Positions 1 through 64,000 of a DNA stretch of 64,000 nucleotides are shown here, in pieces. The translations under genes and the position numbers were made by a program. The first letter of the stretch is position 1; the number at the start of each line of letters is the position of its first letter. The notes under the pieces are model-generated. The model ran no database searches, was not told where the DNA came from, and saw nothing but the letters and a program-made list of their open reading frames with translations. Source of the DNA: Candidatus Paceibacterota bacterium (lineage in GTDB: Bacteria > Actinomycetota > Actinomycetes > Nanopelagicales > Nanopelagicaceae); the NCBI GenBank assembly GCA_035530615.1, contig DATKUL010000003.1, forward strand, positions 124,001 to 188,000. Direction: 5' to 3'.

Positions 1-543
1 GACCTGTCCATTGAGTATCTCCAAGGTGGAATTCATTCTGACCTCAGCTCCAAGAGCTCCCACCTCATGGTTGAGGGCTCTTATAATTGAATTCGGATCA
101 CTGACGCCAGTCGTTGGCGACCAGAGGAAACTGCCGAATGTTGTCGCAAGGGGCTCAATTTTCTTGAGTTCACTTGCCTCATACCTTTCGAGTGCAACAC
201 CGTTAGCCTGTCCGCGCTCAAAGAGTGCTTGTAGACGCAGGACTTCCCCTGAATCTCGAGCGACAATCACCTTGCCCACATCCCGCACCACGATGTCATA
301 TTTTCTAGCAATCTCCCTGATGGCCAAGTTGCCATCTCGGCAGAATTTGGCCTTTAAAGAATCGGGAGAGTAGTAAAAACCTGCATGTAAAACTCCCGAG
401 TTCCGCCCACTTGCGTGTGCACCAAGAATGGATTCCTTCTCAACAACTAGCACTTTTAGGAGTGGTTCGCGAAGCAGTAGTGCTCTAGCGAGCGACAAAC
501 CAATGACTCCGGCTCCACCAATTAGTACATCAAATCTCTCCAT
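1..543 (-). CDS. FAD-dependent oxidoreductase, L-2-hydroxyglutarate oxidase (LhgO)-like, 3' end beyond window
   Basis: Reading the minus strand from an ATG at 543 gives 181 codons open to base 1. The N-terminus MERFDVLIGGAGVIGLSLAR is a Rossmann FAD-binding motif (GxGxxG), and the later GRNSGVLHAGFYYSPDSLKA segment is the signature of the LhgO/DAO-type oxidoreductases, which oxidise 2-hydroxy acids such as L-2-hydroxyglutarate. Only about half of the usual 400 residues lies in the window. The start overlaps the end of the GNAT gene by 14 bases, so it is translated as the last visible gene of the aminosugar operon. Whether it is a general metabolic enzyme or acts on a hydroxyacyl part of the polysaccharide is unknown. 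A broken relative lies at 40488-41206. Confidence 0.8.
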   Translation of the reverse strand, partial: MERFDVLIGGAGVIGLSLARALLLREPLLKVLVVEKESILGAHASGRNSGVLHAGFYYSPDSLKAKFCRDGNLAIREIARKYDIVVRDVGKVIVARDSGEVLRLQALFERGQANGVALERYEASELKKIEPLATTFGSFLWSPTTGVSDPNSIIRALNHEVGALGAEVRMNSTLEILNGQV

Positions 544-1141
544 CACGCGATTCCCGACTGCTCGCGGCGTAATTTTTGAGAAAGTTTTCCATTCTTGGAA
601 TTGTAATTGAAAGGTAGTCTTCGCGGATCAGTGAAACAAGGTAGGAGTCTTCGTGGTCCGAAGACTCCTCCATTTGTTGATCTAGACGGCCCTCGATAAC
701 CATCCCGTAATACTGTTGCCACGCGAGCATACGTTCATTGGATCCCGCGATCCGTCCGTGAAGTTTCTGCAACCCCAACATCTCAAAAGCTACTTTGTAT
801 AGAATCAACGTTGCCTCAACGGCGATTGGTTGATTGCTAAAGTTTTTATCAACGAGAAACCGGGCGGGCTCTGCAAGTAGGTTCACTAAATCAATCTTCA
901 CGAGTGAGATCATCCCGCAAGGTTCACCATTGGTTGTCTCGATGATGAAATTCAATTCATTTTCAGGCCGAGATTGGATCCACTCTTCTTGCTCACTGAT
1001 CTTTTGGGCTCCAACGTGGAGTAGCCGTGCACGGGGAGAGAGTCTCCAATTAAGGGTGAGCTCAGCATCGGAGACCACTAGGAGTCTGAGCCTCACATAC
1101 TTCCCAGTGAGGCACTTCTCCAATATTTCAGGAATCCGCAA
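530..1141 (-). CDS. GNAT-family N-acyltransferase, RimJ/PseH-like
   Basis: The product has 203 residues with the layout of GNAT acetyltransferases of the RimJ/PseH type: an early RLRLLVVSDAELTLNWR strand-helix, a middle GMISLVKIDL segment and a late GLQKLHGRIAGSNERMLAWQ segment. In sugar operons such enzymes acylate the amino group of a nucleotide-linked aminosugar. It lies just downstream of a keto reductase, a KAS III and an acyl carrier protein. The acyl donor could therefore be an ACP thioester rather than acetyl-CoA; this is inference. The start is a TTG with only a weak ribosome site, so an internal GTG at codon 16 is possible. Confidence 0.75.
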   Translation of the reverse strand: MRIPEILEKCLTGKYVRLRLLVVSDAELTLNWRLSPRARLLHVGAQKISEQEEWIQSRPENELNFIIETTNGEPCGMISLVKIDLVNLLAEPARFLVDKNFSNQPIAVEATLILYKVAFEMLGLQKLHGRIAGSNERMLAWQQYYGMVIEGRLDQQMEESSDHEDSYLVSLIREDYLSITIPRMENFLKNYAASSRESRDGEI

Positions 1142-1179
1142 GGTCTAATCCGAGACCATGTGGTTTATGCATTTATGTT

Positions 1180-1860
1180 TCATCGAACACTTTGATCGAT
1201 ATCGATGACAGTTCCATTTACTGAGGGTGCACCTACTAGAGTTTTAATAACTGAGGCAATATCTTTGGGATCCAAACTTGCAGCGGTCGGTATGCGCAAT
1301 TTGAGTGCGTCCATATTCTTCTGCGGAAGATTCTGGCTGTACCCGAAATCCAACAGCCCAAGCTGCAGTACGTTCGATGTGATACCGAATTTCGCATACT
1401 CGACGGCAATAGTCCTGCTTAACCCAACCTGCGCAGACTTAATCATTGCGTAGATGGACCCGCCAGCAACGCCTCTCGAACTCTCCTTTGATCCAATAAA
1501 GATGACCCGTCCAAAGTTTTGTTGGATCATTGTTAGCAGAACGTCCTTGATAAGCAGAGTTGGAAATTCAAGATTAGATTCAAGGTCAGCAGTTAACTGT
1601 TCATGCGAGATATCTTTGAGCAACGTCGGCTCGGTACCTATTCCGACAAAGACAAGGACGATGTCTTTATTCGAACTTATCTGCGCTGCGACAGATGGCG
1701 CATCGTGATAATTGGTGTCGATGAAACCGATATCTCGTCCACTGAATTCACCCGTAAGGCTGGCCGGGCGTTGTCGTCCAACCAGAACTACTTCTTCTTT
1801 CTCAAAGTGTCGGAGCAAGCGCTCGGTTAAAGCGGCGTTGGCACCAATGAAGAAAATCAT
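1180..1860 (-). CDS. short-chain dehydrogenase/reductase, 3-oxoacyl-ACP reductase-like
   Basis: The ATG at 1860 overlaps the stop of the KAS III gene in an ATGA, giving 226 residues; a longer reading to 1953 would overlap that gene by 97 bases and is unlikely. The catalytic set of classical SDRs is present: Ser124, Tyr137 and Lys141 (YAMIK), followed by ITSNVLQLG near 160-168. The glycine-rich nucleotide motif is degenerate (IGANAALTERL instead of TGxxxGIG), which is odd and could mean altered cofactor use. Its position directly after KAS III and ACP suggests it reduces a 3-oxoacyl-ACP to a 3-hydroxyacyl group for the sugar. That role is inferred from context. Confidence 0.75.
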   Translation of the reverse strand: MIFFIGANAALTERLLRHFEKEEVVLVGRQRPASLTGEFSGRDIGFIDTNYHDAPSVAAQISSNKDIVLVFVGIGTEPTLLKDISHEQLTADLESNLEFPTLLIKDVLLTMIQQNFGRVIFIGSKESSRGVAGGSIYAMIKSAQVGLSRTIAVEYAKFGITSNVLQLGLLDFGYSQNLPQKNMDALKLRIPTAASLDPKDIASVIKTLVGAPSVNGTVIDIDQSVR

Positions 1861-2786
1861 CCTTTCGCCTCCAATAAAACCGATGTCATGCTCAATCCGA
1901 CCCCGAAGGCGTGAAGGAGAATATTCCTCCCCAATGCCCCATCTGAAATACATTTCAATCTCTCTTTGAGGGCAATTGGGATGCTGGAAGAGACTGTATT
2001 TCCGATTTCCGAGGCAGTGAAGAGTTCTTTGCCCTCGATACCTAAGCGCTCACCAATCATTTCTACGACGATTCTACTTCCTTGATGGAGAAACCATTCG
2101 TCTATCTCATCGACTCGTAACCCAGCCTCAGCAAGGAGGGAGGGCACCATTTCTGCAGAGTATGAAAGGGACCAAGCAAGGACCGAGGAACCCTCCATCT
2201 CAAGTTTGAGATCGGCAAGTTCGGATCCTTGTATAGAAATCTTCTCCGACTGGGAGAAATCATTCCGAGTTTGGTGTTTAACAATCTTGAATTCATCTCC
2301 AGGAACGATTGTGCAGAGCGAAATGGCATCCGAGAAAATTGGCGAAACACTTGAATCGCTCTTGGTGAAATAGTCCGAGTACTTCTCAGCACAGACTATA
2401 TGCACCCTAGGTGCACTATGCGCACTTACTAGCGCATCGGCCATAATAATCGCGCGTGCGAATCCACTGCAACCGTCCGATACTTCGATGATATTCACGG
2501 CACTTGATTCCGAAACATCCTTGAAAACTGTGGCCGAACTTCCCGGGATAAATTCAAGGATGGACTGATTCACGAAAATAACGAAATCGCCTTTGAGAAG
2601 AACTAATTTCTCTTTGAGGAAGTTGGAGAAGAATTCACTACTCCCTAGTGACGTGTGATGAACATTTATGAAACCTGAGCGGGAGACCAACTTTGAGTAA
2701 TCTCTACCAACCTCCCTGCAGAGTGCCTCTACAGAAATGCGATTTTCCCCCAGCGCATAGTCAATTTCTTGGATACTGAAACTCAC
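1857..2786 (-). CDS. 3-oxoacyl-ACP synthase III-like (FabH family)
   Basis: This 309-residue protein has the FabH-type thiolase fold signature with all three catalytic residues: Cys106 in DGCSGFA, His234 in FLHQGSRIV and Asn263 in EIGNTVSSSIP. Such enzymes condense an acyl-CoA starter with a malonyl-ACP extender, or transfer acyl groups. It starts with GTG and overlaps the ACP stop, and it ends in an ATGA with the SDR, so the three are translationally coupled. Fatty acid synthesis genes are not otherwise near, so a dedicated role in making a short acyl substituent is more likely than bulk lipid synthesis. Its substrate cannot be read from sequence. Confidence 0.85.
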   Translation of the reverse strand: MSFSIQEIDYALGENRISVEALCREVGRDYSKLVSRSGFINVHHTSLGSSEFFSNFLKEKLVLLKGDFVIFVNQSILEFIPGSSATVFKDVSESSAVNIIEVSDGCSGFARAIIMADALVSAHSAPRVHIVCAEKYSDYFTKSDSSVSPIFSDAISLCTIVPGDEFKIVKHQTRNDFSQSEKISIQGSELADLKLEMEGSSVLAWSLSYSAEMVPSLLAEAGLRVDEIDEWFLHQGSRIVVEMIGERLGIEGKELFTASEIGNTVSSSIPIALKERLKCISDGALGRNILLHAFGVGLSMTSVLLEAKG

Positions 2787-3019
2787 TCGATTAACCCATG
2801 ATCTTTAAGTTCGGCGAAAATTCCTCGCATGGTGGTGGCTGTGGCAATGCCGGGTATTTTGTCGGTGGCACCGTTAGTCAATTTTGCAAGAGTGGCAAAA
2901 ATTGAAAGTTGGCCAAGCGAATCCCAATTCTCGGTATTGTCCATTGTGGAGTCGAGATTTAACCCCGACTCTTCAATAGCAAAAGCCAGCTCTTTGAGAA
3001 TTTCATCTCCGCTTAACAT
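2783..3019 (-). CDS. acyl carrier protein
   Basis: A 78-residue acidic protein with the phosphopantetheine attachment motif WDSLGQLSIF (Ser in DSL, near residue 34). I chose the ATG at 3019 because GAGGGG lies at the right distance before it; a TTG 15 bases upstream is possible. The stop overlaps the KAS III start by four bases. A carrier protein beside KAS III and a reductase, in a nucleotide-sugar operon, indicates an ACP-tethered acyl group made for sugar decoration. No phosphopantetheinyl transferase or malonyl transferase is in the window, so it would depend on housekeeping enzymes. Confidence 0.85.
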   Translation of the reverse strand: MLSGDEILKELAFAIEESGLNLDSTMDNTENWDSLGQLSIFATLAKLTNGATDKIPGIATATTMRGIFAELKDHGLIE

Positions 3020-3078
3020 TGTGATACCCCTCAATTGGTCGATGTTCGCATACTTATGGCAAACAAAATCTACTCCCG

Positions 3079-3819
3079 TCAGGGTCGTAACTCATATATC
3101 TGCGTTGTGAATTGAAAGGATTCTCCGTTGGAGGTGAAACTCACCAAGTTCTTCTCTTTTAAGGATTCCATCTCAACTTGATCGTCTACCTTCGGAATTC
3201 TCAACGACCATTGATTCTCACTAAGGAGTGTGACGCGCGAGAAGTTGGCTCGCATCAGACGAAGCCCAGCGGCGGTATCGCTGAGTGAAATCAAAGGAAT
3301 AAGTACGGAAGAATTGGAGTCTCGCAGGTGTGATTTTGCATTTTCAATTATGACCTTCACCAGCGCCAAACCGTCTGCTCCCGTCTCACATGGGACGCCT
3401 TCAAACCAGGTGTCGAGCATAGGGATTTGATCCGAAATTCCAGAGACATCGCAGACAATGAGGTCAAAAACTTCATCTACCCAGGGCTCGAAAAGCGATC
3501 CATTTACTGCTATTTCACCCAGGTGCAGGATGGAAGCGTTGTATTTTGCAGCCTCAACCGCTTCTCTGGATTGATCTGAAAGACAGACACTCACCTCCCT
3601 ATTTGGATCGAGAGCCAATTCAAGGCCGATAATTCCCCACCCGCATCCGAGGTCAAGGACCCTCATTCCTGGCGCAATTCTTCTCTTCGCTTCCTTGAGT
3701 AGAAAGGAAGTGGTGGCTGTCGGTTGGAATACTCCTTCACCTGATGTACGTAACTCGTCACTGAACGGAAGAAGATTCTCGGCACCAAGTGCACGGAGAA
3801 ATCGACTTGTCGTCGTCAA
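3079..3819 (-). CDS. class I SAM-dependent methyltransferase
   Basis: A 246-residue protein with the SAM-binding motif VLDLGCGWGIIGLELA near residues 54-69 and an acidic loop CLSDQSREAVEAAK. The layout resembles small-molecule or PrmA/MTS-like methyltransferases, but the NPPY motif of N-methylating family members is replaced by CDVSG. It could methylate the aminosugar or the acyl group. It overlaps the FdtA-like gene start by four bases (3816-3819) and is followed by a 59-base gap before the ACP gene. Substrate not recognisable. Confidence 0.7.
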   Translation of the reverse strand: MTTTSRFLRALGAENLLPFSDELRTSGEGVFQPTATTSFLLKEAKRRIAPGMRVLDLGCGWGIIGLELALDPNREVSVCLSDQSREAVEAAKYNASILHLGEIAVNGSLFEPWVDEVFDLIVCDVSGISDQIPMLDTWFEGVPCETGADGLALVKVIIENAKSHLRDSNSSVLIPLISLSDTAAGLRLMRANFSRVTLLSENQWSLRIPKVDDQVEMESLKEKNLVSFTSNGESFQFTTQIYELRP

Positions 3820-4265
3820 GATCGTCCGCCAGCGCTGAGTTGGTGCCCGCGAAGTCCAAGTAGTTCTTCGTAATCTCTAATGTATTCATTCGCATCATAA
3901 GGTTCGGAAGCGAAGACCCCTAGAACCGCATTTGAAGTATTGCCATGTTGGATTCCCCAGACCAATGCAGGAATATGCAAACCCTGTCTCGGTGAATCCA
4001 GAAGGTACTCCTCTTCGTGCAGCCCGTCTTTAAGTGTGACGAGCACACTTCCCGCTAATGCGACAAGGACTTGCTGGCATGTTCTGTGGGCGTGATCGCC
4101 GCGCACACTCGTTGCGGGCACGTTATACACGGAGTAGAAGCGTTTGGGCATAAATGGAAGGTCCGCAAGGAACTCGATAACCGTAAGATCTCCGCGGTCA
4201 TCAAGTGAAGTTTTGAAAGTTAAAAGTGAGCCAAGAGAACGGCCATTTGTGGAGTTCTTAGTCAT
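3816..4265 (-). CDS. fdtA: sugar 3,4-ketoisomerase, FdtA/WxcM-like cupin
   Basis: The ATG at 4265 gives 149 residues, the usual size of FdtA/QdtA. The family motif RGDHAH at residues 55-60 is followed by CQQVLVALAGSVLV, and SEPYDANEYIRDY near 120-132 closes the cupin. The family interconverts dTDP-4-keto-6-deoxyglucose and the 3-keto isomer, which the DegT aminotransferase then aminates. It overlaps the upstream glycosyltransferase by eight bases and the methyltransferase by four. Sequence alone does not separate the fucose (FdtA) from the quinovose (QdtA) product, so the symbol names the family rather than the exact product. Confidence 0.8.
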   Translation of the reverse strand: MTKNSTNGRSLGSLLTFKTSLDDRGDLTVIEFLADLPFMPKRFYSVYNVPATSVRGDHAHRTCQQVLVALAGSVLVTLKDGLHEEEYLLDSPRQGLHIPALVWGIQHGNTSNAVLGVFASEPYDANEYIRDYEELLGLRGHQLSAGGRS

Positions 4266-5220
4266 TGTCTTCCATCTTTTTATTAAAGATTCTGTGTTCA
4301 GAGATAATGGCAATGGGGCGAAGTTTTGTGTTCTCGTAAGCTCTCCAGGCATAGGAGCCCACGACTCCCAATCCCAACAATATTCCAGATGTTGAAGCAA
4401 GAATCACTGTCATCAGCGCTGCATATCCAGGCGGATTCAATGATCCCGTAAGTGATACCCAAAAGATCGCAATTCCTAAAATTACTGATGCCAAAATCCC
4501 AAATAAGCCCACAAACTGGAGGGCGATAATAGGGATGTCCGTGAATGCGAAGACACTATCCATGAAATAACGAATTCTCTTTCGCAGGGTCCAGCTACTT
4601 GACCCATAAGGCCTACTCAATCGAGTGTAATCGATGAATTCTCGACGAAATCCAACCCAGAATAGGAGGCCAATCAAACTCGTGCTTCCCTCTGGTAATT
4701 TATTTAGTTGGTTGGCGACGTTACGGGTACAGGCAAAAACATCTACACCACCGGACGGAACCTCCCTATTAATAATGCGTTTGTAGTTCCCCCAATAGAT
4801 CCTTGCCATGAGCGCAGAAGAGAAATTGTCGTGTCTGGCAATTCTTCTCCCCATGACGATATCTGAGGAGCCTTCCTCAAGTTTGTTGAAGAACTTTCTG
4901 ATTAATTCTGGTGGCTCCTGCAGATCGGCTGCAATAACGGCGATGTAATCTCCTTGTGCCGCCGCCAAACCCATCCGAACTGCAGATAAAGATCCAAAAT
5001 TTCTCGAAAGTTGGAGAACTTGCGAGGTCATGTACTCATTTGGAAATCTCAAATTTATCTTTGAAGCTGAAGCGTCGGGAGATCCATCCACCACGAAAAC
5101 AACCTCTAATACCCCAATAATCGACTCAGATAACTTTTGAAGTGAATCAACCAATTCGTCAATTGATTCTTCGTTCTTGTATACCGGAATTACAACCGAG
5201 TGAGTTACTTTGTTTGGCAT
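4258..5220 (-). CDS. GT2 glycosyltransferase, DPM1/GtrB-like with C-terminal membrane helices
   Basis: The 320-residue product begins with a GT2 fold (HSVVIPVYKNEESIDELV, then VVDGSPD and AADLQEP as metal/nucleotide-binding acidic motifs) and ends with two hydrophobic helices near 230-290. This is the pattern of GtrB/ArnC-type enzymes that load a sugar onto polyprenyl phosphate at the inner face of the membrane. The lipid-linked sugar would be used by GT-C transferases such as those at 7346 and 19592. It is second in the minus-strand operon, four bases after the DegT gene. Confidence 0.8.
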   Translation of the reverse strand: MPNKVTHSVVIPVYKNEESIDELVDSLQKLSESIIGVLEVVFVVDGSPDASASKINLRFPNEYMTSQVLQLSRNFGSLSAVRMGLAAAQGDYIAVIAADLQEPPELIRKFFNKLEEGSSDIVMGRRIARHDNFSSALMARIYWGNYKRIINREVPSGGVDVFACTRNVANQLNKLPEGSTSLIGLLFWVGFRREFIDYTRLSRPYGSSSWTLRKRIRYFMDSVFAFTDIPIIALQFVGLFGILASVILGIAIFWVSLTGSLNPPGYAALMTVILASTSGILLGLGVVGSYAWRAYENTKLRPIAIISEHRIFNKKMEDND

Positions 5221-5224
5221 ACGC

Positions 5225-6346
5225 CTACCCCAGTATTTCTAGGACGGAGTTGGTGACTATCGAAACTTCTTGAGAGGTCATCTCAGGGAAACATGGAAGA
5301 GAGACGATCTCGTCTTTCGCCAATCTGGACTCCGGAAGCACGGGGACGATTTTCTGCGGTGGTAGACCGACTTGATCGCAATCCAAGATCGGGAAATGTA
5401 CAGCTGTTTGGACTCCCTTTTCTTTGAGCACCTTTTGAAAATCACTCCTGACAATATTCCATGGCAGGCGCAAGACGGCCAGGTGCGCCGTTGAGTCTGG
5501 TGAATTCTCGGTGACAAAATGCAAATCTGTGCCTTGTAGAGCCTTTCGGTAACTTCCTACAATGTCGCGTCGTTTTTGGTTTAAAGAATCCACCTTTGGA
5601 AGTCCTACTCGAAGGATGGCGGCTTGCATTTCATCAAGTCGACTATTTGTGCCACCAGAAAGATCGATTGAGTATTTTTGACCCCAGCCATACTGACGCA
5701 ATTTGCGAAGCTTGGTGGCAAGCTCTGGGTCGCTTGTAGCGACAGCACCACCATCGCCGGCCGCTCCTAAATTCTTGGTAGGGAAGAAACTGAAAGCCCC
5801 TATATGACCCACCGACCCGACTCGCCGATATCCGCTTAACCCGCCGATCGCCTGCGCGCAATCCTCAATGACTTTTATGCCGTATGGCTCGCATAATTCG
5901 CGAATTTGCTCCACGGGAGCGATGTTGCCATACAAGTGTGTTACAACGACGGCAACGATTTCGTGAGAGAGGAGTGGGGAGAGCGTATTCTCGCTAATCA
6001 CGAGTTTCTCCGGGTCAACGTCGCAGTAAGTGATTTCGCATCCGATGCCCGCGGCCACAACGCTTGTATATCCGCCAGCATTTGCTGCGGTGATGATCTT
6101 CGATCCAGTCTTACAACCCACGGCCTTCAGTGCTAATTCCAAGGCATCGGTTCCTGAGGCGACACCTATCACAGACTCCACACCGAGAAAGAGTGCCAGT
6201 TCATATTCAAAAGCCGCATGTTCGGGTCCGTGAATGTAATACCCACTTTGAATGACACGGTTACAGGCTTCCTGGACTTCTTTGGAATTTGCCAACCACC
6301 CACGAGATAGATCGTTAAAAGGTATGTCGACCGGTGTAGAAATCAA
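5225..6346 (-). CDS. DegT/DnrJ/EryC1 PLP-dependent sugar aminotransferase, FdtB/QdtB-like
   Basis: A 373-residue DegT-family enzyme with the PLP lysine K191 in FFPTKNLGAAGDGGA and the ring-stacking motif EDCAQ at 161-165. Paired with the FdtA-like isomerase and RmlA, it should aminate dTDP-3-keto-6-deoxyhexose at C3 to give dTDP-3-amino-3,6-dideoxyhexose. It begins the minus-strand operon, divergent from rmlA. The start is TTG, supported by a GGGGGGTGA ribosome site 5-7 bases upstream. The exact stereochemistry of the product is not visible. Confidence 0.85.
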   Translation of the reverse strand: MISTPVDIPFNDLSRGWLANSKEVQEACNRVIQSGYYIHGPEHAAFEYELALFLGVESVIGVASGTDALELALKAVGCKTGSKIITAANAGGYTSVVAAGIGCEITYCDVDPEKLVISENTLSPLLSHEIVAVVVTHLYGNIAPVEQIRELCEPYGIKVIEDCAQAIGGLSGYRRVGSVGHIGAFSFFPTKNLGAAGDGGAVATSDPELATKLRKLRQYGWGQKYSIDLSGGTNSRLDEMQAAILRVGLPKVDSLNQKRRDIVGSYRKALQGTDLHFVTENSPDSTAHLAVLRLPWNIVRSDFQKVLKEKGVQTAVHFPILDCDQVGLPPQKIVPVLPESRLAKDEIVSLPCFPEMTSQEVSIVTNSVLEILG

Positions 6347-6441
6347 GAATCACCCCCCAAGCAATGCGAAGTGGCACGTTGTAGCCGAAACCTATCGCAA
6401 ATCTTGGGAGAATTCATGACTCCTCGTTCGATCCAAGCTAA

Positions 6442-6470
6442 TTGAATAGAAGTTGCTTACTCAGTAACCT
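6442..6470 (+). promoter_or_regulatory. promoter of a leaderless rmlA transcript
   Basis: TTGAAT at 6442-6447 and TAACCT at 6465-6470 are separated by 17 bases. Only six bases lie between the -10 box and the rmlA ATG, and no ribosome site is present, so transcription should begin at or next to the start codon. Confidence 0.6.
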
Positions 6471-6476
6471 AACGGG

Positions 6477-7349
6477 ATGCGCGGCATCATTCTCGCCGGT
6501 GGGACCGGTTCAAGACTCTGGCCATTGACCCGCGGTGTAAGTAAGCAACTTTTGCCGATTTACAACAAACCTCTTATTCATTACCCCTTAGGAACCCTCA
6601 TGCTCGCTGGAATAAGAGAGTTTCTCATTATTACAACAGAGAGGGACCAGGAAGCTTTTCAGCGATTGTTAGGAACTGGCGAAGACTTGGGCATTGAGAT
6701 TGATTACGCCATCCAACCCAAGCCAGAGGGACTAGCGCAAGCCTTCATCATCGGCGCAGATTTCATCCAGGATGAGAATGTGGCACTCATTCTTGGTGAC
6801 AATATTTTCCATGGCACTGGGCTTGGCCATCAATTGCAGTCGCTTAGCAATGTTGAAGGCGCGCACATATTTGGATACAAAGTGAGAGATCCTCACAGTT
6901 ACGGTGTGGTGGAAATCGGTGCGGATGGCAAAATTCTTTCTCTTGAAGAGAAGCCGGAAAATCCCAAATCAAATATGGCAATTCCAGGACTTTACTTTTA
7001 CGATTCCTCAGTTGTAGATGTCGCTCGTTCAATACGACCGAGCGCGCGTGGGGAGTTGGAAATAACCGAAGTAAACAGGAAGTATTTGAATATTGGGAAA
7101 TTAGGGATCTCAATTCTAGAACGTGGCACTGCCTGGCTAGATACGGGGACTTTCGAATCCCTGTACGCGGCGGCTTCATACGTCAGAGTTGTTGAAGAAC
7201 GACAAGGAAATATGATTTCCTGTTTAGAAGAAATAGCGTGGCGTCAAGGATGGATAGATGGAGTCAAACTTGAATCTCTAATCAATAACATGGGAAGAAA
7301 TGAGTATTCGAATTACCTTTCTCAATTCCTGGGGACGTTGTTTGAATGA
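6477..7349 (+). CDS. rmlA: glucose-1-phosphate thymidylyltransferase
   Basis: A 290-residue RmlA with GGTGSRLWPLT at 8-18, Lys23 in SKQLLPIYNKP and the metal aspartate D108 in LILGDNIFHG. It joins dTTP and glucose-1-phosphate to dTDP-glucose, the entry to dTDP-deoxysugars. The FdtA/FdtB-like genes across the divergent promoter and the RmlC-like gene at 38437 would use this pool. RmlB, the 4,6-dehydratase needed next, is not in the window. Length matches the family and the stop overlaps the next gene in ATGA. Confidence 0.95.
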   Translation: MRGIILAGGTGSRLWPLTRGVSKQLLPIYNKPLIHYPLGTLMLAGIREFLIITTERDQEAFQRLLGTGEDLGIEIDYAIQPKPEGLAQAFIIGADFIQDENVALILGDNIFHGTGLGHQLQSLSNVEGAHIFGYKVRDPHSYGVVEIGADGKILSLEEKPENPKSNMAIPGLYFYDSSVVDVARSIRPSARGELEITEVNRKYLNIGKLGISILERGTAWLDTGTFESLYAAASYVRVVEERQGNMISCLEEIAWRQGWIDGVKLESLINNMGRNEYSNYLSQFLGTLFE

Positions 7350-8632
7350 ATAACCTCACAATTCGCCTTGGTAAGAAAATAAATCTGAAATTCGTTCCGC
7401 TTGCGTTGGGAGGGCTAACCGCCGCCATGGTTGTGGCGTGGGTTTTAAGCGGGTATTTTGGTTATGACGTTCATGTCCTAATTTCATATTACTCATCTGA
7501 TCTTCCGGGGAGCGCACTCATCGGCGATCGTGCATTTGGTATTCATACTTTTGGTGATTATTTGCTTGCCCATGAGTATGCGACCGCTGGGAATCCATGG
7601 GTAAATTCAATGGTTCCGGCAAACAACTACCCGCCCCTCCCAATGGCACTTTTCTGGATTCTCTCGCTTCTTCCATACAAGCTTGGGCTTGCAACTTACC
7701 TACTTCTTGCTTTTTGCTCGATGATTTATCCGATCATCCGTGAATTAGGTCGAACCAAGACATTTAACGAGTATGGAGCGGTACTAGTGCCCTGCATACT
7801 TTCAGTGGGAGTGATTGCCACGCTAGATCGCGGAAATTATGTGGCTTTTCTTGTCACTCCGCTCTATTTGTTCATTAAAGCAATTAGGGAAGAGAAGTGG
7901 GGCAGTTCTGCTCTTCTATTAGGCCTCATGGTTGCTTTGAAGATATACCCAGCCATACTGCTGGTTGTATATCTTAGGAAGAGGAAGATTCTCCCCATTC
8001 TGTTAGTTGCCTTTTACAGTGTGGGTAGTTCGATTGCTGCGGCATATGCATTCCCGGGTGATGTCAAGACGACATTGAAGACTATGTCCAGTGCGGTATT
8101 CGGATTTGGAGGAGATGGAACATTTGGACTCAATCCTTACAATGTTTCGCTCTTCAGTGCCATCAGTCGAATCCTTTCCAGAATTCCGTCTCTTAGTGAG
8201 GAGTTGCAAACTTTCACCGATCACCAGTGGTACATCGGGATTTTCTACATGGCTCTCGTTGCATTTGTTGTAATAGCGCAACGGATTCCATTTGTAATTT
8301 CTATGTTCTTATTGGTTTCCACGCTCTGGCTCGTTCCACCTCTTAATTTTCACTACGTAACCGTTCTTCTTCTTGCGCCTCTGGCAATTGTTATCGGCAA
8401 TTCTCGAGGCTCCAAAAAGTCCCTTAGCAACGCACATTCCTATTCGATTCTTTACTCTCTCACCACCATTTCTATCCTCCTAACCTTATTACCAATCGTA
8501 ATTCCAATGTCTCATGGTCCCGAGAACGCAATGCGGACAATCCCATCACTGTCCTGGCTTGTACTCGCAATCTTTGCGACGTCTTGGAGCCTTATACCTG
8601 CTTCACGCTCTGAACGTATTCAAAGAGTTTGA
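7346..8632 (+). CDS. GT87-family membrane glycosyltransferase (DUF2029)
   Basis: A 428-residue protein with about ten hydrophobic segments, an early periplasmic loop containing GDRAFGIHTFGDY, and LDRGNYVAFL near 165, which matches the GT87 (DUF2029) GT-C layout of polyprenol-phosphate-dependent mannosyltransferases of actinobacteria. It would transfer a lipid-linked sugar outside the membrane. It overlaps rmlA by four bases, so is co-translated with it. Donor and acceptor are unknown. Confidence 0.75.
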   Translation: MNNLTIRLGKKINLKFVPLALGGLTAAMVVAWVLSGYFGYDVHVLISYYSSDLPGSALIGDRAFGIHTFGDYLLAHEYATAGNPWVNSMVPANNYPPLPMALFWILSLLPYKLGLATYLLLAFCSMIYPIIRELGRTKTFNEYGAVLVPCILSVGVIATLDRGNYVAFLVTPLYLFIKAIREEKWGSSALLLGLMVALKIYPAILLVVYLRKRKILPILLVAFYSVGSSIAAAYAFPGDVKTTLKTMSSAVFGFGGDGTFGLNPYNVSLFSAISRILSRIPSLSEELQTFTDHQWYIGIFYMALVAFVVIAQRIPFVISMFLLVSTLWLVPPLNFHYVTVLLLAPLAIVIGNSRGSKKSLSNAHSYSILYSLTTISILLTLLPIVIPMSHGPENAMRTIPSLSWLVLAIFATSWSLIPASRSERIQRV

Positions 8633-8745
8633 GTCGAACTTCGAAATAGTTTTGTTCTGAGAATAGATTCCATATCAAGGTAAATATCGTTTCAATTATC
8701 GTCAATGATGTGGACTTACAGGAGTGATAACCATAATATTTGGCT

Positions 8746-9675
8746 ATGAAGTCAGTCGCCGTCATTATTCCCGCCTATAACGAGGAAGATTGTGTGGACG
8801 AACTCACTTCCCGTTTAAAAGTGGTTTTTGATGCCGAGACTCAATACACATGGCAGGCTCTGATCGTTGAGAATGGCTCTACCGATCACACGTGGGATAG
8901 GTTGCAAAAGATCTCCGAAGAAGATTCGCGTTTTAGGATATTGAGGCTTTCTCGAAACTTTCGCATGGATGGTGGGCTTACGGCTGGACTTGAATATGTG
9001 GATTCTGATGCCTGCGTTTTAATGACCGCAGACCTGCAAGATCCGCCAGAGTTAATCCCAACTTTCTTGCGAAAGTGGGAGCAAGGTTATGAGAATATTT
9101 TTGGGGTTGTCGAAGAACGACAGGGGACAAGTTTTCTTCGAAAGTTGAACTCCCGACTTTTTTACAAAGTAGCCGGAAGTCTCTCCGATGGGGCAATCCC
9201 CGCGAACGCCTCAGATTTTAGGTTGGTTGATCGAAAGGTGTACGAAGCGGTGCGAGGGATGACTGAGCGTAATCGCTTTGTTCGAGGGCTCTTTGCTTGG
9301 GTCGGTTTTAAATCCATTGGTGTTCCGATGAAACGCCCGCCACGATTTGCGGGCGTATCTAATGCGAGTTCGGTGAAGGTTATTGAATTGGCCCTCAAAG
9401 GAATATTTGCCCACTCGTACAAACCGTTGCGATTTATTTCGATTTTTGGATTGCTTCTCTCAAGTTTCTCATTTTTGGTGATGGTTGTGTTAGCAATCAT
9501 CTGGCTCTTTATTGGGGTCCCCTTTGCTGGCTTTGGGTCAATCATTGCCCTCATACTTTTTGGTCTCGGAATGCAGGCGCTCATGCTTGGCATTGTGAGT
9601 GAGTACCTAGGCCTTGTTTATGAGGAAGTGAAGGGCCGACCGAATTTCGTTGTGAGTGAGAAAGTCGGATTTTAA
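8746..9675 (+). CDS. GT2 polyprenyl-phosphate glycosyltransferase, GtrB-like
   Basis: The ATG at 8746 is preferred to a TTG six bases earlier, giving 309 residues. It has the GT2 start SVAVIIPAYNEEDCVDEL, ENGSTD and TADLQDPPEL motifs, and two C-terminal helices near 225-285, the pattern of enzymes making polyprenyl-phosphate sugars. A CATAAT box lies eight bases before the start and the only AGGAG is over 20 bases away, so it may be leaderless. It ends two bases from the convergent stop of the SDR at 9678. It is a second, non-identical copy of the function at 4258-5220, implying a second lipid-linked sugar. Confidence 0.8.
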   Translation: MKSVAVIIPAYNEEDCVDELTSRLKVVFDAETQYTWQALIVENGSTDHTWDRLQKISEEDSRFRILRLSRNFRMDGGLTAGLEYVDSDACVLMTADLQDPPELIPTFLRKWEQGYENIFGVVEERQGTSFLRKLNSRLFYKVAGSLSDGAIPANASDFRLVDRKVYEAVRGMTERNRFVRGLFAWVGFKSIGVPMKRPPRFAGVSNASSVKVIELALKGIFAHSYKPLRFISIFGLLLSSFSFLVMVVLAIIWLFIGVPFAGFGSIIALILFGLGMQALMLGIVSEYLGLVYEEVKGRPNFVVSEKVGF

Positions 9676-9677
9676 AC

Positions 9678-10637
9678 TTAGTTCTTTTGCCGTGATAAAA
9701 AAATGCTAGAAGTTGCGGTGGTCCTAATTTGCTTTGAAAGATCACTCAAGGCGACTCCAAATTCTAAAGCCATCGCATTGAAGGGTTTCACATCGGGTGT
9801 GTAGATATCCTCTTCGTGACCGTGAGTTTGTTTTGGGAGAAAGACTTCACCACTGGGATTTATCTCATCAAGAACCAGTCGAGCCAGGTCCTGCAAAGTA
9901 GTCTCAAATCCACCCGAGCTAATGAGTTGACCGGGTCCCTTGAGCAGATTAAGAAGAAGCACACCCATCATCTCGCCAGCATCTATATAAGCACGTCTTA
10001 CTGCGGCGGTATTTGCTAGATGAATATTCCCGGTTGATTTAGCCTGCTCGATGAAATTACCAAGGGCGTACTTAGTTGGAGTGAGAAAATGGCGCCCTGA
10101 GATCGACCATATTCGGCATATCTCTACTTTCGCACGGCGGTGATTTCTGAGTTCGACAAATAACTCCTCAGATTCACGCTTCAACTCGCCGTATAATCGT
10201 TTTGCTGGATCCTTAAACGCGCTCAGTACCTTGGGATCTGCAGCTCCACTCGAAGCCACCAAGATCCGGCTAACATTGGATCGATAGCTCAGTGTGTAAA
10301 CAAAATCCGATATCTCTCTATTGAGGCGCGCGAAGTCCTCCGCCCCGAGAATGTTTGCCTTCTCTTGGGTGAGAAAGGCCAGATGGATTACCGTGTCAAA
10401 ATCTTCGTCTGGGTTGATGTCAAAAAGTCTTCTGACATGGTAGGTGAAACCATTGAGGACAAATTTGGAATCGCGAGATCCAGCCAGGGTTACTCGATGT
10501 TCAAACTTGTCTCCGAAGGTCCCCTGCAGCAGTGAAATTGTTTCGCGGCCGACCCACCCTGTCGCGCCAGTGATGAGGATCCGACCATACGGAAGGGATT
10601 CCTGAGTCAGAACATCCGTAATCTTGGCAAGAGCCAT
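9678..10637 (-). CDS. extended SDR, NAD-dependent epimerase/reductase (YerF-like role possible)
   Basis: A 319-residue extended SDR with GATGWVG at 24-30 and Tyr149-x3-Lys153 (YGELK) preceded by a serine pair at 129-130. It is the last gene of the operon that starts with rfbH. In yersiniose synthesis the reductase YerF reduces the acetyl side chain added by the TPP enzyme YerE; this gene follows a YerE-like gene in the same operon, so a similar role is plausible. A plain epimerase or 4-ketoreductase is the alternative. Confidence 0.7.
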   Translation of the reverse strand: MALAKITDVLTQESLPYGRILITGATGWVGRETISLLQGTFGDKFEHRVTLAGSRDSKFVLNGFTYHVRRLFDINPDEDFDTVIHLAFLTQEKANILGAEDFARLNREISDFVYTLSYRSNVSRILVASSGAADPKVLSAFKDPAKRLYGELKRESEELFVELRNHRRAKVEICRIWSISGRHFLTPTKYALGNFIEQAKSTGNIHLANTAAVRRAYIDAGEMMGVLLLNLLKGPGQLISSGGFETTLQDLARLVLDEINPSGEVFLPKQTHGHEEDIYTPDVKPFNAMALEFGVALSDLSKQIRTTATSSIFLSRQKN

Positions 10638-10641
10638 GAGA

Positions 10642-11442
10642 CTAAAGGACGCTCTTGCCTAGTACCTGCCAGCGTGACTCCAGCATTTCGATTCGGTTGT
10701 GATCCTCTTGCGTGATGTTGCTGTAGTAGTCCCGCTTGTTCATCAGCCAGAGCAGTTCAAAGTGCACAGCATTGAGCAATCCATCTTCAATGTTTGGAGA
10801 AACAGCGGCATCGCCTGCGAAAACAACTTTTCGAGTCTCAAACCGAGTCAGACCAGTTGCGTGGACACGCTTGAGATTTGGCAGGGCATCTATGGATATC
10901 GCGCCGCCCATAACGAGTTCAAGACCTGTGCTCGCGCAGAGTTTGGAAATCTCTACTACTTTTTCGGTCACCTCATCTGTTTCGATGGCATCTCGACCAA
11001 GTCCCATAGACCCCGAGAAATCAACACGTCCAAAGACAAAGCCCGAAAGTGAATTCTTGGCTATTTCCGCCATCTCGAGCCGGTGGGAATAGGCGGTAAT
11101 TGTCTCCATATTAAATAGAAAGTGCATCCCCTCTTGCTCATCTTTTGAGTAGACAGCATCACGGGCATGGATATATTTGCTGAGGGCGTAGGGGGTTTCA
11201 ATCATCGGGGCAACGATGTATTTCACACCTATTTGCTTTGCTTCAAGCAGGTCACGGATTGCTTCACATCCACCGATCTTTAAAGTTAAAGGAAGTCCCG
11301 CAGAGCGAGCGACATCAACTAAACGGAGTAATTCATCGGGCCGAGTGCCTTCAGCTTCAAACTCAGCTTTAACACTGACGACTCCGTGGGATTCTTTTCC
11401 CTTTTCAAGGATTTCTACCATTTTGCGCTCTGTGCGGTTCAT
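10642..11442 (-). CDS. HpcH/HpaI aldolase / citrate lyase beta family protein
   Basis: The ATG at 11442 is preceded by GGAG at five bases and gives 266 residues; a GTG six bases earlier is less well placed. The TIM-barrel motifs of HpcH/HpaI aldolases are visible: [37 protein letters not shown] and [11 protein letters not shown]. The family makes or breaks C-C bonds with pyruvate-like or acyl-CoA partners. In this operon it sits between a TPP carboligase and an SDR, next to a sugar-phosphate-cyclase homologue, so it probably supplies or extends a carbon chain on the sugar. That is inference. Confidence 0.75.
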
Positions 11443-11499
11443 CAACACTCCAAGTCGGCCTCAGTATGCTCAATAGGTAGGCATCAACGAACTATACCT

Positions 11500-13275
11500 C
11501 TATACATTTAAGTATCTAAATACCTTTTTCGTCACATCCGCACTTAACTCTGGGGTCATAAGATGAAGCGGGTTCGATTCCATGCTGCCATTTGCCAGAA
11601 CACGACTTGTGATCTTCGGGAAATAAGTTTGCTCGGGGTCTATGGGAAGAATAAATGCGACCGGCTGACTGCTCTGCAAAGATGCAAGTACTGAATCCGT
11701 CAAGGGATTGGAGGGATCAATTGAGTGAGTCTCAATTCCGTAGGAGGCAAAAAGACCCTCCCAATTGGGCAATCCCAATCCCGTCTCCCGATCGCAACCC
11801 ACGTATTCGCCGCCAAAGTAATTTGCTTGCGTCATCCGAATGGATGCATACCCCGCGTTGTCGTAGATGAAGATCTTTAATGGCAGATGACCTGCAACTA
11901 CAGTTCCAATTTCTTGAATATTCTGTGCAAAGCCGCCATCGCCCTCGATGAGAACCACTCGCTTCCCCGGGTTTGCATAGGATGCGCCGATTGCACCGGA
12001 TAGTCCATATCCCATGCTGGCTAGTCCCTTGCTGGTGACCACTTTCTGGCCGTATTTCTGTTGGAAGGCCTGCATCATTGTTGTAAATGCCCCGCCGCTA
12101 CTACACGGAATGACCACGTCTTCGCTATCGAGAATGTCGGAAATAGCCTCAACAAAATCGTAAGGGTTGAGATATCCCTTCTTTCGCGAATTCCCCACTT
12201 CATTCGCGGGGAGGACGGCTCGCACCTGCTCGCCGAATTCCTTCCACTCGCTCCATTGAGAACCTTGCTGTTCATTGATATGAATTCTTCTCAATACTTC
12301 GTACGCATCTGCGCAGATTGCGAGATCAATATTTGGATGTCCCTTGGCAAGTTCTTGCATATCAATATCGACGTGAACAATTGTGGCCAGTGGAGCGAAG
12401 CCATGCCAATTGAAACCGGTCTGCTGAATGCCCAGTCGCGTACCAACTGCAACAATCATATCCGACTGTTGCAGCAGGATATTTGCACTTCGCTGGCCCC
12501 AGGTATTCGGACGACCCCAGTAGAGCGGATGCGATGCATCAATTCGATCCAAGCCGTTCCATGTGGTCATGATCGGCATGCCCAGGGTCTCAAGATGAGG
12601 CAGTAGTTGAGTCATCTCTTCTCGCGCAAGACCCCCGCCAATTAAAAGGACAGGTCTTGCGGATTTTGATATTGCCGCATCGATCTTTCTGATTTCTTCA
12701 TCGGTTGGCACAGGTGAAGGAGTCTTCGACTTGCTCAACCCATCATTGAGGTTGAGGTCAGCGGGAGCACCCTGGGCATCTAAACAGAATTCAATGAAGA
12801 TGGGTCCCGGTCTTCCCTCTTTGCTCACATTGCAGATTTCGAGGATTCGGGATTCCACCACAGGTCTTTGAATCTGGAGAGTGTCCTTTGTAACTGACTC
12901 AACGAGGGCCACACCGTTGAGTTCTTGAATTCCACGCTGGCGCAGTTGGGGAGAGGCCAAATCTGAGCTCTTTACCTGCCCACCGATCACGAGCAATTCG
13001 CGACTCTCCAACCATGCTCCAGCAATCGCGCTCACAATGTTGGTGACTCCCGGGCCGGCTGTTACTAGCGCGAATGCCTTCGAGTCTGACGAAGTTTCGT
13101 TGAAATACTCGACTGCAATACCTGCGGCTACCTCGTGTATAACGGGGATACACGTGAATCGACTTCGGGCGGAATTGAGAAGATGCATGATGTTCCCGCC
13201 AGCAACGAAAAAGCAGTGTGTGTAGCCTTGATCGCTCAGCCAGTCGCAGAATTGGTCAGAGTAGGTTTCCTTCAT
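11500..13275 (-). CDS. thiamine-diphosphate-dependent carboligase, acetolactate synthase/YerE-like
   Basis: A 591-residue enzyme with three domains: the N-terminal Pyr domain with catalytic Glu48 (IHEVAAG), a central domain near 190-340, and a C-terminal PP domain with the TPP motif GDG at 445-447 and Asn473. Known relatives make acetolactate; YerE of Yersinia uses pyruvate to add a two-carbon branch to CDP-3,6-dideoxy-4-ketohexose. Here it is in the same operon as rfbH and rfbF, whose product is exactly that ketosugar, and no ilv genes are near. A YerE-type role is therefore favoured. It overlaps the cyclase stop by four bases. Confidence 0.8.
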   Translation of the reverse strand: MKETYSDQFCDWLSDQGYTHCFFVAGGNIMHLLNSARSRFTCIPVIHEVAAGIAVEYFNETSSDSKAFALVTAGPGVTNIVSAIAGAWLESRELLVIGGQVKSSDLASPQLRQRGIQELNGVALVESVTKDTLQIQRPVVESRILEICNVSKEGRPGPIFIEFCLDAQGAPADLNLNDGLSKSKTPSPVPTDEEIRKIDAAISKSARPVLLIGGGLAREEMTQLLPHLETLGMPIMTTWNGLDRIDASHPLYWGRPNTWGQRSANILLQQSDMIVAVGTRLGIQQTGFNWHGFAPLATIVHVDIDMQELAKGHPNIDLAICADAYEVLRRIHINEQQGSQWSEWKEFGEQVRAVLPANEVGNSRKKGYLNPYDFVEAISDILDSEDVVIPCSSGGAFTTMMQAFQQKYGQKVVTSKGLASMGYGLSGAIGASYANPGKRVVLIEGDGGFAQNIQEIGTVVAGHLPLKIFIYDNAGYASIRMTQANYFGGEYVGCDRETGLGLPNWEGLFASYGIETHSIDPSNPLTDSVLASLQSSQPVAFILPIDPEQTYFPKITSRVLANGSMESNPLHLMTPELSADVTKKVFRYLNV

Positions 13276-14339
13276 TGCTTTCCTGCTATCACCATGGCCA
13301 CGGCCTTCGTCATCGCCTCAAGCGCGATCGCAAACTCCTGATCATTTCTTTCGACTTCAACAACCCTCAAAGTACCTTGCTGCGAGAGTATGAGGCGGAA
13401 ATGCGTCGAGGAATGTTTCTTGTCGCCCAGGAATGCTTTTTTAAACTTATCTACATCGAACGATTTCGCATCCTTTTTGAGTTGGGCCAATACGGGCGCC
13501 AATATGAATAGACACTCCTGTGCGAGCTTGGCTTCCAAGGAGCCTTGATGAGAGAGGGGATGCTGAAGGGCAGCCAAAACTCCAAGGTTGATCGCGACTC
13601 CGTGAGGAATGGTGAAATCGGTCGCGGATTCGAGCGCATGCCCGAAGGTGTGTCCGAAATTCAGGAGTTTTCGTGGACCCTGATCAAATTCATCGGTCTC
13701 AACGAACCACTTCTTAGCATTGAGAACATGTGCAATCCACTCGGCTGCAAGTTCCGATTCGTAGTTTTCGACACTAGATCTGTAGGTGCAGAACTTCTCA
13801 AAAGCAGCCGGTCCTTTCGCATAGCAAATCTTCACGCCTTCTGAGAGACCTGAGGCAATCGCCACGTTATCCAGAGTGGTAATCAGCGAAGGATCGACAA
13901 TGATCTCCATTGGCGGGTAGAAGTTGCCGATCAGATTCTTAGCAGAGCCCACATTGATCGAACTTTTGCCGCCGATGCATGAGTCCATCATGGACATCAG
14001 GGTTGTGGGGACATAGATCCAAGAGATCCCACGCATGTAGAGTGCCGACACAAGGGTTGCAATATCTTGTATGTAACCGCCGCCGATCGCAAGAATGACC
14101 GTATCTCGATTTGCCCCGAGTTCTTTCAATTGCGAAATGACACTTTCACACGTGGTGAGTGTTTTCTTCTCTTCACTCACTGAAAGTGCGACGACTTTCG
14201 CCCCGATTCGCTTCGCAACGTCCATTAAATTGGTGTCTGCCAGAATGATGAAATCTCGGCCTTTTAAACTTTCGATTGCTCCCGATCCGATAGTTATGGG
14301 ATAAGAGCGCGTTGAACTCTGGACGGTTAGTTCAAACAT
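13272..14339 (-). CDS. 3-dehydroquinate synthase-like sugar phosphate cyclase
   Basis: The ATG at 14339 gives 355 residues; a start at 14387 is possible. It has GGGYIQDIATLVSALYMRG at 86-104, PTTLMSMMDSCIGGKSS at 111-127 and metal ligands Glu168 (LSEGVK), His230 (GHTFGHALE) and His247. The DHQ-synthase motif HGEAV is replaced by HGVAI, so this is not ordinary AroB but a divergent member of the sugar phosphate cyclase superfamily, whose members also make 2-epi-5-epi-valiolone and related rings. Its operon contains dideoxysugar genes and no shikimate genes, which suggests a carbocycle made for the polysaccharide. Substrate unknown. Confidence 0.8.
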   Translation of the reverse strand: MFELTVQSSTRSYPITIGSGAIESLKGRDFIILADTNLMDVAKRIGAKVVALSVSEEKKTLTTCESVISQLKELGANRDTVILAIGGGYIQDIATLVSALYMRGISWIYVPTTLMSMMDSCIGGKSSINVGSAKNLIGNFYPPMEIIVDPSLITTLDNVAIASGLSEGVKICYAKGPAAFEKFCTYRSSVENYESELAAEWIAHVLNAKKWFVETDEFDQGPRKLLNFGHTFGHALESATDFTIPHGVAINLGVLAALQHPLSHQGSLEAKLAQECLFILAPVLAQLKKDAKSFDVDKFKKAFLGDKKHSSTHFRLILSQQGTLRVVEVERNDQEFAIALEAMTKAVAMVIAGKQ

Positions 14340-14424
14340 TGCGGGCGATCGACCATCCACCATCGACAACTCCAGGAAGCACTGCATTTATCGAGATTCC
14401 ATCTTTACCCAGATTGGTGGACAT
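14332..14424 (-). pseudogene. relic of a short-chain dehydrogenase C-terminal region
   Basis: An open frame of 30 codons starts with ATG immediately after the rfbF stop and reads LGKDGISINAVLPGVVDGG, which matches the region of classical SDRs that follows the catalytic Tyr/Lys. The rest of the SDR is missing on both sides. It most likely marks a deletion that removed an SDR gene between rfbF and the cyclase. Coupled translation as a leader peptide cannot be excluded. Confidence 0.45.
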
Positions 14425-15219
14425 CTACCGGCCCGTTTGCGCAGGATTGGATGGACGTAACCAAGGCGGTGGGGTTTCTTTGGCCATCGCTGCGAGTTCG
14501 TTCCGCTCGCGAAGAGTGTCCATTGGTTGCCAGAAATCATGATGGTGATAAGCCATGAGTTGGTTTTTCTCTACGAGGCGCGGAAGTGCTCCTCGTTCAA
14601 ATGGTTCGTCATTGTCGAAGACGTAGTCAAGGACTTCAGGTTCGAGCACGAAGAAACCACCGTTGATCCAGCCTTCGTCGGATTGGTTCTTCTCACCAAA
14701 GTGAGTAACTTGCGAGTCTTCGATGTGCAAATGTCCGAAACGAGCTGGCGGCCTGACGGCAGTGATAGTCGCCAATTTTCCGTGAGACTCATGAAAAGCT
14801 AGCAACTCCTTGATTGGCACGTTGGCAAGTCCGTCGCCGTATGTCGCGATCACTCTCTCGCCGGGGAATACTTTCATGCATTGAGCGATTCGACCACCGG
14901 TCTGTGTTTCCAGACCGGTCTCGAGTGCGGTGACACTCCACGAATAGTGATCTCCCTTTCCCAGGTGATGAACCTTCCTGCTATTCGTATCAATGCGGAT
15001 GTCACCGTCTAAATCATTGAGGTCCAGTAGCCAGCGCTTTATTACATCTCCTCGGTAGCCAAGGGCTAAGACGAATTCATCTAGTCCTTGATGTGAGAAG
15101 CTATTCATAAGGTGCCAGAGGATGGGTTTGTCATCAATCAAAACCATGGGTTTTGGCTTACTGTCGGTCTCCTCCGACAGGCGCGTCCCTAACCCGCCAG
15201 CAAGGATAATGACCTTCAT
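14425..15219 (-). CDS. rfbF: glucose-1-phosphate cytidylyltransferase
   Basis: A 264-residue nucleotidyltransferase with GGLGTRLSEET at 8-18, the pyrophosphorylase lysine region KPKPMV, and the RfbF-specific GEKNQSDEGWINGGFFV segment. It makes CDP-glucose from CTP and glucose-1-phosphate, the first step of CDP-3,6-dideoxyhexoses. It overlaps rfbH by four bases and is followed directly by an SDR relic. Length and motifs match the family fully. Confidence 0.95.
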   Translation of the reverse strand: MKVIILAGGLGTRLSEETDSKPKPMVLIDDKPILWHLMNSFSHQGLDEFVLALGYRGDVIKRWLLDLNDLDGDIRIDTNSRKVHHLGKGDHYSWSVTALETGLETQTGGRIAQCMKVFPGERVIATYGDGLANVPIKELLAFHESHGKLATITAVRPPARFGHLHIEDSQVTHFGEKNQSDEGWINGGFFVLEPEVLDYVFDNDEPFERGALPRLVEKNQLMAYHHHDFWQPMDTLRERNELAAMAKETPPPWLRPSNPAQTGR

Positions 15220-16538
15220 TGAGCGCCTCCAAGGATTTCGTGAATAGATTCAATCATGTAATCCAACATGGGAATAGTCAGTCCGGGCCAAACGCCAATC
15301 CAGAAGGTGTCATTCATGACAACATCAGTATTCTTTAGTTCCCCGTGAACTCTTCGAGGAGTTCCAATAAATGCTGGCTGACGTAGGAGATTGCCGCCAA
15401 AGAGCAGTCGGGTTCCGATCTTTCTCTCGTTCAGCGCTTGCACTATTTCATTTCGAGTTTTGGGACTTGGATGTCGCACAGTAATCACAAACCCAAACCA
15501 GGACGGATCCCCATGCTCAGTTGCTCTTGGCAAGATCAGATACTCGCCAAGATCAGCGAGCCCGTCTCTGAGGTACTTCCAATTCCTTCTCCGAAGTTCG
15601 ACGAAATTCTCTAAGCGATCTAATTGCGCCAGTCCAATGGCTGCTTGTATGTCTCCGGATTTCAAGTTGTAACCAAGGTGGGAATAGATGTATTTATGGT
15701 CATAGCCCATTGGTAGCTCGCCAAGTTGCCACTCAAATCTTTTAAGGCAGGTATTTTCACATCCGGTGGCGCACCAACAATCGCGACCCCAATCGCGGAA
15801 GGATTCAACGATCACTTTGTACGCAGCCTTCTTCGTGAGAACTGCGCCGCCTTCACCGGTCGTGATGTGGTGGGCAGGATAGAAGCTAAATGTTGAGAGG
15901 TCACCGAAGCTGCCGAGGTTCTTCCCGCGATACGTGCCACCTAGTGCGTCGCAACTGTCTTCTACAAACCAGAGATTGTGCTTTTTCGCCACTCTTTCCA
16001 ACATATCAAGGTTGACCGGATTGCCGAGAGTATGCGCAATCATGACTGCTTTCGTCTTTGGCCCGATTGCACTTTCGAAGGCCTCGTCATTAGCCACGTA
16101 TGTCTCAAGATCAACGTCTACGTAAACAGGTGTCATCCCGTTCTGCAGAATCGGAGTTACTGTCGTGGGGAAACCAGCTGCAACTGTGAGTACCTCATCA
16201 CCTGGCTTTAGTGCGCGCTCCCCATGCTTCGGACTAGTGAGACTTGTCAGCGCAATTAGGTTGGCAGATGAACCTGAATTGACCATAAAAGAGTGGCGCA
16301 TCCCGACGGTCTTGGCCAGACGGCTTTCAAAGTTCTCCGAATATGGCCCAGCCGTAAGCCAAAAATCCAGACTTGCCTGGACCGCAGCCGTTAGTTCGGG
16401 CTCGCCGAAGACTTTCCCCGCCACCGGAATTGTGGTTTGCCCCGCGATAAATTCAGACGATGCATGCCGTTCTTTCATAGCCACGGCGACCAGTTGAGCG
16501 ATCATTTCATCGCTACCTGAAGTCAATTTATGCCCCAT
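15216..16538 (-). CDS. rfbH: CDP-6-deoxy-4-ketohexose-3-dehydrase (E1)
   Basis: A 440-residue DegT-fold enzyme in which the PLP lysine is replaced by histidine (His223 in YPAHHITTGEGG), the hallmark of the PMP-dependent dehydrase E1. Cysteines 254, 256, 260 and 264 (CWCATGCENTC) form the [2Fe-2S] site. It removes the C3 hydroxyl of CDP-4-keto-6-deoxyglucose. The usual electron-donating reductase E3 (RfbI/AscD) is not in the window, so a general ferredoxin reductase must serve or it lies elsewhere. First gene of its operon, divergent from rfbG across 60 bases. Confidence 0.95.
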   Translation of the reverse strand: MGHKLTSGSDEMIAQLVAVAMKERHASSEFIAGQTTIPVAGKVFGEPELTAAVQASLDFWLTAGPYSENFESRLAKTVGMRHSFMVNSGSSANLIALTSLTSPKHGERALKPGDEVLTVAAGFPTTVTPILQNGMTPVYVDVDLETYVANDEAFESAIGPKTKAVMIAHTLGNPVNLDMLERVAKKHNLWFVEDSCDALGGTYRGKNLGSFGDLSTFSFYPAHHITTGEGGAVLTKKAAYKVIVESFRDWGRDCWCATGCENTCLKRFEWQLGELPMGYDHKYIYSHLGYNLKSGDIQAAIGLAQLDRLENFVELRRRNWKYLRDGLADLGEYLILPRATEHGDPSWFGFVITVRHPSPKTRNEIVQALNERKIGTRLLFGGNLLRQPAFIGTPRRVHGELKNTDVVMNDTFWIGVWPGLTIPMLDYMIESIHEILGGAQ

Positions 16539-16598
16539 TTCAAGTCAGTTCCCTAGCGGATTGTTCGTTGGTCAATAAGAGAAGACTACTGTTTGACC

Positions 16599-17684
16599 AT
16601 GGATTTAACCTTAGGCAAGCGTCTGCGCGAATTATCGGGACCAGTTTTGGTCACGGGGCATACCGGATTTAAGGGTACTTGGCTCACTCTGCTTCTGGAG
16701 AGATTAGGTGTGCCAGTCATCGGGCTCTCACTTCCGGCCGAGCCACTATCGCTCTATGAACGGATGCAGCGAAAGGGAGCAATTCCGGAGGATTTTTTCG
16801 ATATCCGCGATTTCGAGGCGGTCCAAGGATTCATGGGGACATTCAAGCCAGCGGCGATCATTCACATGGCGGCCCAACCTTTGGTTCTTGAGTCGTACAG
16901 AATTCCGCGTGAGACTTTTGAAACGAATGTGATGGGGACGGTAAACATTCTTGATGCGGCTTTCGCCACCAAATTTGTCGAGGGAATTGTTGTAGTAACG
17001 ACCGACAAGGTCTACAGAAACGACAACTCCGGAGCCAAGTTTGTTGAGTCAGATGCGCTCGCGGGGAAAGATCCATACAGTGCGAGCAAGGTCGGAACTG
17101 AGTCGGCGGTAGTTGCGTGGCAACAGATTTCTAAAGTATCTGGTGGCCCTAAGGTTGTGGCAGCGCGTTCGGGCAACGTCATCGGTGGTGGCGATTGGGC
17201 GGAAGATCGAATAATTCCAGACCTCATTCGAGGTTTTTCGACCAATTCCAAAGTCATTGTGCGGAATCCGAAAAGCACGCGGCCGTGGCAGCATGTATTG
17301 GATCCACTGCTTGGTTATGTCATGGTTCTTGAAGCAGTACTCGCTGGAGAGCAGATTGTCTCAATGAATTTCGGGCCAGATTCCAAAAGTCTCTCGGTGA
17401 GTGAAGTAGTAAATATCAGCCGAATGGGTTGGCCTCACCCAACTTCTATTGAGTTTGCAACAGGAATCCAAGAAGAAGGTTTGGAAGCGATTGCACTCCA
17501 ACTCGATTCGCGGAAAGCAAGGACAACTCTCAATTGGAGTTGCGCATGGGATCAGAGCGAATCTGTATCTGCGACCATCAAATGGTGGGACAAAGTCTTA
17601 AATGAATCAGTTGATCCGAGGACGGCATGCGAGGCAGATATTGATCTATTGCTTGAAAATGCTCATAGTTTGGGTATTTCTTAG
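16599..17684 (+). CDS. rfbG: CDP-glucose 4,6-dehydratase
   Basis: A 361-residue extended SDR from the ATG at 16599 (a TTG six bases upstream is the alternative). TGHTGFKGTWL is the NAD-binding loop typical of RfbG, and KDPYSASKVGTE carries the Tyr-x3-Lys pair. It converts CDP-glucose to CDP-4-keto-6-deoxyglucose, between RfbF and RfbH in the pathway. It stands alone on the plus strand, probably leaderless (TACTGT six bases before the ATG), and is followed 29 bases later by tRNA-Thr. Confidence 0.93.
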   Translation: MDLTLGKRLRELSGPVLVTGHTGFKGTWLTLLLERLGVPVIGLSLPAEPLSLYERMQRKGAIPEDFFDIRDFEAVQGFMGTFKPAAIIHMAAQPLVLESYRIPRETFETNVMGTVNILDAAFATKFVEGIVVVTTDKVYRNDNSGAKFVESDALAGKDPYSASKVGTESAVVAWQQISKVSGGPKVVAARSGNVIGGGDWAEDRIIPDLIRGFSTNSKVIVRNPKSTRPWQHVLDPLLGYVMVLEAVLAGEQIVSMNFGPDSKSLSVSEVVNISRMGWPHPTSIEFATGIQEEGLEAIALQLDSRKARTTLNWSCAWDQSESVSATIKWWDKVLNESVDPRTACEADIDLLLENAHSLGIS

Positions 17685-17713
17685 CCACACGGTACTTTTT
17701 GCACGCACCATTA

Positions 17714-17788
17714 GCCGCCTTAGCTCAGGGGTAGAGCAACGCACTCGTAATGCGTAGGTCCGGGGTTCGAATCCCCGAGGCGGCTCCA
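17714..17788 (+). tRNA. tRNA-Thr, anticodon CGT
   Basis: The sequence folds as a full cloverleaf: acceptor GCCGCCT/AGGCGGC, D stem GCTC/GAGC, anticodon stem ACGCA/TGCGT with loop CTCGTAA (anticodon CGT, reads ACG), five-base variable loop AGGTC and T stem CGGGG/CCCCG with TTCGAAT. The discriminator is U, and CCA is encoded. Its 3' end faces an accessory patch, so it may have served as an integration site. Confidence 0.95.
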
Positions 17789-17807
17789 TTTATTTGTATT
17801 ACTCCGG

Positions 17808-17891
17808 TTGATGCTTGACATAACGTATTCGGCTGATGCTTGACAGGTATTCGGCTGATGCTTGACAGGTATGTTCGCCTGATGCTTGACA
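17808..17891 (+). repeat. four spaced direct copies of TGATGCTTGACA
   Basis: The 12-mer TGATGCTTGACA ends at 17820, 17845, 17865 and 17891, with spacing of 25, 20 and 26 bases; flanking bases TTCG(G/C)C and GGTAT are partly shared. Read on the other strand each copy begins TGTCAAGCATCA, like the TG...CA ends and internal transposase-binding repeats of IS481-type elements. Each copy also contains TTGACA, a -35 hexamer. No transposase is present. Either remnant transposon ends or protein-binding sites. Confidence 0.75.
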
Positions 17892-17965
17892 ATTCATTCA
17901 TGTTAATTGAGCTCAGTGTGATGGAGCAGCGCCCTATGCGAGCGTTCCGTAACAATTAGTGCATC

Positions 17966-17991
17966 AATGATACTATCATTAGTGATACTAT
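17966..17991 (+). promoter_or_regulatory. candidate operator upstream of the ATPase gene
   Basis: AATGATA-C-TATCATT at 17966-17980 is a perfect seven-base dyad, and TGATACTAT is repeated at 17968-17976 and 17983-17991. It lies 35 bases before the ATPase start. This looks like a repressor site, but no regulator is encoded beside it. Confidence 0.45.
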
Positions 17992-18025
17992 TCTGAACTA
18001 TCGGCAACGGAAGAGGTGGTGGGTC

Positions 18026-19450
18026 GTGTCTGGTTTCATCGGGAGAGGCGTCCAAATCGCAGTACTAAATAAGATTCTTGAACAAATTTCAACTAATGAT
18101 GACAACAAGCCTGGCCAAGCCTTACTTATGCGAGGACGCCGCCGAGTTGGCAAGTCACGCTTGGTAGAGGAATTCCTCGATCGAGCGGGGGTTCCTAACG
18201 TCTTTTTTACTGCATCCAAGCAAACGACTCAGGAGGAGTTGCAGCTTTTTGCGCAGGCTGTACTTGAATCGAGTCTCCCAGATAAAGCAGTTTTTGACGG
18301 CGTTAACTTCGAGTCTTGGGATGCGGCCCTACGTCTGCTGGCAAATGCTTTGCCGAGTGATGTACCAAGCGTCATTGTGATAGATGAATTGCCTTACCTT
18401 ATGGAATCTGATCAAGCATTCGAGGGGACACTGCAAAAGATCTTTGATCGCTATCTCTCTCGTCACAAAGTTCTATTCATTGGAATAGGGTCTGATCTGG
18501 CGATGATGGAGGCTCTTAACGAGTACGGCCGGCCTTTCCATCAAAGAGCAACCGAAATGGTAATTCCTCCGTTAAGCCCCGCTGAGGTGGCCGACATGTT
18601 GGGGCTAAGCGCGGCGGATGCTTTTGATGCCTACCTCATAACGGGTGGGCTCCCGCTTATTTGTAATGAATGGCGAAAAGGTCTCTCAATCTGGAAGTAC
18701 CTCGAAAGCGCGCTGAGTTCTTCAACTTCAGCTTTGATTGTCAGTGGCGAGCGTTCTATAGCTGCAGAGTTCCCACCGGATGCCCAGGCGCGAAATGTGC
18801 TGACGGCGATCGGTTCTGGGGAGCGGACATTTTCTAATATAGGAAAGGCATCGGGGGGTTTGCAACAAACCTCCATTTCGCGCTCGTTGAAAATCCTGAC
18901 CGATAAAAGGATTGTCGTTGCCGAAGTCCCACTCTCCACCAGGATTTCAAAGGAAACCCGATATCGAATTGCGGATCCATATATTCGTTTTTGGTTGAGT
19001 TTCCTTGGTCCAAATCTCGCGGAGATTGAGAGAGGGCGAGGAGATCGCGTTCTTGAAAAAATCCGCACTTCATGGACATCGTGGCGCGGGCGAACTATTG
19101 AGCCAATTATTCGGGAATCTATCGAACGCATTCCAAATCCTAGACAACCAGATGTGAGTGCGGTTGTGGGTGCCTATTGGACAAGGACAAATCAACCCGA
19201 GATTGATCTTATTGTTGCTGATCGAGGTCGCGTTGCCAGTGCCATTTTAGAAGTTGGGTCAATCAAGTGGCTCGAAAAAACACCATTCGGTACGGCAGAA
19301 CTTAATCAATTGATTGCGCACCGGGCAGAGCTACCTGGGGCCACGCCAGACACACCACTTGTGATCGTCTCTCGAGCAGGCTTCAATGTGACACCCACCC
19401 CTGATGTGCGAGAGCTCTCGCCAGAGGATTTGCTCAAGGCGTGGAGGTAA
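18026..19450 (+). CDS. AAA+ ATPase with C-terminal DUF234 domain
   Basis: A 474-residue protein with Walker A GRRRVGKS at 37-44 and Walker B VIVIDELPYL ending at 123, a winged-helix-like stretch near 260-300 (ISRSLKILTDKRIV), and a C-terminal DUF234 part containing EIDLIVADRGR and LEVGSIKW near 390-412. The acidic residues and lysine there resemble a PD-(D/E)xK nuclease core. The family is common in archaea and sporadic in bacteria, often in mobile or defence settings, and its role is not established. The start is GTG with a GGAAGAGG ribosome site. It is a lone gene between a tRNA with repeats and the polysaccharide genes, consistent with acquisition by transfer. Confidence 0.85.
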   Translation: MSGFIGRGVQIAVLNKILEQISTNDDNKPGQALLMRGRRRVGKSRLVEEFLDRAGVPNVFFTASKQTTQEELQLFAQAVLESSLPDKAVFDGVNFESWDAALRLLANALPSDVPSVIVIDELPYLMESDQAFEGTLQKIFDRYLSRHKVLFIGIGSDLAMMEALNEYGRPFHQRATEMVIPPLSPAEVADMLGLSAADAFDAYLITGGLPLICNEWRKGLSIWKYLESALSSSTSALIVSGERSIAAEFPPDAQARNVLTAIGSGERTFSNIGKASGGLQQTSISRSLKILTDKRIVVAEVPLSTRISKETRYRIADPYIRFWLSFLGPNLAEIERGRGDRVLEKIRTSWTSWRGRTIEPIIRESIERIPNPRQPDVSAVVGAYWTRTNQPEIDLIVADRGRVASAILEVGSIKWLEKTPFGTAELNQLIAHRAELPGATPDTPLVIVSRAGFNVTPTPDVRELSPEDLLKAWR

Positions 19451-19591
19451 GTCGAATAGTTACCGGGAATTCAATGGTTCTCATTACGCGTCGACTCTGA
19501 ACGCACTGTATTACTCATGACTTGGCCTACCGAAGTACCCGTTGAACGTTAACAAGACCAGAATCCACAGGCATGCTTATAAGGTAAGCCC

Positions 19592-20725
19592 ATGAAATCA
19601 CTGAAAAAGGTTCTCCTCAATGAGGGCACGTTTCTAGGTGCGCTCGTCCTCTTCTTTGTAGTACGGCTTGGATATGCCTTGAGTAGGAATCTCTTTGCCA
19701 GTGGCCCAGATGCTCCGGATTACATGAAGGCTCCCCTTGAACTTGCTAAATACGGATTTTGGTCTAGCCATATTGAAGCTGCCCCTCTATACCCTCTGGG
19801 CTATCCCACTGCGCTTTGGCCTCTGGTAGAAATCGGAGGATCGAATTGGGTGATGCTTGCCCAAATTGTGCAGATACTTTTTTCAATACTTACGGTCTAC
19901 ATAGTTTATAAGATCTGTCAGGTTTATTTCACAAAGGAAATTGCCTTAATTATCGGCCTTGTTTTCCTCTTTAGTCCGGCGTTTACACCTATGAGTGGTG
20001 AAGCAATGTATGAGCCACTTTTAATGTTTGTTTTCTATCTGTATTTGTATCTAATGTTAAAGGCGCAGAAAGATTCCCAAAGTTACTTCCAATTTGCTTA
20101 CGCTGGATTGTTGGCTGGATTCGTCGCTGTTATTCATCCCCGGGCAATTCCATGGATTCTTGTGGTGCAGGTACTTCTATTTGGGAAAATAGGATTGAAA
20201 AGGAGTATCGTCTTTTTTGGTCCATTCCTGGCTCCCGTGATGCTATTCCTGATCCGGAGTAAAGTGGCACACGACGTTTGGACGTTGAGTAATGCGGGGA
20301 ACATTTGGGTAAAAGACGTTCGTCATGAGAGTTTTGGAGAGATATTGAGGAATGGTTTCTTCAATGCCATGTATTTCTGGTCTCCCTATTCTGGGGATGC
20401 AAAAAGAGGGACATGGATGCACAACTTCACCTTTTATCATGAGATAAAGAAGTTCACACATTCCTCAACCTTCGTGATTGCCATTGCAACTGTTTTCGCA
20501 CTTATCTCAATTCTCGTGTGGCTCCTTGGATCATTCCTGCTTATTAGATCAAGTAATTTGATTGGAAGCATTGTGCTTTTGGTTCCGTTATTAGCTTGGG
20601 TAACAGATATTTTGACTGTAGGGGATGATCGTCATCGACTTGTTGTTATGCCACTACTACTTATGGGACAGGTTTACGCTTTCGTGTGGCTTCAGAAGAG
20701 AGTGTTTAGTCGTGGCTCACATTGA
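19592..20725 (+). CDS. GT-C-fold membrane glycosyltransferase (ArnT/PMT-like)
   Basis: The 377-residue product has around nine hydrophobic segments and, after the first, the acidic loop GPDAPDYMKAPLELAKYG, which resembles the catalytic D-x-D region of GT39/ArnT-type transferases. These use polyprenyl-phosphate sugars on the outer face of the membrane. The family average is longer, so the C-terminal domain is minimal. TAAGGT lies six bases before the ATG, suggesting a leaderless start. It opens a plus-strand run that continues to 24936. Confidence 0.7.
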   Translation: MKSLKKVLLNEGTFLGALVLFFVVRLGYALSRNLFASGPDAPDYMKAPLELAKYGFWSSHIEAAPLYPLGYPTALWPLVEIGGSNWVMLAQIVQILFSILTVYIVYKICQVYFTKEIALIIGLVFLFSPAFTPMSGEAMYEPLLMFVFYLYLYLMLKAQKDSQSYFQFAYAGLLAGFVAVIHPRAIPWILVVQVLLFGKIGLKRSIVFFGPFLAPVMLFLIRSKVAHDVWTLSNAGNIWVKDVRHESFGEILRNGFFNAMYFWSPYSGDAKRGTWMHNFTFYHEIKKFTHSSTFVIAIATVFALISILVWLLGSFLLIRSSNLIGSIVLLVPLLAWVTDILTVGDDRHRLVVMPLLLMGQVYAFVWLQKRVFSRGSH

Positions 20726-20812
20726 TGGAATGCGTATCGGCGCGAATGTGAAACATTTCCTGTTACTCGGGAATACCAGAAGGGGAGCGCAATTAGAGCA
20801 AATGCGCATGCT

Positions 20813-21733
20813 ATGGGCATAATGCGACTTCTTTATCCGATAATCGCAAGACTATATTTTCGGGCAAACTTTCCCGGCTCAACGCGCATGCTTAGCTATC
20901 TTTTTAGAATTATTCCTTTGAAGTGTGGATCAATACGTCATCCATTGGGATTCCTTTGGGAGATTGATTCACGCGAGTCGCTCTGGACATACCTCACTAG
21001 TTGCGAAAAATATACAACACGATTAATTCAGATGAATTCATTACACCTGGACACATTTGTATGCATCGGAGCTAATCGAGGATGGTATCCGCTACTTGTA
21101 GGCCAAGGAAACAAGAGGGCACGCATAGTGGCATTCGAACCCAACACTATGACTTTTGGGATTTTGAAAGGAAATGTGTTGGCAAACCAGAACCAATGTG
21201 AACTGCATCGAGAGGCGATAGGAGAGACAGAGGGCAACGCTGATCTCTTTAGTTATCCCGCCTCGAATGACGGAATGTGTACTCTGTATCCGACGACTCA
21301 AATCGGCGAAGATCCCACTGTTCTCGAAGAAGTCTCTGTAGAGAGTCTGGATCACTTTTTGGAAGGAAGACCCGAGGAATTGGGAACGGCATTAATCCTC
21401 ATAGATGTTGAGGGTGGTGAGGCGGGAGTACTTTCCGGTGCCATAGAGACCCTCACCCAACACAGGCCCACTGTAATTTGTGAGGTGAATCCAATTTTAC
21501 TTGGTGCTTCTGGATCGAGTTACAGGGAACTTTTTCAGTTTATGGAACGACTCAATTACATTGCGTATTGGATTGACGAGCGTCAGAGCCTGAGGAAATT
21601 GGAAATTTTGGATAAGTTACCCCATTTAGACGTTTTACCGGCGGGTTCCGGGGCTAACTATCTATTTATTCAACCCGATGAAGTGGGAAAGATGGGAGTT
21701 ATTTGGCAGAATAAAGGTCAGAGTCTTAACTAA
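20813..21733 (+). CDS. FkbM-family methyltransferase
   Basis: A 306-residue protein with the FkbM core: FVCIGANRGWYPLLV (SAM loop) near 83-97, AFEPN near 114, and LILIDVEGGEAGVLSGA near 197-213. FkbM enzymes O-methylate sugars and polyketides. The first 60 residues are hydrophobic/basic and of unknown role. No good ribosome site is seen near the ATG. Another FkbM member follows 66 bases later, so the two probably methylate different positions of the same glycan. Confidence 0.8.
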   Translation: MGIMRLLYPIIARLYFRANFPGSTRMLSYLFRIIPLKCGSIRHPLGFLWEIDSRESLWTYLTSCEKYTTRLIQMNSLHLDTFVCIGANRGWYPLLVGQGNKRARIVAFEPNTMTFGILKGNVLANQNQCELHREAIGETEGNADLFSYPASNDGMCTLYPTTQIGEDPTVLEEVSVESLDHFLEGRPEELGTALILIDVEGGEAGVLSGAIETLTQHRPTVICEVNPILLGASGSSYRELFQFMERLNYIAYWIDERQSLRKLEILDKLPHLDVLPAGSGANYLFIQPDEVGKMGVIWQNKGQSLN

Positions 21734-21799
21734 TTGGAATACTCCTAATTAATTTCGACGTGATCATTTCGAAGTATTGCGTTGAGATTGGGGTTGTAG

Positions 21800-22564
21800 T
21801 TGAAAAAAGTCGTTAGAAGACTCTTTCCGCACCTTGTCTCGCGTTATCGGCAGCTTCGGTATCGACTGGAGAATAGGCCGAAGGTTACATACTCCTTCAG
21901 CGGTGAAGATACCTTGATCGCCTATATCGTTTCGAATTCGAAGAAGAGTATTCGATTCGTAGATGTTGGGTGCGTCCATCCGATTTTTGATAATAATACC
22001 TTTCTCTTGTATAGAAAAGGTCACTTCGGGGTCAATGTTGATGCGCGAACTGAAGTTAAGAGACTCTATTCACTATTTCGCCCGCGAGATAGATTTGTTA
22101 ACTCCATAGTGTCAGATTCAACTGAAAGTGAGTATGCGGATTTTTACGTGAATGCGGACGATCCCCATGTAAGTTCAATATCGGCCGATTGGGCTGTCGG
22201 AAATTTGCAGTCGAGGCAAAATTTGGAGTCGAGGCACCTACCAGTCGCCACACTTGCTGACATATTCCGTTCCAATTGGACTTTTCTAGGCTTGGATACT
22301 GATGAAAAACGAAATAGCGTGATCCTAGTTTTGAGTATTGATGTGGAGGGTCAGGATCTTTCTGTCCTCACGTCAAATGATTGGACAGCTTTTATACCAG
22401 ATATCGTCTGTATCGAAACTTTTGGAACCGGAAACATTGAGGATTTGATGCAAGGTGACATTTACCAATTCCTCTCATCGCGTGGCTATCAGTTAGCTGC
22501 ATTGACGCCTTTAACATCCATTTTTGCCTTGGGTGCCTTGGTCCAACCCACGGAAAGCAAATAG
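21800..22564 (+). CDS. FkbM-like methyltransferase
   Basis: A 254-residue relative of FkbM from a TTG start. RFVDVGCVHPIFDNNTFLLY near 52-71 is a variant of the SAM loop in which the usual glycine-rich GANxG is GCVHP, and LVLSIDVEGQDLSVL near 177-191 is the conserved late motif. The pattern SFSGEDTLIAYIV at 32-44 is common in this subfamily. It ends two bases before the MBOAT gene and probably shares its message. Confidence 0.75.
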   Translation: MKKVVRRLFPHLVSRYRQLRYRLENRPKVTYSFSGEDTLIAYIVSNSKKSIRFVDVGCVHPIFDNNTFLLYRKGHFGVNVDARTEVKRLYSLFRPRDRFVNSIVSDSTESEYADFYVNADDPHVSSISADWAVGNLQSRQNLESRHLPVATLADIFRSNWTFLGLDTDEKRNSVILVLSIDVEGQDLSVLTSNDWTAFIPDIVCIETFGTGNIEDLMQGDIYQFLSSRGYQLAALTPLTSIFALGALVQPTESK

Positions 22565-22566
22565 GG

Positions 22567-23973
22567 ATGCTTTTCAATACCCTCGCCTTCCTTCTCTTCT
22601 TCGCCGTAGTACTTCTTCTCTACTGGCAACTTCCAGTGAGGATGAGGACACCCGGTCTTCTCGTGGCCTCCTATTTCTTCTATGCCTACTGGGACTGGCG
22701 ATTTCTGGCTTTAATAATTTTGGTTACTTTTGCAAATTTTCACCTAACTCGTCTAATGGGGGAAGAGTCTGGGAGAAAAAGGAAACAGATACTTATTGCA
22801 GTGGTCTCCCTCAATTTAGTTGTGCTAGGCACCTTTAAGTATTTGAATTTCTTTGCTAATTCTTTTGATTCGCTTGTTCGTGCTTTTGGATTTACGCCGA
22901 GTTTCACTACTATTCATATAATTCTTCCTTTGGGAATATCCTTTTTCACATTTAAAGCCATTTCGTATGCAGTTGACGTGTATAGACGAGAATTGGAACC
23001 AACCACATCCCTTGTCGAGTTTGGAATATTTCTTTCATACTTCCCCTACATGATCGCCGGCCCAATCATGTCCGCGAAAGTAATGTTGCCTCAACTTCGA
23101 GTACGAGCAACGCGACTAACCTCAAGCACCATCAATTCTGCTCTTTTACTGATCGCGCTGGGATTCTTTAGGAAAACAGTGATTGGCGATTATGCTGCGC
23201 CACTTGTAAATAGGATTTATGAGAATAACACACTCTTTGATTGGAAGACGCTGTTAATTGGTATTTTCGCTTTCTCCCTTCAAATTTATGGAGACTTTGC
23301 AGGCTACAGTGACATGGCGCGTGGAATCTCGAGACTTTTAGGAATAGAACTCATTCGCAACTTCCAAGAACCTTATCTTTCAAAGAACATAACCGAATTT
23401 TGGCGACAATGGCATATCTCTTTATCCAGCTGGTTTAGGAAATATCTCTATATTCCCCTTGGTGGCAATAGAGTGAAGTTTCAAAGAAGCCTCTTGAATC
23501 TACTAATAGTAATGACTGTGGCTGGTCTATGGCATGGCGCAGCGGTCACATTTCTTATCTGGGGCTTAATTCATGGATTACTGCTCGTACTCCACAAGTT
23601 AATGGTTCATTTCAATCCGTTGAGAACACCCGCAAGGCTTCTCTCGCTTACAAGGCCCGTAAAAGCTGGAGTAACTTTCATTATTGTCTCGCTAATTTGG
23701 GTCTTTTTCCGCGCGGATTCGTTTCATACGGCCACTGAGATGATCACGAGAATCGCAGGGAAGGCCGGTGGAACCTTCGACCGAATTGATTTTCTTCAAC
23801 TCTTGATACTGATCATGATTTCATTCAGCCTAGATTTTATTGTTAGACATTACCGATCAGCCCGCTATGTGTTAAACACTTATTCAAGTGGGCTCGTAAT
23901 TGGAGCATTGTTCGCCATTGCTTTGAGTTTCCGAGCTAGCGAAATCGTCCCCTTCGTCTACTTTCAATTCTGA
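22567..23973 (+). CDS. MBOAT-family membrane O-acyltransferase (AlgI-like)
   Basis: A 468-residue membrane protein with the MBOAT layout: a conserved Pro-rich segment LSYFPYMIAGPIM near 157-169, FWRQWHISLSSWFRKYLYIP around His283, and LWHGAAVTFLIWGLIHG with the catalytic His323. AlgI/PatA-type members pass acetyl groups through the membrane onto exported polysaccharides, handing over to an SGNH-type partner, which is encoded next. It would acetylate the polymer made by this locus. Confidence 0.9.
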   Translation: MLFNTLAFLLFFAVVLLLYWQLPVRMRTPGLLVASYFFYAYWDWRFLALIILVTFANFHLTRLMGEESGRKRKQILIAVVSLNLVVLGTFKYLNFFANSFDSLVRAFGFTPSFTTIHIILPLGISFFTFKAISYAVDVYRRELEPTTSLVEFGIFLSYFPYMIAGPIMSAKVMLPQLRVRATRLTSSTINSALLLIALGFFRKTVIGDYAAPLVNRIYENNTLFDWKTLLIGIFAFSLQIYGDFAGYSDMARGISRLLGIELIRNFQEPYLSKNITEFWRQWHISLSSWFRKYLYIPLGGNRVKFQRSLLNLLIVMTVAGLWHGAAVTFLIWGLIHGLLLVLHKLMVHFNPLRTPARLLSLTRPVKAGVTFIIVSLIWVFFRADSFHTATEMITRIAGKAGGTFDRIDFLQLLILIMISFSLDFIVRHYRSARYVLNTYSSGLVIGALFAIALSFRASEIVPFVYFQF

Positions 23974-23979
23974 GGACAT

Positions 23980-24936
23980 ATGAAAATATTGAAACTCATC
24001 TCAGGGATGGTCTCGGCGGTACTGCTGCTTGAGATACTCATGCGTCTTGCAAGTCCAATAATCGGCCCGCCGCAGACTGTTTGGCAGATTCAACAACAGG
24101 CCAAGTTAATTAAGATTCAAGAAAGACCTAGTGCGCTCGGACCTATAGACATGGTAATCATGGGCGATTCCACCGGAAAGGAAGGAGTGGACCCAGACGT
24201 CCTTGATGCTGCGGTGGGTGGAGGATTTCATAGTTTCAATGCGTCACTCAATAGTTCAACGACTTATACGATTATGAAGCAGTTCAAAGATATCTTGCGT
24301 TACTCCAAACCCAAGTACTTGTTAATAATGATGGCTCCAAACATCTCCCGCGAGTCCGACGTGGATGTTTCGGCAGAAACCTACGATGTAGCGGCAAGTG
24401 CACACCAGGGGACTGGGGTAAAGAGTTTTCTCAATCGAAATTTCTATCTCTATCGGTATCGGAATAATGTTCGAGATCCTTTCATCTTGAATACCCTTTA
24501 CCGTTCCATTCGATTCCGGAGCCTAAGAGAAGGCGTTGTCTATCGAAATGTGGATACCATGAAATTTAATGGGGATTCGAGTTTTGCGCGCACCCTAAAT
24601 TCATACGCCACGGGTCGGTGGCAGTTGCCAGCAACTGAATCTCTGGAGATTCCTTCTCAGTTTCCGAGCGCCACGCTGAGGCATTTGAGAATCATGAAAG
24701 CAGAGTGTCAAAAAATTGGGGCAAAACTTATTCTGGCGACGGTCCCAACGAACAGTTACGATCCAACTTATCGAGCCCTTATACCAGCGATGGCGAAAGA
24801 CCTTGGAGTTGGATTTATACAGGGCAACGATGCTACGACTAATCTCGCACATTTTAGTGATGGTGTGCATTTAAATGAGGTTGGTGCGAAGAAGTTGAGT
24901 AGATTTGTAGGAGACAAAATTCGAAATATTATCTAG
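23980..24936 (+). CDS. SGNH-hydrolase-like protein, partner of the MBOAT acyltransferase
   Basis: A 318-residue protein with an N-terminal membrane anchor (about residues 4-22), the nucleophile motif MGDSTGKEG (Ser64) and the late FSDGVHLNEVGA block with Asp294 and His297, completing an SGNH triad. It lies seven bases after the MBOAT gene. In AlgJ/AlgX- and PatB-type systems the SGNH protein performs the final acyl transfer to the glycan outside the membrane, so this is the likely transferase here. Confidence 0.8.
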   Translation: MKILKLISGMVSAVLLLEILMRLASPIIGPPQTVWQIQQQAKLIKIQERPSALGPIDMVIMGDSTGKEGVDPDVLDAAVGGGFHSFNASLNSSTTYTIMKQFKDILRYSKPKYLLIMMAPNISRESDVDVSAETYDVAASAHQGTGVKSFLNRNFYLYRYRNNVRDPFILNTLYRSIRFRSLREGVVYRNVDTMKFNGDSSFARTLNSYATGRWQLPATESLEIPSQFPSATLRHLRIMKAECQKIGAKLILATVPTNSYDPTYRALIPAMAKDLGVGFIQGNDATTNLAHFSDGVHLNEVGAKKLSRFVGDKIRNII

Positions 24937-24981
24937 TTGGTAGCGCCAGTATTTCTAGAATATCGCGGATGAGTTAGCTCC

Positions 24982-25737
24982 TTAATTTTCTAATGATTTT
25001 TGGACTATAAAACAGTTTTGTGCGAGGACGTTAATACCGCCGCTCGTTTGATCAATTGGCCGGAGTCTTAATTTCAAGGTAACTCGTGAGAATAACGGGA
25101 GTCTCATAAGTACTCGGAAGATTCGAAATCTAAGGACTCCAAGCTTGCCAAACGTTCTCCTTCTCAAATCGTAGTTATCAGACTGGAGAGCGGAATAGAC
25201 GAGTTTCCCATTTAACTTATTCGCTAGGTCTAGGCAGTTGTATGACACGGGCGACCAAGAATGTGACTTTGAAAGAGTGAAAGTGGCCTTGTGGTCTGAG
25301 TTGAATATTGACGGGAAATGACCCTGTTCGTAAAGATCTTCATCAGGAACGATCGTAATTAGGAAGCCCCCAGGTTTTACAAGAGAAAACCAAGATTTGA
25401 TGGCATCCCCCGGATTCACCATATGTTCCAGGCAATGTGAGGAGAAAACGGTGTCAAAACTCCCCGAAGGAAAGTACTGGTCCAACACTTGTGCGTCACC
25501 CTGCTCTTTATCGAAAATTACTGCATCTTTCGTGATTGGATCAATACCAGCTCCGATATCTAGGATCTTTCCTTGAAGGAAAGGCATCAACAAAGTGGAG
25601 TAGAGGGATAATGTTTTTGACGCTTCATCCACGACGAGTCCTCCAAGAATACGCAAAGCACCAATTTCGAGAAACGGTATCATTCCTTGAAGGAAAAGTC
25701 CTTTGGAATTGCCGCATTCTATTTTGGTCGAATCCAA
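24982..25737 (-). CDS. class I SAM-dependent methyltransferase
   Basis: A 251-residue methyltransferase with ILDIGAGIDPITKDAVI near 58-74, the acidic VIFDKEQGDAQ, and FDTVFSSHCLEHMVNPGDA near 94-112, a pattern of the Methyltransf_11 group. The start is uncertain: the TTG at 25737 abuts an ATG on the other strand, and an ATG at 25683 is possible. It is the only minus-strand gene in this stretch, convergent with the SGNH gene. Substrate unknown; nearby genes suggest a sugar. Confidence 0.7.
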   Translation of the reverse strand: MDSTKIECGNSKGLFLQGMIPFLEIGALRILGGLVVDEASKTLSLYSTLLMPFLQGKILDIGAGIDPITKDAVIFDKEQGDAQVLDQYFPSGSFDTVFSSHCLEHMVNPGDAIKSWFSLVKPGGFLITIVPDEDLYEQGHFPSIFNSDHKATFTLSKSHSWSPVSYNCLDLANKLNGKLVYSALQSDNYDLRRRTFGKLGVLRFRIFRVLMRLPLFSRVTLKLRLRPIDQTSGGINVLAQNCFIVQKSLEN

Positions 25738-25785
25738 ATGGTTTTCGTAAGGGATTTGAGTGAGTCGTTAGCGGGAGGTTTGTCG

Positions 25786-26946
25786 TTGATAAAGGTGAGA
25801 ACGTGGCTGAAGCGATTGCTTCTGGCTTCTGTCCCGCATCTTGGCAGAGGCATAGTCTCTGAAGGTTCCGATCCGCGCATTGTCGTTCTCGCCAATTGGG
25901 AAAATCTGGGTGACTTTGTTCTGTTTTCTTCAGTTATCCGCGAGACAAGGAAAAATTTCCCAAATTCCAAATTGTTTGTTGTTGCTCAGAAAGAGAACTC
26001 TGGGCTTGTCGAATTCTGTCCCTATGTGGATCGGTGGATCTGGATAAGGGGGCACCAACCGCCGAAATCCGGGGAAGGTCATGGGAAAGCAACGAGCTAT
26101 GGCAGAAAAATGTTTAGTACATACATCGCGTTGCTCCGCCACGGGAAAGGACAAATAGACTTGTTGATCGGCCCGGATTGGTTACTCGTCGAAGATGCTA
26201 GTCATTTCACCGAGAACTTCATATTCAAGCACGTAAATGAAGGACGGAATTCGCTCGCTGAGACTGCGCGGCGGAACCCTGAAATGTTTGTTGATCATTC
26301 GCATCAAGTAGAGCGGATGCTCTCGATTCTGAAGATGTTTGGCTTAAAGGTGTCAAGTAACGAAATTGAAAATTGGACGATACCCGAGAATCGGATAAAC
26401 CAGGTCATTCGAGAAGATCGGGGAGTAGCCAAGCGAGTTCTAGTAAGTCTTGGTGCTGGTCAGGCTAGAAGAAACTGGCCAATTGAGAAAGTGTCGGCTC
26501 TTGTCGGACTCATGATCTCCGAATATCCCGAGATAGAACTAACCATTCTTGGTCCCCCATCATTTGATTCACAGGAACTTGCTGATGTGTTTGTTGCTTC
26601 AAAAAACTTGACGAATTTAATCGGCAAGACGAGTTTGGGTGAGATTACTGAGTTGATGTTGGGCGCTGATTTGTTGATCAGTAATGACTCAGGCCTAGTA
26701 CACATAGCTGCCACGCTTAAATTACCTTGCGTTGTTGTAAGTGCACATCCGCTCGACGGGAATCCTTGGCACTTGCACTCCCCAAATCGCTATCATCCTT
26801 GGCAAACGAGATACATTGAATTACAACCTCAATTTTTGCTCTCACCTTGCGTGGGATCATGCCAGGCAGATTCCCCCCATTGCATCACCGCTATCGAGCC
26901 GAATGAGGTTTTTGAAGCGTGCAGAACGCTTTTAATCCAAAGTTAA
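25786..26946 (+). CDS. GT9-family (heptosyltransferase-like) glycosyltransferase
   Basis: I chose the TTG at 25786 because GGAGGT at 25774-25779 sits seven bases before it; this gives 386 residues. GT9 features are IVVLANWENLGDFVLFSSVIRE near the N-terminus, VLVSLGAGQARRNWP, and the C-terminal LLISNDSGLVHIAATLKLP nucleotide-sugar site. Four later cysteines (CVGSCQADSPHC) are unusual. The next three genes make nucleotide-heptose, so it probably transfers heptose. Confidence 0.8.
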   Translation: MIKVRTWLKRLLLASVPHLGRGIVSEGSDPRIVVLANWENLGDFVLFSSVIRETRKNFPNSKLFVVAQKENSGLVEFCPYVDRWIWIRGHQPPKSGEGHGKATSYGRKMFSTYIALLRHGKGQIDLLIGPDWLLVEDASHFTENFIFKHVNEGRNSLAETARRNPEMFVDHSHQVERMLSILKMFGLKVSSNEIENWTIPENRINQVIREDRGVAKRVLVSLGAGQARRNWPIEKVSALVGLMISEYPEIELTILGPPSFDSQELADVFVASKNLTNLIGKTSLGEITELMLGADLLISNDSGLVHIAATLKLPCVVVSAHPLDGNPWHLHSPNRYHPWQTRYIELQPQFLLSPCVGSCQADSPHCITAIEPNEVFEACRTLLIQS

Positions 26947-26970
26947 GGGGAGATAGGGCATAATGCCCTT

Positions 26971-28023
26971 GTGATTGAACAATCAATTAGAGCGCGATAT
27001 CGTGAATTTCTCTCTATAAGCGATTTTCAAATCGGCCTGATACGTTCACTCGCTGAGGAAATCTCGCAAGCCTTCATTTTGGGACATCGCGTCTATGCCT
27101 TTGGGAATGGGGGAAGTGCCTCTCAGGCTCAACATTTCACGACAGAGTTGATTGGTCGTTTTAAAGGTAATCGAAGATCGCTTCCGGCGATTTCACTCTG
27201 TACCGACACAAGTGCGATGACAGCGATATCGAATGATTTCGGATTCGATCATGTTTTTTCGCGCCAGGTTGAATCTTTAGTTGAAGCTGGCGATGTTGTT
27301 ATTGGCTTTACTACTTCTGGAACCTCACCGAATGTACTAGCGGGATTGGCAGAGGCGAAGAAGCACGGGGGCATTACGGTGCTTATTTCTGGCGACAAAG
27401 GCCAAATCGCTCCAGGCGCCAGCGATATTGTTATTGAAGTTGGTGGCCAGGAAACCGCAATCATTCAAGAGGCCCACCTCATATTGATCCATATTGTCTG
27501 TGAGCTGATTGAATCAAAAATGGGGTTATCTGAAAACGAGTTGGAAAGAGTCGTGCCTAGATTTGTTCATGAGAGTCATCTCTCTGAAATTCAACTTCCA
27601 CCCCATGAGGCAATAGTTTGGGTGAACGGTTGTTTCGATCTCCTTCACGAAGGCCACCTTCGGTTACTTAACCAAGCTTCGAAAATGGGAAAGTATTTAG
27701 TGGTAGGAATAAATTCGGACGAATCAGTCAGACGCATAAAGGGGGCCTCTAGGCCCTACGTGTCAGAAGAAAACCGAGCACGGACGCTTTTGCAATTCCC
27801 ATTCGTGGATTTGGTCGTTATCTTCGCGGAGGATGATCCGCTAACAGTTTTAAAACATCTGCGTCCTGGAAAAGTTATAAAAGGCCCTGAGTATCGGGAA
27901 AGAGATTATCCGGAAAAGTCTTTTTTGACCGAAATAGGATGCACGGTTTCCTACACTGATGAAGTACAGGGTGTGAGCACGACGCGCATAGTGGACAGGA
28001 TTATGACGAACGGTAATTCATGA
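26971..28023 (+). CDS. bifunctional phosphoheptose isomerase / heptose-1-phosphate nucleotidyltransferase fusion
   Basis: A 350-residue fusion. Residues 1-195 are a GmhA SIS-domain isomerase with FGNGGSASQAQHF at 44-56, TTSGTSPN at 114-121 and QEAHLILIH near 166-174. Residues 210-350 are the nucleotidyltransferase half of HldE, with GCFDLLHEGH at 220-229 and STTRI at 336-340. Normally the nucleotidyltransferase is fused to the HldE kinase, but here it is attached to the isomerase, so one protein does the first and last steps of the heptose pathway. The GTG start is reached 24 bases after the GT9 stop with GGGGAGA upstream. Confidence 0.9.
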   Translation: MIEQSIRARYREFLSISDFQIGLIRSLAEEISQAFILGHRVYAFGNGGSASQAQHFTTELIGRFKGNRRSLPAISLCTDTSAMTAISNDFGFDHVFSRQVESLVEAGDVVIGFTTSGTSPNVLAGLAEAKKHGGITVLISGDKGQIAPGASDIVIEVGGQETAIIQEAHLILIHIVCELIESKMGLSENELERVVPRFVHESHLSEIQLPPHEAIVWVNGCFDLLHEGHLRLLNQASKMGKYLVVGINSDESVRRIKGASRPYVSEENRARTLLQFPFVDLVVIFAEDDPLTVLKHLRPGKVIKGPEYRERDYPEKSFLTEIGCTVSYTDEVQGVSTTRIVDRIMTNGNS

Positions 28024-28550
28024 GCGTAAGTATTTTTCTTGATCGCGACGGAACTCTCATCGAAGATGCTGGTTATATATCTTCCCCCGAGGATGTTCGA
28101 GTTCTCCCGGGAGTTGTCCAAGGTCTGCAACTTTTCAGGAAGAACAATTATCAGTTACACCTAGTGAGCAACCAGTCAGGCTTGGCACGAGGGAAGTTTT
28201 CGCGAGCGGATTTTGAGCAAGTTGAACAACGCGTTAACGCCATTTTCCTCGAGAATGGTATTGAATTCGATACGGTTCACTACTGTTTTCACGGTCCAGA
28301 AGAGAATTGTGCTTGCAGAAAACCCAAACCGGGCTTACTTGAACAAGTGGCCGAGACTGTAGTGATTGACAGGAGTCTCTCGGCAATGATCGGCAACTCT
28401 GAATCGGATAAGGGAGCTGCCGCAGCATTTGGCATTCCTTATTGGGATGTAAATATTGAGACAGTTCTTCCAGGGAGTGAGGGGCCATTTGAATTTCAAG
28501 CGATCCAGATCGTTGCCTATTTCGATGGGGTGTTAAATGAATTGGAATAA
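28020..28550 (+). CDS. gmhB: D-glycero-D-manno-heptose 1,7-bisphosphate phosphatase
   Basis: A 176-residue HAD phosphatase with FLDRDGTLIED at 6-16 (nucleophile Asp8, acid Asp10), SNQSG at 50-54, and the zinc set Cys89, His91, Cys97, Cys99 that identifies GmhB against other HAD enzymes. It removes the 7-phosphate from heptose bisphosphate. It overlaps the isomerase fusion by four bases and the kinase gene by 14 bases, so the three are tightly coupled. Confidence 0.93.
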   Translation: MSVSIFLDRDGTLIEDAGYISSPEDVRVLPGVVQGLQLFRKNNYQLHLVSNQSGLARGKFSRADFEQVEQRVNAIFLENGIEFDTVHYCFHGPEENCACRKPKPGLLEQVAETVVIDRSLSAMIGNSESDKGAAAAFGIPYWDVNIETVLPGSEGPFEFQAIQIVAYFDGVLNELE

Positions 28551-29442
28551 CGCACGAGTTTTAGTTGTCGGCGACGTGATGTTGGACCGGTGGATTTACA
28601 TGAAGAAGACAAGGATTTCTCCGGAAGCTCCAATTCCAATAGTTGAAGAGCAGGAATATTTCGCAGAATTAGGTGGGGCGGGAAACGCTCTCAGACATTT
28701 GAATAACTTGTCTAAAGCGGACCATTTCTTGATCGGAGTACGTGGTCTTGACTCGGTCGGAGATGAGATGAGTTCATTGAAGGGTTTGGATGCTGGGCAG
28801 ATGGATTTAATGATTGATTCTTCCCGTCGGACGACAGTCAAAGAACGAGTTTATATTGATGGCGTACCCATTTTTCGAAAGGACTCGGAGGATGTGAATT
28901 CTTTGAATCACGAGATGGAAGCCGAGATCATTAAGGAGGTGAGTGGCCGGATTGATAATTGTGACGTATTGCTGCTATCCGACTACGCCAAGGGACTATT
29001 AACCGAAACGCTTATTACGAGCCTTTTGTCGTTGGCAAAAGTCAGAAAGAAGCCGGTAGTTTCGGATCCAGGGTTGGGGAGGGTGGCGTTCTTCGCAGGA
29101 TGCGACGTAATAAAGCCGAACGCAAAAGAGTGGCAAGAGTTTGTTCATACCCACCGGGACGAAGCAGAGGCATTGGCTTGGCTCTTCTCTCAGGGGACTG
29201 AATTTGTAATTGTTACCCAGGGAAAGAATGGAATTACTTGCTTTTCAGCGGGACAGAGCGTTGTGGCGACACCGACTGATGAAATTCATGCAGTGGATGT
29301 TACCGGTGCAGGAGATTCGGTTGCCGCGATAGTTTCCTTGATTGTGGGCTCTGGAAAAGAACTTGTCGATTATTTGGACACGCTGAATCAGGTGGGAGGT
29401 TTGACTGTTGCGCAAAGCAGAACGTCATTACCGAAGATCTAG
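28537..29442 (+). CDS. D-glycero-manno-heptose 7-phosphate kinase (HldE N-terminal domain type)
   Basis: A 301-residue PfkB-family kinase with VLVVGDVMLDRWIY at 8-21, the sugar-contact GGAGNALRHL near 46-55 and VTGAGDSVAA near 253-262 (catalytic Asp). The RISPEAPIPIV segment is typical of the HldE/RfaE kinase domain. It lacks the C-terminal nucleotidyltransferase domain, which is instead found on the isomerase two genes upstream. It phosphorylates heptose-7-phosphate at C1. Confidence 0.9.
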   Translation: MNWNNARVLVVGDVMLDRWIYMKKTRISPEAPIPIVEEQEYFAELGGAGNALRHLNNLSKADHFLIGVRGLDSVGDEMSSLKGLDAGQMDLMIDSSRRTTVKERVYIDGVPIFRKDSEDVNSLNHEMEAEIIKEVSGRIDNCDVLLLSDYAKGLLTETLITSLLSLAKVRKKPVVSDPGLGRVAFFAGCDVIKPNAKEWQEFVHTHRDEAEALAWLFSQGTEFVIVTQGKNGITCFSAGQSVVATPTDEIHAVDVTGAGDSVAAIVSLIVGSGKELVDYLDTLNQVGGLTVAQSRTSLPKI

Positions 29443-29502
29443 ACTTATTTCACGAATATCTTCTATCTAATCCTTCTATTTCCATGATGGACAGGCGGGC
29501 GG

Positions 29503-30417
29503 GTGCCAATGGCAAATGACGTGATGCACTGCTACTTCTGTGGTTCTCAGAGAGTCAAGTTAAGCCTGAGCCAGAGGACCATACTTTTTAGAGATAAAGA
29601 ATACCGCTTCATATTCTGTCAAGGGTGCCGTGGTTTCTCGCTTTTTCCTACACTTACCGATGCACAATTGTTCGAACTTTACTCTTCCGATTACGTCGAT
29701 CAAGGTGAAAACGAGCAACTTCCTTCGGAGGAGTCACCTCCCACAAAGTTTTCAGATCTTGAGGCTTATCTGAAAGAGCGCACTAGGGGGCTTGGCGAGT
29801 CATTTCTTGACTATGGGTGTGGTGCAGATCCGATCTCCTTTAAATTTGCTCAAGAAAATGGTCTCACTCCTTCAGGCATGGAACTAAGCGCCGATGTGCG
29901 GGAATTGGCCGAACTAAATACTGGTGTCAAATTGCTTTCACGAGAAGAAATTCAAGCTGGAAACCGGAGTTTTGATATTGTATTTCTCGGAGATGTTCTT
30001 GAGCATCTCGTAGATCCGATTGTAGAACTGAAATTCTTGCGAATGAAAATGTCCCCGAAGGGGATACTTCTTGCTCAAGGCCCTCTTCAAGGTGCCATGA
30101 CACTTACGCATCTAATTGTGCGTTTTTTCGCTTGGACGACAAGAGGAAAACTAACCTCATATCCTCCCTATCACGTTTCTTTGGCCTCATCTATTTCAAT
30201 GAAAAAATTGTTGGAAACGAGTGGCTTTCAATTAACCTACATGAAGACATTTGAGGTCGATTGGCCAGCGCCGACCTTTCAAGACTTAAAACGCAGTTTT
30301 ACGCTTCGAAACTTGATACTTTATACCTCGAAGCAGATCGACTTAGTGCTGGCTCGAATGTTGCCGAATTACGGCACTCGTTACTTTCTATCCGCTACTT
30401 TGGAGAATCAATTGTGA
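29503..30417 (+). CDS. class I methyltransferase with N-terminal zinc-ribbon
   Basis: The 304-residue product begins with a CxxC...CxxC zinc-ribbon (CYFCG and CQGCRG) and carries SFLDYGCGADPISFKFA near 106-122 and FLGDVLEHLVDP near 165-176, the pattern of Methyltransf_23 proteins common in O-antigen loci. The start is GTG. It follows the heptose genes and precedes a GT4, so a sugar or lipid-carrier substrate is likely but unproven. Confidence 0.75.
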   Translation: MPMANDVMHCYFCGSQRVKLSLSQRTILFRDKEYRFIFCQGCRGFSLFPTLTDAQLFELYSSDYVDQGENEQLPSEESPPTKFSDLEAYLKERTRGLGESFLDYGCGADPISFKFAQENGLTPSGMELSADVRELAELNTGVKLLSREEIQAGNRSFDIVFLGDVLEHLVDPIVELKFLRMKMSPKGILLAQGPLQGAMTLTHLIVRFFAWTTRGKLTSYPPYHVSLASSISMKKLLETSGFQLTYMKTFEVDWPAPTFQDLKRSFTLRNLILYTSKQIDLVLARMLPNYGTRYFLSATLENQL

Positions 30418-30427
30418 GACTGCGAGC

Positions 30428-31561
30428 GTGAAACAAAACCATCTGATTCACATTGTCGAATCCTCCGGAAGACATATGTGGCTGGAGAGATTGATAGAAC
30501 ACCTGGACTCAAATGGCTTTTCGCAATCGGTGATTACTTTGGAGAGCCGAGGGGAGATAAACGAATATTTGGAAAGAAGTTCGGTGAACGTATTTTCTCC
30601 GAAGAGTAGTAGTCGACTAGTTGCCGTCTTGGAGTCCGCGTACTTGATACGGCGCGCGCGGATAAAGGGAGCCAGGAATTTCCTTCTGCTTCACGGACAC
30701 ATGGCATCGATTGCCGGCATGATCGGTGGGAGAGTTACAAAAACAAATTTTGGAGTGATTCATCATATGCAACCTAAATATTTTGAATTTATGAGATCTC
30801 GAAAGCCGTTTAGGGGTTTCATTCACCAAAGAATCTACCGTTGCTACGTTAGGCGTGCTCAGATGGTCCAATCTTTATCGAGGGAGGTGACCGATTCAAT
30901 TATCGCTTCAGGCTGTGACCCAAGACGTATTTTGTCTGTGGGTCATGGCGTGGATTTCACTTCGTTCTACAAGTCCATGGGAGACTCGAGCGGTGACTTG
31001 ATACTCAAATCGGGTTACCCGCGCGTCCTCGCCGTGGGTCGTCTCGCGTGGGAGAAGAACTATCCCTTAGCTCTTGAATCTTTCGCTCAGCTTTTGCGTT
31101 CGTACCCCAACGCGCAACTCCTTATAGCTGGGACCGGCCCTTTAGAAAATGACATTAAATCAATGATTGTGAAATTGGGATTGGGTGACAGCGTATCCTT
31201 GCTGGGGAGAGTTAAAAACGTGCCAAGACTAATGGCAGAATGCGACCTATTTCTCCACTTGGCAGTGACGGAGTCCTATGGCCAAGTCTATATCGAAGCT
31301 TGTTTGGCGAATTTGCCGATATTCACGCTTCCCGCAGGAGTTGCAATGGATCTGGCTGCGGAAGGAAACCCTCTCGTCCACATATTGGCAGGCACATCGC
31401 CTGAGGTAATCAGTGAACAGATTGTGGAGTTTTTGAGAGTTGCAAATGATGCGTCACGAGACATAGCACCGCCAAAGATTGACTATGGAAAGCACGATCA
31501 ACGAATTGTTTTCCAGGAAATGGTGGATTTTTTGACTCGCCTGCTTCCGGAGTTGGATTGA
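30428..31561 (+). CDS. GT4 glycosyltransferase
   Basis: A 377-residue GT-B enzyme starting with GTG ten bases after the previous stop. RVLAVGRLAWEKNYPLALES near 198-217, LIAGTGPLEND near 233-243 and ESYGQVYIEACLANLPIF near 280-297 are the nucleotide-sugar-binding motifs of family GT4. It would add one sugar on the cytoplasmic side. Sugar specificity cannot be read. Confidence 0.85.
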   Translation: MKQNHLIHIVESSGRHMWLERLIEHLDSNGFSQSVITLESRGEINEYLERSSVNVFSPKSSSRLVAVLESAYLIRRARIKGARNFLLLHGHMASIAGMIGGRVTKTNFGVIHHMQPKYFEFMRSRKPFRGFIHQRIYRCYVRRAQMVQSLSREVTDSIIASGCDPRRILSVGHGVDFTSFYKSMGDSSGDLILKSGYPRVLAVGRLAWEKNYPLALESFAQLLRSYPNAQLLIAGTGPLENDIKSMIVKLGLGDSVSLLGRVKNVPRLMAECDLFLHLAVTESYGQVYIEACLANLPIFTLPAGVAMDLAAEGNPLVHILAGTSPEVISEQIVEFLRVANDASRDIAPPKIDYGKHDQRIVFQEMVDFLTRLLPELD

Positions 31562-31591
31562 GATAGCAATAAGGGGAGTTAGACTCGAGAA

Positions 31592-32428
31592 ATGGATACG
31601 CTAGTTTCAATTGTAATACCAAATTACAACGGCGCGCTCTTCCTGGAAGATGCGGTTTCGAGCGCGCTTGAGCAGGATTATCCCAATAAAGAGATCATTG
31701 TAGTTGACGATGGCTCGAGTGATAATTCTGTTGAACTCCTCAAGGCATTTAGCCAAGAGATTGTATTGATAGAGACAAAAAATCGGGGAGCTTCAGCGGC
31801 CAGAAACGCAGGCATTCTGGCTGCAAGGGGCGAATATGTAGCGTTTTTGGATAGTGATGATATTTGGCAAAAAAACAAACTGAGCATTCAAATGGAAATT
31901 ATGGTGGCAAGGAATTTAGATCTCGTTTATTGCCACGGACAAGATTTTGGAGGTAAGGAAAGCCAAAATCAATATCACGAGGCAATATTTGAGGGTGACT
32001 GCTATCAATATTTTAAAGAATTTCCAGGCCGCGCGATTATTGTTATGGGGTGTAGCGGAGCGATAATTCGAAAATCTCGCCTTGAAAGATCTGGTTGTTT
32101 TGATGAAGCTTTCAGGGGACCCGCAGAGGACTGGGACTTCTTTCGAAGATATTGCAGGGACGCAAAAGTTGGTTTCTGTGATCAGGTTCTCGTTCGTCGT
32201 AGGATTCATTTGAATAATCTAAGTAATCGTTCTCTAACAGAATATTATCTGGGCAATAGAAGAGCACTTTTGAAAATGTTTACCGAGGATCCCCAAATCG
32301 GTTTTCTTGAAAGAAGACTCATCTGGGTGAAGTTCCATTTTAGTTCTGCAAAATCCTTTGCAAAGGGTCGTCTGTATCTCGATGCAGTTCGCTCAATCCT
32401 TCGAATGTGTCTTCCAGTCACAGACTGA
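31592..32428 (+). CDS. GT2 glycosyltransferase
   Basis: A 278-residue soluble GT2 with VSIVIPNYNGALFLEDAVSS near 5-24, VVDDGSSD near 37-44 and AFLDSDDIW (the DxD motif) near 87-95, then EDWDFFRRY near 187-195, the catalytic base region. No membrane helices, so it differs from the GtrB-like genes. GGGGAG lies 13 bases before the ATG. Confidence 0.87.
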   Translation: MDTLVSIVIPNYNGALFLEDAVSSALEQDYPNKEIIVVDDGSSDNSVELLKAFSQEIVLIETKNRGASAARNAGILAARGEYVAFLDSDDIWQKNKLSIQMEIMVARNLDLVYCHGQDFGGKESQNQYHEAIFEGDCYQYFKEFPGRAIIVMGCSGAIIRKSRLERSGCFDEAFRGPAEDWDFFRRYCRDAKVGFCDQVLVRRRIHLNNLSNRSLTEYYLGNRRALLKMFTEDPQIGFLERRLIWVKFHFSSAKSFAKGRLYLDAVRSILRMCLPVTD

Positions 32429-32458
32429 AGCAAAGTGATATTGAGAGGAATGACTTAG

Positions 32459-34318
32459 ATGTGCGGTATCGCGGGGAGAGTTGGCACTCACGCTGGAAGT
32501 CGAGAAGTCTTAAAGAAGATGACTGACTCCCTTCTTCATCGTGGTCCAGATGACGAAGGTTTTTTTGTACTCCCTGGTGTCGAACTCGGGGCACGTCGGC
32601 TTTCAATCATTGATGTGCAAGGCGGGCATCAACCAATCGTGACTAAGAACGACGAAGTTGCTGTTGCATTCAATGGCGAGATATATAACTTCGTGGAGTT
32701 GAGGAAGGAATTACTCTCTCGTGGTTGCCCTCTAAAGACCCAAGGTGACACGGAAGTCATCGCTTATCTTTATCTGTTGGATGGTGTCGAATTTGTTCAT
32801 AAATTGCGGGGAATGTTTGCAATAAGCATCTGGGATGCAAGAAGTCAGACTTTATTGTTGATTCGCGATCGGATGGGCGAGAAGCCCCTTCTCTACAGCA
32901 CCAAGGCAGATGGTGGAATGGACTTTGCCTCAGAAGCTAAAGCGCTACTGAGAGTCGGTGCGGCAAGAGAGGCAGATTTGAGAGCCGTGGATTTCGTTCT
33001 TGCATTTGGGTATGCCCCTCCACCTATGACCGGTTTTTCTTCGATCGCCGCACTTCCTCCGGGTCACCTTCTCAGATGGAGGGCGGGAAAGATTTCGATT
33101 GAGAGATATTGGAAATTTGATTCGTCAAAAAAAGAAGCATTTACGGAGGAATCGGCGAAGGAGGCAGTACACGCAGCACTAGAAGATTCGGTCAAGATGA
33201 TGATGGTCTCCGAACGACCTTTGGGTGTCTTCTTAAGCGGTGGGGTGGATTCGACCCTTGTAACTGCCTTGGCTGCTAAGAATTCAATGCAGAAACTAAA
33301 AACCTTCTCTGTTGGATTTAAAGATCAGCGATTTGATGAATCGAAGTACGCCAAGACCGTTTCGGATCATCTTGGCACTGATCATCATGAACTCATTGTC
33401 GACCCAGATCCTCTCGAGATGGTTGAGATTTTGACATCGACTCTTGACCGACCATTCGCCGACTCTTCTGTAATTCTTTCATTTCTGTTGAGTGAGTTTG
33501 CTCGATCCGAAGTGGTGGTTACCTTGGGTGGAGACGGAGGCGATGAGGCACTGGGAGGGTATTCGCGTTATCTCATGCTAGAAAGACGGCATGCCGCCAA
33601 TGTTGCCCTGAAAATACTTTCACCACTCTCGCCATTTCTCGGAAAATTCGAATCTCAGTCCAACGGAAGAGTATTTTCCAGATTGGAGGGCGCTCTACGC
33701 CCATATCCAAACAAGCAAGCTCGATATAGAGGAATGGTCTCTTTGGTACATGACAGCGAACGTGCCAAGCTTTGGCAAGGAAGCGTCGCTGGAGGAAGGG
33801 GCGGTGGCGGTCCAGGCGAGTGGTTTGACTCAATCTGGCAGAATGCGAGCGCACTTGGTGCGAGGGATCGAGCGCTGGCCGTCGATATCGAAACTTACCT
33901 TCCCGAGGATCTCAATTTCAAAACTGATATTGCATCGATGGCACACGGTTTGGAGCTGCGTGCTCCCTTCCAGGACCATAAATTCATGGAACTCTGCGGG
34001 AGTATTAGTCCGGATTTGAAATTCCGTCATAGGACGACCAAATATTTATTGAAAGAGATCGCAAAGAAGTATGTGCCTGAAAACATAATTGATAGAAAGA
34101 AGATGGGATTTGGTTTTCCGCGCGCCAGTTGGATGAGAAATGAACTCAGCTCACAGGTGTCGGAAGTGCTTCTTGGCTCGACCGCCAGAAATCGGGGATG
34201 GTTTAATCAGACTGAAGTGAGTCGCTTAATAGATGTTCATAAAGGTGGAGTGGATAAGGATCGCATTCTTTGGCCGCTCTTCGTCATCGAACTTTGGGCG
34301 CAGAAGTGGCTAGATTGA
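32459..34318 (+). CDS. asnB: asparagine synthase (glutamine-hydrolysing)-like amidotransferase
   Basis: A 619-residue AsnB. The initiator is fixed by the catalytic Cys2 (MCGIAG) of the glutaminase domain; RGPDDEG and GEIYNF follow. The synthetase domain has the PP-loop SGGVDS at 260-265 and later GDGGDEALGGYSR. In surface-polysaccharide loci AsnB homologues often amidate uronic acids or peptide parts rather than make free asparagine; both are possible here. A Gly-rich insertion (GGRGGGGPG) near 442-450 is unusual. Confidence 0.88.
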   Translation: MCGIAGRVGTHAGSREVLKKMTDSLLHRGPDDEGFFVLPGVELGARRLSIIDVQGGHQPIVTKNDEVAVAFNGEIYNFVELRKELLSRGCPLKTQGDTEVIAYLYLLDGVEFVHKLRGMFAISIWDARSQTLLLIRDRMGEKPLLYSTKADGGMDFASEAKALLRVGAAREADLRAVDFVLAFGYAPPPMTGFSSIAALPPGHLLRWRAGKISIERYWKFDSSKKEAFTEESAKEAVHAALEDSVKMMMVSERPLGVFLSGGVDSTLVTALAAKNSMQKLKTFSVGFKDQRFDESKYAKTVSDHLGTDHHELIVDPDPLEMVEILTSTLDRPFADSSVILSFLLSEFARSEVVVTLGGDGGDEALGGYSRYLMLERRHAANVALKILSPLSPFLGKFESQSNGRVFSRLEGALRPYPNKQARYRGMVSLVHDSERAKLWQGSVAGGRGGGGPGEWFDSIWQNASALGARDRALAVDIETYLPEDLNFKTDIASMAHGLELRAPFQDHKFMELCGSISPDLKFRHRTTKYLLKEIAKKYVPENIIDRKKMGFGFPRASWMRNELSSQVSEVLLGSTARNRGWFNQTEVSRLIDVHKGGVDKDRILWPLFVIELWAQKWLD

Positions 34319-34397
34319 AGAGGCGGAATAGGGATTTGATCATTATTGGTAGGGTAGTTGTTAGTCATGAAATGGAGCACTTAAGGGCGGGAGTCGT

Positions 34398-36233
34398 GTG
34401 AATAGGTTGCGAAACCGCTGGTATCTGAGCACTCTCGGCCGGTCAGCGAGGGTACTTTCACGGAAGGACCAAAAGAAGGTCGTTGCCGTTGCTGCCTTGC
34501 AAGTATTCATGAGTGGCTTGGACTTGCTTGGGGTTCTAGTAATTGGCCTATTGGGCGCTGTCGCGGTCAGTGGAATTGAATCGAATCAACCCGGGGATCG
34601 CGTGAGCGCGGTATTGCGATTTCTGCACATCGAGGACTCTCCATTTAAAACGCAAATCGTAATCCTGGGCCTTACAGCCGTACTTCTTCTAGTGGGTCGA
34701 ACGGTATTTTCGATATTATTTACGCGCCGAATACTTTTCTTTCTTAGCCGGAGAGGTGCTTCAATTTCGGCGAATCTAGTTTCGAGGTTGCTGGCTCAAC
34801 CATTGTTGATGATTCAATCGAGGACTACCCAGGAGACTCTTTACTCCGTAACCCGAGGTGTCGAGTACATAACCCTTAATGTATTGGCCACCTCAGTTGT
34901 TCTCGTGGCAGATGTTTCTCTACTTGTGGTTATGGGGATCGGATTGTTGATCGTGAATCCAACAACAGCGATCGCGACTGTCGTTGTATTCTCCGTGATC
35001 GGATTTTCACTTTATCGCCTTTTGCACGTTCGCGCTGGAGAGCTCGGTCTCGAGTCTTCGAGACTTACTATAAGCAGTAACGAGAAAATTGTTGAAGTAT
35101 TTAGTTCTTATCGCGAATCTATTGTTCGTAATAGGCGCGATTATTACGCGCGTGAAATCGGAAAATTGCGTTTTTCTCTTTCCGACACTATGGCGGAGAT
35201 ATATTTTATGCCATTTATTGGTAAGTACGTTATTGAAACCGCAGTGGTGCTCGGCGCGCTGCTAATCGGTGGCGTCCAATTCATATTTCAAGATGCCACT
35301 CACGCTGTAGCGACTCTTGCGATCTTTTTAGCAGCCGGAACGCGCATTGCCCCTTCCGTGCTTCGAGTACAGCAAGGTTCAATTCAAATTCGAGGTGGCC
35401 TGGGCGCCGCTGGGCCAACGTTAGATTTGATTGAAAGCCTGGGAAATGCCCCCATGGTGGAGAACGTTGATGACACGGTTGACGTGGTTCATGAGGGCTT
35501 TGTCGCAAGTATTGAGGTGGACGGAGTTTCGCTCACCTATCCCGGTAAGGCAACTCCGGCGATACAAAATATTTCACTCTCTATTCCGGTCGGATCTTCC
35601 GTTGCAATTGTCGGACCGTCGGGGGCTGGCAAGACCACGATTATCGATGTGCTTTTAGGTGTTCTTTCCCCAGATTCAGGAACCGTGATGGTGTCTGGAT
35701 TGGCGCCGCTTCAGGCAGTGGCAAAATGGCCAGGAGCCATTTCATATGTACCGCAAGATGTTGTCATCTCAAATGGCTCGATCCGTGAAAATGTTGCTCT
35801 GGGCTTCCCTCCGGAAGCCGCTACGGATGAACTTGTAATGAGTGCATTGACCGTTGCGAGCCTGGAGGACTTCTTGGTTGACTTGCCGGAGGGAATAGAT
35901 ACCGCAGTTGGAGAACGCGGAGCGAAAATAAGCGGAGGTCAGAGACAGCGATTAGGCATTGCTCGCGCAATGTTTACGAAGCCTCATTTATTGGTTTTGG
36001 ATGAGGCTACCAGCTCATTAGATGGGGAGACGGAAGCGAGTATCTCCGCAGCCATCCATGCACTTAGAGGTTCAACCACGGTTGTGATGATTGCGCATAG
36101 GTTGTCGACTGTGCGCAACGCAGATCTGGTGGTCTATATGGCGGGTGGCAAGATAATGGCTACTGGGACATTCGAAGAGGTACGAAGCGCGGTACCCGAT
36201 TTTGATCGTCAAGCGAAGTTAATGGGACTCTAG
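34398..36233 (+). CDS. ABC transporter, fused membrane and ATPase domains (MsbA/PglK-like exporter)
   Basis: A 611-residue half-transporter: six predicted membrane helices in residues 30-330, then an ATPase domain with Walker A GPSGAGKT at 406-413, signature SGGQ at 512-515 and Walker B LVLDEA at 532-537. PglK/MsbA-type proteins flip lipid-linked oligosaccharides across the membrane. It is the only exporter in the 40-kb glycan locus and no Wzx/Wzy is seen, so it may flip one of the glycan intermediates. The GTG start has GGGCGGGAG upstream. Its TAG stop shares the bases CTAG with the convergent next gene. Confidence 0.88.
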   Translation: MNRLRNRWYLSTLGRSARVLSRKDQKKVVAVAALQVFMSGLDLLGVLVIGLLGAVAVSGIESNQPGDRVSAVLRFLHIEDSPFKTQIVILGLTAVLLLVGRTVFSILFTRRILFFLSRRGASISANLVSRLLAQPLLMIQSRTTQETLYSVTRGVEYITLNVLATSVVLVADVSLLVVMGIGLLIVNPTTAIATVVVFSVIGFSLYRLLHVRAGELGLESSRLTISSNEKIVEVFSSYRESIVRNRRDYYAREIGKLRFSLSDTMAEIYFMPFIGKYVIETAVVLGALLIGGVQFIFQDATHAVATLAIFLAAGTRIAPSVLRVQQGSIQIRGGLGAAGPTLDLIESLGNAPMVENVDDTVDVVHEGFVASIEVDGVSLTYPGKATPAIQNISLSIPVGSSVAIVGPSGAGKTTIIDVLLGVLSPDSGTVMVSGLAPLQAVAKWPGAISYVPQDVVISNGSIRENVALGFPPEAATDELVMSALTVASLEDFLVDLPEGIDTAVGERGAKISGGQRQRLGIARAMFTKPHLLVLDEATSSLDGETEASISAAIHALRGSTTVVMIAHRLSTVRNADLVVYMAGGKIMATGTFEEVRSAVPDFDRQAKLMGL

Positions 36234-37357
36234 ATCTTCATTTCCTTGTAGAGATCTAAGTATTTTTCGGCACCTTTGTCGATGTCAAAATATTTCTCAG
36301 CAAGTTGGCGGCATCTCATGGGCGTTTCTGGATCAGACATGAGGTTGAGGAGCACTTCTGCCTTTATGGAGAGATCTTTTGGCGAACCATCGAGGATTAC
36401 TCCAGCGTTGAATTCCGTTAAGTACTCGTCAAAGTCACCAAGTCCTGCATTTACAACCACTGGTTTGCCGCATGCGAGAAACTCTGCAACTTTTGTTGGC
36501 ATAGCTGCCTTGAGTGATGGTCCTGCATCCAATTTGCAGATGGACAAGCCGAAACTATATTCAGAAATACGATTGGCCATTTCGTTCTGCGTTGACTCAA
36601 ATACGTGACTCTCTCCAGCGTCTAGAGATCTGCGATGTGATTCGTGAGGACGAGCCCAGTGGACTTCTATTTTTGCGCGTGTGGAGAGCTCGTCAATAAA
36701 TTTCTTGCTAAGGCCAAGATCGTAGTAATTGTTGTAGGTCCCTGAGTACAGCCCCCTGAAGGGTGAATTGATCGCCGGGTTGAATTTAAAGCGATCTAAA
36801 TCAACGGCCGTTGGCACGACGATGCGTAATTTAGGTAAGCGATGATGCCGGCGTTCAAGTTCCGGCACGACGCTATGCGTAAGAGTGGACACTGCAGATG
36901 CGTTGAAACTAGAAATATTTTCGAGAAGTCGGTACGACCTCAGAACTCGTTTTTTAAGGGGGTTCGGTTCGATGTATGCCTTTTGATCGGCCCACAAACT
37001 CCGAACGTCCCAGAGAATGGGAGCTCTTCTGGAAAGACTCGCCGCAACAGCGGGGATGTCACTTCGCGCGTGAATCACATTTGTTTCAGGAATGTGCTTG
37101 CTGATTTCCATGAGCCGAGTGAATCCACCGAGTGCTCCGTTGGCCTTGAATTGGCGCAAATCCCACTGAACACCTAGCGATCTGAGTAGATCTCGAGTGG
37201 CGGAAGATGGCTCGACCTTTTCAAAGCTGATCAAGTTAATGGATAGGCCCGCCGAGGAGAGGCGCTGCATGAGCGGCAGGATCTGGCTTGAGCCCACGCC
37301 CTCAGAAACAGAATCCACTGTTATGTAGGAAAGGTCAAACTTCCTTGGCTGAGACAA
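36230..37357 (-). CDS. GT4-like glycosyltransferase
   Basis: A 375-residue GT-B protein from a TTG start. The N-terminal part has SEGVGSSQILPLMQRL and NVIHARSDIPAVAASL, and the C-terminal domain has AAMPTKVAEFLACGKPVVVN near 283-302, the usual acceptor/donor motif of group 1 transferases. It ends convergently with the ABC transporter. First of two adjacent transferases on the minus strand. Confidence 0.78.
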   Translation of the reverse strand: MSQPRKFDLSYITVDSVSEGVGSSQILPLMQRLSSAGLSINLISFEKVEPSSATRDLLRSLGVQWDLRQFKANGALGGFTRLMEISKHIPETNVIHARSDIPAVAASLSRRAPILWDVRSLWADQKAYIEPNPLKKRVLRSYRLLENISSFNASAVSTLTHSVVPELERRHHRLPKLRIVVPTAVDLDRFKFNPAINSPFRGLYSGTYNNYYDLGLSKKFIDELSTRAKIEVHWARPHESHRRSLDAGESHVFESTQNEMANRISEYSFGLSICKLDAGPSLKAAMPTKVAEFLACGKPVVVNAGLGDFDEYLTEFNAGVILDGSPKDLSIKAEVLLNLMSDPETPMRCRQLAEKYFDIDKGAEKYLDLYKEMKI

Positions 37358-37387
37358 AGAGCATTCCTCTCAAGTGGGGTGACGTAC

Positions 37388-38440
37388 CTAGAGTACAGAT
37401 TGGAATGCTTGATCCCATTTAGAGAGCAGAATTTCGCTGTTGTGATTCTGCGCAAGATAGTTCTGACCTCTGGTCACAACGTCCCGCGCAAACTCGTGAT
37501 CTTCGAGTACCTGAGACAACTTAGATTCCCATTCTTTAGGAGTTTCGCATATGGTGTCGGTCCCAGCGCTCATTGCCACCCTCTTGTAAGCGGGACTTGA
37601 AGAAGTAAGACAAGGAAGACCGAGACGCCACATGATCAACAACCGATTCTCCGGTTTCATAAATTGAAGTTTATTCTGCAATTGAATAGGGATGATCGAA
37701 GCAGTTGATCGTCTGGCAGCATCAACTAGGTTAGATTGAGTCCACGGGATGATTTCAGAGGATTCATATGCTCCATGAAGACTTCTTCTGAGCAGCGATG
37801 AGGTTTGACCTGAAAAGAATTTTCCTAAAAGGCGATAGTAATTGGGATCAGTAACGAAATTTAAATGGATGCCACGACTCTTCTGTAGATTTTCGAGAGC
37901 CTCACGAATTTGCGCCACGCCCGCAAGAGTGGCGGGCATTCCCTCCCAGAGAATTTGTGGAGGTTGAGTTGAGTTCTGGGAGTGATCGCCGAAGGGAAGA
38001 AGTGGCATCTCTTCATGAGAATCCAAAATCACGTGAACATTTGTCGAATACGTGAGAATCATTTCGCGCTGTTCGGTGGAGCTGCAAATGACGGCAGCAG
38101 ATTGTGAGCATAGATTGGCAACAAACTTTGTAAATGGCTTTGGCGTGCCAGAAAGTTGACCGGCAAGAACCTTGGAGGTTCCTCGGAACCAGTCGTGGAG
38201 AACTGACTCAGTGGCTAAATATCCGTCCACTAAGTCAAAAACTATTGGAGCACCGCTCGTTTCTTTCTTGTAGGCGCTTAAGTTCGATCTTTCGGAGAGG
38301 AGCAAAACATCATAAGGTTCGTTCAAATCCAGAACAATTTCATGCCCGCGATTCTTTGCCCAGAATGCGACTCTCCTGCGATCGCCAGGCGCCGATAAGT
38401 CCTGACTGATCGGCACATAGCCGATTCGAATCCTTCTCAT
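37388..38440 (-). CDS. putative glycosyltransferase (GT-B, family 1-like)
   Basis: A 350-residue protein with weak GT-B features: YVPISQDLSAPGDRRRVAFW near the start, PIVFDLVDGYLATES, and a C-terminal MKPENRLLIMWRLGLPCLTS followed by a terminal helix ERLS-like region. The sequence is too divergent for a family number. Context between a GT4 and an RmlC-like gene supports a glycosyltransferase. Its start overlaps the RmlC-like stop by four bases. Confidence 0.6.
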   Translation of the reverse strand: MRRIRIGYVPISQDLSAPGDRRRVAFWAKNRGHEIVLDLNEPYDVLLLSERSNLSAYKKETSGAPIVFDLVDGYLATESVLHDWFRGTSKVLAGQLSGTPKPFTKFVANLCSQSAAVICSSTEQREMILTYSTNVHVILDSHEEMPLLPFGDHSQNSTQPPQILWEGMPATLAGVAQIREALENLQKSRGIHLNFVTDPNYYRLLGKFFSGQTSSLLRRSLHGAYESSEIIPWTQSNLVDAARRSTASIIPIQLQNKLQFMKPENRLLIMWRLGLPCLTSSSPAYKRVAMSAGTDTICETPKEWESKLSQVLEDHEFARDVVTRGQNYLAQNHNSEILLSKWDQAFQSVL

Positions 38441-39003
38441 GTTCTCTCAGGACTGTGGGGTGATATCGCCTCCGCAAGCAATATTCCATCTTTGTCTTTA
38501 GTAGAGATCTGAGAGATCGGGAGGGGCCAAGTAATTCTTAGTGAGGGGTCTGAGTAGAGGAGTGATCGTCCACTCGTAGGAACATATTCGCCGCAGATCC
38601 CATAAATTACTTTTGTATTTGGTGTAAGTGTCTGAAAACCGTGTGCAATTCCTTTGGGCAGGATCAATGTTGTGGGATGGTCAGCATCCAACTCAATGCT
38701 CGCCCACCGTCCAACAGTGGATGAGTCTGGCCTTAGGTCGACTATGACGTCGTAAATCCTGCCTTCGATGCAAAGAATTAGTTTCTCTTCCTCATGTGGA
38801 GGCACCTGGAAATGCAATCCTCTTAGGGTTCCAGCCGAGGTGTTTTCTGAGATGGCCAACGAATCAATATTTAGACAAGAACCCATTGATCGATATTCGT
38901 CGACTTCAAAGAACTTGGTGAATGATCCGCGGTTGTCAGGAACTCGATTAGCCTTGATCGCTCTTACGCCTTGAATTTGTTCGAGTGCGACGGATGTTTT
39001 CAT
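38437..39003 (-). CDS. dTDP-4-dehydrorhamnose 3,5-epimerase-like protein
   Basis: A 188-residue RmlC-fold cupin with NRGSFTKFFE, TLRGLHFQVPPHEEEKLI (His of RGLHFQ as catalytic base), VIVDLRPDS and PKGIAHGFQTL. It would epimerise a dTDP- or CDP-4-keto sugar at C3 and/or C5. RmlD is not beside it; instead a sugar C-methyltransferase follows upstream, as in pathways for branched 3-C-methyl sugars. So a non-rhamnose product is likely. Confidence 0.85.
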   Translation of the reverse strand: MKTSVALEQIQGVRAIKANRVPDNRGSFTKFFEVDEYRSMGSCLNIDSLAISENTSAGTLRGLHFQVPPHEEEKLILCIEGRIYDVIVDLRPDSSTVGRWASIELDADHPTTLILPKGIAHGFQTLTPNTKVIYGICGEYVPTSGRSLLYSDPSLRITWPLPISQISTKDKDGILLAEAISPHSPERT

Positions 39004-40254
39004 CTAGGAAATCATTTCTAGGGTAGGTATAACTTGCCAAATTCGAGTATCGCTGGAACTTTGCATTCTTATAAGGGGGATTAATTCATTCTTGATATTC
39101 CAAGGGAAGATGATGATGTCGGTTGGATTCATTTCATACATCTTCTCCGGGGAGATGATTGGGATTCCTTGAACAGGCATAAATCGTCCTTGCTTCTCGT
39201 AACTTGTATCCGCAATTCCGATTATCCAATCTTTCTGGATTTTTGAGGCGTTTATTAGGGTGCTGGCTTTGGCTGCGGCCCCAAATCCGTAGACGGTTCG
39301 CCCTTCTTGATGGGCCCGGTTTAGCCAATCGTGGAAGGAACGAAGAGTGGACTCAACCCGCGCTGCAAAAGAATCCCAGGCTTCTACATCGAAGAGCCCA
39401 GAGTCGATCTCCCTGGAGACAGAGTTTTCAACCTGCCCGCTGCTTGGCGTCGCCGACCCTTGGAGACGAAGCCAGTACCTATTGGATCCTCCGTGTGTAT
39501 TGATCCTCTCAACTTCGAAAAGCTCCAGGCCAAACTCGGCGGCTATAACTTTGACGGAGTGAGCGGTGAGGTACGAATAATGTTCATGATAAATAGTGTC
39601 GAATTGATTGCCCTCAAGGAAATTCATCAAGGAGGGATTCTCGATGCTGATGAGAGTATTTGGGCCGGCCATTTTGGCAAGGCCAGAAATGAAATCGCGA
39701 ATGTCGGGAACGTGAGCCATGACATTGTTGGCGACGATCAACCTGGGGTGGCCCTTTCTTTCAAGTAATGACTCAGCAAAAGCCAAGCCAAAGAATTCAC
39801 TCTCGGTGGGGATGCCCTTTTTAAGGGCGATTTCTGCGACATTTTCGGCTGGCTCTATACCAAGAACTCGGACGCCAAGGTCTATGAAGTGTTGAAGGAG
39901 GTATCCATCATTGCTCGCGACCTCGAGAACCCAATCTTTATTCTGGAAATTCAACCGTTTGGTTACCTGAGTCGCATAAATTCTGGCATGTTCAATGAAG
40001 CTTGCGCTCATGGACGAGAGGTACCGGTAATCACGAAAAAGACGGCTCGGTGTCACGACATCTTCTACTTGTCCTAGCCCGCAGCGGCGGCATATCCGCA
40101 AGTGGAGAGGAAATTTCTCTACTAGCTCAGATTCAGCCTGCCAGAGTTCGTTCGCAATGGGGAGGTCGCCCAAGTCGATGGCAGAGAACAATTCAGAGTG
40201 ATTGCAGCCACGACAAAAATCCCTGCCTCGCCCAGGTATGAATGGATTAGCCAT
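39004..40254 (-). CDS. sugar C-methyltransferase (TylCIII/NovU-like)
   Basis: The ATG at 40254 gives 416 residues in the three-domain layout of nucleotide-sugar 3-C- or 5-C-methyltransferases: an N-terminal zinc site (CRGC ... CRRCG), a SAM domain with WVLEVASNDGYLLQHF, and a C-terminal domain with YGFGAAAKASTLIN. His/Glu residues in the DTIYHEHYSYLT block are the catalytic pair of TylC3/TcaB9 relatives. A longer start at 40311 adds 19 residues unlike the family. With the RmlC-like gene it would make a C-methyl branched deoxysugar. Confidence 0.85.
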   Translation of the reverse strand: MANPFIPGRGRDFCRGCNHSELFSAIDLGDLPIANELWQAESELVEKFPLHLRICRRCGLGQVEDVVTPSRLFRDYRYLSSMSASFIEHARIYATQVTKRLNFQNKDWVLEVASNDGYLLQHFIDLGVRVLGIEPAENVAEIALKKGIPTESEFFGLAFAESLLERKGHPRLIVANNVMAHVPDIRDFISGLAKMAGPNTLISIENPSLMNFLEGNQFDTIYHEHYSYLTAHSVKVIAAEFGLELFEVERINTHGGSNRYWLRLQGSATPSSGQVENSVSREIDSGLFDVEAWDSFAARVESTLRSFHDWLNRAHQEGRTVYGFGAAAKASTLINASKIQKDWIIGIADTSYEKQGRFMPVQGIPIISPEKMYEMNPTDIIIFPWNIKNELIPLIRMQSSSDTRIWQVIPTLEMIS

Positions 40255-40332
40255 GGATGCCTGGGATATATGAGCGCATGGGGTAAGACTAGTGGTTGGT
40301 GTTATTCGCAAACCTGATACCTGGTAAAAGCA

Positions 40333-40415
40333 GAAACCCCTCGAAGATCCAGGGGCGCTATCTGCCCACTTTGGCGTTGGCGGCCCTGTAGTCAGAGCGA
40401 GCGCAATCCATGCGA
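40333..40415 (-). repeat. 83-base gene-tail/terminator repeat, copy A
   Basis: This segment aligns without gaps to 43098-43180 with about nine differences. On the minus strand both read the same open tail, RSDYRAAN(A/H)KVGR then stop, with mostly third-position changes, followed by the hairpin CCCCTGGATCTTCGAGGGG. So the repeat is the 3' end of some coding gene plus its terminator. The parent gene is not recognised. Confidence 0.7.
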
Positions 40416-40487
40416 TCCGTGGCTTTTTTGGAAGAGATTGAATGTTTGACTAATCTAAAACCGTGAAAACTTTGACGGAACCACAGT

Positions 40488-41206
40488 ATGACTCCTGAGC
40501 GAATCGGTGTAGTTGGTGCTGGGATCATCGGGCGTGCAGTTGCGCGGCGACTTGGAGAGTTGCGCGGCGACGCGATGATCACGGTCATCGATAAGGAAGT
40601 CACGGTCGGTGCTCATCAGACCTCACACAACAGTGGAGTTGTGCACGCCGGGATCTACTACGCCCCCGATTCCCTCAAGGCGATCTTGTGTAAGCGAGGG
40701 GATCCAAGAATGATCTGGTCAACGGTTTGATCTATCCAGTGCCGGATCCGAACTATCCATTCTTGGGTGTTCATTTCACCCGCCGCATTGATGGGCATGT
40801 AGACGTTGGCCCAAATGCTGTGTTGGCCATGTCGCGGGAGGGCTACCTTCGTCGTGACATATCACCTAAAGATCTCTGGACTACATTGCGCTGGCCCGGC
40901 TTTCAGAAGTTGGCTCGGACTCACTGGAAGATGGGGATCTCTGAGGTTGTCGGATCCATGAGCAAGCATCAATTCTTGAAGCGTGCCCGAACTTACGTGC
41001 CCGAACTTCGCGACCAGGATGTGGTGCGAGCGGGTTCCGGAGTTCGTGCTCAGGCAGTCGACCGCGACGGCAGTCTGGTTGAAGACTTCCGGATCCATCG
41101 ACTTGGTCGTGTATTGGCGGTGCGCAATGCGCCATCTCCAGCGGCTACGTCCAGTCTGGCTATCGCCGAGTATGTATGTGACGAACTCTTCAAGGGCGAT
41201 AACTAG
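40488..41206 (+). pseudogene. decayed L-2-hydroxyglutarate oxidase (lhgO) with internal deletion
   Basis: Two pieces of one LhgO gene survive. Bases 40488-40730 encode the FAD-binding N-terminus (GVVGAGIIGRAVARR, then HQTSHNSGVVHAGIYYAPDS). Bases about 40727-41206, in another frame, encode the C-terminus (IYPVPDPNYPFLGVHFTRRI, GPNAVLAMSREGY). Together they hold about 239 of the usual 400 residues, so roughly 160 codons were deleted and the frame was lost at the junction near 40700-40730. A relative with an intact start lies at 1-543. Confidence 0.88.
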
Positions 41207-41345
41207 CCTGCTTGATCCGATCACGGCAAATGGTTATCTAGGTCTGCGGCGTCTCTGGTCTTGGCCAGGGCGTGGCTCGCCTTCTCTGTTCACAAGGGCC
41301 ACTGACCTTTCGGAAGTATTGGGTAATCCTCTTACCCTTCCAGAC

Positions 41346-41990
41346 GTGAGCAAGCCAACCGCAATCGTCTATGTTGATGGGTTTAATTTGTATCGGAGGG
41401 CTTTGAAAGGGACACCTTATAAGTGGCTCGATCTGCTTGCTTTGTCCTCAGCACTTCTTTATGAGTATGACGTCATTCTTGTTCGATATTTCACTGCTCA
41501 TATTTCTCCTATGCCGAATGATCTCTCTCAAGGGCAGAGGCAACAGGCGTATCTTCGCGCCCTGACAGTGAACCACAAGATCAAGATTCACTTAGGCAAG
41601 TTTAGATCAGATGCTCGACTCATGCCGTTGCATCCTTGGGAGTTCAATGTAGATGGGCGCCCTAAGACTGTGAAAGTCAAAAAGACAGAAGAGAAAGGTT
41701 CTGATGTCAATCTTGCGACATATTTTCTCTTCGATATCTTCACCAAGAAGGCAGATGTATTTGTCATCTTGACAAATGATTCAGATTTGGCTGAACCTCT
41801 CCGTTTAGCGAAAGATGAATTGGGACAGACTGTTGGCCTCATCTTGCCAACGGATACACCATCATCGGAGCTACTCAAAGTTGATCCACAGATCATTCGC
41901 CAGATTCGCCAAGGAGCGCTAACAATCTCTCAGTTACCTAAGGATCTCTATGATCGTCACGGAACGATAACAAAACCAGAGTCTTGGTAA
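41346..41990 (+). CDS. NYN-domain protein (PIN-like nuclease family)
   Basis: From a GTG at 41346 the product has 214 residues. The acidic residues of the NYN/LabA family are in place: AIVYVDGFNLYRR at the N-terminus, KGSDVNLATYFLFD in the middle and VILTNDSDLAEPLR near 145-158. NYN domains are PIN-like ribonucleases in RNA decay or defence. No ribosome site is obvious. It is flanked by a pseudogene and a helicase-end fragment, so it is probably an acquired cassette gene. Confidence 0.82.
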   Translation: MSKPTAIVYVDGFNLYRRALKGTPYKWLDLLALSSALLYEYDVILVRYFTAHISPMPNDLSQGQRQQAYLRALTVNHKIKIHLGKFRSDARLMPLHPWEFNVDGRPKTVKVKKTEEKGSDVNLATYFLFDIFTKKADVFVILTNDSDLAEPLRLAKDELGQTVGLILPTDTPSSELLKVDPQIIRQIRQGALTISQLPKDLYDRHGTITKPESW

Positions 41991-41995
41991 AAGCA

Positions 41996-42021
41996 GAAAT
42001 CCCGACCGAAGCCGGGATTTC
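41996..42021. terminator. hairpin, probable terminator
   Basis: GAAATCCCG and CGGGATTTC form a perfect nine-base stem with an eight-base loop, six bases after the NYN stop. On the minus strand it is followed by CTGCTTTTACC. The bases GGTAAAAGCAGAAA before it recur at 40323-40336 before repeat copy A. Confidence 0.6.
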
Positions 42022-42052
42022 GCAGCCAGCCACCGAAGGGACTGGGGGTGTT

Positions 42053-42256
42053 GAGGAAAATATAGCAGATTTGTCTGGGCCTACGTCGTCTCTGGTCTTG
42101 TCCTGGGTGTGGCTTGCGACTAACGAATTTAGGCTTTTCCACGATGGGTGCAATATATGCAATCCCACTTGGCTCTTTGGAACCAGTGATGGATACCAAT
42201 TCTGCGTGGTGTGGACCGACATCAACGAATTTAGGCTAAACGCCCGCACGCGAGGT
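42053..42256 (-). pseudogene. duplicate fragment of the DEAD-box helicase 3' end
   Basis: About 200 bases match the last 65 codons of the helicase at 43195-43398 at roughly 85% identity in the same orientation. Codon phase is kept, e.g. LVSITGSKEPSGIAYIAP is recognisable, but the stop codon is changed to CAA and the upstream part is absent. The mixture of silent and conservative changes suggests it came from a different helicase allele rather than a fresh copy. Confidence 0.8.
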
Positions 42257-42351
42257 TAAGCCACGTGCTATCCCCAATCGGGTCTTGAACTCTTCTTTGA
42301 GATGCGAATAAAGATATCTTTGCCCAGCAATTCATTCGCTGCCGGGAGACC

Positions 42352-43095
42352 TTGTTGGCAAATATTTACTGTTATGTTGATGAATACGGTGATATTGGAA
42401 CCTCACATAAGTCGTCACCCGTTTTCGTGCTTTCCGGGGTACTTGTTGCAGAAGAAGACGTTTTTGCAAGTCGAGAATTAATGATAAGCCTTCGCGTTGA
42501 TCTCGCTCAAGGATCAAAAAGTCTACATTGGGTTAAGAATGCTCGTAACTGGGATAGACGCCAACATATCGTCGATAGTATTTCAAAGTTACCATTGAAG
42601 TTGATTTTTACGGTAGCGGTCAAACGTGACTTGCGAGCGCCCTACCCATTGTCAAGTCAAGATGGCGCGGCGCTTCTATGGGCAACGCAACTTCTGGCGG
42701 AACGTGCACTTCTCGCTGCTCGAGATTGGCCCGGAGGTTCCCGTCATCTAAAACTTCGACTTTCAAGCATTAAAGGCTGGAATGCTCAACGCACAATTGA
42801 TTCTTTAACTCGAGCAAGATTGGAGTCGACCTGGGTTCCGTGGGGCTTGCTTGAAGAGCCCGTCAAGATATTGAGTAATGCAGAACTTGATGGTCTTCAA
42901 CTGGCAGATCAAGTGTGCGGAGCTTTTGGCGCGGCGATTACGCCCGGTGTATTAAGTAGCAATTTGGATGTCTCGCATTTTGCAAAACTTTATCCCTTGA
43001 TTAGAAGGAGTGGAGCGGGGGAAATATTGAATTATGGAATCAAGGAAACGAGCCCATTTGTAACGACATTGCCATGGTGGGGAACACTTGGATAA
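42352..43095 (+). CDS. DUF3800 domain protein
   Basis: A 247-residue protein from a TTG start with the DUF3800 signature: YCYVDEYGDIG near the N-terminus and DGLQLADQVCGAFGAA near 185-200. The conserved acidic residues suggest an RNase H-like nuclease fold. The family is common in phages, mobile elements and defence islands, and its function is not settled. It lies alone between a helicase-end duplicate and repeat copy C, and its stop is two bases before that repeat. Confidence 0.82.
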   Translation: MLANIYCYVDEYGDIGTSHKSSPVFVLSGVLVAEEDVFASRELMISLRVDLAQGSKSLHWVKNARNWDRRQHIVDSISKLPLKLIFTVAVKRDLRAPYPLSSQDGAALLWATQLLAERALLAARDWPGGSRHLKLRLSSIKGWNAQRTIDSLTRARLESTWVPWGLLEEPVKILSNAELDGLQLADQVCGAFGAAITPGVLSSNLDVSHFAKLYPLIRRSGAGEILNYGIKETSPFVTTLPWWGTLG

Positions 43096-43097
43096 AC

Positions 43098-43180
43098 GAA
43101 ACCCCTCGAAGATCCAGGGGCACTATCTACCAACCTTGTGGTTGGCGGCCCTGTAGTCAGAGCGAGTGCGATCCCTGCGA
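43098..43180 (-). repeat. 83-base gene-tail/terminator repeat, copy C
   Basis: Gapless partner of 40333-40415 (about 89% identical). It lies just downstream of the helicase stop on the same strand and ends in the same hairpin, so it probably terminates the helicase message. The open tail TRSDYRAANHKVGR is not in frame with the helicase. Confidence 0.7.
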
Positions 43181-43214
43181 CCCTCGAGGGGCTTCTGAGG
43201 AAAATATAGCAGAT

Positions 43215-45233
43215 CTATCTAGGCCTACGTCGTCTCTGGTCTTGTCCTGGGCGTGGCTTGCGACCACCGAATTTCGGTTTATCTGCGACTGGTGCAATGT
43301 ATGCAATCCCACTTGGCTCTTTGGAACCAGTGATGGATACCAATTCTGCATGGTGCGGACGGACGTCGACGAACTTGGGGTAAACGCCCGCACGTGAAGT
43401 GAGTCCGCGGACGGCACTCTGCTGTTTGGATGTAGCAAGAGTCACGACGACACCTGCTTCTCCGGCACGAGCTGTTCGACCAGCGCGGTGGAGGTAATCC
43501 TTGTGATCGGTTGGTGCGTCAACGTGAACTACCAATGAGACGTCATCGACGTGGATACCGCGCGCTGCGACATCTGTGGCAACTAACGCCGCGGTTGGAT
43601 TGGATTTGAAGTGCTCAAGTGTCCGCGTACGGACGGCTTGTGACTTTCCACCGTGGAGTGCACCAACAGCAACGCCGACACTTGCGAGTTTGTCTGCAAG
43701 ACGATCGGCACCGCGTTGTGTCTTAACAAAGAGGATTGTGCGGCCATCGCGGGAAGCGATTTGTGCCGTGATCTCGTCCTTGTCACTTGGGTGCATCACA
43801 AGAACGTGGTGTTCCATGGTGCTGACAGAGGCACGGTCATTTTGAAGTGAATGAGTCTTTGGGTTGTTGAGGTATTTCTTGACGAGTGAATCAACGCCAC
43901 GATCAAGAGTTGCGCTGAAGAGCAGGCGCTGACCGTTTGGTCGGGCTTGATCAAGAATTTCTTTGACAACCGGCAAGAAGCCCATGTCGGCCATCTGATC
44001 GGCTTCATCAAGAACGGTGATTTGTAGATCATCGAGTTGAACCTCACCGCGGTTGAGAAGATCAATGAGGCGACCAGGAGTTGCAACCAGGATTGGGCAG
44101 CTCTTGCGCATGGCAGTGATCTGCTTTGCGTACGGCATTCCACCGGCGATGACAACCGAGTCAAGACGGATTGCCTTGGCCAGGGGAGTAATAACATCGT
44201 TAATTTGTAGCGCTAATTCGCGAGTTGGTGTGAGGATCAAACCAAGTGGGCGGTGAGGGGCTGCTTGCTTGCCCTGCAGGTTGCTGAGCATCGCCAGGCC
44301 GAACGCCAGAGTCTTGCCCGAACCAGTCTGTCCGCGACCAAGAATGTCATCTCCATTGAGTGCATCCGGAAGGGTGGCAACCTGAATTGGGAAGGGTGAA
44401 TTAATTCCTTGGCTGGTAAGGATCTGTACTAGTTCAGCGGGAACCCCAAGCTCGGCGAAAGTTGTTGTGGTCTCTTCATTGGGCTTGTGGTGTGACGCTT
44501 CCACAGTGCTCTCTTGCTGGACATCGGTGATGTAATTATCGTCAGCACCGAAATCTTCGCCATAGCCGCTGCTTGAGTGGGATGGCGAATGAGAATTTGA
44601 ATGTGATGCAAAAGTGTTCTTTGATCGCGAAGTCGTCGCGCGGTTGAAAGTACGGTTATTTGGCGTAGCGGTTCCGCTGTGGGCGCTGCGAGTTGGAGCA
44701 GTGGTGCGCTTTCCACCGGGGATGAACTTGACGCGCTTCTGCGGTTCAAAATTAGGACGGCCATCTCCGCGGGCAACCTCGGCGATGCGGGCATCACGGC
44801 GTGTGGTTGGACGGGTGTCTGGACGGGTTGCGGGGCGTTCTTCGCGACGGGCAGGTGCGTACTTTGAATTGCGTGGCGCAGAACGGAATTCGCCTCTTTC
44901 GGCGCGGGGCGCGGCGGTGCGAAAATCTTCGCTCCGCTCAGATCGCTCGGTTGGAGTGGTTGTGCGAGACTCGGCAAAGCGCTTGGCACGCTCAAGTGAG
45001 CGAGGGTTGTTCTTGAGGCGCTTGCTCGGGGTGTTTGTGGACCCTGGCTTGCCACCCTTAGCAAAGGCGGGCTTTGCCGACTTTGCGTAGGCAGGCTTGG
45101 ATGAAGATTTGGCCGGCCTCTCAACAGAATCCGTGGATGAGGTACGGGTAATCGGGGTGGCGGCATTTCCCTTGCGGTGAGGCTTAGGAGATTTCGCGCG
45201 CACAGGAGTTTTAGAGCGTGGTTGTAATGACAT
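43215..45233 (-). CDS. DEAD-box ATP-dependent RNA helicase with long basic N-terminal extension
   Basis: A 672-residue protein. Residues 1-250 are low-complexity, rich in Arg, Lys, Ser, Thr and Pro, and probably disordered RNA-binding. The helicase core follows: GRGQTGSGKT (motif I), VLDEADQMADMGF (motif II), LFSATL (motif III) and HRAGRTARAG (motif VI). It ends in GRKPRPGQDQRRRRPR. Such helicases act in ribosome assembly or RNA decay, often in the cold. Its 3' end is duplicated at 42053-42256. Confidence 0.92.
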   Translation of the reverse strand: MSLQPRSKTPVRAKSPKPHRKGNAATPITRTSSTDSVERPAKSSSKPAYAKSAKPAFAKGGKPGSTNTPSKRLKNNPRSLERAKRFAESRTTTPTERSERSEDFRTAAPRAERGEFRSAPRNSKYAPARREERPATRPDTRPTTRRDARIAEVARGDGRPNFEPQKRVKFIPGGKRTTAPTRSAHSGTATPNNRTFNRATTSRSKNTFASHSNSHSPSHSSSGYGEDFGADDNYITDVQQESTVEASHHKPNEETTTTFAELGVPAELVQILTSQGINSPFPIQVATLPDALNGDDILGRGQTGSGKTLAFGLAMLSNLQGKQAAPHRPLGLILTPTRELALQINDVITPLAKAIRLDSVVIAGGMPYAKQITAMRKSCPILVATPGRLIDLLNRGEVQLDDLQITVLDEADQMADMGFLPVVKEILDQARPNGQRLLFSATLDRGVDSLVKKYLNNPKTHSLQNDRASVSTMEHHVLVMHPSDKDEITAQIASRDGRTILFVKTQRGADRLADKLASVGVAVGALHGGKSQAVRTRTLEHFKSNPTAALVATDVAARGIHVDDVSLVVHVDAPTDHKDYLHRAGRTARAGEAGVVVTLATSKQQSAVRGLTSRAGVYPKFVDVRPHHAELVSITGSKEPSGIAYIAPVADKPKFGGRKPRPGQDQRRRRPR

Positions 45234-45250
45234 GTTTTAGCTATACCAAT

Positions 45251-45271
45251 CGAGACGACAAGCGCGTCTCG
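45251..45271 (-). promoter_or_regulatory. hairpin in the helicase upstream region
   Basis: CGAGACG and CGTCTCG form a perfect seven-base stem with a seven-base loop, 18 bases upstream of the helicase start. A second hairpin, AAGCGCA/TGCGCTT, is at 45342-45360. The region 45234-45557 has no gene; besides these hairpins it holds one of the direct repeats listed at 45412. The hairpins may be part of a structured 5' leader. Confidence 0.4.
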
Positions 45272-45411
45272 GTACGACTGGCCAATTCAAGCGGTATTGC
45301 GTTGGATCTGGGCCGGTCGGGTGGTGATAAGACTCGCAAGTAAGCGCAAATACTGCGCTTTAAGGGAAGAAATCACTGCTCCGGTTGGAGCAACGGGGGC
45401 AATCTTACCGT

Positions 45412-45453
45412 GGATTGTGGGTGTGGATTACCAGAGGTGGCCTGTCATGGGCG
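45412..45453 (+). repeat. direct repeat, left copy, flanking the HigBA-like module
   Basis: The core TTGTGGGTGTGGATTACCAG (45415-45434) is identical to 46380-46399, and similarity extends about 20 bases further (GGTGG..TGTC..GG.GCG). The two copies lie about 965 bases apart, on both sides of the toxin-antitoxin genes. Confidence 0.75.
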
Positions 45454-45557
45454 ATGGAGAAAATCCCTTATGAGAAAAGTTATGGATTTTTTGCCTTTTG
45501 CGAGGACGGGACATATATATCATCAATGGTATATACTATCGGTGGTATGTGATTCAC

Positions 45558-45977
45558 ATGCTCATTGAAACAACTCGGGAGTTTGAAATATGGCGACAAA
45601 ACATTCGGAATCTAGCGATACGGGATCTCAGAATGAAATTGATTTCCGAATTGGTGGACCTCGAGATGGATTTCCTAAAGGCTTTAACAGTACCTCCACG
45701 CGTCGATTCGAAAAAATTATGTCGCATACGGAGTTCGAGGCAATATCAGATATGGCGGGTCAGCCATCCGTTTGTCAGAGGGATAGCCATCCGTTTGATC
45801 GTTTGGTTCCCGCCAATGGAGATAATTTCAAGCGCAGTTGTTGTTCTCGGGACAAACAAGGCAAAGATGGGAGATGTTTTTTATGACGGAGTCGGTGCAC
45901 GTGCAGACGGTGCGATCAACAAGTGGGTCAGGGAAAAGCAAAAAGAAGAAAACGGTGGATCCATTGAAGAATATTGA
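45558..45977 (+). CDS. HigB/Gp49-like toxin of the RelE superfamily
   Basis: I take the ATG at 45558, giving 139 residues; the frame is open from 45498. The C-terminal half has the family pattern YQIWRVSHPFVRGIAIRLIVWFP followed by VVLGTNKAKMGDVFYDGVGARADGAI, which matches phage-derived Gp49-like/HigB mRNA interferases. It precedes an Xre-type gene, the HigBA order (toxin first). TATACT at about 45533 and AT-rich short palindromes upstream could be promoter and operator. Confidence 0.75.
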   Translation: MLIETTREFEIWRQNIRNLAIRDLRMKLISELVDLEMDFLKALTVPPRVDSKKLCRIRSSRQYQIWRVSHPFVRGIAIRLIVWFPPMEIISSAVVVLGTNKAKMGDVFYDGVGARADGAINKWVREKQKEENGGSIEEY

Positions 45978-46323
45978 CCTTAGAAAACTCCGCGATCGAG
46001 GTAAAGAGATTCTTGATGCGATGACACCTGAGGAGAAGGAGCACCTCTCCGTGCTACGTCGTTGGGCGGATGAAGATGAACGCAAATTTTTAGAAAATAT
46101 TCCCGCGATTCGAAAAGCAGCCGAATTAACGCAGTCTGAGGTAGCCGAGAAACTGGGCATGGCACAAGCTGGTGTCTCTCGCTTGGAGAATCAAGGCGAC
46201 ATGCTGCTCTCGACTTTAGGCAAATATCTTGAAGCAGTCGGTGAGCATCCGCGATTAGTTGTGGAAATCAACGGAGAAGATTATGAACTCGACCTGGGGG
46301 CACTTGCCGAAAACCTTAAATAA
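45955..46323 (+). CDS. Xre-family antitoxin, HigA-like
   Basis: The last 122 codons carry a helix-turn-helix: IRKAAELTQSEVAEKLGMAQAGVSRLENQG, followed by LLSTLGKYLEAVG. I chose the GTG at 45955, which overlaps the toxin by 23 bases; an ATG at 45883 would add a Lys/Ser-rich tail and overlap by 95 bases. The order and overlap with the upstream toxin fit a HigBA module, where the antitoxin neutralises the toxin and represses the operon. Confidence 0.82.
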   Translation: MDPLKNIDLRKLRDRGKEILDAMTPEEKEHLSVLRRWADEDERKFLENIPAIRKAAELTQSEVAEKLGMAQAGVSRLENQGDMLLSTLGKYLEAVGEHPRLVVEINGEDYELDLGALAENLK

Positions 46324-46376
46324 TAATCGGTTCTCCTTCCCCGCACCGCGCTAGTGCGAGTTGATAAGTTGGGTTT

Positions 46377-46419
46377 GGTTTGTGGGTGTGGATTACCAGG
46401 GTTGGTTTGTCGGAGGCGC
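46377..46419 (+). repeat. direct repeat, right copy, flanking the HigBA-like module
   Basis: Right partner of the repeat at 45412-45453. It begins 54 bases after the antitoxin stop. Confidence 0.75.
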
Positions 46420-46474
46420 CCCCTAGGAATGTCCTATGTGAGATAACAACCCACCACCCTCCAGTTGCCTTGGT

Positions 46475-46496
46475 TTAAATTTAGGTCTAAATTTAA
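46475..46496 (+). promoter_or_regulatory. perfect palindrome, probable operator of the second antitoxin
   Basis: TTAAATTTAG and CTAAATTTAA form ten-base arms around a central GT, 22 bases before the antitoxin ATG. Antitoxins of this type bind such sites to repress their own operon. Confidence 0.65.
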
Positions 46497-46518
46497 TGCC
46501 AGGGGAAAGGAGGAGAAA

Positions 46519-46779
46519 ATGGATCGGATTATGACTGAATTAACCACGACTATTTCTGAGTTTAAAAAGAACCCAAACGCGGTTGTTAAGAAGGCGAAGA
46601 AAAAACCCTTTGCGGTTCTGACGAACAACAAGCCGACTTTCTATGTTATGTCGCCCGAATTATTCGATGAAATTGAAGAGATACTTTGGGAAATAGAGAT
46701 CACCCCGCTTATAAAGAAGCGACTTGCGAGCAAAGAGAAGCACATTTCGGTCACTCTCGAAGAATTGGCAAAGTGGTAA
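46519..46779 (+). CDS. Phd/RelB-type antitoxin
   Basis: The ATG at 46519 has AGGAGG five bases upstream and gives 86 residues. ELTTTISEFKKNPNAVVKKA and PFAVLTNNKPTFYVMSPELFDEI are the DNA-binding half of the Phd/YefM and StbD families. The acidic/basic C-terminal part would wrap the toxin. A palindromic operator lies upstream and a RelE-like remnant follows four bases after the stop. Confidence 0.85.
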   Translation: MDRIMTELTTTISEFKKNPNAVVKKAKKKPFAVLTNNKPTFYVMSPELFDEIEEILWEIEITPLIKKRLASKEKHISVTLEELAKW

Positions 46780-46783
46780 TCCA

Positions 46784-46990
46784 ATGTACACATTAGATTT
46801 CCTCGTTAGCGCATCCAAAGAGTGGGTAAATCTCGATAAGGGACTCAAGGATCAGTTCGCGAGAATAAGTCCGTCTATCGGACGGCGGCGAAGAGGCTAC
46901 GCCAAATTGAAGGAACTTAAAGGTGAACTTGGGAGAACGAGAAGAGGAGCATTGGGCAAGAACTTCTCGATGGTCTTCACTGATATGTGA
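46784..46990 (+). pseudogene. truncated RelE/StbE-like toxin
   Basis: Sixty-eight residues start as a normal RelE-type toxin (YTLDFLVSASKEWVNLDKGLKDQF) and then lose the family pattern: a YAKLKELKG stretch is recognisable, but the catalytic C-terminal strands (YKIKLR...YRLVY) are missing, replaced by a basic stretch and an early stop. A frameshift and 3' deletion before the MgtE-like gene is likely, so the toxin is probably dead and the antitoxin orphaned. Confidence 0.65.
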
Positions 46991-47013
46991 GACATCAGGC
47001 AAGGTCTGGCGGC

Positions 47014-47019
47014 TAAAAT
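47014..47019 (+). promoter_or_regulatory. -10 box of a leaderless transcript
   Basis: TAAAAT is followed by six bases and the GTG start of the MgtE-like gene, with no ribosome site. No convincing -35 hexamer is seen. Confidence 0.45.
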
Positions 47020-47025
47020 CCAAGA

Positions 47026-48369
47026 GTGAAAACCCCTGCAGTCCCAGCCATCAATGTCGCTAAGCGCATTGTTGGGCGTCGGGACTCAGTTTCCGTTCTG
47101 GCCCGGAAGAATATTCGGGACTCCTTGGTCTCCGTCGCTGGGTTGATCGGGTGTCCGGTGCGTGACGACGAAGGTCGTGATTTGGGAAAACTCGTAGACA
47201 TTGTGGTTCGCCACGGTGAGGAAACTTATCCCGCGGTATCTGGGCTTATTGTCAAAGTGGGAGCGCGCAAATCTTTTATTGATGGGGCGCGAATTTCGAA
47301 ATTGACCAAAGATGAAATCCGCCTTTCTTCGACAAGAATTAATCTCAAGGAGTACACGCGACGTTCAGGCGAATCATTATTGGACGCCGATGTCATCGAC
47401 CATCAGATCGTTGATGTGAATGGGCTGCGTGTTGTTCGATCCGCAGATTTGTATTTAGCACCGCTAGATCGTGAAATTCGCTTAGTGGGTGTTGACGTTT
47501 CCTTTGTCTCCTTTTTACGCCGCGTCTTTCCTGGCACGTTGCGTCGCCGACCAACACCTGATCGGGTAGTCGACTGGGCAACCGTTGCATCGTTGACTGA
47601 TAGCGCGGGGCAAGTGCGAACTTCAGGTCCCAGATCGGCGCTCGCCCAATTGCGTCCAGCCGACTTGGCCGACTTAATTGAAGATTTAGTAGGGCGCGAG
47701 CAGAATGCGTTGATTGAATTGCTTGACCCCGATCTTGCCGCTGATGTACTCGAAGAAATGGAAGATGACGACCTCCAAGGTTTCCTTCGCGGATTACCGG
47801 TCGACCGGGCAGCAGAGTTGCTTGCGCTGATGGAGCCAGATGAGAGCGCCGAAGTTTTGCGTGACTTGGATGACGAACACAGGGAAAGCATTCTTAATTT
47901 GATGACAGTGGAGATGGCGAAGACGCTGCGGCAACTGGTGGCATTTGACGAAGAGCTCGCTGGTGGGGTTATGACAACGCATATGGTGATCTGTCACGAG
48001 CATGACACGGTTGCGCAAGCATTGGCTCAGTTGGTAAAACATAAAAAGCGCGATATTTCCGATGGCGTAGTCGTTGTTGATGCTAAAGGAAAGTTGCTCG
48101 ATCACATTCAGATGATCGAGCTGGTCTCTGCTAAATCAAGTGCGGCACTCATCGATCTCATGGGGCCGCCATATCCAACGGCGGTTCACATAAATACTGC
48201 ACTGGACCAGGTGATTGAAGAATTCTCAAATAACCGTGGCTCCTCTATCGTGGTTATTGATGGGAAAAATAAGCCGGTCGGACGGATTATGGCCGACGAC
48301 ATCATTGATGCACTTGTCGCGCGCACCGCGCACCGCGGATTTGCGCAAGGCAGTGGTGCGCTCGCATGA
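47026..48369 (+). CDS. soluble MgtE-N/CBS-domain protein with PRC-barrel-like N-terminus
   Basis: A 447-residue protein without membrane helices. Residues 40-170 resemble tandem PRC-barrel-like segments (VAGLIGCPVRDDEGRDLGKL, then SADLYLAPLDREIRLVGVD). Residues 200-310 are the MgtE N superhelix (LRPADLADLIEDL, ELLDPDLAADVLEEM, ILNLM). Residues 320-435 hold two CBS domains (GVMTTHMVICHEHDTV and MGPPYPTAVHINTALD). This is the cytosolic Mg2+-sensing part of MgtE without its channel. The gene overlaps an NRAMP-like transporter by four bases, so it probably gates or senses for that protein. Confidence 0.85.
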   Translation: MKTPAVPAINVAKRIVGRRDSVSVLARKNIRDSLVSVAGLIGCPVRDDEGRDLGKLVDIVVRHGEETYPAVSGLIVKVGARKSFIDGARISKLTKDEIRLSSTRINLKEYTRRSGESLLDADVIDHQIVDVNGLRVVRSADLYLAPLDREIRLVGVDVSFVSFLRRVFPGTLRRRPTPDRVVDWATVASLTDSAGQVRTSGPRSALAQLRPADLADLIEDLVGREQNALIELLDPDLAADVLEEMEDDDLQGFLRGLPVDRAAELLALMEPDESAEVLRDLDDEHRESILNLMTVEMAKTLRQLVAFDEELAGGVMTTHMVICHEHDTVAQALAQLVKHKKRDISDGVVVVDAKGKLLDHIQMIELVSAKSSAALIDLMGPPYPTAVHINTALDQVIEEFSNNRGSSIVVIDGKNKPVGRIMADDIIDALVARTAHRGFAQGSGALA

Positions 48370-49661
48370 GTGATGAGAAAAAGACCGCCGTGAAAGCGGT
48401 CAAGGTAGTTAAGGGCGTCAAAGTTCCGACGATCTCTCCACGGAAGATTCGCATTACTGCCCTACTTGCCGTGATGGGGCCCGGAATGATTGCCGGGCTT
48501 TCGGATGATGATCCGGCGGGTATCACCACCTATTCACAAATGGGCGCGAAATATGGCTACCGTCTTCTTTGGGTACTCGTCCTCTCGACTCTTGCACTTA
48601 TTCTCTTTCAAGATCTCGGCGCGCGCATTGGTGTCGTAACCAGGCAGGGCCTTATCGGACTTGTGCGTCAGAAGTACGGGGCGCGTTCAGGAGTGTTCAG
48701 CGCCTCTTCACTCATCCTGGCCAATATCGGAACGATGACGGCAGAGTTCGCAGGAATTGCGGCAGCGGGACAACTATTCGGAGTTTCAAAATACCTCTCT
48801 GTCCCTGTCGCTGGAATGCTGGTGACTTTCTTGGTTTTGCGCGGGTCGTTTGGTCGCGTGGAAAAAGTGTTTTTTATTCTTTCCGCGGTTTTTCTTTCAT
48901 ACATACTTGCCGGTTTTTTGGCGCACCCTGATTGGGGAAAGGCATTTCATGGCATGGTTGTTCCGTCTATGCCACTCACCCGTGATGCCGTTTTTATTGC
49001 GACGGCGACATTAGGTACAACTCTTGCTCCGTGGGGACTTGCTTTCATCCAGTCATATGCAGTTGATAAACGCCTTACTCGCGATGATCTAAAACTATTG
49101 CGCGTTGATGTATGGACTGGATCCTTGCTTACGGGAATCATCGGATTCTTCGTCATTGTTACTTGCGCCGCAACTCTGAATCGCGAAGGAATCTTCACCA
49201 TCACAGATGCATCTCAAGCGGCAGCCGCATTAAAACCACTTGCCGGAACATTGGCGAAAGAGTTATTCGCGATTGGTTTAATTGGCGCGGCGCTATTAGC
49301 GGCATCAATTTTGCCTTTGTCTACAGCTTATTCAGTCAGTGATCTCACTGGCCGACCAGCTGCCCTCGATGATGGATTTAGAGAAGCTCCCCTCTTCTAC
49401 GGAACCTTCGCTGCGATCACCATTATTGCGGCCGGGTTGATTCTGCTTCCAGGTGCCCCGTTGGTCACGATCTTGCTTTGGACTCAAGTACTCAACGCTG
49501 TTCTACTCTTACCTCTTCTTTGCTACATGCTCGGAATTGCACGAGACAAACGCCTGATGGGTGAATATCGAGCTGGAGCCCGTATGCAAAGTGTTTATCT
49601 ACTTATTATTGGAATGGTCGCCGTCTGCATCGCTAGCATGATCTGGTTTACTTTTCATTAA
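48366..49661 (+). CDS. NRAMP-family divalent metal transporter, possibly Mg2+-type
   Basis: A 431-residue membrane protein with about 11 helices after a Lys/Val-rich tail. The NRAMP TM1 motif DPGN is replaced by DDDPAG at 47-52 and the TM6 MPH motif by TLGTTLAPW, the kind of change seen in NRAMP-related transporters that prefer Mg2+ over Mn2+/Fe2+. Coupling to a soluble MgtE-type sensor supports Mg2+ or related transport. Its last 63 bases overlap the convergent gene at 49599. Confidence 0.82.
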   Translation: MSDEKKTAVKAVKVVKGVKVPTISPRKIRITALLAVMGPGMIAGLSDDDPAGITTYSQMGAKYGYRLLWVLVLSTLALILFQDLGARIGVVTRQGLIGLVRQKYGARSGVFSASSLILANIGTMTAEFAGIAAAGQLFGVSKYLSVPVAGMLVTFLVLRGSFGRVEKVFFILSAVFLSYILAGFLAHPDWGKAFHGMVVPSMPLTRDAVFIATATLGTTLAPWGLAFIQSYAVDKRLTRDDLKLLRVDVWTGSLLTGIIGFFVIVTCAATLNREGIFTITDASQAAAALKPLAGTLAKELFAIGLIGAALLAASILPLSTAYSVSDLTGRPAALDDGFREAPLFYGTFAAITIIAAGLILLPGAPLVTILLWTQVLNAVLLLPLLCYMLGIARDKRLMGEYRAGARMQSVYLLIIGMVAVCIASMIWFTFH

Positions 49662-49967
49662 TTGATCTGCCTCGCGGGCGAGGGCGACAAGATCTGGCCG
49701 TGGGATTTTTGGAACATCACCTCTCATTAGCCGCCTCCATAGGTAGATGGCAACGCCAGCGAAGAATGGCCACTCAAAGGTGTAAACCCAAGCCCGCCAA
49801 TTGCCCTCATGAGCGCGGCCCCACTCGAACCAACCAGCCCACATGCAGAATGGCACCGCGGCCACCATTGCCCCGGTGATCCACTTCTTCGCTTTATCGG
49901 AAACCGGTGTAGTGCCGGCTTCCTCTTCGTGGATCCAGGTTGGCTCATTTGTTTCAAAATCTTTCAT
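49599..49967 (-). CDS. small membrane protein of unknown function next to ctaG
   Basis: A 122-residue protein with two membrane helices near 31-46 and 65-80 (WITGAMVAAVPFCMWAGWF and WPFFAGVAIYLWRR) and a charged tail. It overlaps the ctaG stop-start by four bases, so it is translated after CtaG. I do not recognise a family. Context suggests a role with the respiratory oxidase. Confidence 0.65.
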   Translation of the reverse strand: MKDFETNEPTWIHEEEAGTTPVSDKAKKWITGAMVAAVPFCMWAGWFEWGRAHEGNWRAWVYTFEWPFFAGVAIYLWRRLMRGDVPKIPRPDLVALAREADQLMKSKPDHASDADGDHSNNK

Positions 49968-50734
49968 CGCGCCTCATTCGCAATCTCTAGATCGACGGCC
50001 ATTGAAGCGCGTTCCTCGCTTTTGATCCAGTGGTAGACAGCAAAAGCCATCCAGACAGTATCAATGATCATTCCGCCCGACCACATAATGGATCCACCGC
50101 GACGCTGATCCGAGAGCGTGAACATCTGGTTGTAGAGGGAGTTTGGCGCCACGTAGATAAAGAAGCCGGTGAGAGTTTCTGGAACCATCATCAGGAAGAG
50201 GGCGATAACCGACATTGCGGGCGTGACGCGACGACCCGTGAGATTGCGATCGAGCAGATTGAAATAGAAGAGATAAGGGAGCGCTATATAGAGAGGGACC
50301 TCGACAAAAGTGTGTGCCCAGGGGTGATTGGTGATGAATTCATGTGGTCCGGGTAGGTGGACGCCGATCATTAAGGCGGCGTATGTAACCCAACTGAGAA
50401 TCGGATGAGTCAAAAGTCCGAAGACCTTATTCTTTGGGCGGAAGGTTCCAGGTGTCCCGAGCACCAGAAGTGGCCCGCTGATCATCATCAAAGTGATGTG
50501 CTGGATCATGTGACACCAGAAGAGATCAGCCGAGCGGACCCCAATGGGGGAGGTGATGACCAAAGCAATTGTGAGTAACCCGGCCAGGAAGAAGCGGCGC
50601 TCGCGTGCACTCGCCCACGTCGGATTGCGGAGGCCCTGGCGCAGATAGAGGTACTCAGCGGCGATGAGAGGGAGGGTGATCTCTGGAGCCACCTGCCACG
50701 AGGTCCAAAATTGGGCACTTTGGGTCATATTCAT
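49964..50734 (-). CDS. ctaG: cytochrome c oxidase assembly protein, CtaG (caa3 type)
   Basis: A 256-residue membrane protein with about seven helices. LFWCHMIQHITLMMISGPLLVLG and HPWAHTFVEVPLYIALPYLF match the caa3_CtaG family found in Gram-positive bacteria, where it helps build the copper centre of the oxidase. It lies about 2.2 kb from the oxidase genes on the opposite strand, with a Fic gene in between. Confidence 0.88.
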   Translation of the reverse strand: MNMTQSAQFWTSWQVAPEITLPLIAAEYLYLRQGLRNPTWASARERRFFLAGLLTIALVITSPIGVRSADLFWCHMIQHITLMMISGPLLVLGTPGTFRPKNKVFGLLTHPILSWVTYAALMIGVHLPGPHEFITNHPWAHTFVEVPLYIALPYLFYFNLLDRNLTGRRVTPAMSVIALFLMMVPETLTGFFIYVAPNSLYNQMFTLSDQRRGGSIMWSGGMIIDTVWMAFAVYHWIKSEERASMAVDLEIANEAR

Positions 50735-50746
50735 ATTCGGCGAAGA

Positions 50747-52009
50747 TTAGACCCCTCGCTGCCGTATAGATAGACGGCGGGTGTCAACCCCATTCGGGCC
50801 GGCAAGTTGTCGTTCCAACTCAGCAAATGCGGCGATAATTTCTGGGGCCTCATACACTCTATTGCGCATTCTGCTGGACATAGATTTAAGAATTTCGGCT
50901 TCCACCAATACAGATATGGCTTCATTGGTCTGCTTATGAGTTGTTCTTGTTAGATTCATCGCTGTTGCGACGGTTAAGATCGGCATGCCGACTAAGCCTT
51001 TCAAGAGAGTATCGAGGGAGGATCCCTTTCGTACAGTGCCCAACTTGCTCCGCCACCGCTGTTCGATTGTGCCCACCTTAGTTTCAAATTCCAATGAGTC
51101 GCTCACTGCTCGCTGACAAGCTGCCGCAAACCTTCCAACCCAAAGATTGAATCCTGCATGTGCCGATGCTGAGTCTGATTCCCCGACATAGCGAGTACCC
51201 ATCAATCCCTCAACGTAGTCTCGTGCCCAGGTGGCAAGAACGAGCGAAACTGGTGGGATAACTCTTTCGGCAAGCCCTCGCCGACGCAGAATCATTTGAA
51301 TGAGAACCCGCCCGGTTCTGCCATTTCCATCTAGGAATGGGTGGATTGTCGCAAATTGGGCGTGCGCAATCGCTGCTTGCGCTACTGCAGGTAAATCATC
51401 GCTGTTGCAAAACTCAACTAAGTCGGCCATAAGAGGGCTCACTACTTCCCAATGTGGTGGTACAAAATCGGCCGAGCATGGATTGAAGTTGTTGCCTCCG
51501 ATCCAATTTTGCTGCTCCCTCAACTTGCCGCCTACGCTTGAGAGAGTTGTGCTCGCTAACAGTTCTCTGTTTATCTCCAGTATCTGATCCAACGTAATAA
51601 GGTCGCCTTTTTCGATCGACGCAATTGCGTAGTTCATTGCGTTGATATTGGCTAACACTTCCTTGGCCGATATTTCTACGTGGAGACCTTCAGTGCCTTG
51701 GTCGACTTCTGCTTTTAGTATCCGACGCGCTCCCATGACTAAGCCCTCAATCCGAGAGGACGCGACGGACTCGGCCCGCAGCAGAATGCGTGCGAGAGCC
51801 TCAGTGTTGACTAGCGCAGAGGCATCCGTGTTGAACCGGGCAATTGCTGCTTCGGCATCGGCCACATCGGCGGCGACCGGACCATCGAGTAGAAATTGCC
51901 TGCCCAGGAGATTGTCTGGGATGTATACCTGGTACTTACAGGGTTGCCGGTCCCTTCGAGATCGCCCGACACCGCCGTCTCTCCAGACCCTTTCTTCTAT
52001 GTGGGACAT
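50747..52009 (-). CDS. Fic family protein (AMP transferase) with C-terminal winged helix
   Basis: A 420-residue Fic protein with the active-site motif HPFLDGNGRTGR at 223-234 and, before the core, the inhibitory helix motif SSRIEGL at 84-90 (Glu88), so a self-inhibited class II enzyme. The C-terminal part (LTVATAMNLTRTTHKQTNEA) looks like a winged helix-turn-helix. The enzyme transfers AMP to protein hydroxyls. AGAGG precedes the ATG. A large palindrome lies just upstream and may be its own operator. It interrupts the ctaG-oxidase region. Confidence 0.9.
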   Translation of the reverse strand: MSHIEERVWRDGGVGRSRRDRQPCKYQVYIPDNLLGRQFLLDGPVAADVADAEAAIARFNTDASALVNTEALARILLRAESVASSRIEGLVMGARRILKAEVDQGTEGLHVEISAKEVLANINAMNYAIASIEKGDLITLDQILEINRELLASTTLSSVGGKLREQQNWIGGNNFNPCSADFVPPHWEVVSPLMADLVEFCNSDDLPAVAQAAIAHAQFATIHPFLDGNGRTGRVLIQMILRRRGLAERVIPPVSLVLATWARDYVEGLMGTRYVGESDSASAHAGFNLWVGRFAAACQRAVSDSLEFETKVGTIEQRWRSKLGTVRKGSSLDTLLKGLVGMPILTVATAMNLTRTTHKQTNEAISVLVEAEILKSMSSRMRNRVYEAPEIIAAFAELERQLAGPNGVDTRRLSIRQRGV

Positions 52010-52057
52010 GTGCTCACCTCTTGTGTTGGCTTATTGTACAGACCAACATAAGAAATG

Positions 52058-52094
52058 CCCCTATGTTGGTTTACAAATTAAACCAACATAGGGG
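52058..52094. promoter_or_regulatory. large inverted repeat upstream of fic
   Basis: CCCCTATGTTGGTTT and AAACCAACATAGGGG are perfect 15-base arms with a seven-base loop. Two further half-sites, CCAACATAA at 52043 and TGTTGGCTTA at 52023, form a weaker second pair toward the fic start. The region overlaps where the fic promoter must be (TACAAT on the minus strand near 52036). It looks like a paired repressor site; a folded leader RNA is the alternative. Confidence 0.7.
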
Positions 52095-52232
52095 TGGCCA
52101 TAACTCACCCTCGTCAGTGCCTGCCAACCTGAGAAAAGGGCGTGAATTACCTTGGAAAATGGAGTGCCAGCCCCTATTCTCTGGTGATTAGGGTCACATT
52201 CTCGCAGAACTGATCCAACTAGGGGGATAGAT

Positions 52233-52922
52233 ATGAACAAACGCTTGTTTGCGGCACTTGGCACAGTGATTCTCGGAGCGGGGCTGATAACTGGCATTGG
52301 TACATATGTCTCATCGGCCAAGAACGACTCCCGCGTTTTGGCTGCAACACCGGCGGGCACGATCGATACACCGCAGGGAAAGCTTCCGCATTACACACTT
52401 GATCTGTCCTCCTATCCGGACAGCATGGCGGGAAGCCATGGAGCCGGCGGGGGTGCCCACCCTGACTGGGTAACTTTTGGACCGGTAACAAATTTTGAAG
52501 TCCCTGCGCACTCTGCAATCACGATAACGGTTAGGCAGTATGACGGCGGCGAAACGATAACCAACGATTTTTTCGCAACGGTGCGTGGCACGGTAGATGG
52601 CACGATGACAGTTAACGGCGAGAAGGTGACGTCAATCCCCGCTAATCAAATTGGTCACACCTGGACCTTGCACGGATTATCAGATGGTCAGGATCAATTA
52701 TTTGTGAGCGTCCCATTAAAGGCTGTACCCGAGGAGGAGATGCCGGAAGAGGGTTACTCGAGTAATCCTCCGACCACAACATTTACTTTCATAACTGGGG
52801 ATGCAGGTGAGTACATCTGGAACTGCGAATTTCCTTGTGGCGACGGCACAGTCGCACGATTTGGTGCAGCGATGTCCACCATGGGTTACATGTCCGGCCA
52901 CTTCACTGTAGTGAACGCGTAA
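52233..52922 (+). CDS. membrane-anchored cupredoxin-like protein
   Basis: A 229-residue exported protein with an N-terminal anchor (LFAALGTVILGAGLITGIG) and a cupredoxin-type fold. Possible copper ligands are His142 in GHTWTLHGL, Cys198 and Cys202 in WNCEFPCGDG, and methionines at 214, 217 or 220 in AAMSTMGYMSGHFTV. It ends 13 bases before subunit II, with GGGGGA before its own ATG, so it is the first gene of the oxidase operon. It may be an electron carrier or copper donor for the oxidase. Confidence 0.72.
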   Translation: MNKRLFAALGTVILGAGLITGIGTYVSSAKNDSRVLAATPAGTIDTPQGKLPHYTLDLSSYPDSMAGSHGAGGGAHPDWVTFGPVTNFEVPAHSAITITVRQYDGGETITNDFFATVRGTVDGTMTVNGEKVTSIPANQIGHTWTLHGLSDGQDQLFVSVPLKAVPEEEMPEEGYSSNPPTTTFTFITGDAGEYIWNCEFPCGDGTVARFGAAMSTMGYMSGHFTVVNA

Positions 52923-52935
52923 GGGGGCCGCGATA

Positions 52936-53703
52936 ATGTCTGACTTAGAAACTCAGAAGCGCTCTTCTATATTCAAGCGCAAAGATGTGCAACAGACTGG
53001 ATTGCTCTGGATTGTTCTAACAGCAATTATTGGATTCGTCGCTTCCGAAGTGCAGATTCGATCAATGGGTGCACCTGCCTCCGAAACTATGGCGACGACC
53101 ATAAATATGATGCGCGTATTTACGTGGGCCGCCGCACCAATCGCTGGTTTGGTAGCCGCCATGGCTTTAACTACTTTGTTAGCAAAGCGCCACTATGGAG
53201 ATACTCCACCAGATGATGCTGATCATGAAATCCGCGACAGTCCGCGGGTAGCAGGCACTTGGATAATTGTGTCGGCATTGATGTGTCTCTTCGCACTCAT
53301 TTGGGGCATGGTTGCTTTGCAGCGCGAAAGTGCGGGGCTCTTTGATCCGAAGGCCATGCACGTCAATGTTGTCGGCCAGCAGTGGGCTTGGAATTTCGAT
53401 TACGTGGATAATGGGACGGTTCGAAGTTAGGATCTGTATCTTCCAGTCGATAAACCAGTTGTCTTTAACGTAACAAGTAAAGATGTGATCCACTCTTTCT
53501 GGATCGTTCAAATGGGTATCAAGATTGATGCCAACCCGGGCTATATGACACAGACCTCGGTAACCCCCGACAAGATCGGCGTGTACGACTTAAGGTGCGC
53601 CGAACTATGCGGGCTACTGCACGCTTATATGCAGAAGAAAGTTCATGTTGTAAGCCAGGCCGATTACGACGCGTGGATTACGAATAATGGGGGGCAAATT
53701 TAA
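52936..53703 (+). CDS. ctaC: cytochrome c oxidase subunit II, interrupted by an in-frame TAG
   Basis: Residues 1-164 give two membrane helices (GLLWIVLTAIIGFVASEV and GTWIIVSALMCLFALIWGM) and GQQWAWNFDY. Then TAG at 53428-53430 stops the frame. The same frame goes on without a gap as DLYLPVDKPVVFNVTSKDVIH and ends with the complete CuA motif CAELCGLLHAYM and a normal stop at 53701-53703. Nothing else is damaged, and the stop is one base from several sense codons. So either a recent nonsense mutation, a sequencing or assembly error, or read-through. The ctaD start overlaps the final stop. Confidence 0.88.
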
Positions 53704-55583
53704 TGACAACAATGATGGATCGTTCACCTTCTGCTCCCGGATATTCCGCGTCTAAGAAAGCTCTCATCGAGCGCCTTAACATGTGGACTGGGTTTGCACT
53801 CGGAATCATTATGGCGGTCGTTTTTTACTATCTCTCTAAAGCACTCCTGCCGGCAAACACTGAAGAGTCATTCATCAAGACCAATCAAGATCAGTATGTG
53901 CTTCTGTCAATGATCGGTTGGCTCATCGGATTCATGACAGGAATAGGTGCTCTTATTGCTCCCTTCCGTTGGGTCATGGGTAGAGATCTGAGCCATGATG
54001 AGAATTTGTTTTATGCCGGCAAGGATCAGGGGATTAAGCGATATTTTCGTTTTACCACAGATCACAAAGTGGTAGGCATTCAGTATTTAGTCATCACGAT
54101 GGTGATTTTCGGCGTAGGTGGAATTCTGGCGATGTTGATCCGCACCAACTTGGGTCACGCTGGAGGAGGGTGGTTGCACCCACAGGCTTACAACGCAGTT
54201 GTCGGTTATCACGGCATCATCATGATTGTCGGAACGATCATCATGGTGACTGGACCATTCGGTAACTTCATTATGCCGATCATGATCGGCGCTCGCGATA
54301 TGGCCTTTCCTCGTTTGAATGCACTGAGCTTCTGGCTCGTTGTGGCAGCTATTCCACCACTGCTTGCCTCATTCTTCCTGGGAGGAATTTCAACAGGGTG
54401 GTCGGCTTACAATCCACTTGCGTCACAGGCACCTCATGGCATGGATGGGTACATCATGTTCATCGTGATTTTCGCTCTCTCGACAATGGTCGCAGGTGCA
54501 AATATCACAACCACGGTAGTAAAAATGCGGGCAAAGGGAATGACATGGAATCGCACGCCAATATTTGTTTATGGTGTTGTCGCCTCCGTTGCGTTGGCAT
54601 TGCCTGCGTTCCCAGTCTTCTTCTTGTCACAAGTTATGTCGGCGATGGATCGGGCAATGGGATCCACTTTCTTCGACCCGCGCGGTGGTGGGAGTGGCTG
54701 GCTTTATGAGAATCTCTTCTGGATCATGGGACACCCTGAGGTCTATGTCATTTTGATTCCAGCTGTCGCGGCGCTTATGGAGATGGCCCCGGTATTTACG
54801 CGCCGCCCACTCTTTAGTTTCAATGTTGCGGTTCTGGGGATTGCAGGAATTTCTGGCTTGAGCATTCTCGTTTGGGCCCACCATATGTATACGACTGGAT
54901 GGGCACCGCTTCTCAACGGACCATTTATGTTGACGACTGAGCTAATTTCGATTCCAACGGGAATGTTGTTCTTTGTTCTCATCGGAACCCTCTGGCGCGG
55001 TCGGCTCTGGATGACAATGCCGACAGCGTCAATTTACGCTCTGCTCTGGAATTTCATGATTGGTGGCATCACTGGGATTTATCTTTCAGATGTGCCAATT
55101 GACGCCTTCCTGCATGGTTCGATGTACGTAACCGCTCACTTCCATTACACCTTGATGGGTGCTGGCTTGACTGGGGCACTTGCCGCGCTGGTCTACTGGT
55201 TCCCAAAGATGACGGGTCGTATGTTCGATAAGTCCCTGAGCTGGATTTCATTCTGGTTGGTGCAGATCGGATTCAATGTGACCTTCATCGGTATGTTCCT
55301 GGTCGGGCTTGCCGGACAACCTCGCCGAGTTGAGGCATACCCCGCGGCATTTAGCCAGGGCAATCTGATTACGACCATGGGCGCCTACACAATTATGGCC
55401 GGCATGCTGGTCCTGCTTTATGGCGTTATCTCCTCGTGGCGAAGTGGGGCGCTGGCTCCTGCGAATCCTTGGTTTGCCAAGACTCTGGAATGGTCGGTGC
55501 CTAACCCGGTGCCACTCGAGAACTTTGCGGTGCTTCCGGTAGTCACATCAGATCCTTACGGATACGGAAAGGCGAAGTCATGA
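53703..55583 (+). CDS. ctaD: cytochrome c oxidase subunit I with N-terminal two-helix extension
   Basis: A 626-residue subunit I. The usual start, RYFRFTTDHKVVGIQYL, occurs only near residue 114. Before it are two extra helices (FALGIIMAVVFYYLSKAL, VLLSMIGWLIGFMTGIGAL). The haem and CuB ligands are present: YHGIIMI, GHPEVYVI, WAHHMYT and TAHFHYT. No separate CtaF/subunit IV gene follows, so the extension may stand in for it. It overlaps ctaC by one base and ctaE by four. Confidence 0.95.
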   Translation: MTTMMDRSPSAPGYSASKKALIERLNMWTGFALGIIMAVVFYYLSKALLPANTEESFIKTNQDQYVLLSMIGWLIGFMTGIGALIAPFRWVMGRDLSHDENLFYAGKDQGIKRYFRFTTDHKVVGIQYLVITMVIFGVGGILAMLIRTNLGHAGGGWLHPQAYNAVVGYHGIIMIVGTIIMVTGPFGNFIMPIMIGARDMAFPRLNALSFWLVVAAIPPLLASFFLGGISTGWSAYNPLASQAPHGMDGYIMFIVIFALSTMVAGANITTTVVKMRAKGMTWNRTPIFVYGVVASVALALPAFPVFFLSQVMSAMDRAMGSTFFDPRGGGSGWLYENLFWIMGHPEVYVILIPAVAALMEMAPVFTRRPLFSFNVAVLGIAGISGLSILVWAHHMYTTGWAPLLNGPFMLTTELISIPTGMLFFVLIGTLWRGRLWMTMPTASIYALLWNFMIGGITGIYLSDVPIDAFLHGSMYVTAHFHYTLMGAGLTGALAALVYWFPKMTGRMFDKSLSWISFWLVQIGFNVTFIGMFLVGLAGQPRRVEAYPAAFSQGNLITTMGAYTIMAGMLVLLYGVISSWRSGALAPANPWFAKTLEWSVPNPVPLENFAVLPVVTSDPYGYGKAKS

Positions 55584-56227
55584 GCGTCGAGACACATGGA
55601 CATTCAACCCCGCATGATGAAAATCCTAATTACCATCACGAACATCCCGATGTAGTTGGTTCACGTAATCGACTTGGTCTCATATTGATCCTGGTGGCAG
55701 ACATCGCCTTCGCGTTGAGTGTGATCTTTGTTTACTTCTACCTCAAAGGCCAGAACGTCAACGATATGTGGCTTCCAAAGGCGAGTACTCATGATGGTGT
55801 AGTCAGCCCTGGAACAATCCCGGTTTCAAGTATGGGCGCCTGGTATCTCACCGTCATTGCTGCCTTCGGATTGGTGATGCATCGGTACGCACTTGCTGGA
55901 GCGAGAGCTAAGAATCAAACCCAACTTGTCCTTGGATCTGGGGTCGCCTTCATTGCAAGCTTTGTTGCCCTCATCTACCAAGGAGTTCAGTTTGGTGGCG
56001 CCCCATTCACGATCACTATGGGTGCGTACGCATCGTGCTACTTCTTGATCGCCGGGTTGAACTTTGTGCATCTCTTTATTACTGCGTTTATCGCACTAGG
56101 CAATTGGAATCGCTCCCGTCTGGGGTTATACCAAGCCGACCACTGGCATGTTGAAATCGTAAAAGTTTGGTGGATCTGGATGACCGTCTCTTCACTGCTG
56201 GGAGCCTTCGCTCTTTCCTTTACATAA
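55580..56227 (+). CDS. ctaE: cytochrome c oxidase subunit III
   Basis: A 215-residue membrane protein with five helices; a His-rich start (HGHSTPHDENPNYHHEHPD) is followed by LGLILILVADIAFALSVIFVY and ends with HWHVEIVKVWWIWMTVSSLLG, typical of subunit III (family COX3). It closes the oxidase operon, 11 bases before a strong terminator. Confidence 0.93.
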   Translation: MSVETHGHSTPHDENPNYHHEHPDVVGSRNRLGLILILVADIAFALSVIFVYFYLKGQNVNDMWLPKASTHDGVVSPGTIPVSSMGAWYLTVIAAFGLVMHRYALAGARAKNQTQLVLGSGVAFIASFVALIYQGVQFGGAPFTITMGAYASCYFLIAGLNFVHLFITAFIALGNWNRSRLGLYQADHWHVEIVKVWWIWMTVSSLLGAFALSFT

Positions 56228-56238
56228 GTAGAGAGTAA

Positions 56239-56273
56239 GTAATAGCCCGCCCGGGAATTGGGCGGGCTATTAC
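56239..56273 (+). terminator. strong hairpin terminator after ctaE
   Basis: GTAATAGCCCGCCC and GGGCGGGCTATTAC form a perfect 14-base stem with a seven-base loop (GGGAATT). The T-tract is weak, but position and strength fit an intrinsic terminator of the oxidase operon. Confidence 0.88.
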
Positions 56274-56282
56274 TATTCCTAG

Positions 56283-57170
56283 ATGAAAGATCGCGGCTGG
56301 TTACCGGCTTACATAGCTCTCGGAATTGTGTGGGGCTGCTCCTTCATCTTTATCAAACTTGGACTCGAATTTCTCACTCCAGTTGGTGTTGCTTTTGGTC
56401 GGACCGCCCTTGGGGCACTCGCATTGGTGACGATCTCGAGAGCGAGAGGAATTGCCTTGCCGCGGACTCCAAGCGTATGGCTGCATCTCTGGGTCGTCGC
56501 GATGCTGCTCAACGTTGTGCCTGGAGTTCTCTTCGGAGTCGCAGAGGAGGATGTGACATCTGTTCTTGCGGGGATTATTAACGCTGTCACTCCGCTGATG
56601 ACTTTGTTGGTAATCATGACTGTCTTTCGCGAAGAGAAGATTCTGGCTCATCATGTAATTGGTCTGATTATTGGTTTCCTGGGCGTGAGTACAGTCCTGG
56701 GGATTTGGCAGGGATTGGGTAGTAATCCGCTGCCCGCGATCCTTGCTCTACTGGGAGCAGTGACCTGTTATGGATTTTCATTTCCATACTCACGCAAGTT
56801 CATCTTGCCCCATAAGTTGCAACCAGAGGCACTTGCGACTGCTCAGGTCTCTCTTGCCGCGCTCACTCTTCTCCCCTTTTATCTCATCGATGGAATTGCC
56901 AAGGACGAGTACCGATTAGGTCCAGTCGCAGCGATGCTAGCTCTGGGTGTGCTGGGTACTGGATATGCATATATCTGGAACTTCAAAATTATGGCTGCTG
57001 CTGGAAGCGCAATTGCAAGTTCGGTTACCTATGTAACTCCGGTGGTTGCAGTCATCGTAGGAATAATTTTTCTCGGTGAGAAGATAACGTGGAACGAACC
57101 TGTTGGCGGGCTCATCGTCCTACTCGGTGCAGCAATCGGCCAGGGGAGAATCAAACTTAATCGAGTTTAA
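56283..57170 (+). CDS. EamA/DMT-superfamily transporter
   Basis: A 295-residue protein with ten hydrophobic helices arranged as two EamA repeats (VWGCSFIFIKLGLEFLTPVG early, and YAYIWNFKIMAAAGSAIASS late). These export metabolites such as amino acids or nucleosides; the substrate is not readable. The ATG follows the ctaE terminator by nine bases. The 3' end overlaps the convergent Ni/Co transporter by 14 bases. Confidence 0.88.
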   Translation: MKDRGWLPAYIALGIVWGCSFIFIKLGLEFLTPVGVAFGRTALGALALVTISRARGIALPRTPSVWLHLWVVAMLLNVVPGVLFGVAEEDVTSVLAGIINAVTPLMTLLVIMTVFREEKILAHHVIGLIIGFLGVSTVLGIWQGLGSNPLPAILALLGAVTCYGFSFPYSRKFILPHKLQPEALATAQVSLAALTLLPFYLIDGIAKDEYRLGPVAAMLALGVLGTGYAYIWNFKIMAAAGSAIASSVTYVTPVVAVIVGIIFLGEKITWNEPVGGLIVLLGAAIGQGRIKLNRV

Positions 57171-58338
57171 ATGCCTCGCGGATTGGTCCTAGTTCGACGC
57201 CCGCCTTGGCGTGATCGGTATCTTCGCCCCGCGCAAGTTGAGCTGAATGTGCGTGCTCGTGCCAGCGTTCTTCGACCCGTCCGTATTTCCAGAGAAGTAG
57301 GGCAGCGCCCCAGACAACGACGAATAGCCCAACGATGACGTAGCCGGCGGAATTCAAATTGAATGCAGCCGCATAATCCCAGAATCCACCCGTGAGATTG
57401 AGTTGGCGGGCGGCCACTTGAAGGATCTCCAAGCCGCCAACGTAGAGAGCGACTGCGACTGACAATCCTGTGATGACAATGTTGTAGTAGACCTTTCGAA
57501 CCGGTTGGGAGAAAGCCCAACCGTATGCAAAATTCATAAATGAGCCATCAATCGTGTCGAGCAAGCTCATGCCGGCGGCGAAGAAGAGCGGCAAGGAAAT
57601 AATTGCCCACCAAGGTAAACCGGCAATTACGGAAGATCCGGCAAGAACTAGCAACCCTATTTCAGTTGCAGTATCAAAACCCAATCCGAAAAGTATTCCC
57701 AACGGGTACATCTTCCAACTGGCATCAATCCGACGTGCGATTGGACCAAAGAATCGCATAAGTAATCCGCGCGAATTCAAGTGTTTCTCTAATTCCGCTT
57801 CGTTGTACATCCCTTTGCGCATTTCTACGAAGACTCGAACTATTGAGACGAGGATGATCAGATTCAAGATTGCGATGAGCATGAGGAAGGCGCCACTGAT
57901 TGATGTTCCTATCAACCCCGTGTAGTGGTGCAGTGTGGAATCAGAGTCTTTCAATTGAGATCCAAGCGCCTTAATTCCAAAGTTGAGCAAAATGGCCAGA
58001 CCGGCCACCACGGATGAATGACCCAGAGAGAAGAAGAATCCGACGGCAAGCGGGCGCTGACCCTCACTCATAAGTTTGCGAGTGGTGTTATCAATTGCCG
58101 AAATATGGTCGGCATCAAAGGCATGGCGCATTCCCAGGGAATAGGCCAGTAGGGCTGTACCCCAACCAAAGAGGGATCCATCGGAGAGTTGGTAATGCCC
58201 GCTGGTCGCCGCGAACATCAGGGCCGCCCCGGCGATATGGAGAAAGGCGATAAAGCCAAACATGGCGTAAAGACGACGCCATTCAACTCGAGTAAGGCGT
58301 GAACGGATTCCCTGGACCTGGGAGGCTATCTGGTTCAC
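57157..58338 (-). CDS. NiCoT-family nickel/cobalt permease (HoxN/NixA-like)
   Basis: A 393-residue protein with about eight helices and all NiCoT signatures: RHAFDADHISAIDNTTRKLM near 72-91, FSLGHSSVVAG near 103-113 and LGFDTATEIGLL near 217-228. It imports Ni2+ or Co2+. A charged C-terminal tail with His residues (WHEHAHSAQLARGEDTDHA) may bind metal. I see no riboswitch in the 200 bases upstream. Confidence 0.92.
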   Translation of the reverse strand: MNQIASQVQGIRSRLTRVEWRRLYAMFGFIAFLHIAGAALMFAATSGHYQLSDGSLFGWGTALLAYSLGMRHAFDADHISAIDNTTRKLMSEGQRPLAVGFFFSLGHSSVVAGLAILLNFGIKALGSQLKDSDSTLHHYTGLIGTSISGAFLMLIAILNLIILVSIVRVFVEMRKGMYNEAELEKHLNSRGLLMRFFGPIARRIDASWKMYPLGILFGLGFDTATEIGLLVLAGSSVIAGLPWWAIISLPLFFAAGMSLLDTIDGSFMNFAYGWAFSQPVRKVYYNIVITGLSVAVALYVGGLEILQVAARQLNLTGGFWDYAAAFNLNSAGYVIVGLFVVVWGAALLLWKYGRVEERWHEHAHSAQLARGEDTDHAKAGVELGPIREAFKLD

Positions 58339-58545
58339 TGATACCTCCCCACGTAGATGCGAACCGTTTGCAGGTAGAGATTAAACGCTCCCTGGGTCTC
58401 TGTCCACTTGAATTTTAGGGCCGTACGAGTGAGTGTCGTCTTCTGGAGGAGCGGCTAGCACGTTCTTATCTTCGCAGATGAACTCGCCTAAGTTGAGTGG
58501 TGCTATTCCATTGTGTTATTGCCTGCATCTCGGCAGGATGAGCCG

Positions 58546-59796
58546 ATGTCAAAGGTGCGCCCTGCGGGCTGGAACACGATTCGCGTCATTGCTTCAGCAC
58601 GTGCGCTATCTATTCTCGGCGACGAACTCGCGATCTTCGCTCTTCTACTACGTGAGAAGCACCATGGCGGGGGAGCCCTCTCCATCGCTGTTATTTTGGC
58701 GGCCGGGCATCTGCCTCTGATTCTACTTTCGCCTTGGGCGGGCACTGTTGCTGACCGAGTGCCTGTTCGTCGCTTGGCTCCTTTCGTCAATATAGGTCAA
58801 GCAGTCTTTGCTGCGCTCCTGGCATTTAACACGCCGCTGTTTGTTTCACTCGGGCTCATAATTTTGATCGGAGCCGGCCAGGCATTCACCGCTCCTGCAT
58901 GGTCTGCCACCTTGCCAGAAATTGTTGGCAAAGATGCCTTACCGCGCGCCATGTCACTCATACAGGCGCTTTATGCATTAGCCGGAATAGCTGGGCCGGG
59001 GATAGCCGGGCTCATGGTTAGCCAGTTCGGTTACGTAACGCCCATGCTTACCAATGCTGCGACATTCGCCCTGCTTGCCCTCGTTCCTGCATTTTTGACT
59101 CTGCCGTTTCATGCTCGGGAGAGAGGAGCACGCAAGCGAGGGGAAGTATGGGCCGGATTGCAAATCGTGCGAGATGAACCCGTCATTAGGGCTCTGACCA
59201 TTCTGCAGTTCAGTCTCATCGTTGCTCTCGGAGCGTTCGCTGTGGCTGAATTATTTTTCGTGATTGATGTCCTTCATGCATCAACATTTATTTACGGTCT
59301 TACCGCCTCAGTGTTCGCAGTCGGTAGCCTCGTGGCTGCGTTTGTCAACGAACGGCGCGACGTAAGCCAGGCTCGGCTACCCGCTAATGTCATCATGGGA
59401 TCTTTGATGCTTGGCCTCGGAGTGTTGCTAACTGGTTGTGCTTGGCACTGGGGGCTCCTTTTCCCAACTGTCGCACTGGCTGGTATGGGTTTGAGCACAT
59501 TGTCGGCATACGCAATCGCGCTCATCCTTCAACGCGCACCGGATGCAAGTCGGGGTCGCGTTTCCTCCGCGGTGCAGGCAGTACTTTCATTCGCGCAAAT
59601 CACCTCGTTCGTAATAGCGGGTTTTGTTGTTTCTCTCATCGGTCCGAGAAATGCAATTCTGCTTAGTGGCATCGCCTCCACTCTTGTGGTTGTTGTACTT
59701 TCATCTTCGTTACTCCGATCCGTGGGCCGTAATTCAGTCAAAGAAATCACTCCACCACCACTTGTTACGGATTTGCTAGGAAACGAGACGGAGTAA
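58546..59796 (+). CDS. MFS transporter
   Basis: The ATG at 58546 gives 416 residues with 12 helices. SILGDELAIFALLLREKHHGGG and the cytoplasmic loop GTVADRVPVRRLAP (the A-motif GxxADRxxRR) identify the MFS drug-efflux-like group (MFS_3/enterobactin-exporter type). A start at 58513 would add 11 residues unlike the family. Bases 58339-58545 hold no gene; only short promoters for the flanking genes can be expected there. Substrate unknown. Confidence 0.82.
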   Translation: MSKVRPAGWNTIRVIASARALSILGDELAIFALLLREKHHGGGALSIAVILAAGHLPLILLSPWAGTVADRVPVRRLAPFVNIGQAVFAALLAFNTPLFVSLGLIILIGAGQAFTAPAWSATLPEIVGKDALPRAMSLIQALYALAGIAGPGIAGLMVSQFGYVTPMLTNAATFALLALVPAFLTLPFHARERGARKRGEVWAGLQIVRDEPVIRALTILQFSLIVALGAFAVAELFFVIDVLHASTFIYGLTASVFAVGSLVAAFVNERRDVSQARLPANVIMGSLMLGLGVLLTGCAWHWGLLFPTVALAGMGLSTLSAYAIALILQRAPDASRGRVSSAVQAVLSFAQITSFVIAGFVVSLIGPRNAILLSGIASTLVVVVLSSSLLRSVGRNSVKEITPPPLVTDLLGNETE

Positions 59797-59828
59797 GGAC
59801 TCGGCTCAGGTATTTCTTTCTCGTCCAA

Positions 59829-61523
59829 TCACCCCAACGAGGTGTTCTTTTTGGATTCTGCTCGGCGCGATCCCAAGAATGCTTCGGCTCGAAGCGTCGC
59901 CAGTCCAAGTTTGGGCAGATCTGAATTCTTTCTAAAGATGAGGTAGCGCGGAATCCACTCGGGACGGAACTTGGAATTGAATCTATAGAGCGATTCCATC
60001 TGCAACCATCGAGAGAAGAAGAGGAGAATATTGCGCCAGGATCGAATGACTGGTCCAGCACCAAGTTGGGCGCCGCGCTCAAAGGCGGATCGAAAGGCAG
60101 CAAAATTGAGTGAGATTTGCTCGATACCGTTTTCGGCACCGTACCTAATAACTGCGTTAATCATCAATTCGTTGATACCCGCATCGGCTTGCGGTGAACG
60201 ACGCATAAGATCTAATGAAAGGGCGCTATCTCCCCACGGGACGAATTGGAGCAGTCCCCGCACCTGACCATCTTTGAGTGCTGTAACAATAAGTAGATCT
60301 GGCTCATCGATATCGGCAATTCTTCCCAGTCCCATCATGAATCCGCGTTCGGTTGCAGCACCGCGCCACTTTTTTGAATCCTCCGTAAGTATTGTTCGCA
60401 TCTCAGGCGGCATCTGCGAGGTTCGGAAAATATTGGTCGTGTAGTTCTGTTTGAGAATACGCCTGGATGTTTGTCGGACATTCCGATAGCGCGGACTCTC
60501 GGGGTCGTACTCCTTCACATGGACTACCGCCTCATCGCCAATTTCCAATGCATTCATCTGCGTTTCACGGACCCAGATTTCACCGGCATCTTCACTGCAT
60601 CCGATAGATGCCGGAGTCCAGCCGTTTTTGAGACAGAGATCGATAAATGCGTGGATAACTTGGGGCCACGCATCTGGATTTCCTATTGGGTCTCCGCTGG
60701 CGAGAGCGCAGCCACCAACAACTCGGTAGGTAATCGCAGCTTTACCTGTGTTGGACCAGATGACGCTCTTATCTTCCCGAAGGGCGAAGTACCCAAGAGA
60801 GTCGCGCTCCCCAAATTCGGCTAGAAGCACCCGCAGACTTTTTTCGTCTGCATCGCTCATGTGAGGCTTGGGTGGACTCGGTTGAAGAAGGGTGAGAATG
60901 GGGACAATGATTGTGAGAAATCCAAGGCTGGGCATTGCATAATTGAAAATGTCTTGTTCCCTGTGGCTTATAAAGTAAGCGGGACCAGAAAGACCGATGA
61001 GTCCTCTCAAGACGGTTTCGAAAATATGTGAAATTGTAATTTCACCACCGAATAATCGGTCGGGGGCAAGGATGAGGATAAAACCAATTAGAAGGCTCAT
61101 AAACGCCATCTGTCCAAAGACAATCAACGCACGACTTATAACGCGCCTTACCGGCTTCGCATAGAACTCCCGCCGTATGAGAAATAAGAAGATGAAGATA
61201 GTGAGCGTCGCAACTGCCTCCACCACATACAAACCCCTTAGTAAGTTCAATGAAATACTTATGAGAAGAAGGAGTTGGGTGAGCAAGTAGGCTGCCCGAT
61301 TTCGTCGCGCAAGTGCAAATGAGAGCACGATCAGGAGAACGCCGATGATGATGACCCCTGCAGTCGCCAAATTTGGCCAACCTGTGGGAAAGGTGGACTC
61401 AAGGATACGTAAGCGGCGACGGAAAGGTTTCAAAGTGCTGGACGCGATGCTCGCCGCACCAATAATGAGCAGAACTCGGGCTGCCAGAACAACCTTCCAG
61501 CGCGAACCTACTGGTCTTTTCAC
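59829..61523 (-). CDS. lysyl-phosphatidylglycerol synthase (MprF-like, DUF2156)
   Basis: A 564-residue protein: about six membrane helices in residues 10-215, then a DUF2156 (GNAT-fold) domain with LAEFGERDSLGYFALREDKS, GDPIGNPDAWPQVIHAFID and GINELMINAVIRYGAENGIEQISLNFAAF. This is the soluble catalytic half of MprF, which moves an amino acid from tRNA to phosphatidylglycerol, with a reduced flippase part. It ends convergently with the MFS gene and its start is divergent from the TPR gene. The amino acid is likely lysine, but this is not proven. Confidence 0.85.
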   Translation of the reverse strand: MKRPVGSRWKVVLAARVLLIIGAASIASSTLKPFRRRLRILESTFPTGWPNLATAGVIIIGVLLIVLSFALARRNRAAYLLTQLLLLISISLNLLRGLYVVEAVATLTIFIFLFLIRREFYAKPVRRVISRALIVFGQMAFMSLLIGFILILAPDRLFGGEITISHIFETVLRGLIGLSGPAYFISHREQDIFNYAMPSLGFLTIIVPILTLLQPSPPKPHMSDADEKSLRVLLAEFGERDSLGYFALREDKSVIWSNTGKAAITYRVVGGCALASGDPIGNPDAWPQVIHAFIDLCLKNGWTPASIGCSEDAGEIWVRETQMNALEIGDEAVVHVKEYDPESPRYRNVRQTSRRILKQNYTTNIFRTSQMPPEMRTILTEDSKKWRGAATERGFMMGLGRIADIDEPDLLIVTALKDGQVRGLLQFVPWGDSALSLDLMRRSPQADAGINELMINAVIRYGAENGIEQISLNFAAFRSAFERGAQLGAGPVIRSWRNILLFFSRWLQMESLYRFNSKFRPEWIPRYLIFRKNSDLPKLGLATLRAEAFLGSRRAESKKNTSLG

Positions 61524-61580
61524 CTTTACTCAGCCTTCCTTCAAGTTGTGAGTATAGAGTTTAGTAATGGGGAGGCGACG

Positions 61581-62528
61581 ATGAGCGATGACGAAGAAGC
61601 GGGACAGGACGAACTCATAACAGAGGAGATGCTCTGGGATCGGATTCCGGAGGTAGAGGGCGCCGAACGAGCCAGCACTTATTACGAGTTGAGTGCACGA
61701 ATTTATGCTCGTGGTCAATATGACGAGGCATTGGCGTTGGCTGAAACTGCGTGTGACATCTATTCAGGTCTCGGTGTAGGCGCATCAACTGAAGGATTGG
61801 CACAGGCTTATTCGGCAATCGGTTACAACCTCAATCAACTCAAAAGGATGGACGAAGCAGCGACCGCAATGAGCAAGGCGGTGGAGATTCTGCGTCGCAA
61901 TAAGTCGCCCATCGCTTTAGAACTCGCCTGCACTCTTGGGGAGTGGTGGTATTCGTCTAAGAATTACTTCAAAGTCATTGAGACGATGCAGGAGTGTGCG
62001 CAGGAGCATTTGCTTGATGGTAATGAGATTGGTGCTGCCAACGATTTACACCTGATTGGCTGCGCATACCGCGAGATTAAGAATTATGAAGATGCGATAA
62101 TTAGTTTTAATGAGGCTAGGGCATTGTTTAAGAAGAACCGCGAGGTCATTCATGTTGCTCGTTGCGATCAGAAAATTGCGGCATGCCAGATTGAACTTGG
62201 CAGGGGAGAAGAAGCCCTTATTTCTGCTCGCAAAGCTTTGGATGTTTTTGAGACTGCCCATGATCACCGTCGGGAAACCTTTGCCTTATTTGAATATGCC
62301 AAGGCTCAAATTCTCCTTGGTCGCCTCGACGAAGGATTGATTACTCTCGAACAAGTCCTCCAGGCCTCAACAGATGAAGATTCGCGGGACTTCGAATTGA
62401 TTGTGGATGTTGAAACTCGCATGGCTTCCGTGATGCGCTCGCAAGGGAAAGTGGCTGAAGCCGATGAAATTATCCGGCGGTTAGCGACGGTTTCGGAAGT
62501 TCTCGACGATAAGCAGGAGGGCTCCTAA
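61581..62528 (+). CDS. tetratricopeptide-repeat protein
   Basis: The ATG at 61581 is preceded by GGGGAGGC and gives 315 residues. At least five TPR-like helix pairs are visible (YDEALALAETACDIYSGLG, YEDAIISFNEARALFKKN, GEEALISARKALDVFETAHD, GRLDEGLITLEQVLQAS). No signal or enzyme motif, so a cytoplasmic scaffold. The last 48 bases overlap the convergent MFS gene. Confidence 0.85.
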   Translation: MSDDEEAGQDELITEEMLWDRIPEVEGAERASTYYELSARIYARGQYDEALALAETACDIYSGLGVGASTEGLAQAYSAIGYNLNQLKRMDEAATAMSKAVEILRRNKSPIALELACTLGEWWYSSKNYFKVIETMQECAQEHLLDGNEIGAANDLHLIGCAYREIKNYEDAIISFNEARALFKKNREVIHVARCDQKIAACQIELGRGEEALISARKALDVFETAHDHRRETFALFEYAKAQILLGRLDEGLITLEQVLQASTDEDSRDFELIVDVETRMASVMRSQGKVAEADEIIRRLATVSEVLDDKQEGS

Positions 62529-63641
62529 AGCTGCACCGACCGCCGCGATCATGAGCGGCCATTCGCGAACACCTGAGGTCCATAGGGCGCCTCCCCATAT
62601 TCCTGCACCAAGAATTGCGAAGTTCATGCTGGCTTGGTACACGCCTTGGGCGCGTCCGCGATGATCATTTTCGCTCAGGCCAGCAATCCACGCTTTACCT
62701 ACTCCGTCCGTGAGCGCTGGGAAGATTCCATAAAGAATGAGGGCGAAAATCGCAACCAGATGATTACTCGTGTATCCCAGGGTGAAATATGCGATAGCAA
62801 AGGCGACTAATCCAATTGTGTAGACCGCTTGAGGTGAAAAACGATCTGCAAAGTATCCGGCGGGGAATGCCATCAGCATCGTGACACTACTAAAAAGGAC
62901 GTATGCAATGACAACCCCTTGAGTATCGAAACCAATATCGTGCAAGCGAAGTAGTAAGAGCGCGTCTGGAATATTTGTCAATTGAATTAACACGAGAATG
63001 GTAATTGCCCTCTTTAAACTCGCCGGCAGCACGCCGTGCGAGGGCTTTGGCGGCTCTAACTTAATCTGCGCCCGAGACTTGTCTTTTATGAAGAAAGTGA
63101 AAGACACAGAAATAATCGCCGGGATGATTGCCCACATTGCGACTTTGCGAACATCTCCATCAAGCAAATAGAGACCGAACAACGCAAGAAGTGGTCCGAT
63201 GACAGCGCCTAAATTGTCTCCCGCCCGGTGAAATCCGAAAGCCTTCCCGAGGTGCTCCTTCGGCACTGAATCATGAATCAGGGCATCTCGCGGAGTACTC
63301 CGAAGGCCTTTTCCTACGCGGTCGATGACGCGACCAAAAAAGAAAAGCGGCCAGGCGGTTGCTGTCACAACTAAGACTTTGCCTAAGCCGGCAACTGAGT
63401 ACCCAGCCATGACAAAGGGTTTGCGTCCCAGGCGATCACTCGCTCTACCTGAATACAATTTTGTAAATCCCGCAGCAGCCTCAGCACACCCTTCGATTAC
63501 TCCAAGTGCAAGCGGGGCGGCACCGATAACACCAGTAAGAAGTATCGGCAAGAGTGGGTAGAGAAGTTCGCTTGCTGCGTCTTGCGCTAGCGAGACAATC
63601 GTCAAGACCATGAGGTTGCGAGAGAGCCATCCGTATTTCAT
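62481..63641 (-). CDS. MFS transporter
   Basis: I take the ATG at 63641, with AGAAAGGTGACATC before it; the longer frame to 63845 overlaps the neighbouring gene. The product has 386 residues and 12 helices, with the MFS loop GRASDRLGRKPFVMAGYS near 63-80 and RVIDRVGKGLRSTPRDALI near 104-122. The pattern resembles the YajR/UhpC-type group found next to various genes; the substrate is unknown. Confidence 0.82.
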   Translation of the reverse strand: MKYGWLSRNLMVLTIVSLAQDAASELLYPLLPILLTGVIGAAPLALGVIEGCAEAAAGFTKLYSGRASDRLGRKPFVMAGYSVAGLGKVLVVTATAWPLFFFGRVIDRVGKGLRSTPRDALIHDSVPKEHLGKAFGFHRAGDNLGAVIGPLLALFGLYLLDGDVRKVAMWAIIPAIISVSFTFFIKDKSRAQIKLEPPKPSHGVLPASLKRAITILVLIQLTNIPDALLLLRLHDIGFDTQGVVIAYVLFSSVTMLMAFPAGYFADRFSPQAVYTIGLVAFAIAYFTLGYTSNHLVAIFALILYGIFPALTDGVGKAWIAGLSENDHRGRAQGVYQASMNFAILGAGIWGGALWTSGVREWPLMIAAVGAALGALLLIVENFRNRR

Positions 63642-63676
63642 GATGTCACCTTTCTCATGTGCAGCCTGGCCAGGAA

Positions 63677-64000
63677 TTATCGCGGAAGATGTTGGAGAGC
63701 CCAGTGGTACATAGCAATTGCGCCAGCGGCTGAAGCATTCATAGATCGTGTCGAGCCGTACTGCTCGATGGCGTAGAGCACCGAGCAGACTGCGACTGCT
63801 TCCTCTGACATTCCTGAGCCCTCTTGTCCAAAGAGCAGAACACATTCCTCAGGAAGTTCTGAACTTTCCAACTTGAGCGAGCCGGGAACGTTATCTATTC
63901 CAATGATTGGGATTGAATGCTCTTTGCACCAGAGGGAGAAATCTTGCACGCTCGGGTGATGGATAACGCTTAGGTATCGATCTGTGACCATTGCGCCACG
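63677..64000 (-). CDS. SpoU/TrmH-family RNA 2'-O-methyltransferase, 5' end beyond window
   Basis: The frame is open to the right edge, so the N-terminus is missing; 107 codons remain. The SpoU SAM-knot motifs are clear: VLLFGQEGSGMSEEAV (motif 2) and IEQYGSTRSMNASAAGAIAM (motif 3). The family methylates tRNA or rRNA ribose. It lies 35 bases upstream of the MFS gene on the same strand. Confidence 0.88.
   Translation of the reverse strand, partial: RGAMVTDRYLSVIHHPSVQDFSLWCKEHSIPIIGIDNVPGSLKLESSELPEECVLLFGQEGSGMSEEAVAVCSVLYAIEQYGSTRSMNASAAGAIAMYHWALQHLPR

Follow-up and report, generated by a model that had tools for sequence, protein, structure and literature searches.

The cytochrome c oxidase subunit II gene (coxB/ctaC-like) described here is broken by an in-frame TAG at codon 165 of 255. 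The reading we favour, with a probability of roughly 0.54, is a genuine, recent nonsense mutation of one base in an accessory oxidase, the mutation being either fixed or segregating in the population from which the sample came. The gene occupies positions 52936..53703 on the plus strand of the window, i.e. the whole stretch of 64,000 nt that was analysed (assembly GCA_035530615.1, contig DATKUL010000003.1, 124,001-188,000 of the forward strand). The host, Candidatus Paceibacterota bacterium (GTDB: Nanopelagicaceae), is a freshwater-type actinobacterium whose assembly consists of 3 contigs. The gene was delimited by ORF calls, read-through translation and profile matches. Its ORF starts at ATG 52936 and closes after 164 codons at the TAG (53428..53430, plus strand), and if this codon is read as X, residue 165, the frame continues to TAA 53701-53703 and yields 255 residues. 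Residues 47-248 of the read-through protein match the NCBIfam CoxB model TIGR02866 with 158 bits, above the membership cut-off of 147.7. The 90 codons past the stop (53431..53700, plus strand) encode most of the cupredoxin domain, reaching 69 bits against PF00116 by themselves. As the preliminary description had stated, the frame is the same on either side of the stop and the CuA motif lies beyond it. All CuA ligands (H, C, E, C, H, M) are present, and both the ligand His in HSFW (residue 186) and the motif CAELCGLLHAYM (from residue 221) are located 3′ of the TAG.

Comparison with relatives was extended in steps from 60 relatives to 21 genus genomes and then to 296 family genomes, with one genome per species. 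The accessory oxidase gene, scored as present at E <= 1e-60, was found in 52 of the 296 family genomes. It occurs in 15 of the 21 genus genomes and was not found in the other six, some of which are incomplete. None of the 53 other copies, from 51 other family genomes, carries a stop at this site; the window copy alone has one. The closest relative shares 79% overall identity in an alignment without a gap, which bears out the earlier claim that no residue is missing at the stop. Identity amounts to 122 of 164 residues before the TAG and to 78 of 89 after it, and such a gapless match in the same frame on both sides is not due to chance. Moreover, the part behind the stop deviates at none of 33 columns that are invariant across 30 relatives, and dN/dS lies well under 1 on either side (0.15/2.40 before and 0.08/2.07 after the stop, with dS near saturation). 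Any loss must therefore be recent. In the alignment of orthologues, residue 165 is variable (E, Q, A, H, D, N or S) and thus not a specially constrained site.

The remainder of the operon, ordered cupredoxin-like protein, COX2, COX1 and COX3, shows no second damage, a point against the favoured reading. The subunit I gene (COX1, 53703..55583, plus strand) begins with a one-base overlap with the subunit II stop codon, and the subunit III gene (COX3, 55580..56227, plus strand) overlaps COX1 by 4 bases. Both are intact by ORF and domain match, so that the earlier account of undamaged, normally overlapping oxidase genes downstream was correct. Adjoining COX2, an ORF at 52233..52922 (plus strand) encodes an exported cupredoxin-like protein with a C-PCG-...-MGYM motif. 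It has no match in Pfam or NCBIfam, is retained in the closest relative according to locus comparison, and may supply the window oxidase with electrons or copper. Divergently oriented upstream of the operon, past a Fic-domain gene, are genes for a CtaG-type oxidase assembly factor (49964..50734, minus strand; PF09678) and an adjoining small membrane protein (49599..49967, minus strand), an ORF that locus comparison likewise finds in the closest relative. The Fic/DOC-domain gene (50747-52009) is an insertion that separates ctaG from the cupredoxin gene; it is missing there in L034, the closest relative found, in which the gene order is otherwise identical.

The window oxidase is an accessory, or spare, enzyme. 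Separate intact genes for CtaC, CtaD, a small CtaF-like membrane protein, COX3 and cytochrome bc1 are encoded elsewhere in the genome (G000:C2 391k-402k; names other than COX1 and COX2 come from reading the translations, not from profile searches), and near this second set lies the gene for a third protein with a COX2 domain. With this second cytochrome c oxidase system intact, aerobic respiration would not be lost. The preliminary description held that the oxidase would not work without subunit II; this is reasonable for the window complex but does not extend to respiration as a whole. Loss of the window oxidase would presumably be tolerable, and a gene that is intact in relatives and, judging from the second oxidase and the patchy presence, dispensable is what is expected of a recent nonsense pseudogene. 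In the sequence of events that we propose, a nonsense mutation hit a site of subunit II that tolerates change, and translation would end past the membrane anchor, so that no CuA domain would be produced. With this domain absent, the window oxidase probably either fails to assemble or lacks activity. The overlapping subunit I gene may also be translated less, because coupling from upstream would be cut. Aerobic respiration would continue via the other oxidase, whose genes are intact, and the broken gene would have had no time yet to decay.

The alternative that had been put forward to a sequence error or population variant was that the codon is read through. Such read-through of the UAG, programmed or otherwise efficient, would give full-length subunit II. 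Conservation of both halves in a common frame is what such a mechanism would leave behind, but a stop at this site is absent from all other copies. Neither relatives, tRNAs, release factors, stop usage nor RNA structure supports it. The host genome yielded 60 matches in the tRNA family search, and the anticodon CUA is absent from all loci among them that were fetched. An additional scan of the retrieved stretches for a CUA loop closed by a paired anticodon stem was negative, and no tRNA-Sec scored above the cut-off in the host genome. Release factors resembling RF1 and RF2 by sequence are both present and uninterrupted. The RNA 3′ of the stop forms no stable structure, folding no better than shuffled sequence (z −0.02), and nothing relevant on stop-codon read-through in subunit II of oxidases emerged from a literature search. 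With the conserved stop, the suppressor tRNA and the stimulating RNA structure all absent, we consider programmed read-through very unlikely. If anything, we give even less credence to near-cognate tRNAs reading UAG at a useful rate in the host species alone, resulting in a low, tunable level of the accessory oxidase. Genome-wide checks of stops and ORFs were carried out on a 506-kb sample of stretches from the host genome. There, TAG terminates 112 of 396 ORFs of at least 150 aa (28%), and no other domain spans a stop among adjacent same-frame coding stretches. Six more same-frame pairs in the sample were considered as interrupted genes and rejected as neighbouring separate genes; further pairs with a start codon at most 11 codons from the stop were assigned as neighbours without a domain test. 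The lack of any other stop-interrupted gene in this sample points to a single event and not to recoding. Reassignment of UAG to an amino acid in the host has nothing but codon 165 in its favour, and against it stand the intact RF1, the frequent use of TAG as a terminator and the tRNA set devoid of a detected CUA anticodon. General reassignment is thereby refuted, and its probability is practically nil.

The tRNA search also brought up about a dozen extra tRNA-like genes outside the window (G000 loci L106, L110, L112, L113, L120, L122 and L123). Most have valine anticodons (AAC, GAC, CAC, TAC), and they fall into three sequence families, score below the standard set and often lack U33. An Arg-like family among them occurs in the close relatives G004, G005 and G006 as well, with three copies within 1.1 kb in G005 (loops GAT, GAC and AAC). 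These genes are candidates for tRNA-derived repeats or non-decoding tRNAs. A further tRNA-like sequence, in which the anticodon arm is shortened (L114 10808-10876 = G000:C1:500807-500875), located 1.3 kb from tRNA-Pro(CGG) and not called by ARAGORN, is probably a pseudo-tRNA or an integration scar.

Subunit II might also be made in two pieces, the C-terminal half being translated from its own start. In chlorophycean algae, subunit II is split as a Cox2a/Cox2b pair. The window gene resembles this pair in that the break falls between membrane anchor and CuA domain, and in that the C-terminal 90 codons match PF00116 alone. It differs in that its second half lacks a start, a signal and an anchor of its own. 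Not until 18 codons past the stop does an in-frame start codon occur, within the domain and beside the ligand His, and a product from there would contain an incomplete domain. As no relative is split either, we regard this arrangement as scarcely credible. Even taken jointly, all readings besides a nonsense change and a consensus error are unlikely. A consensus error at one base of the assembly, with the gene intact in the organism, is the weightier competitor, and we see it as a real possibility, albeit the less probable one. One substitution accounts for everything, decay is absent on either side of the stop, and no other family member shares it. The 3-contig genome suggests long reads; base errors in long-read assemblies are described as yielding premature stops (PMC12007338), and uncorrected nanopore consensus errors cluster at modified motifs (PMC6591954). 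On the other hand, the assembly looks clean: coding density is 91%, the 506-kb sample yielded no other stop-interrupted gene, and of 25 overlapping same-strand ORF pairs, the five pairs tested (ten ORFs) include no domain split by a frameshift. This leans mildly towards a real mutation. The earlier suggestion of an error or a population variant fits all evidence; a fixed recent mutation should be included with it.

A lone stop in one assembled genome is no evidence of recoding, and genome-level controls, namely tRNAs, release factors, stop usage and relatives, argue against it here. The stop reveals no new mechanism, and the kind of event is already known. If the base is real, it shows an accessory oxidase at an early stage of being lost from a lineage in which its distribution is already patchy. 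In membrane segments, cupredoxin domain, CuA ligands and COX2-COX1-COX3 order the gene corresponds to CoxB/CtaC (TIGR02866, PF00116), from which it differs in the TAG at codon 165, a single unbroken reading frame being a CoxB trait. With respect to CtaC of the actinobacterial aa3 oxidase, the window subunit II is a paralogue, scoring only 115.6 bits against NF050117 (cut-off 250). Compared with bacterial nonsense-allele pseudogenes, the window case is very young, without further decay and inseparable here from a sequencing error, but like them it consists of a lone stop in a dispensable gene that is otherwise undamaged and whose relatives are intact.
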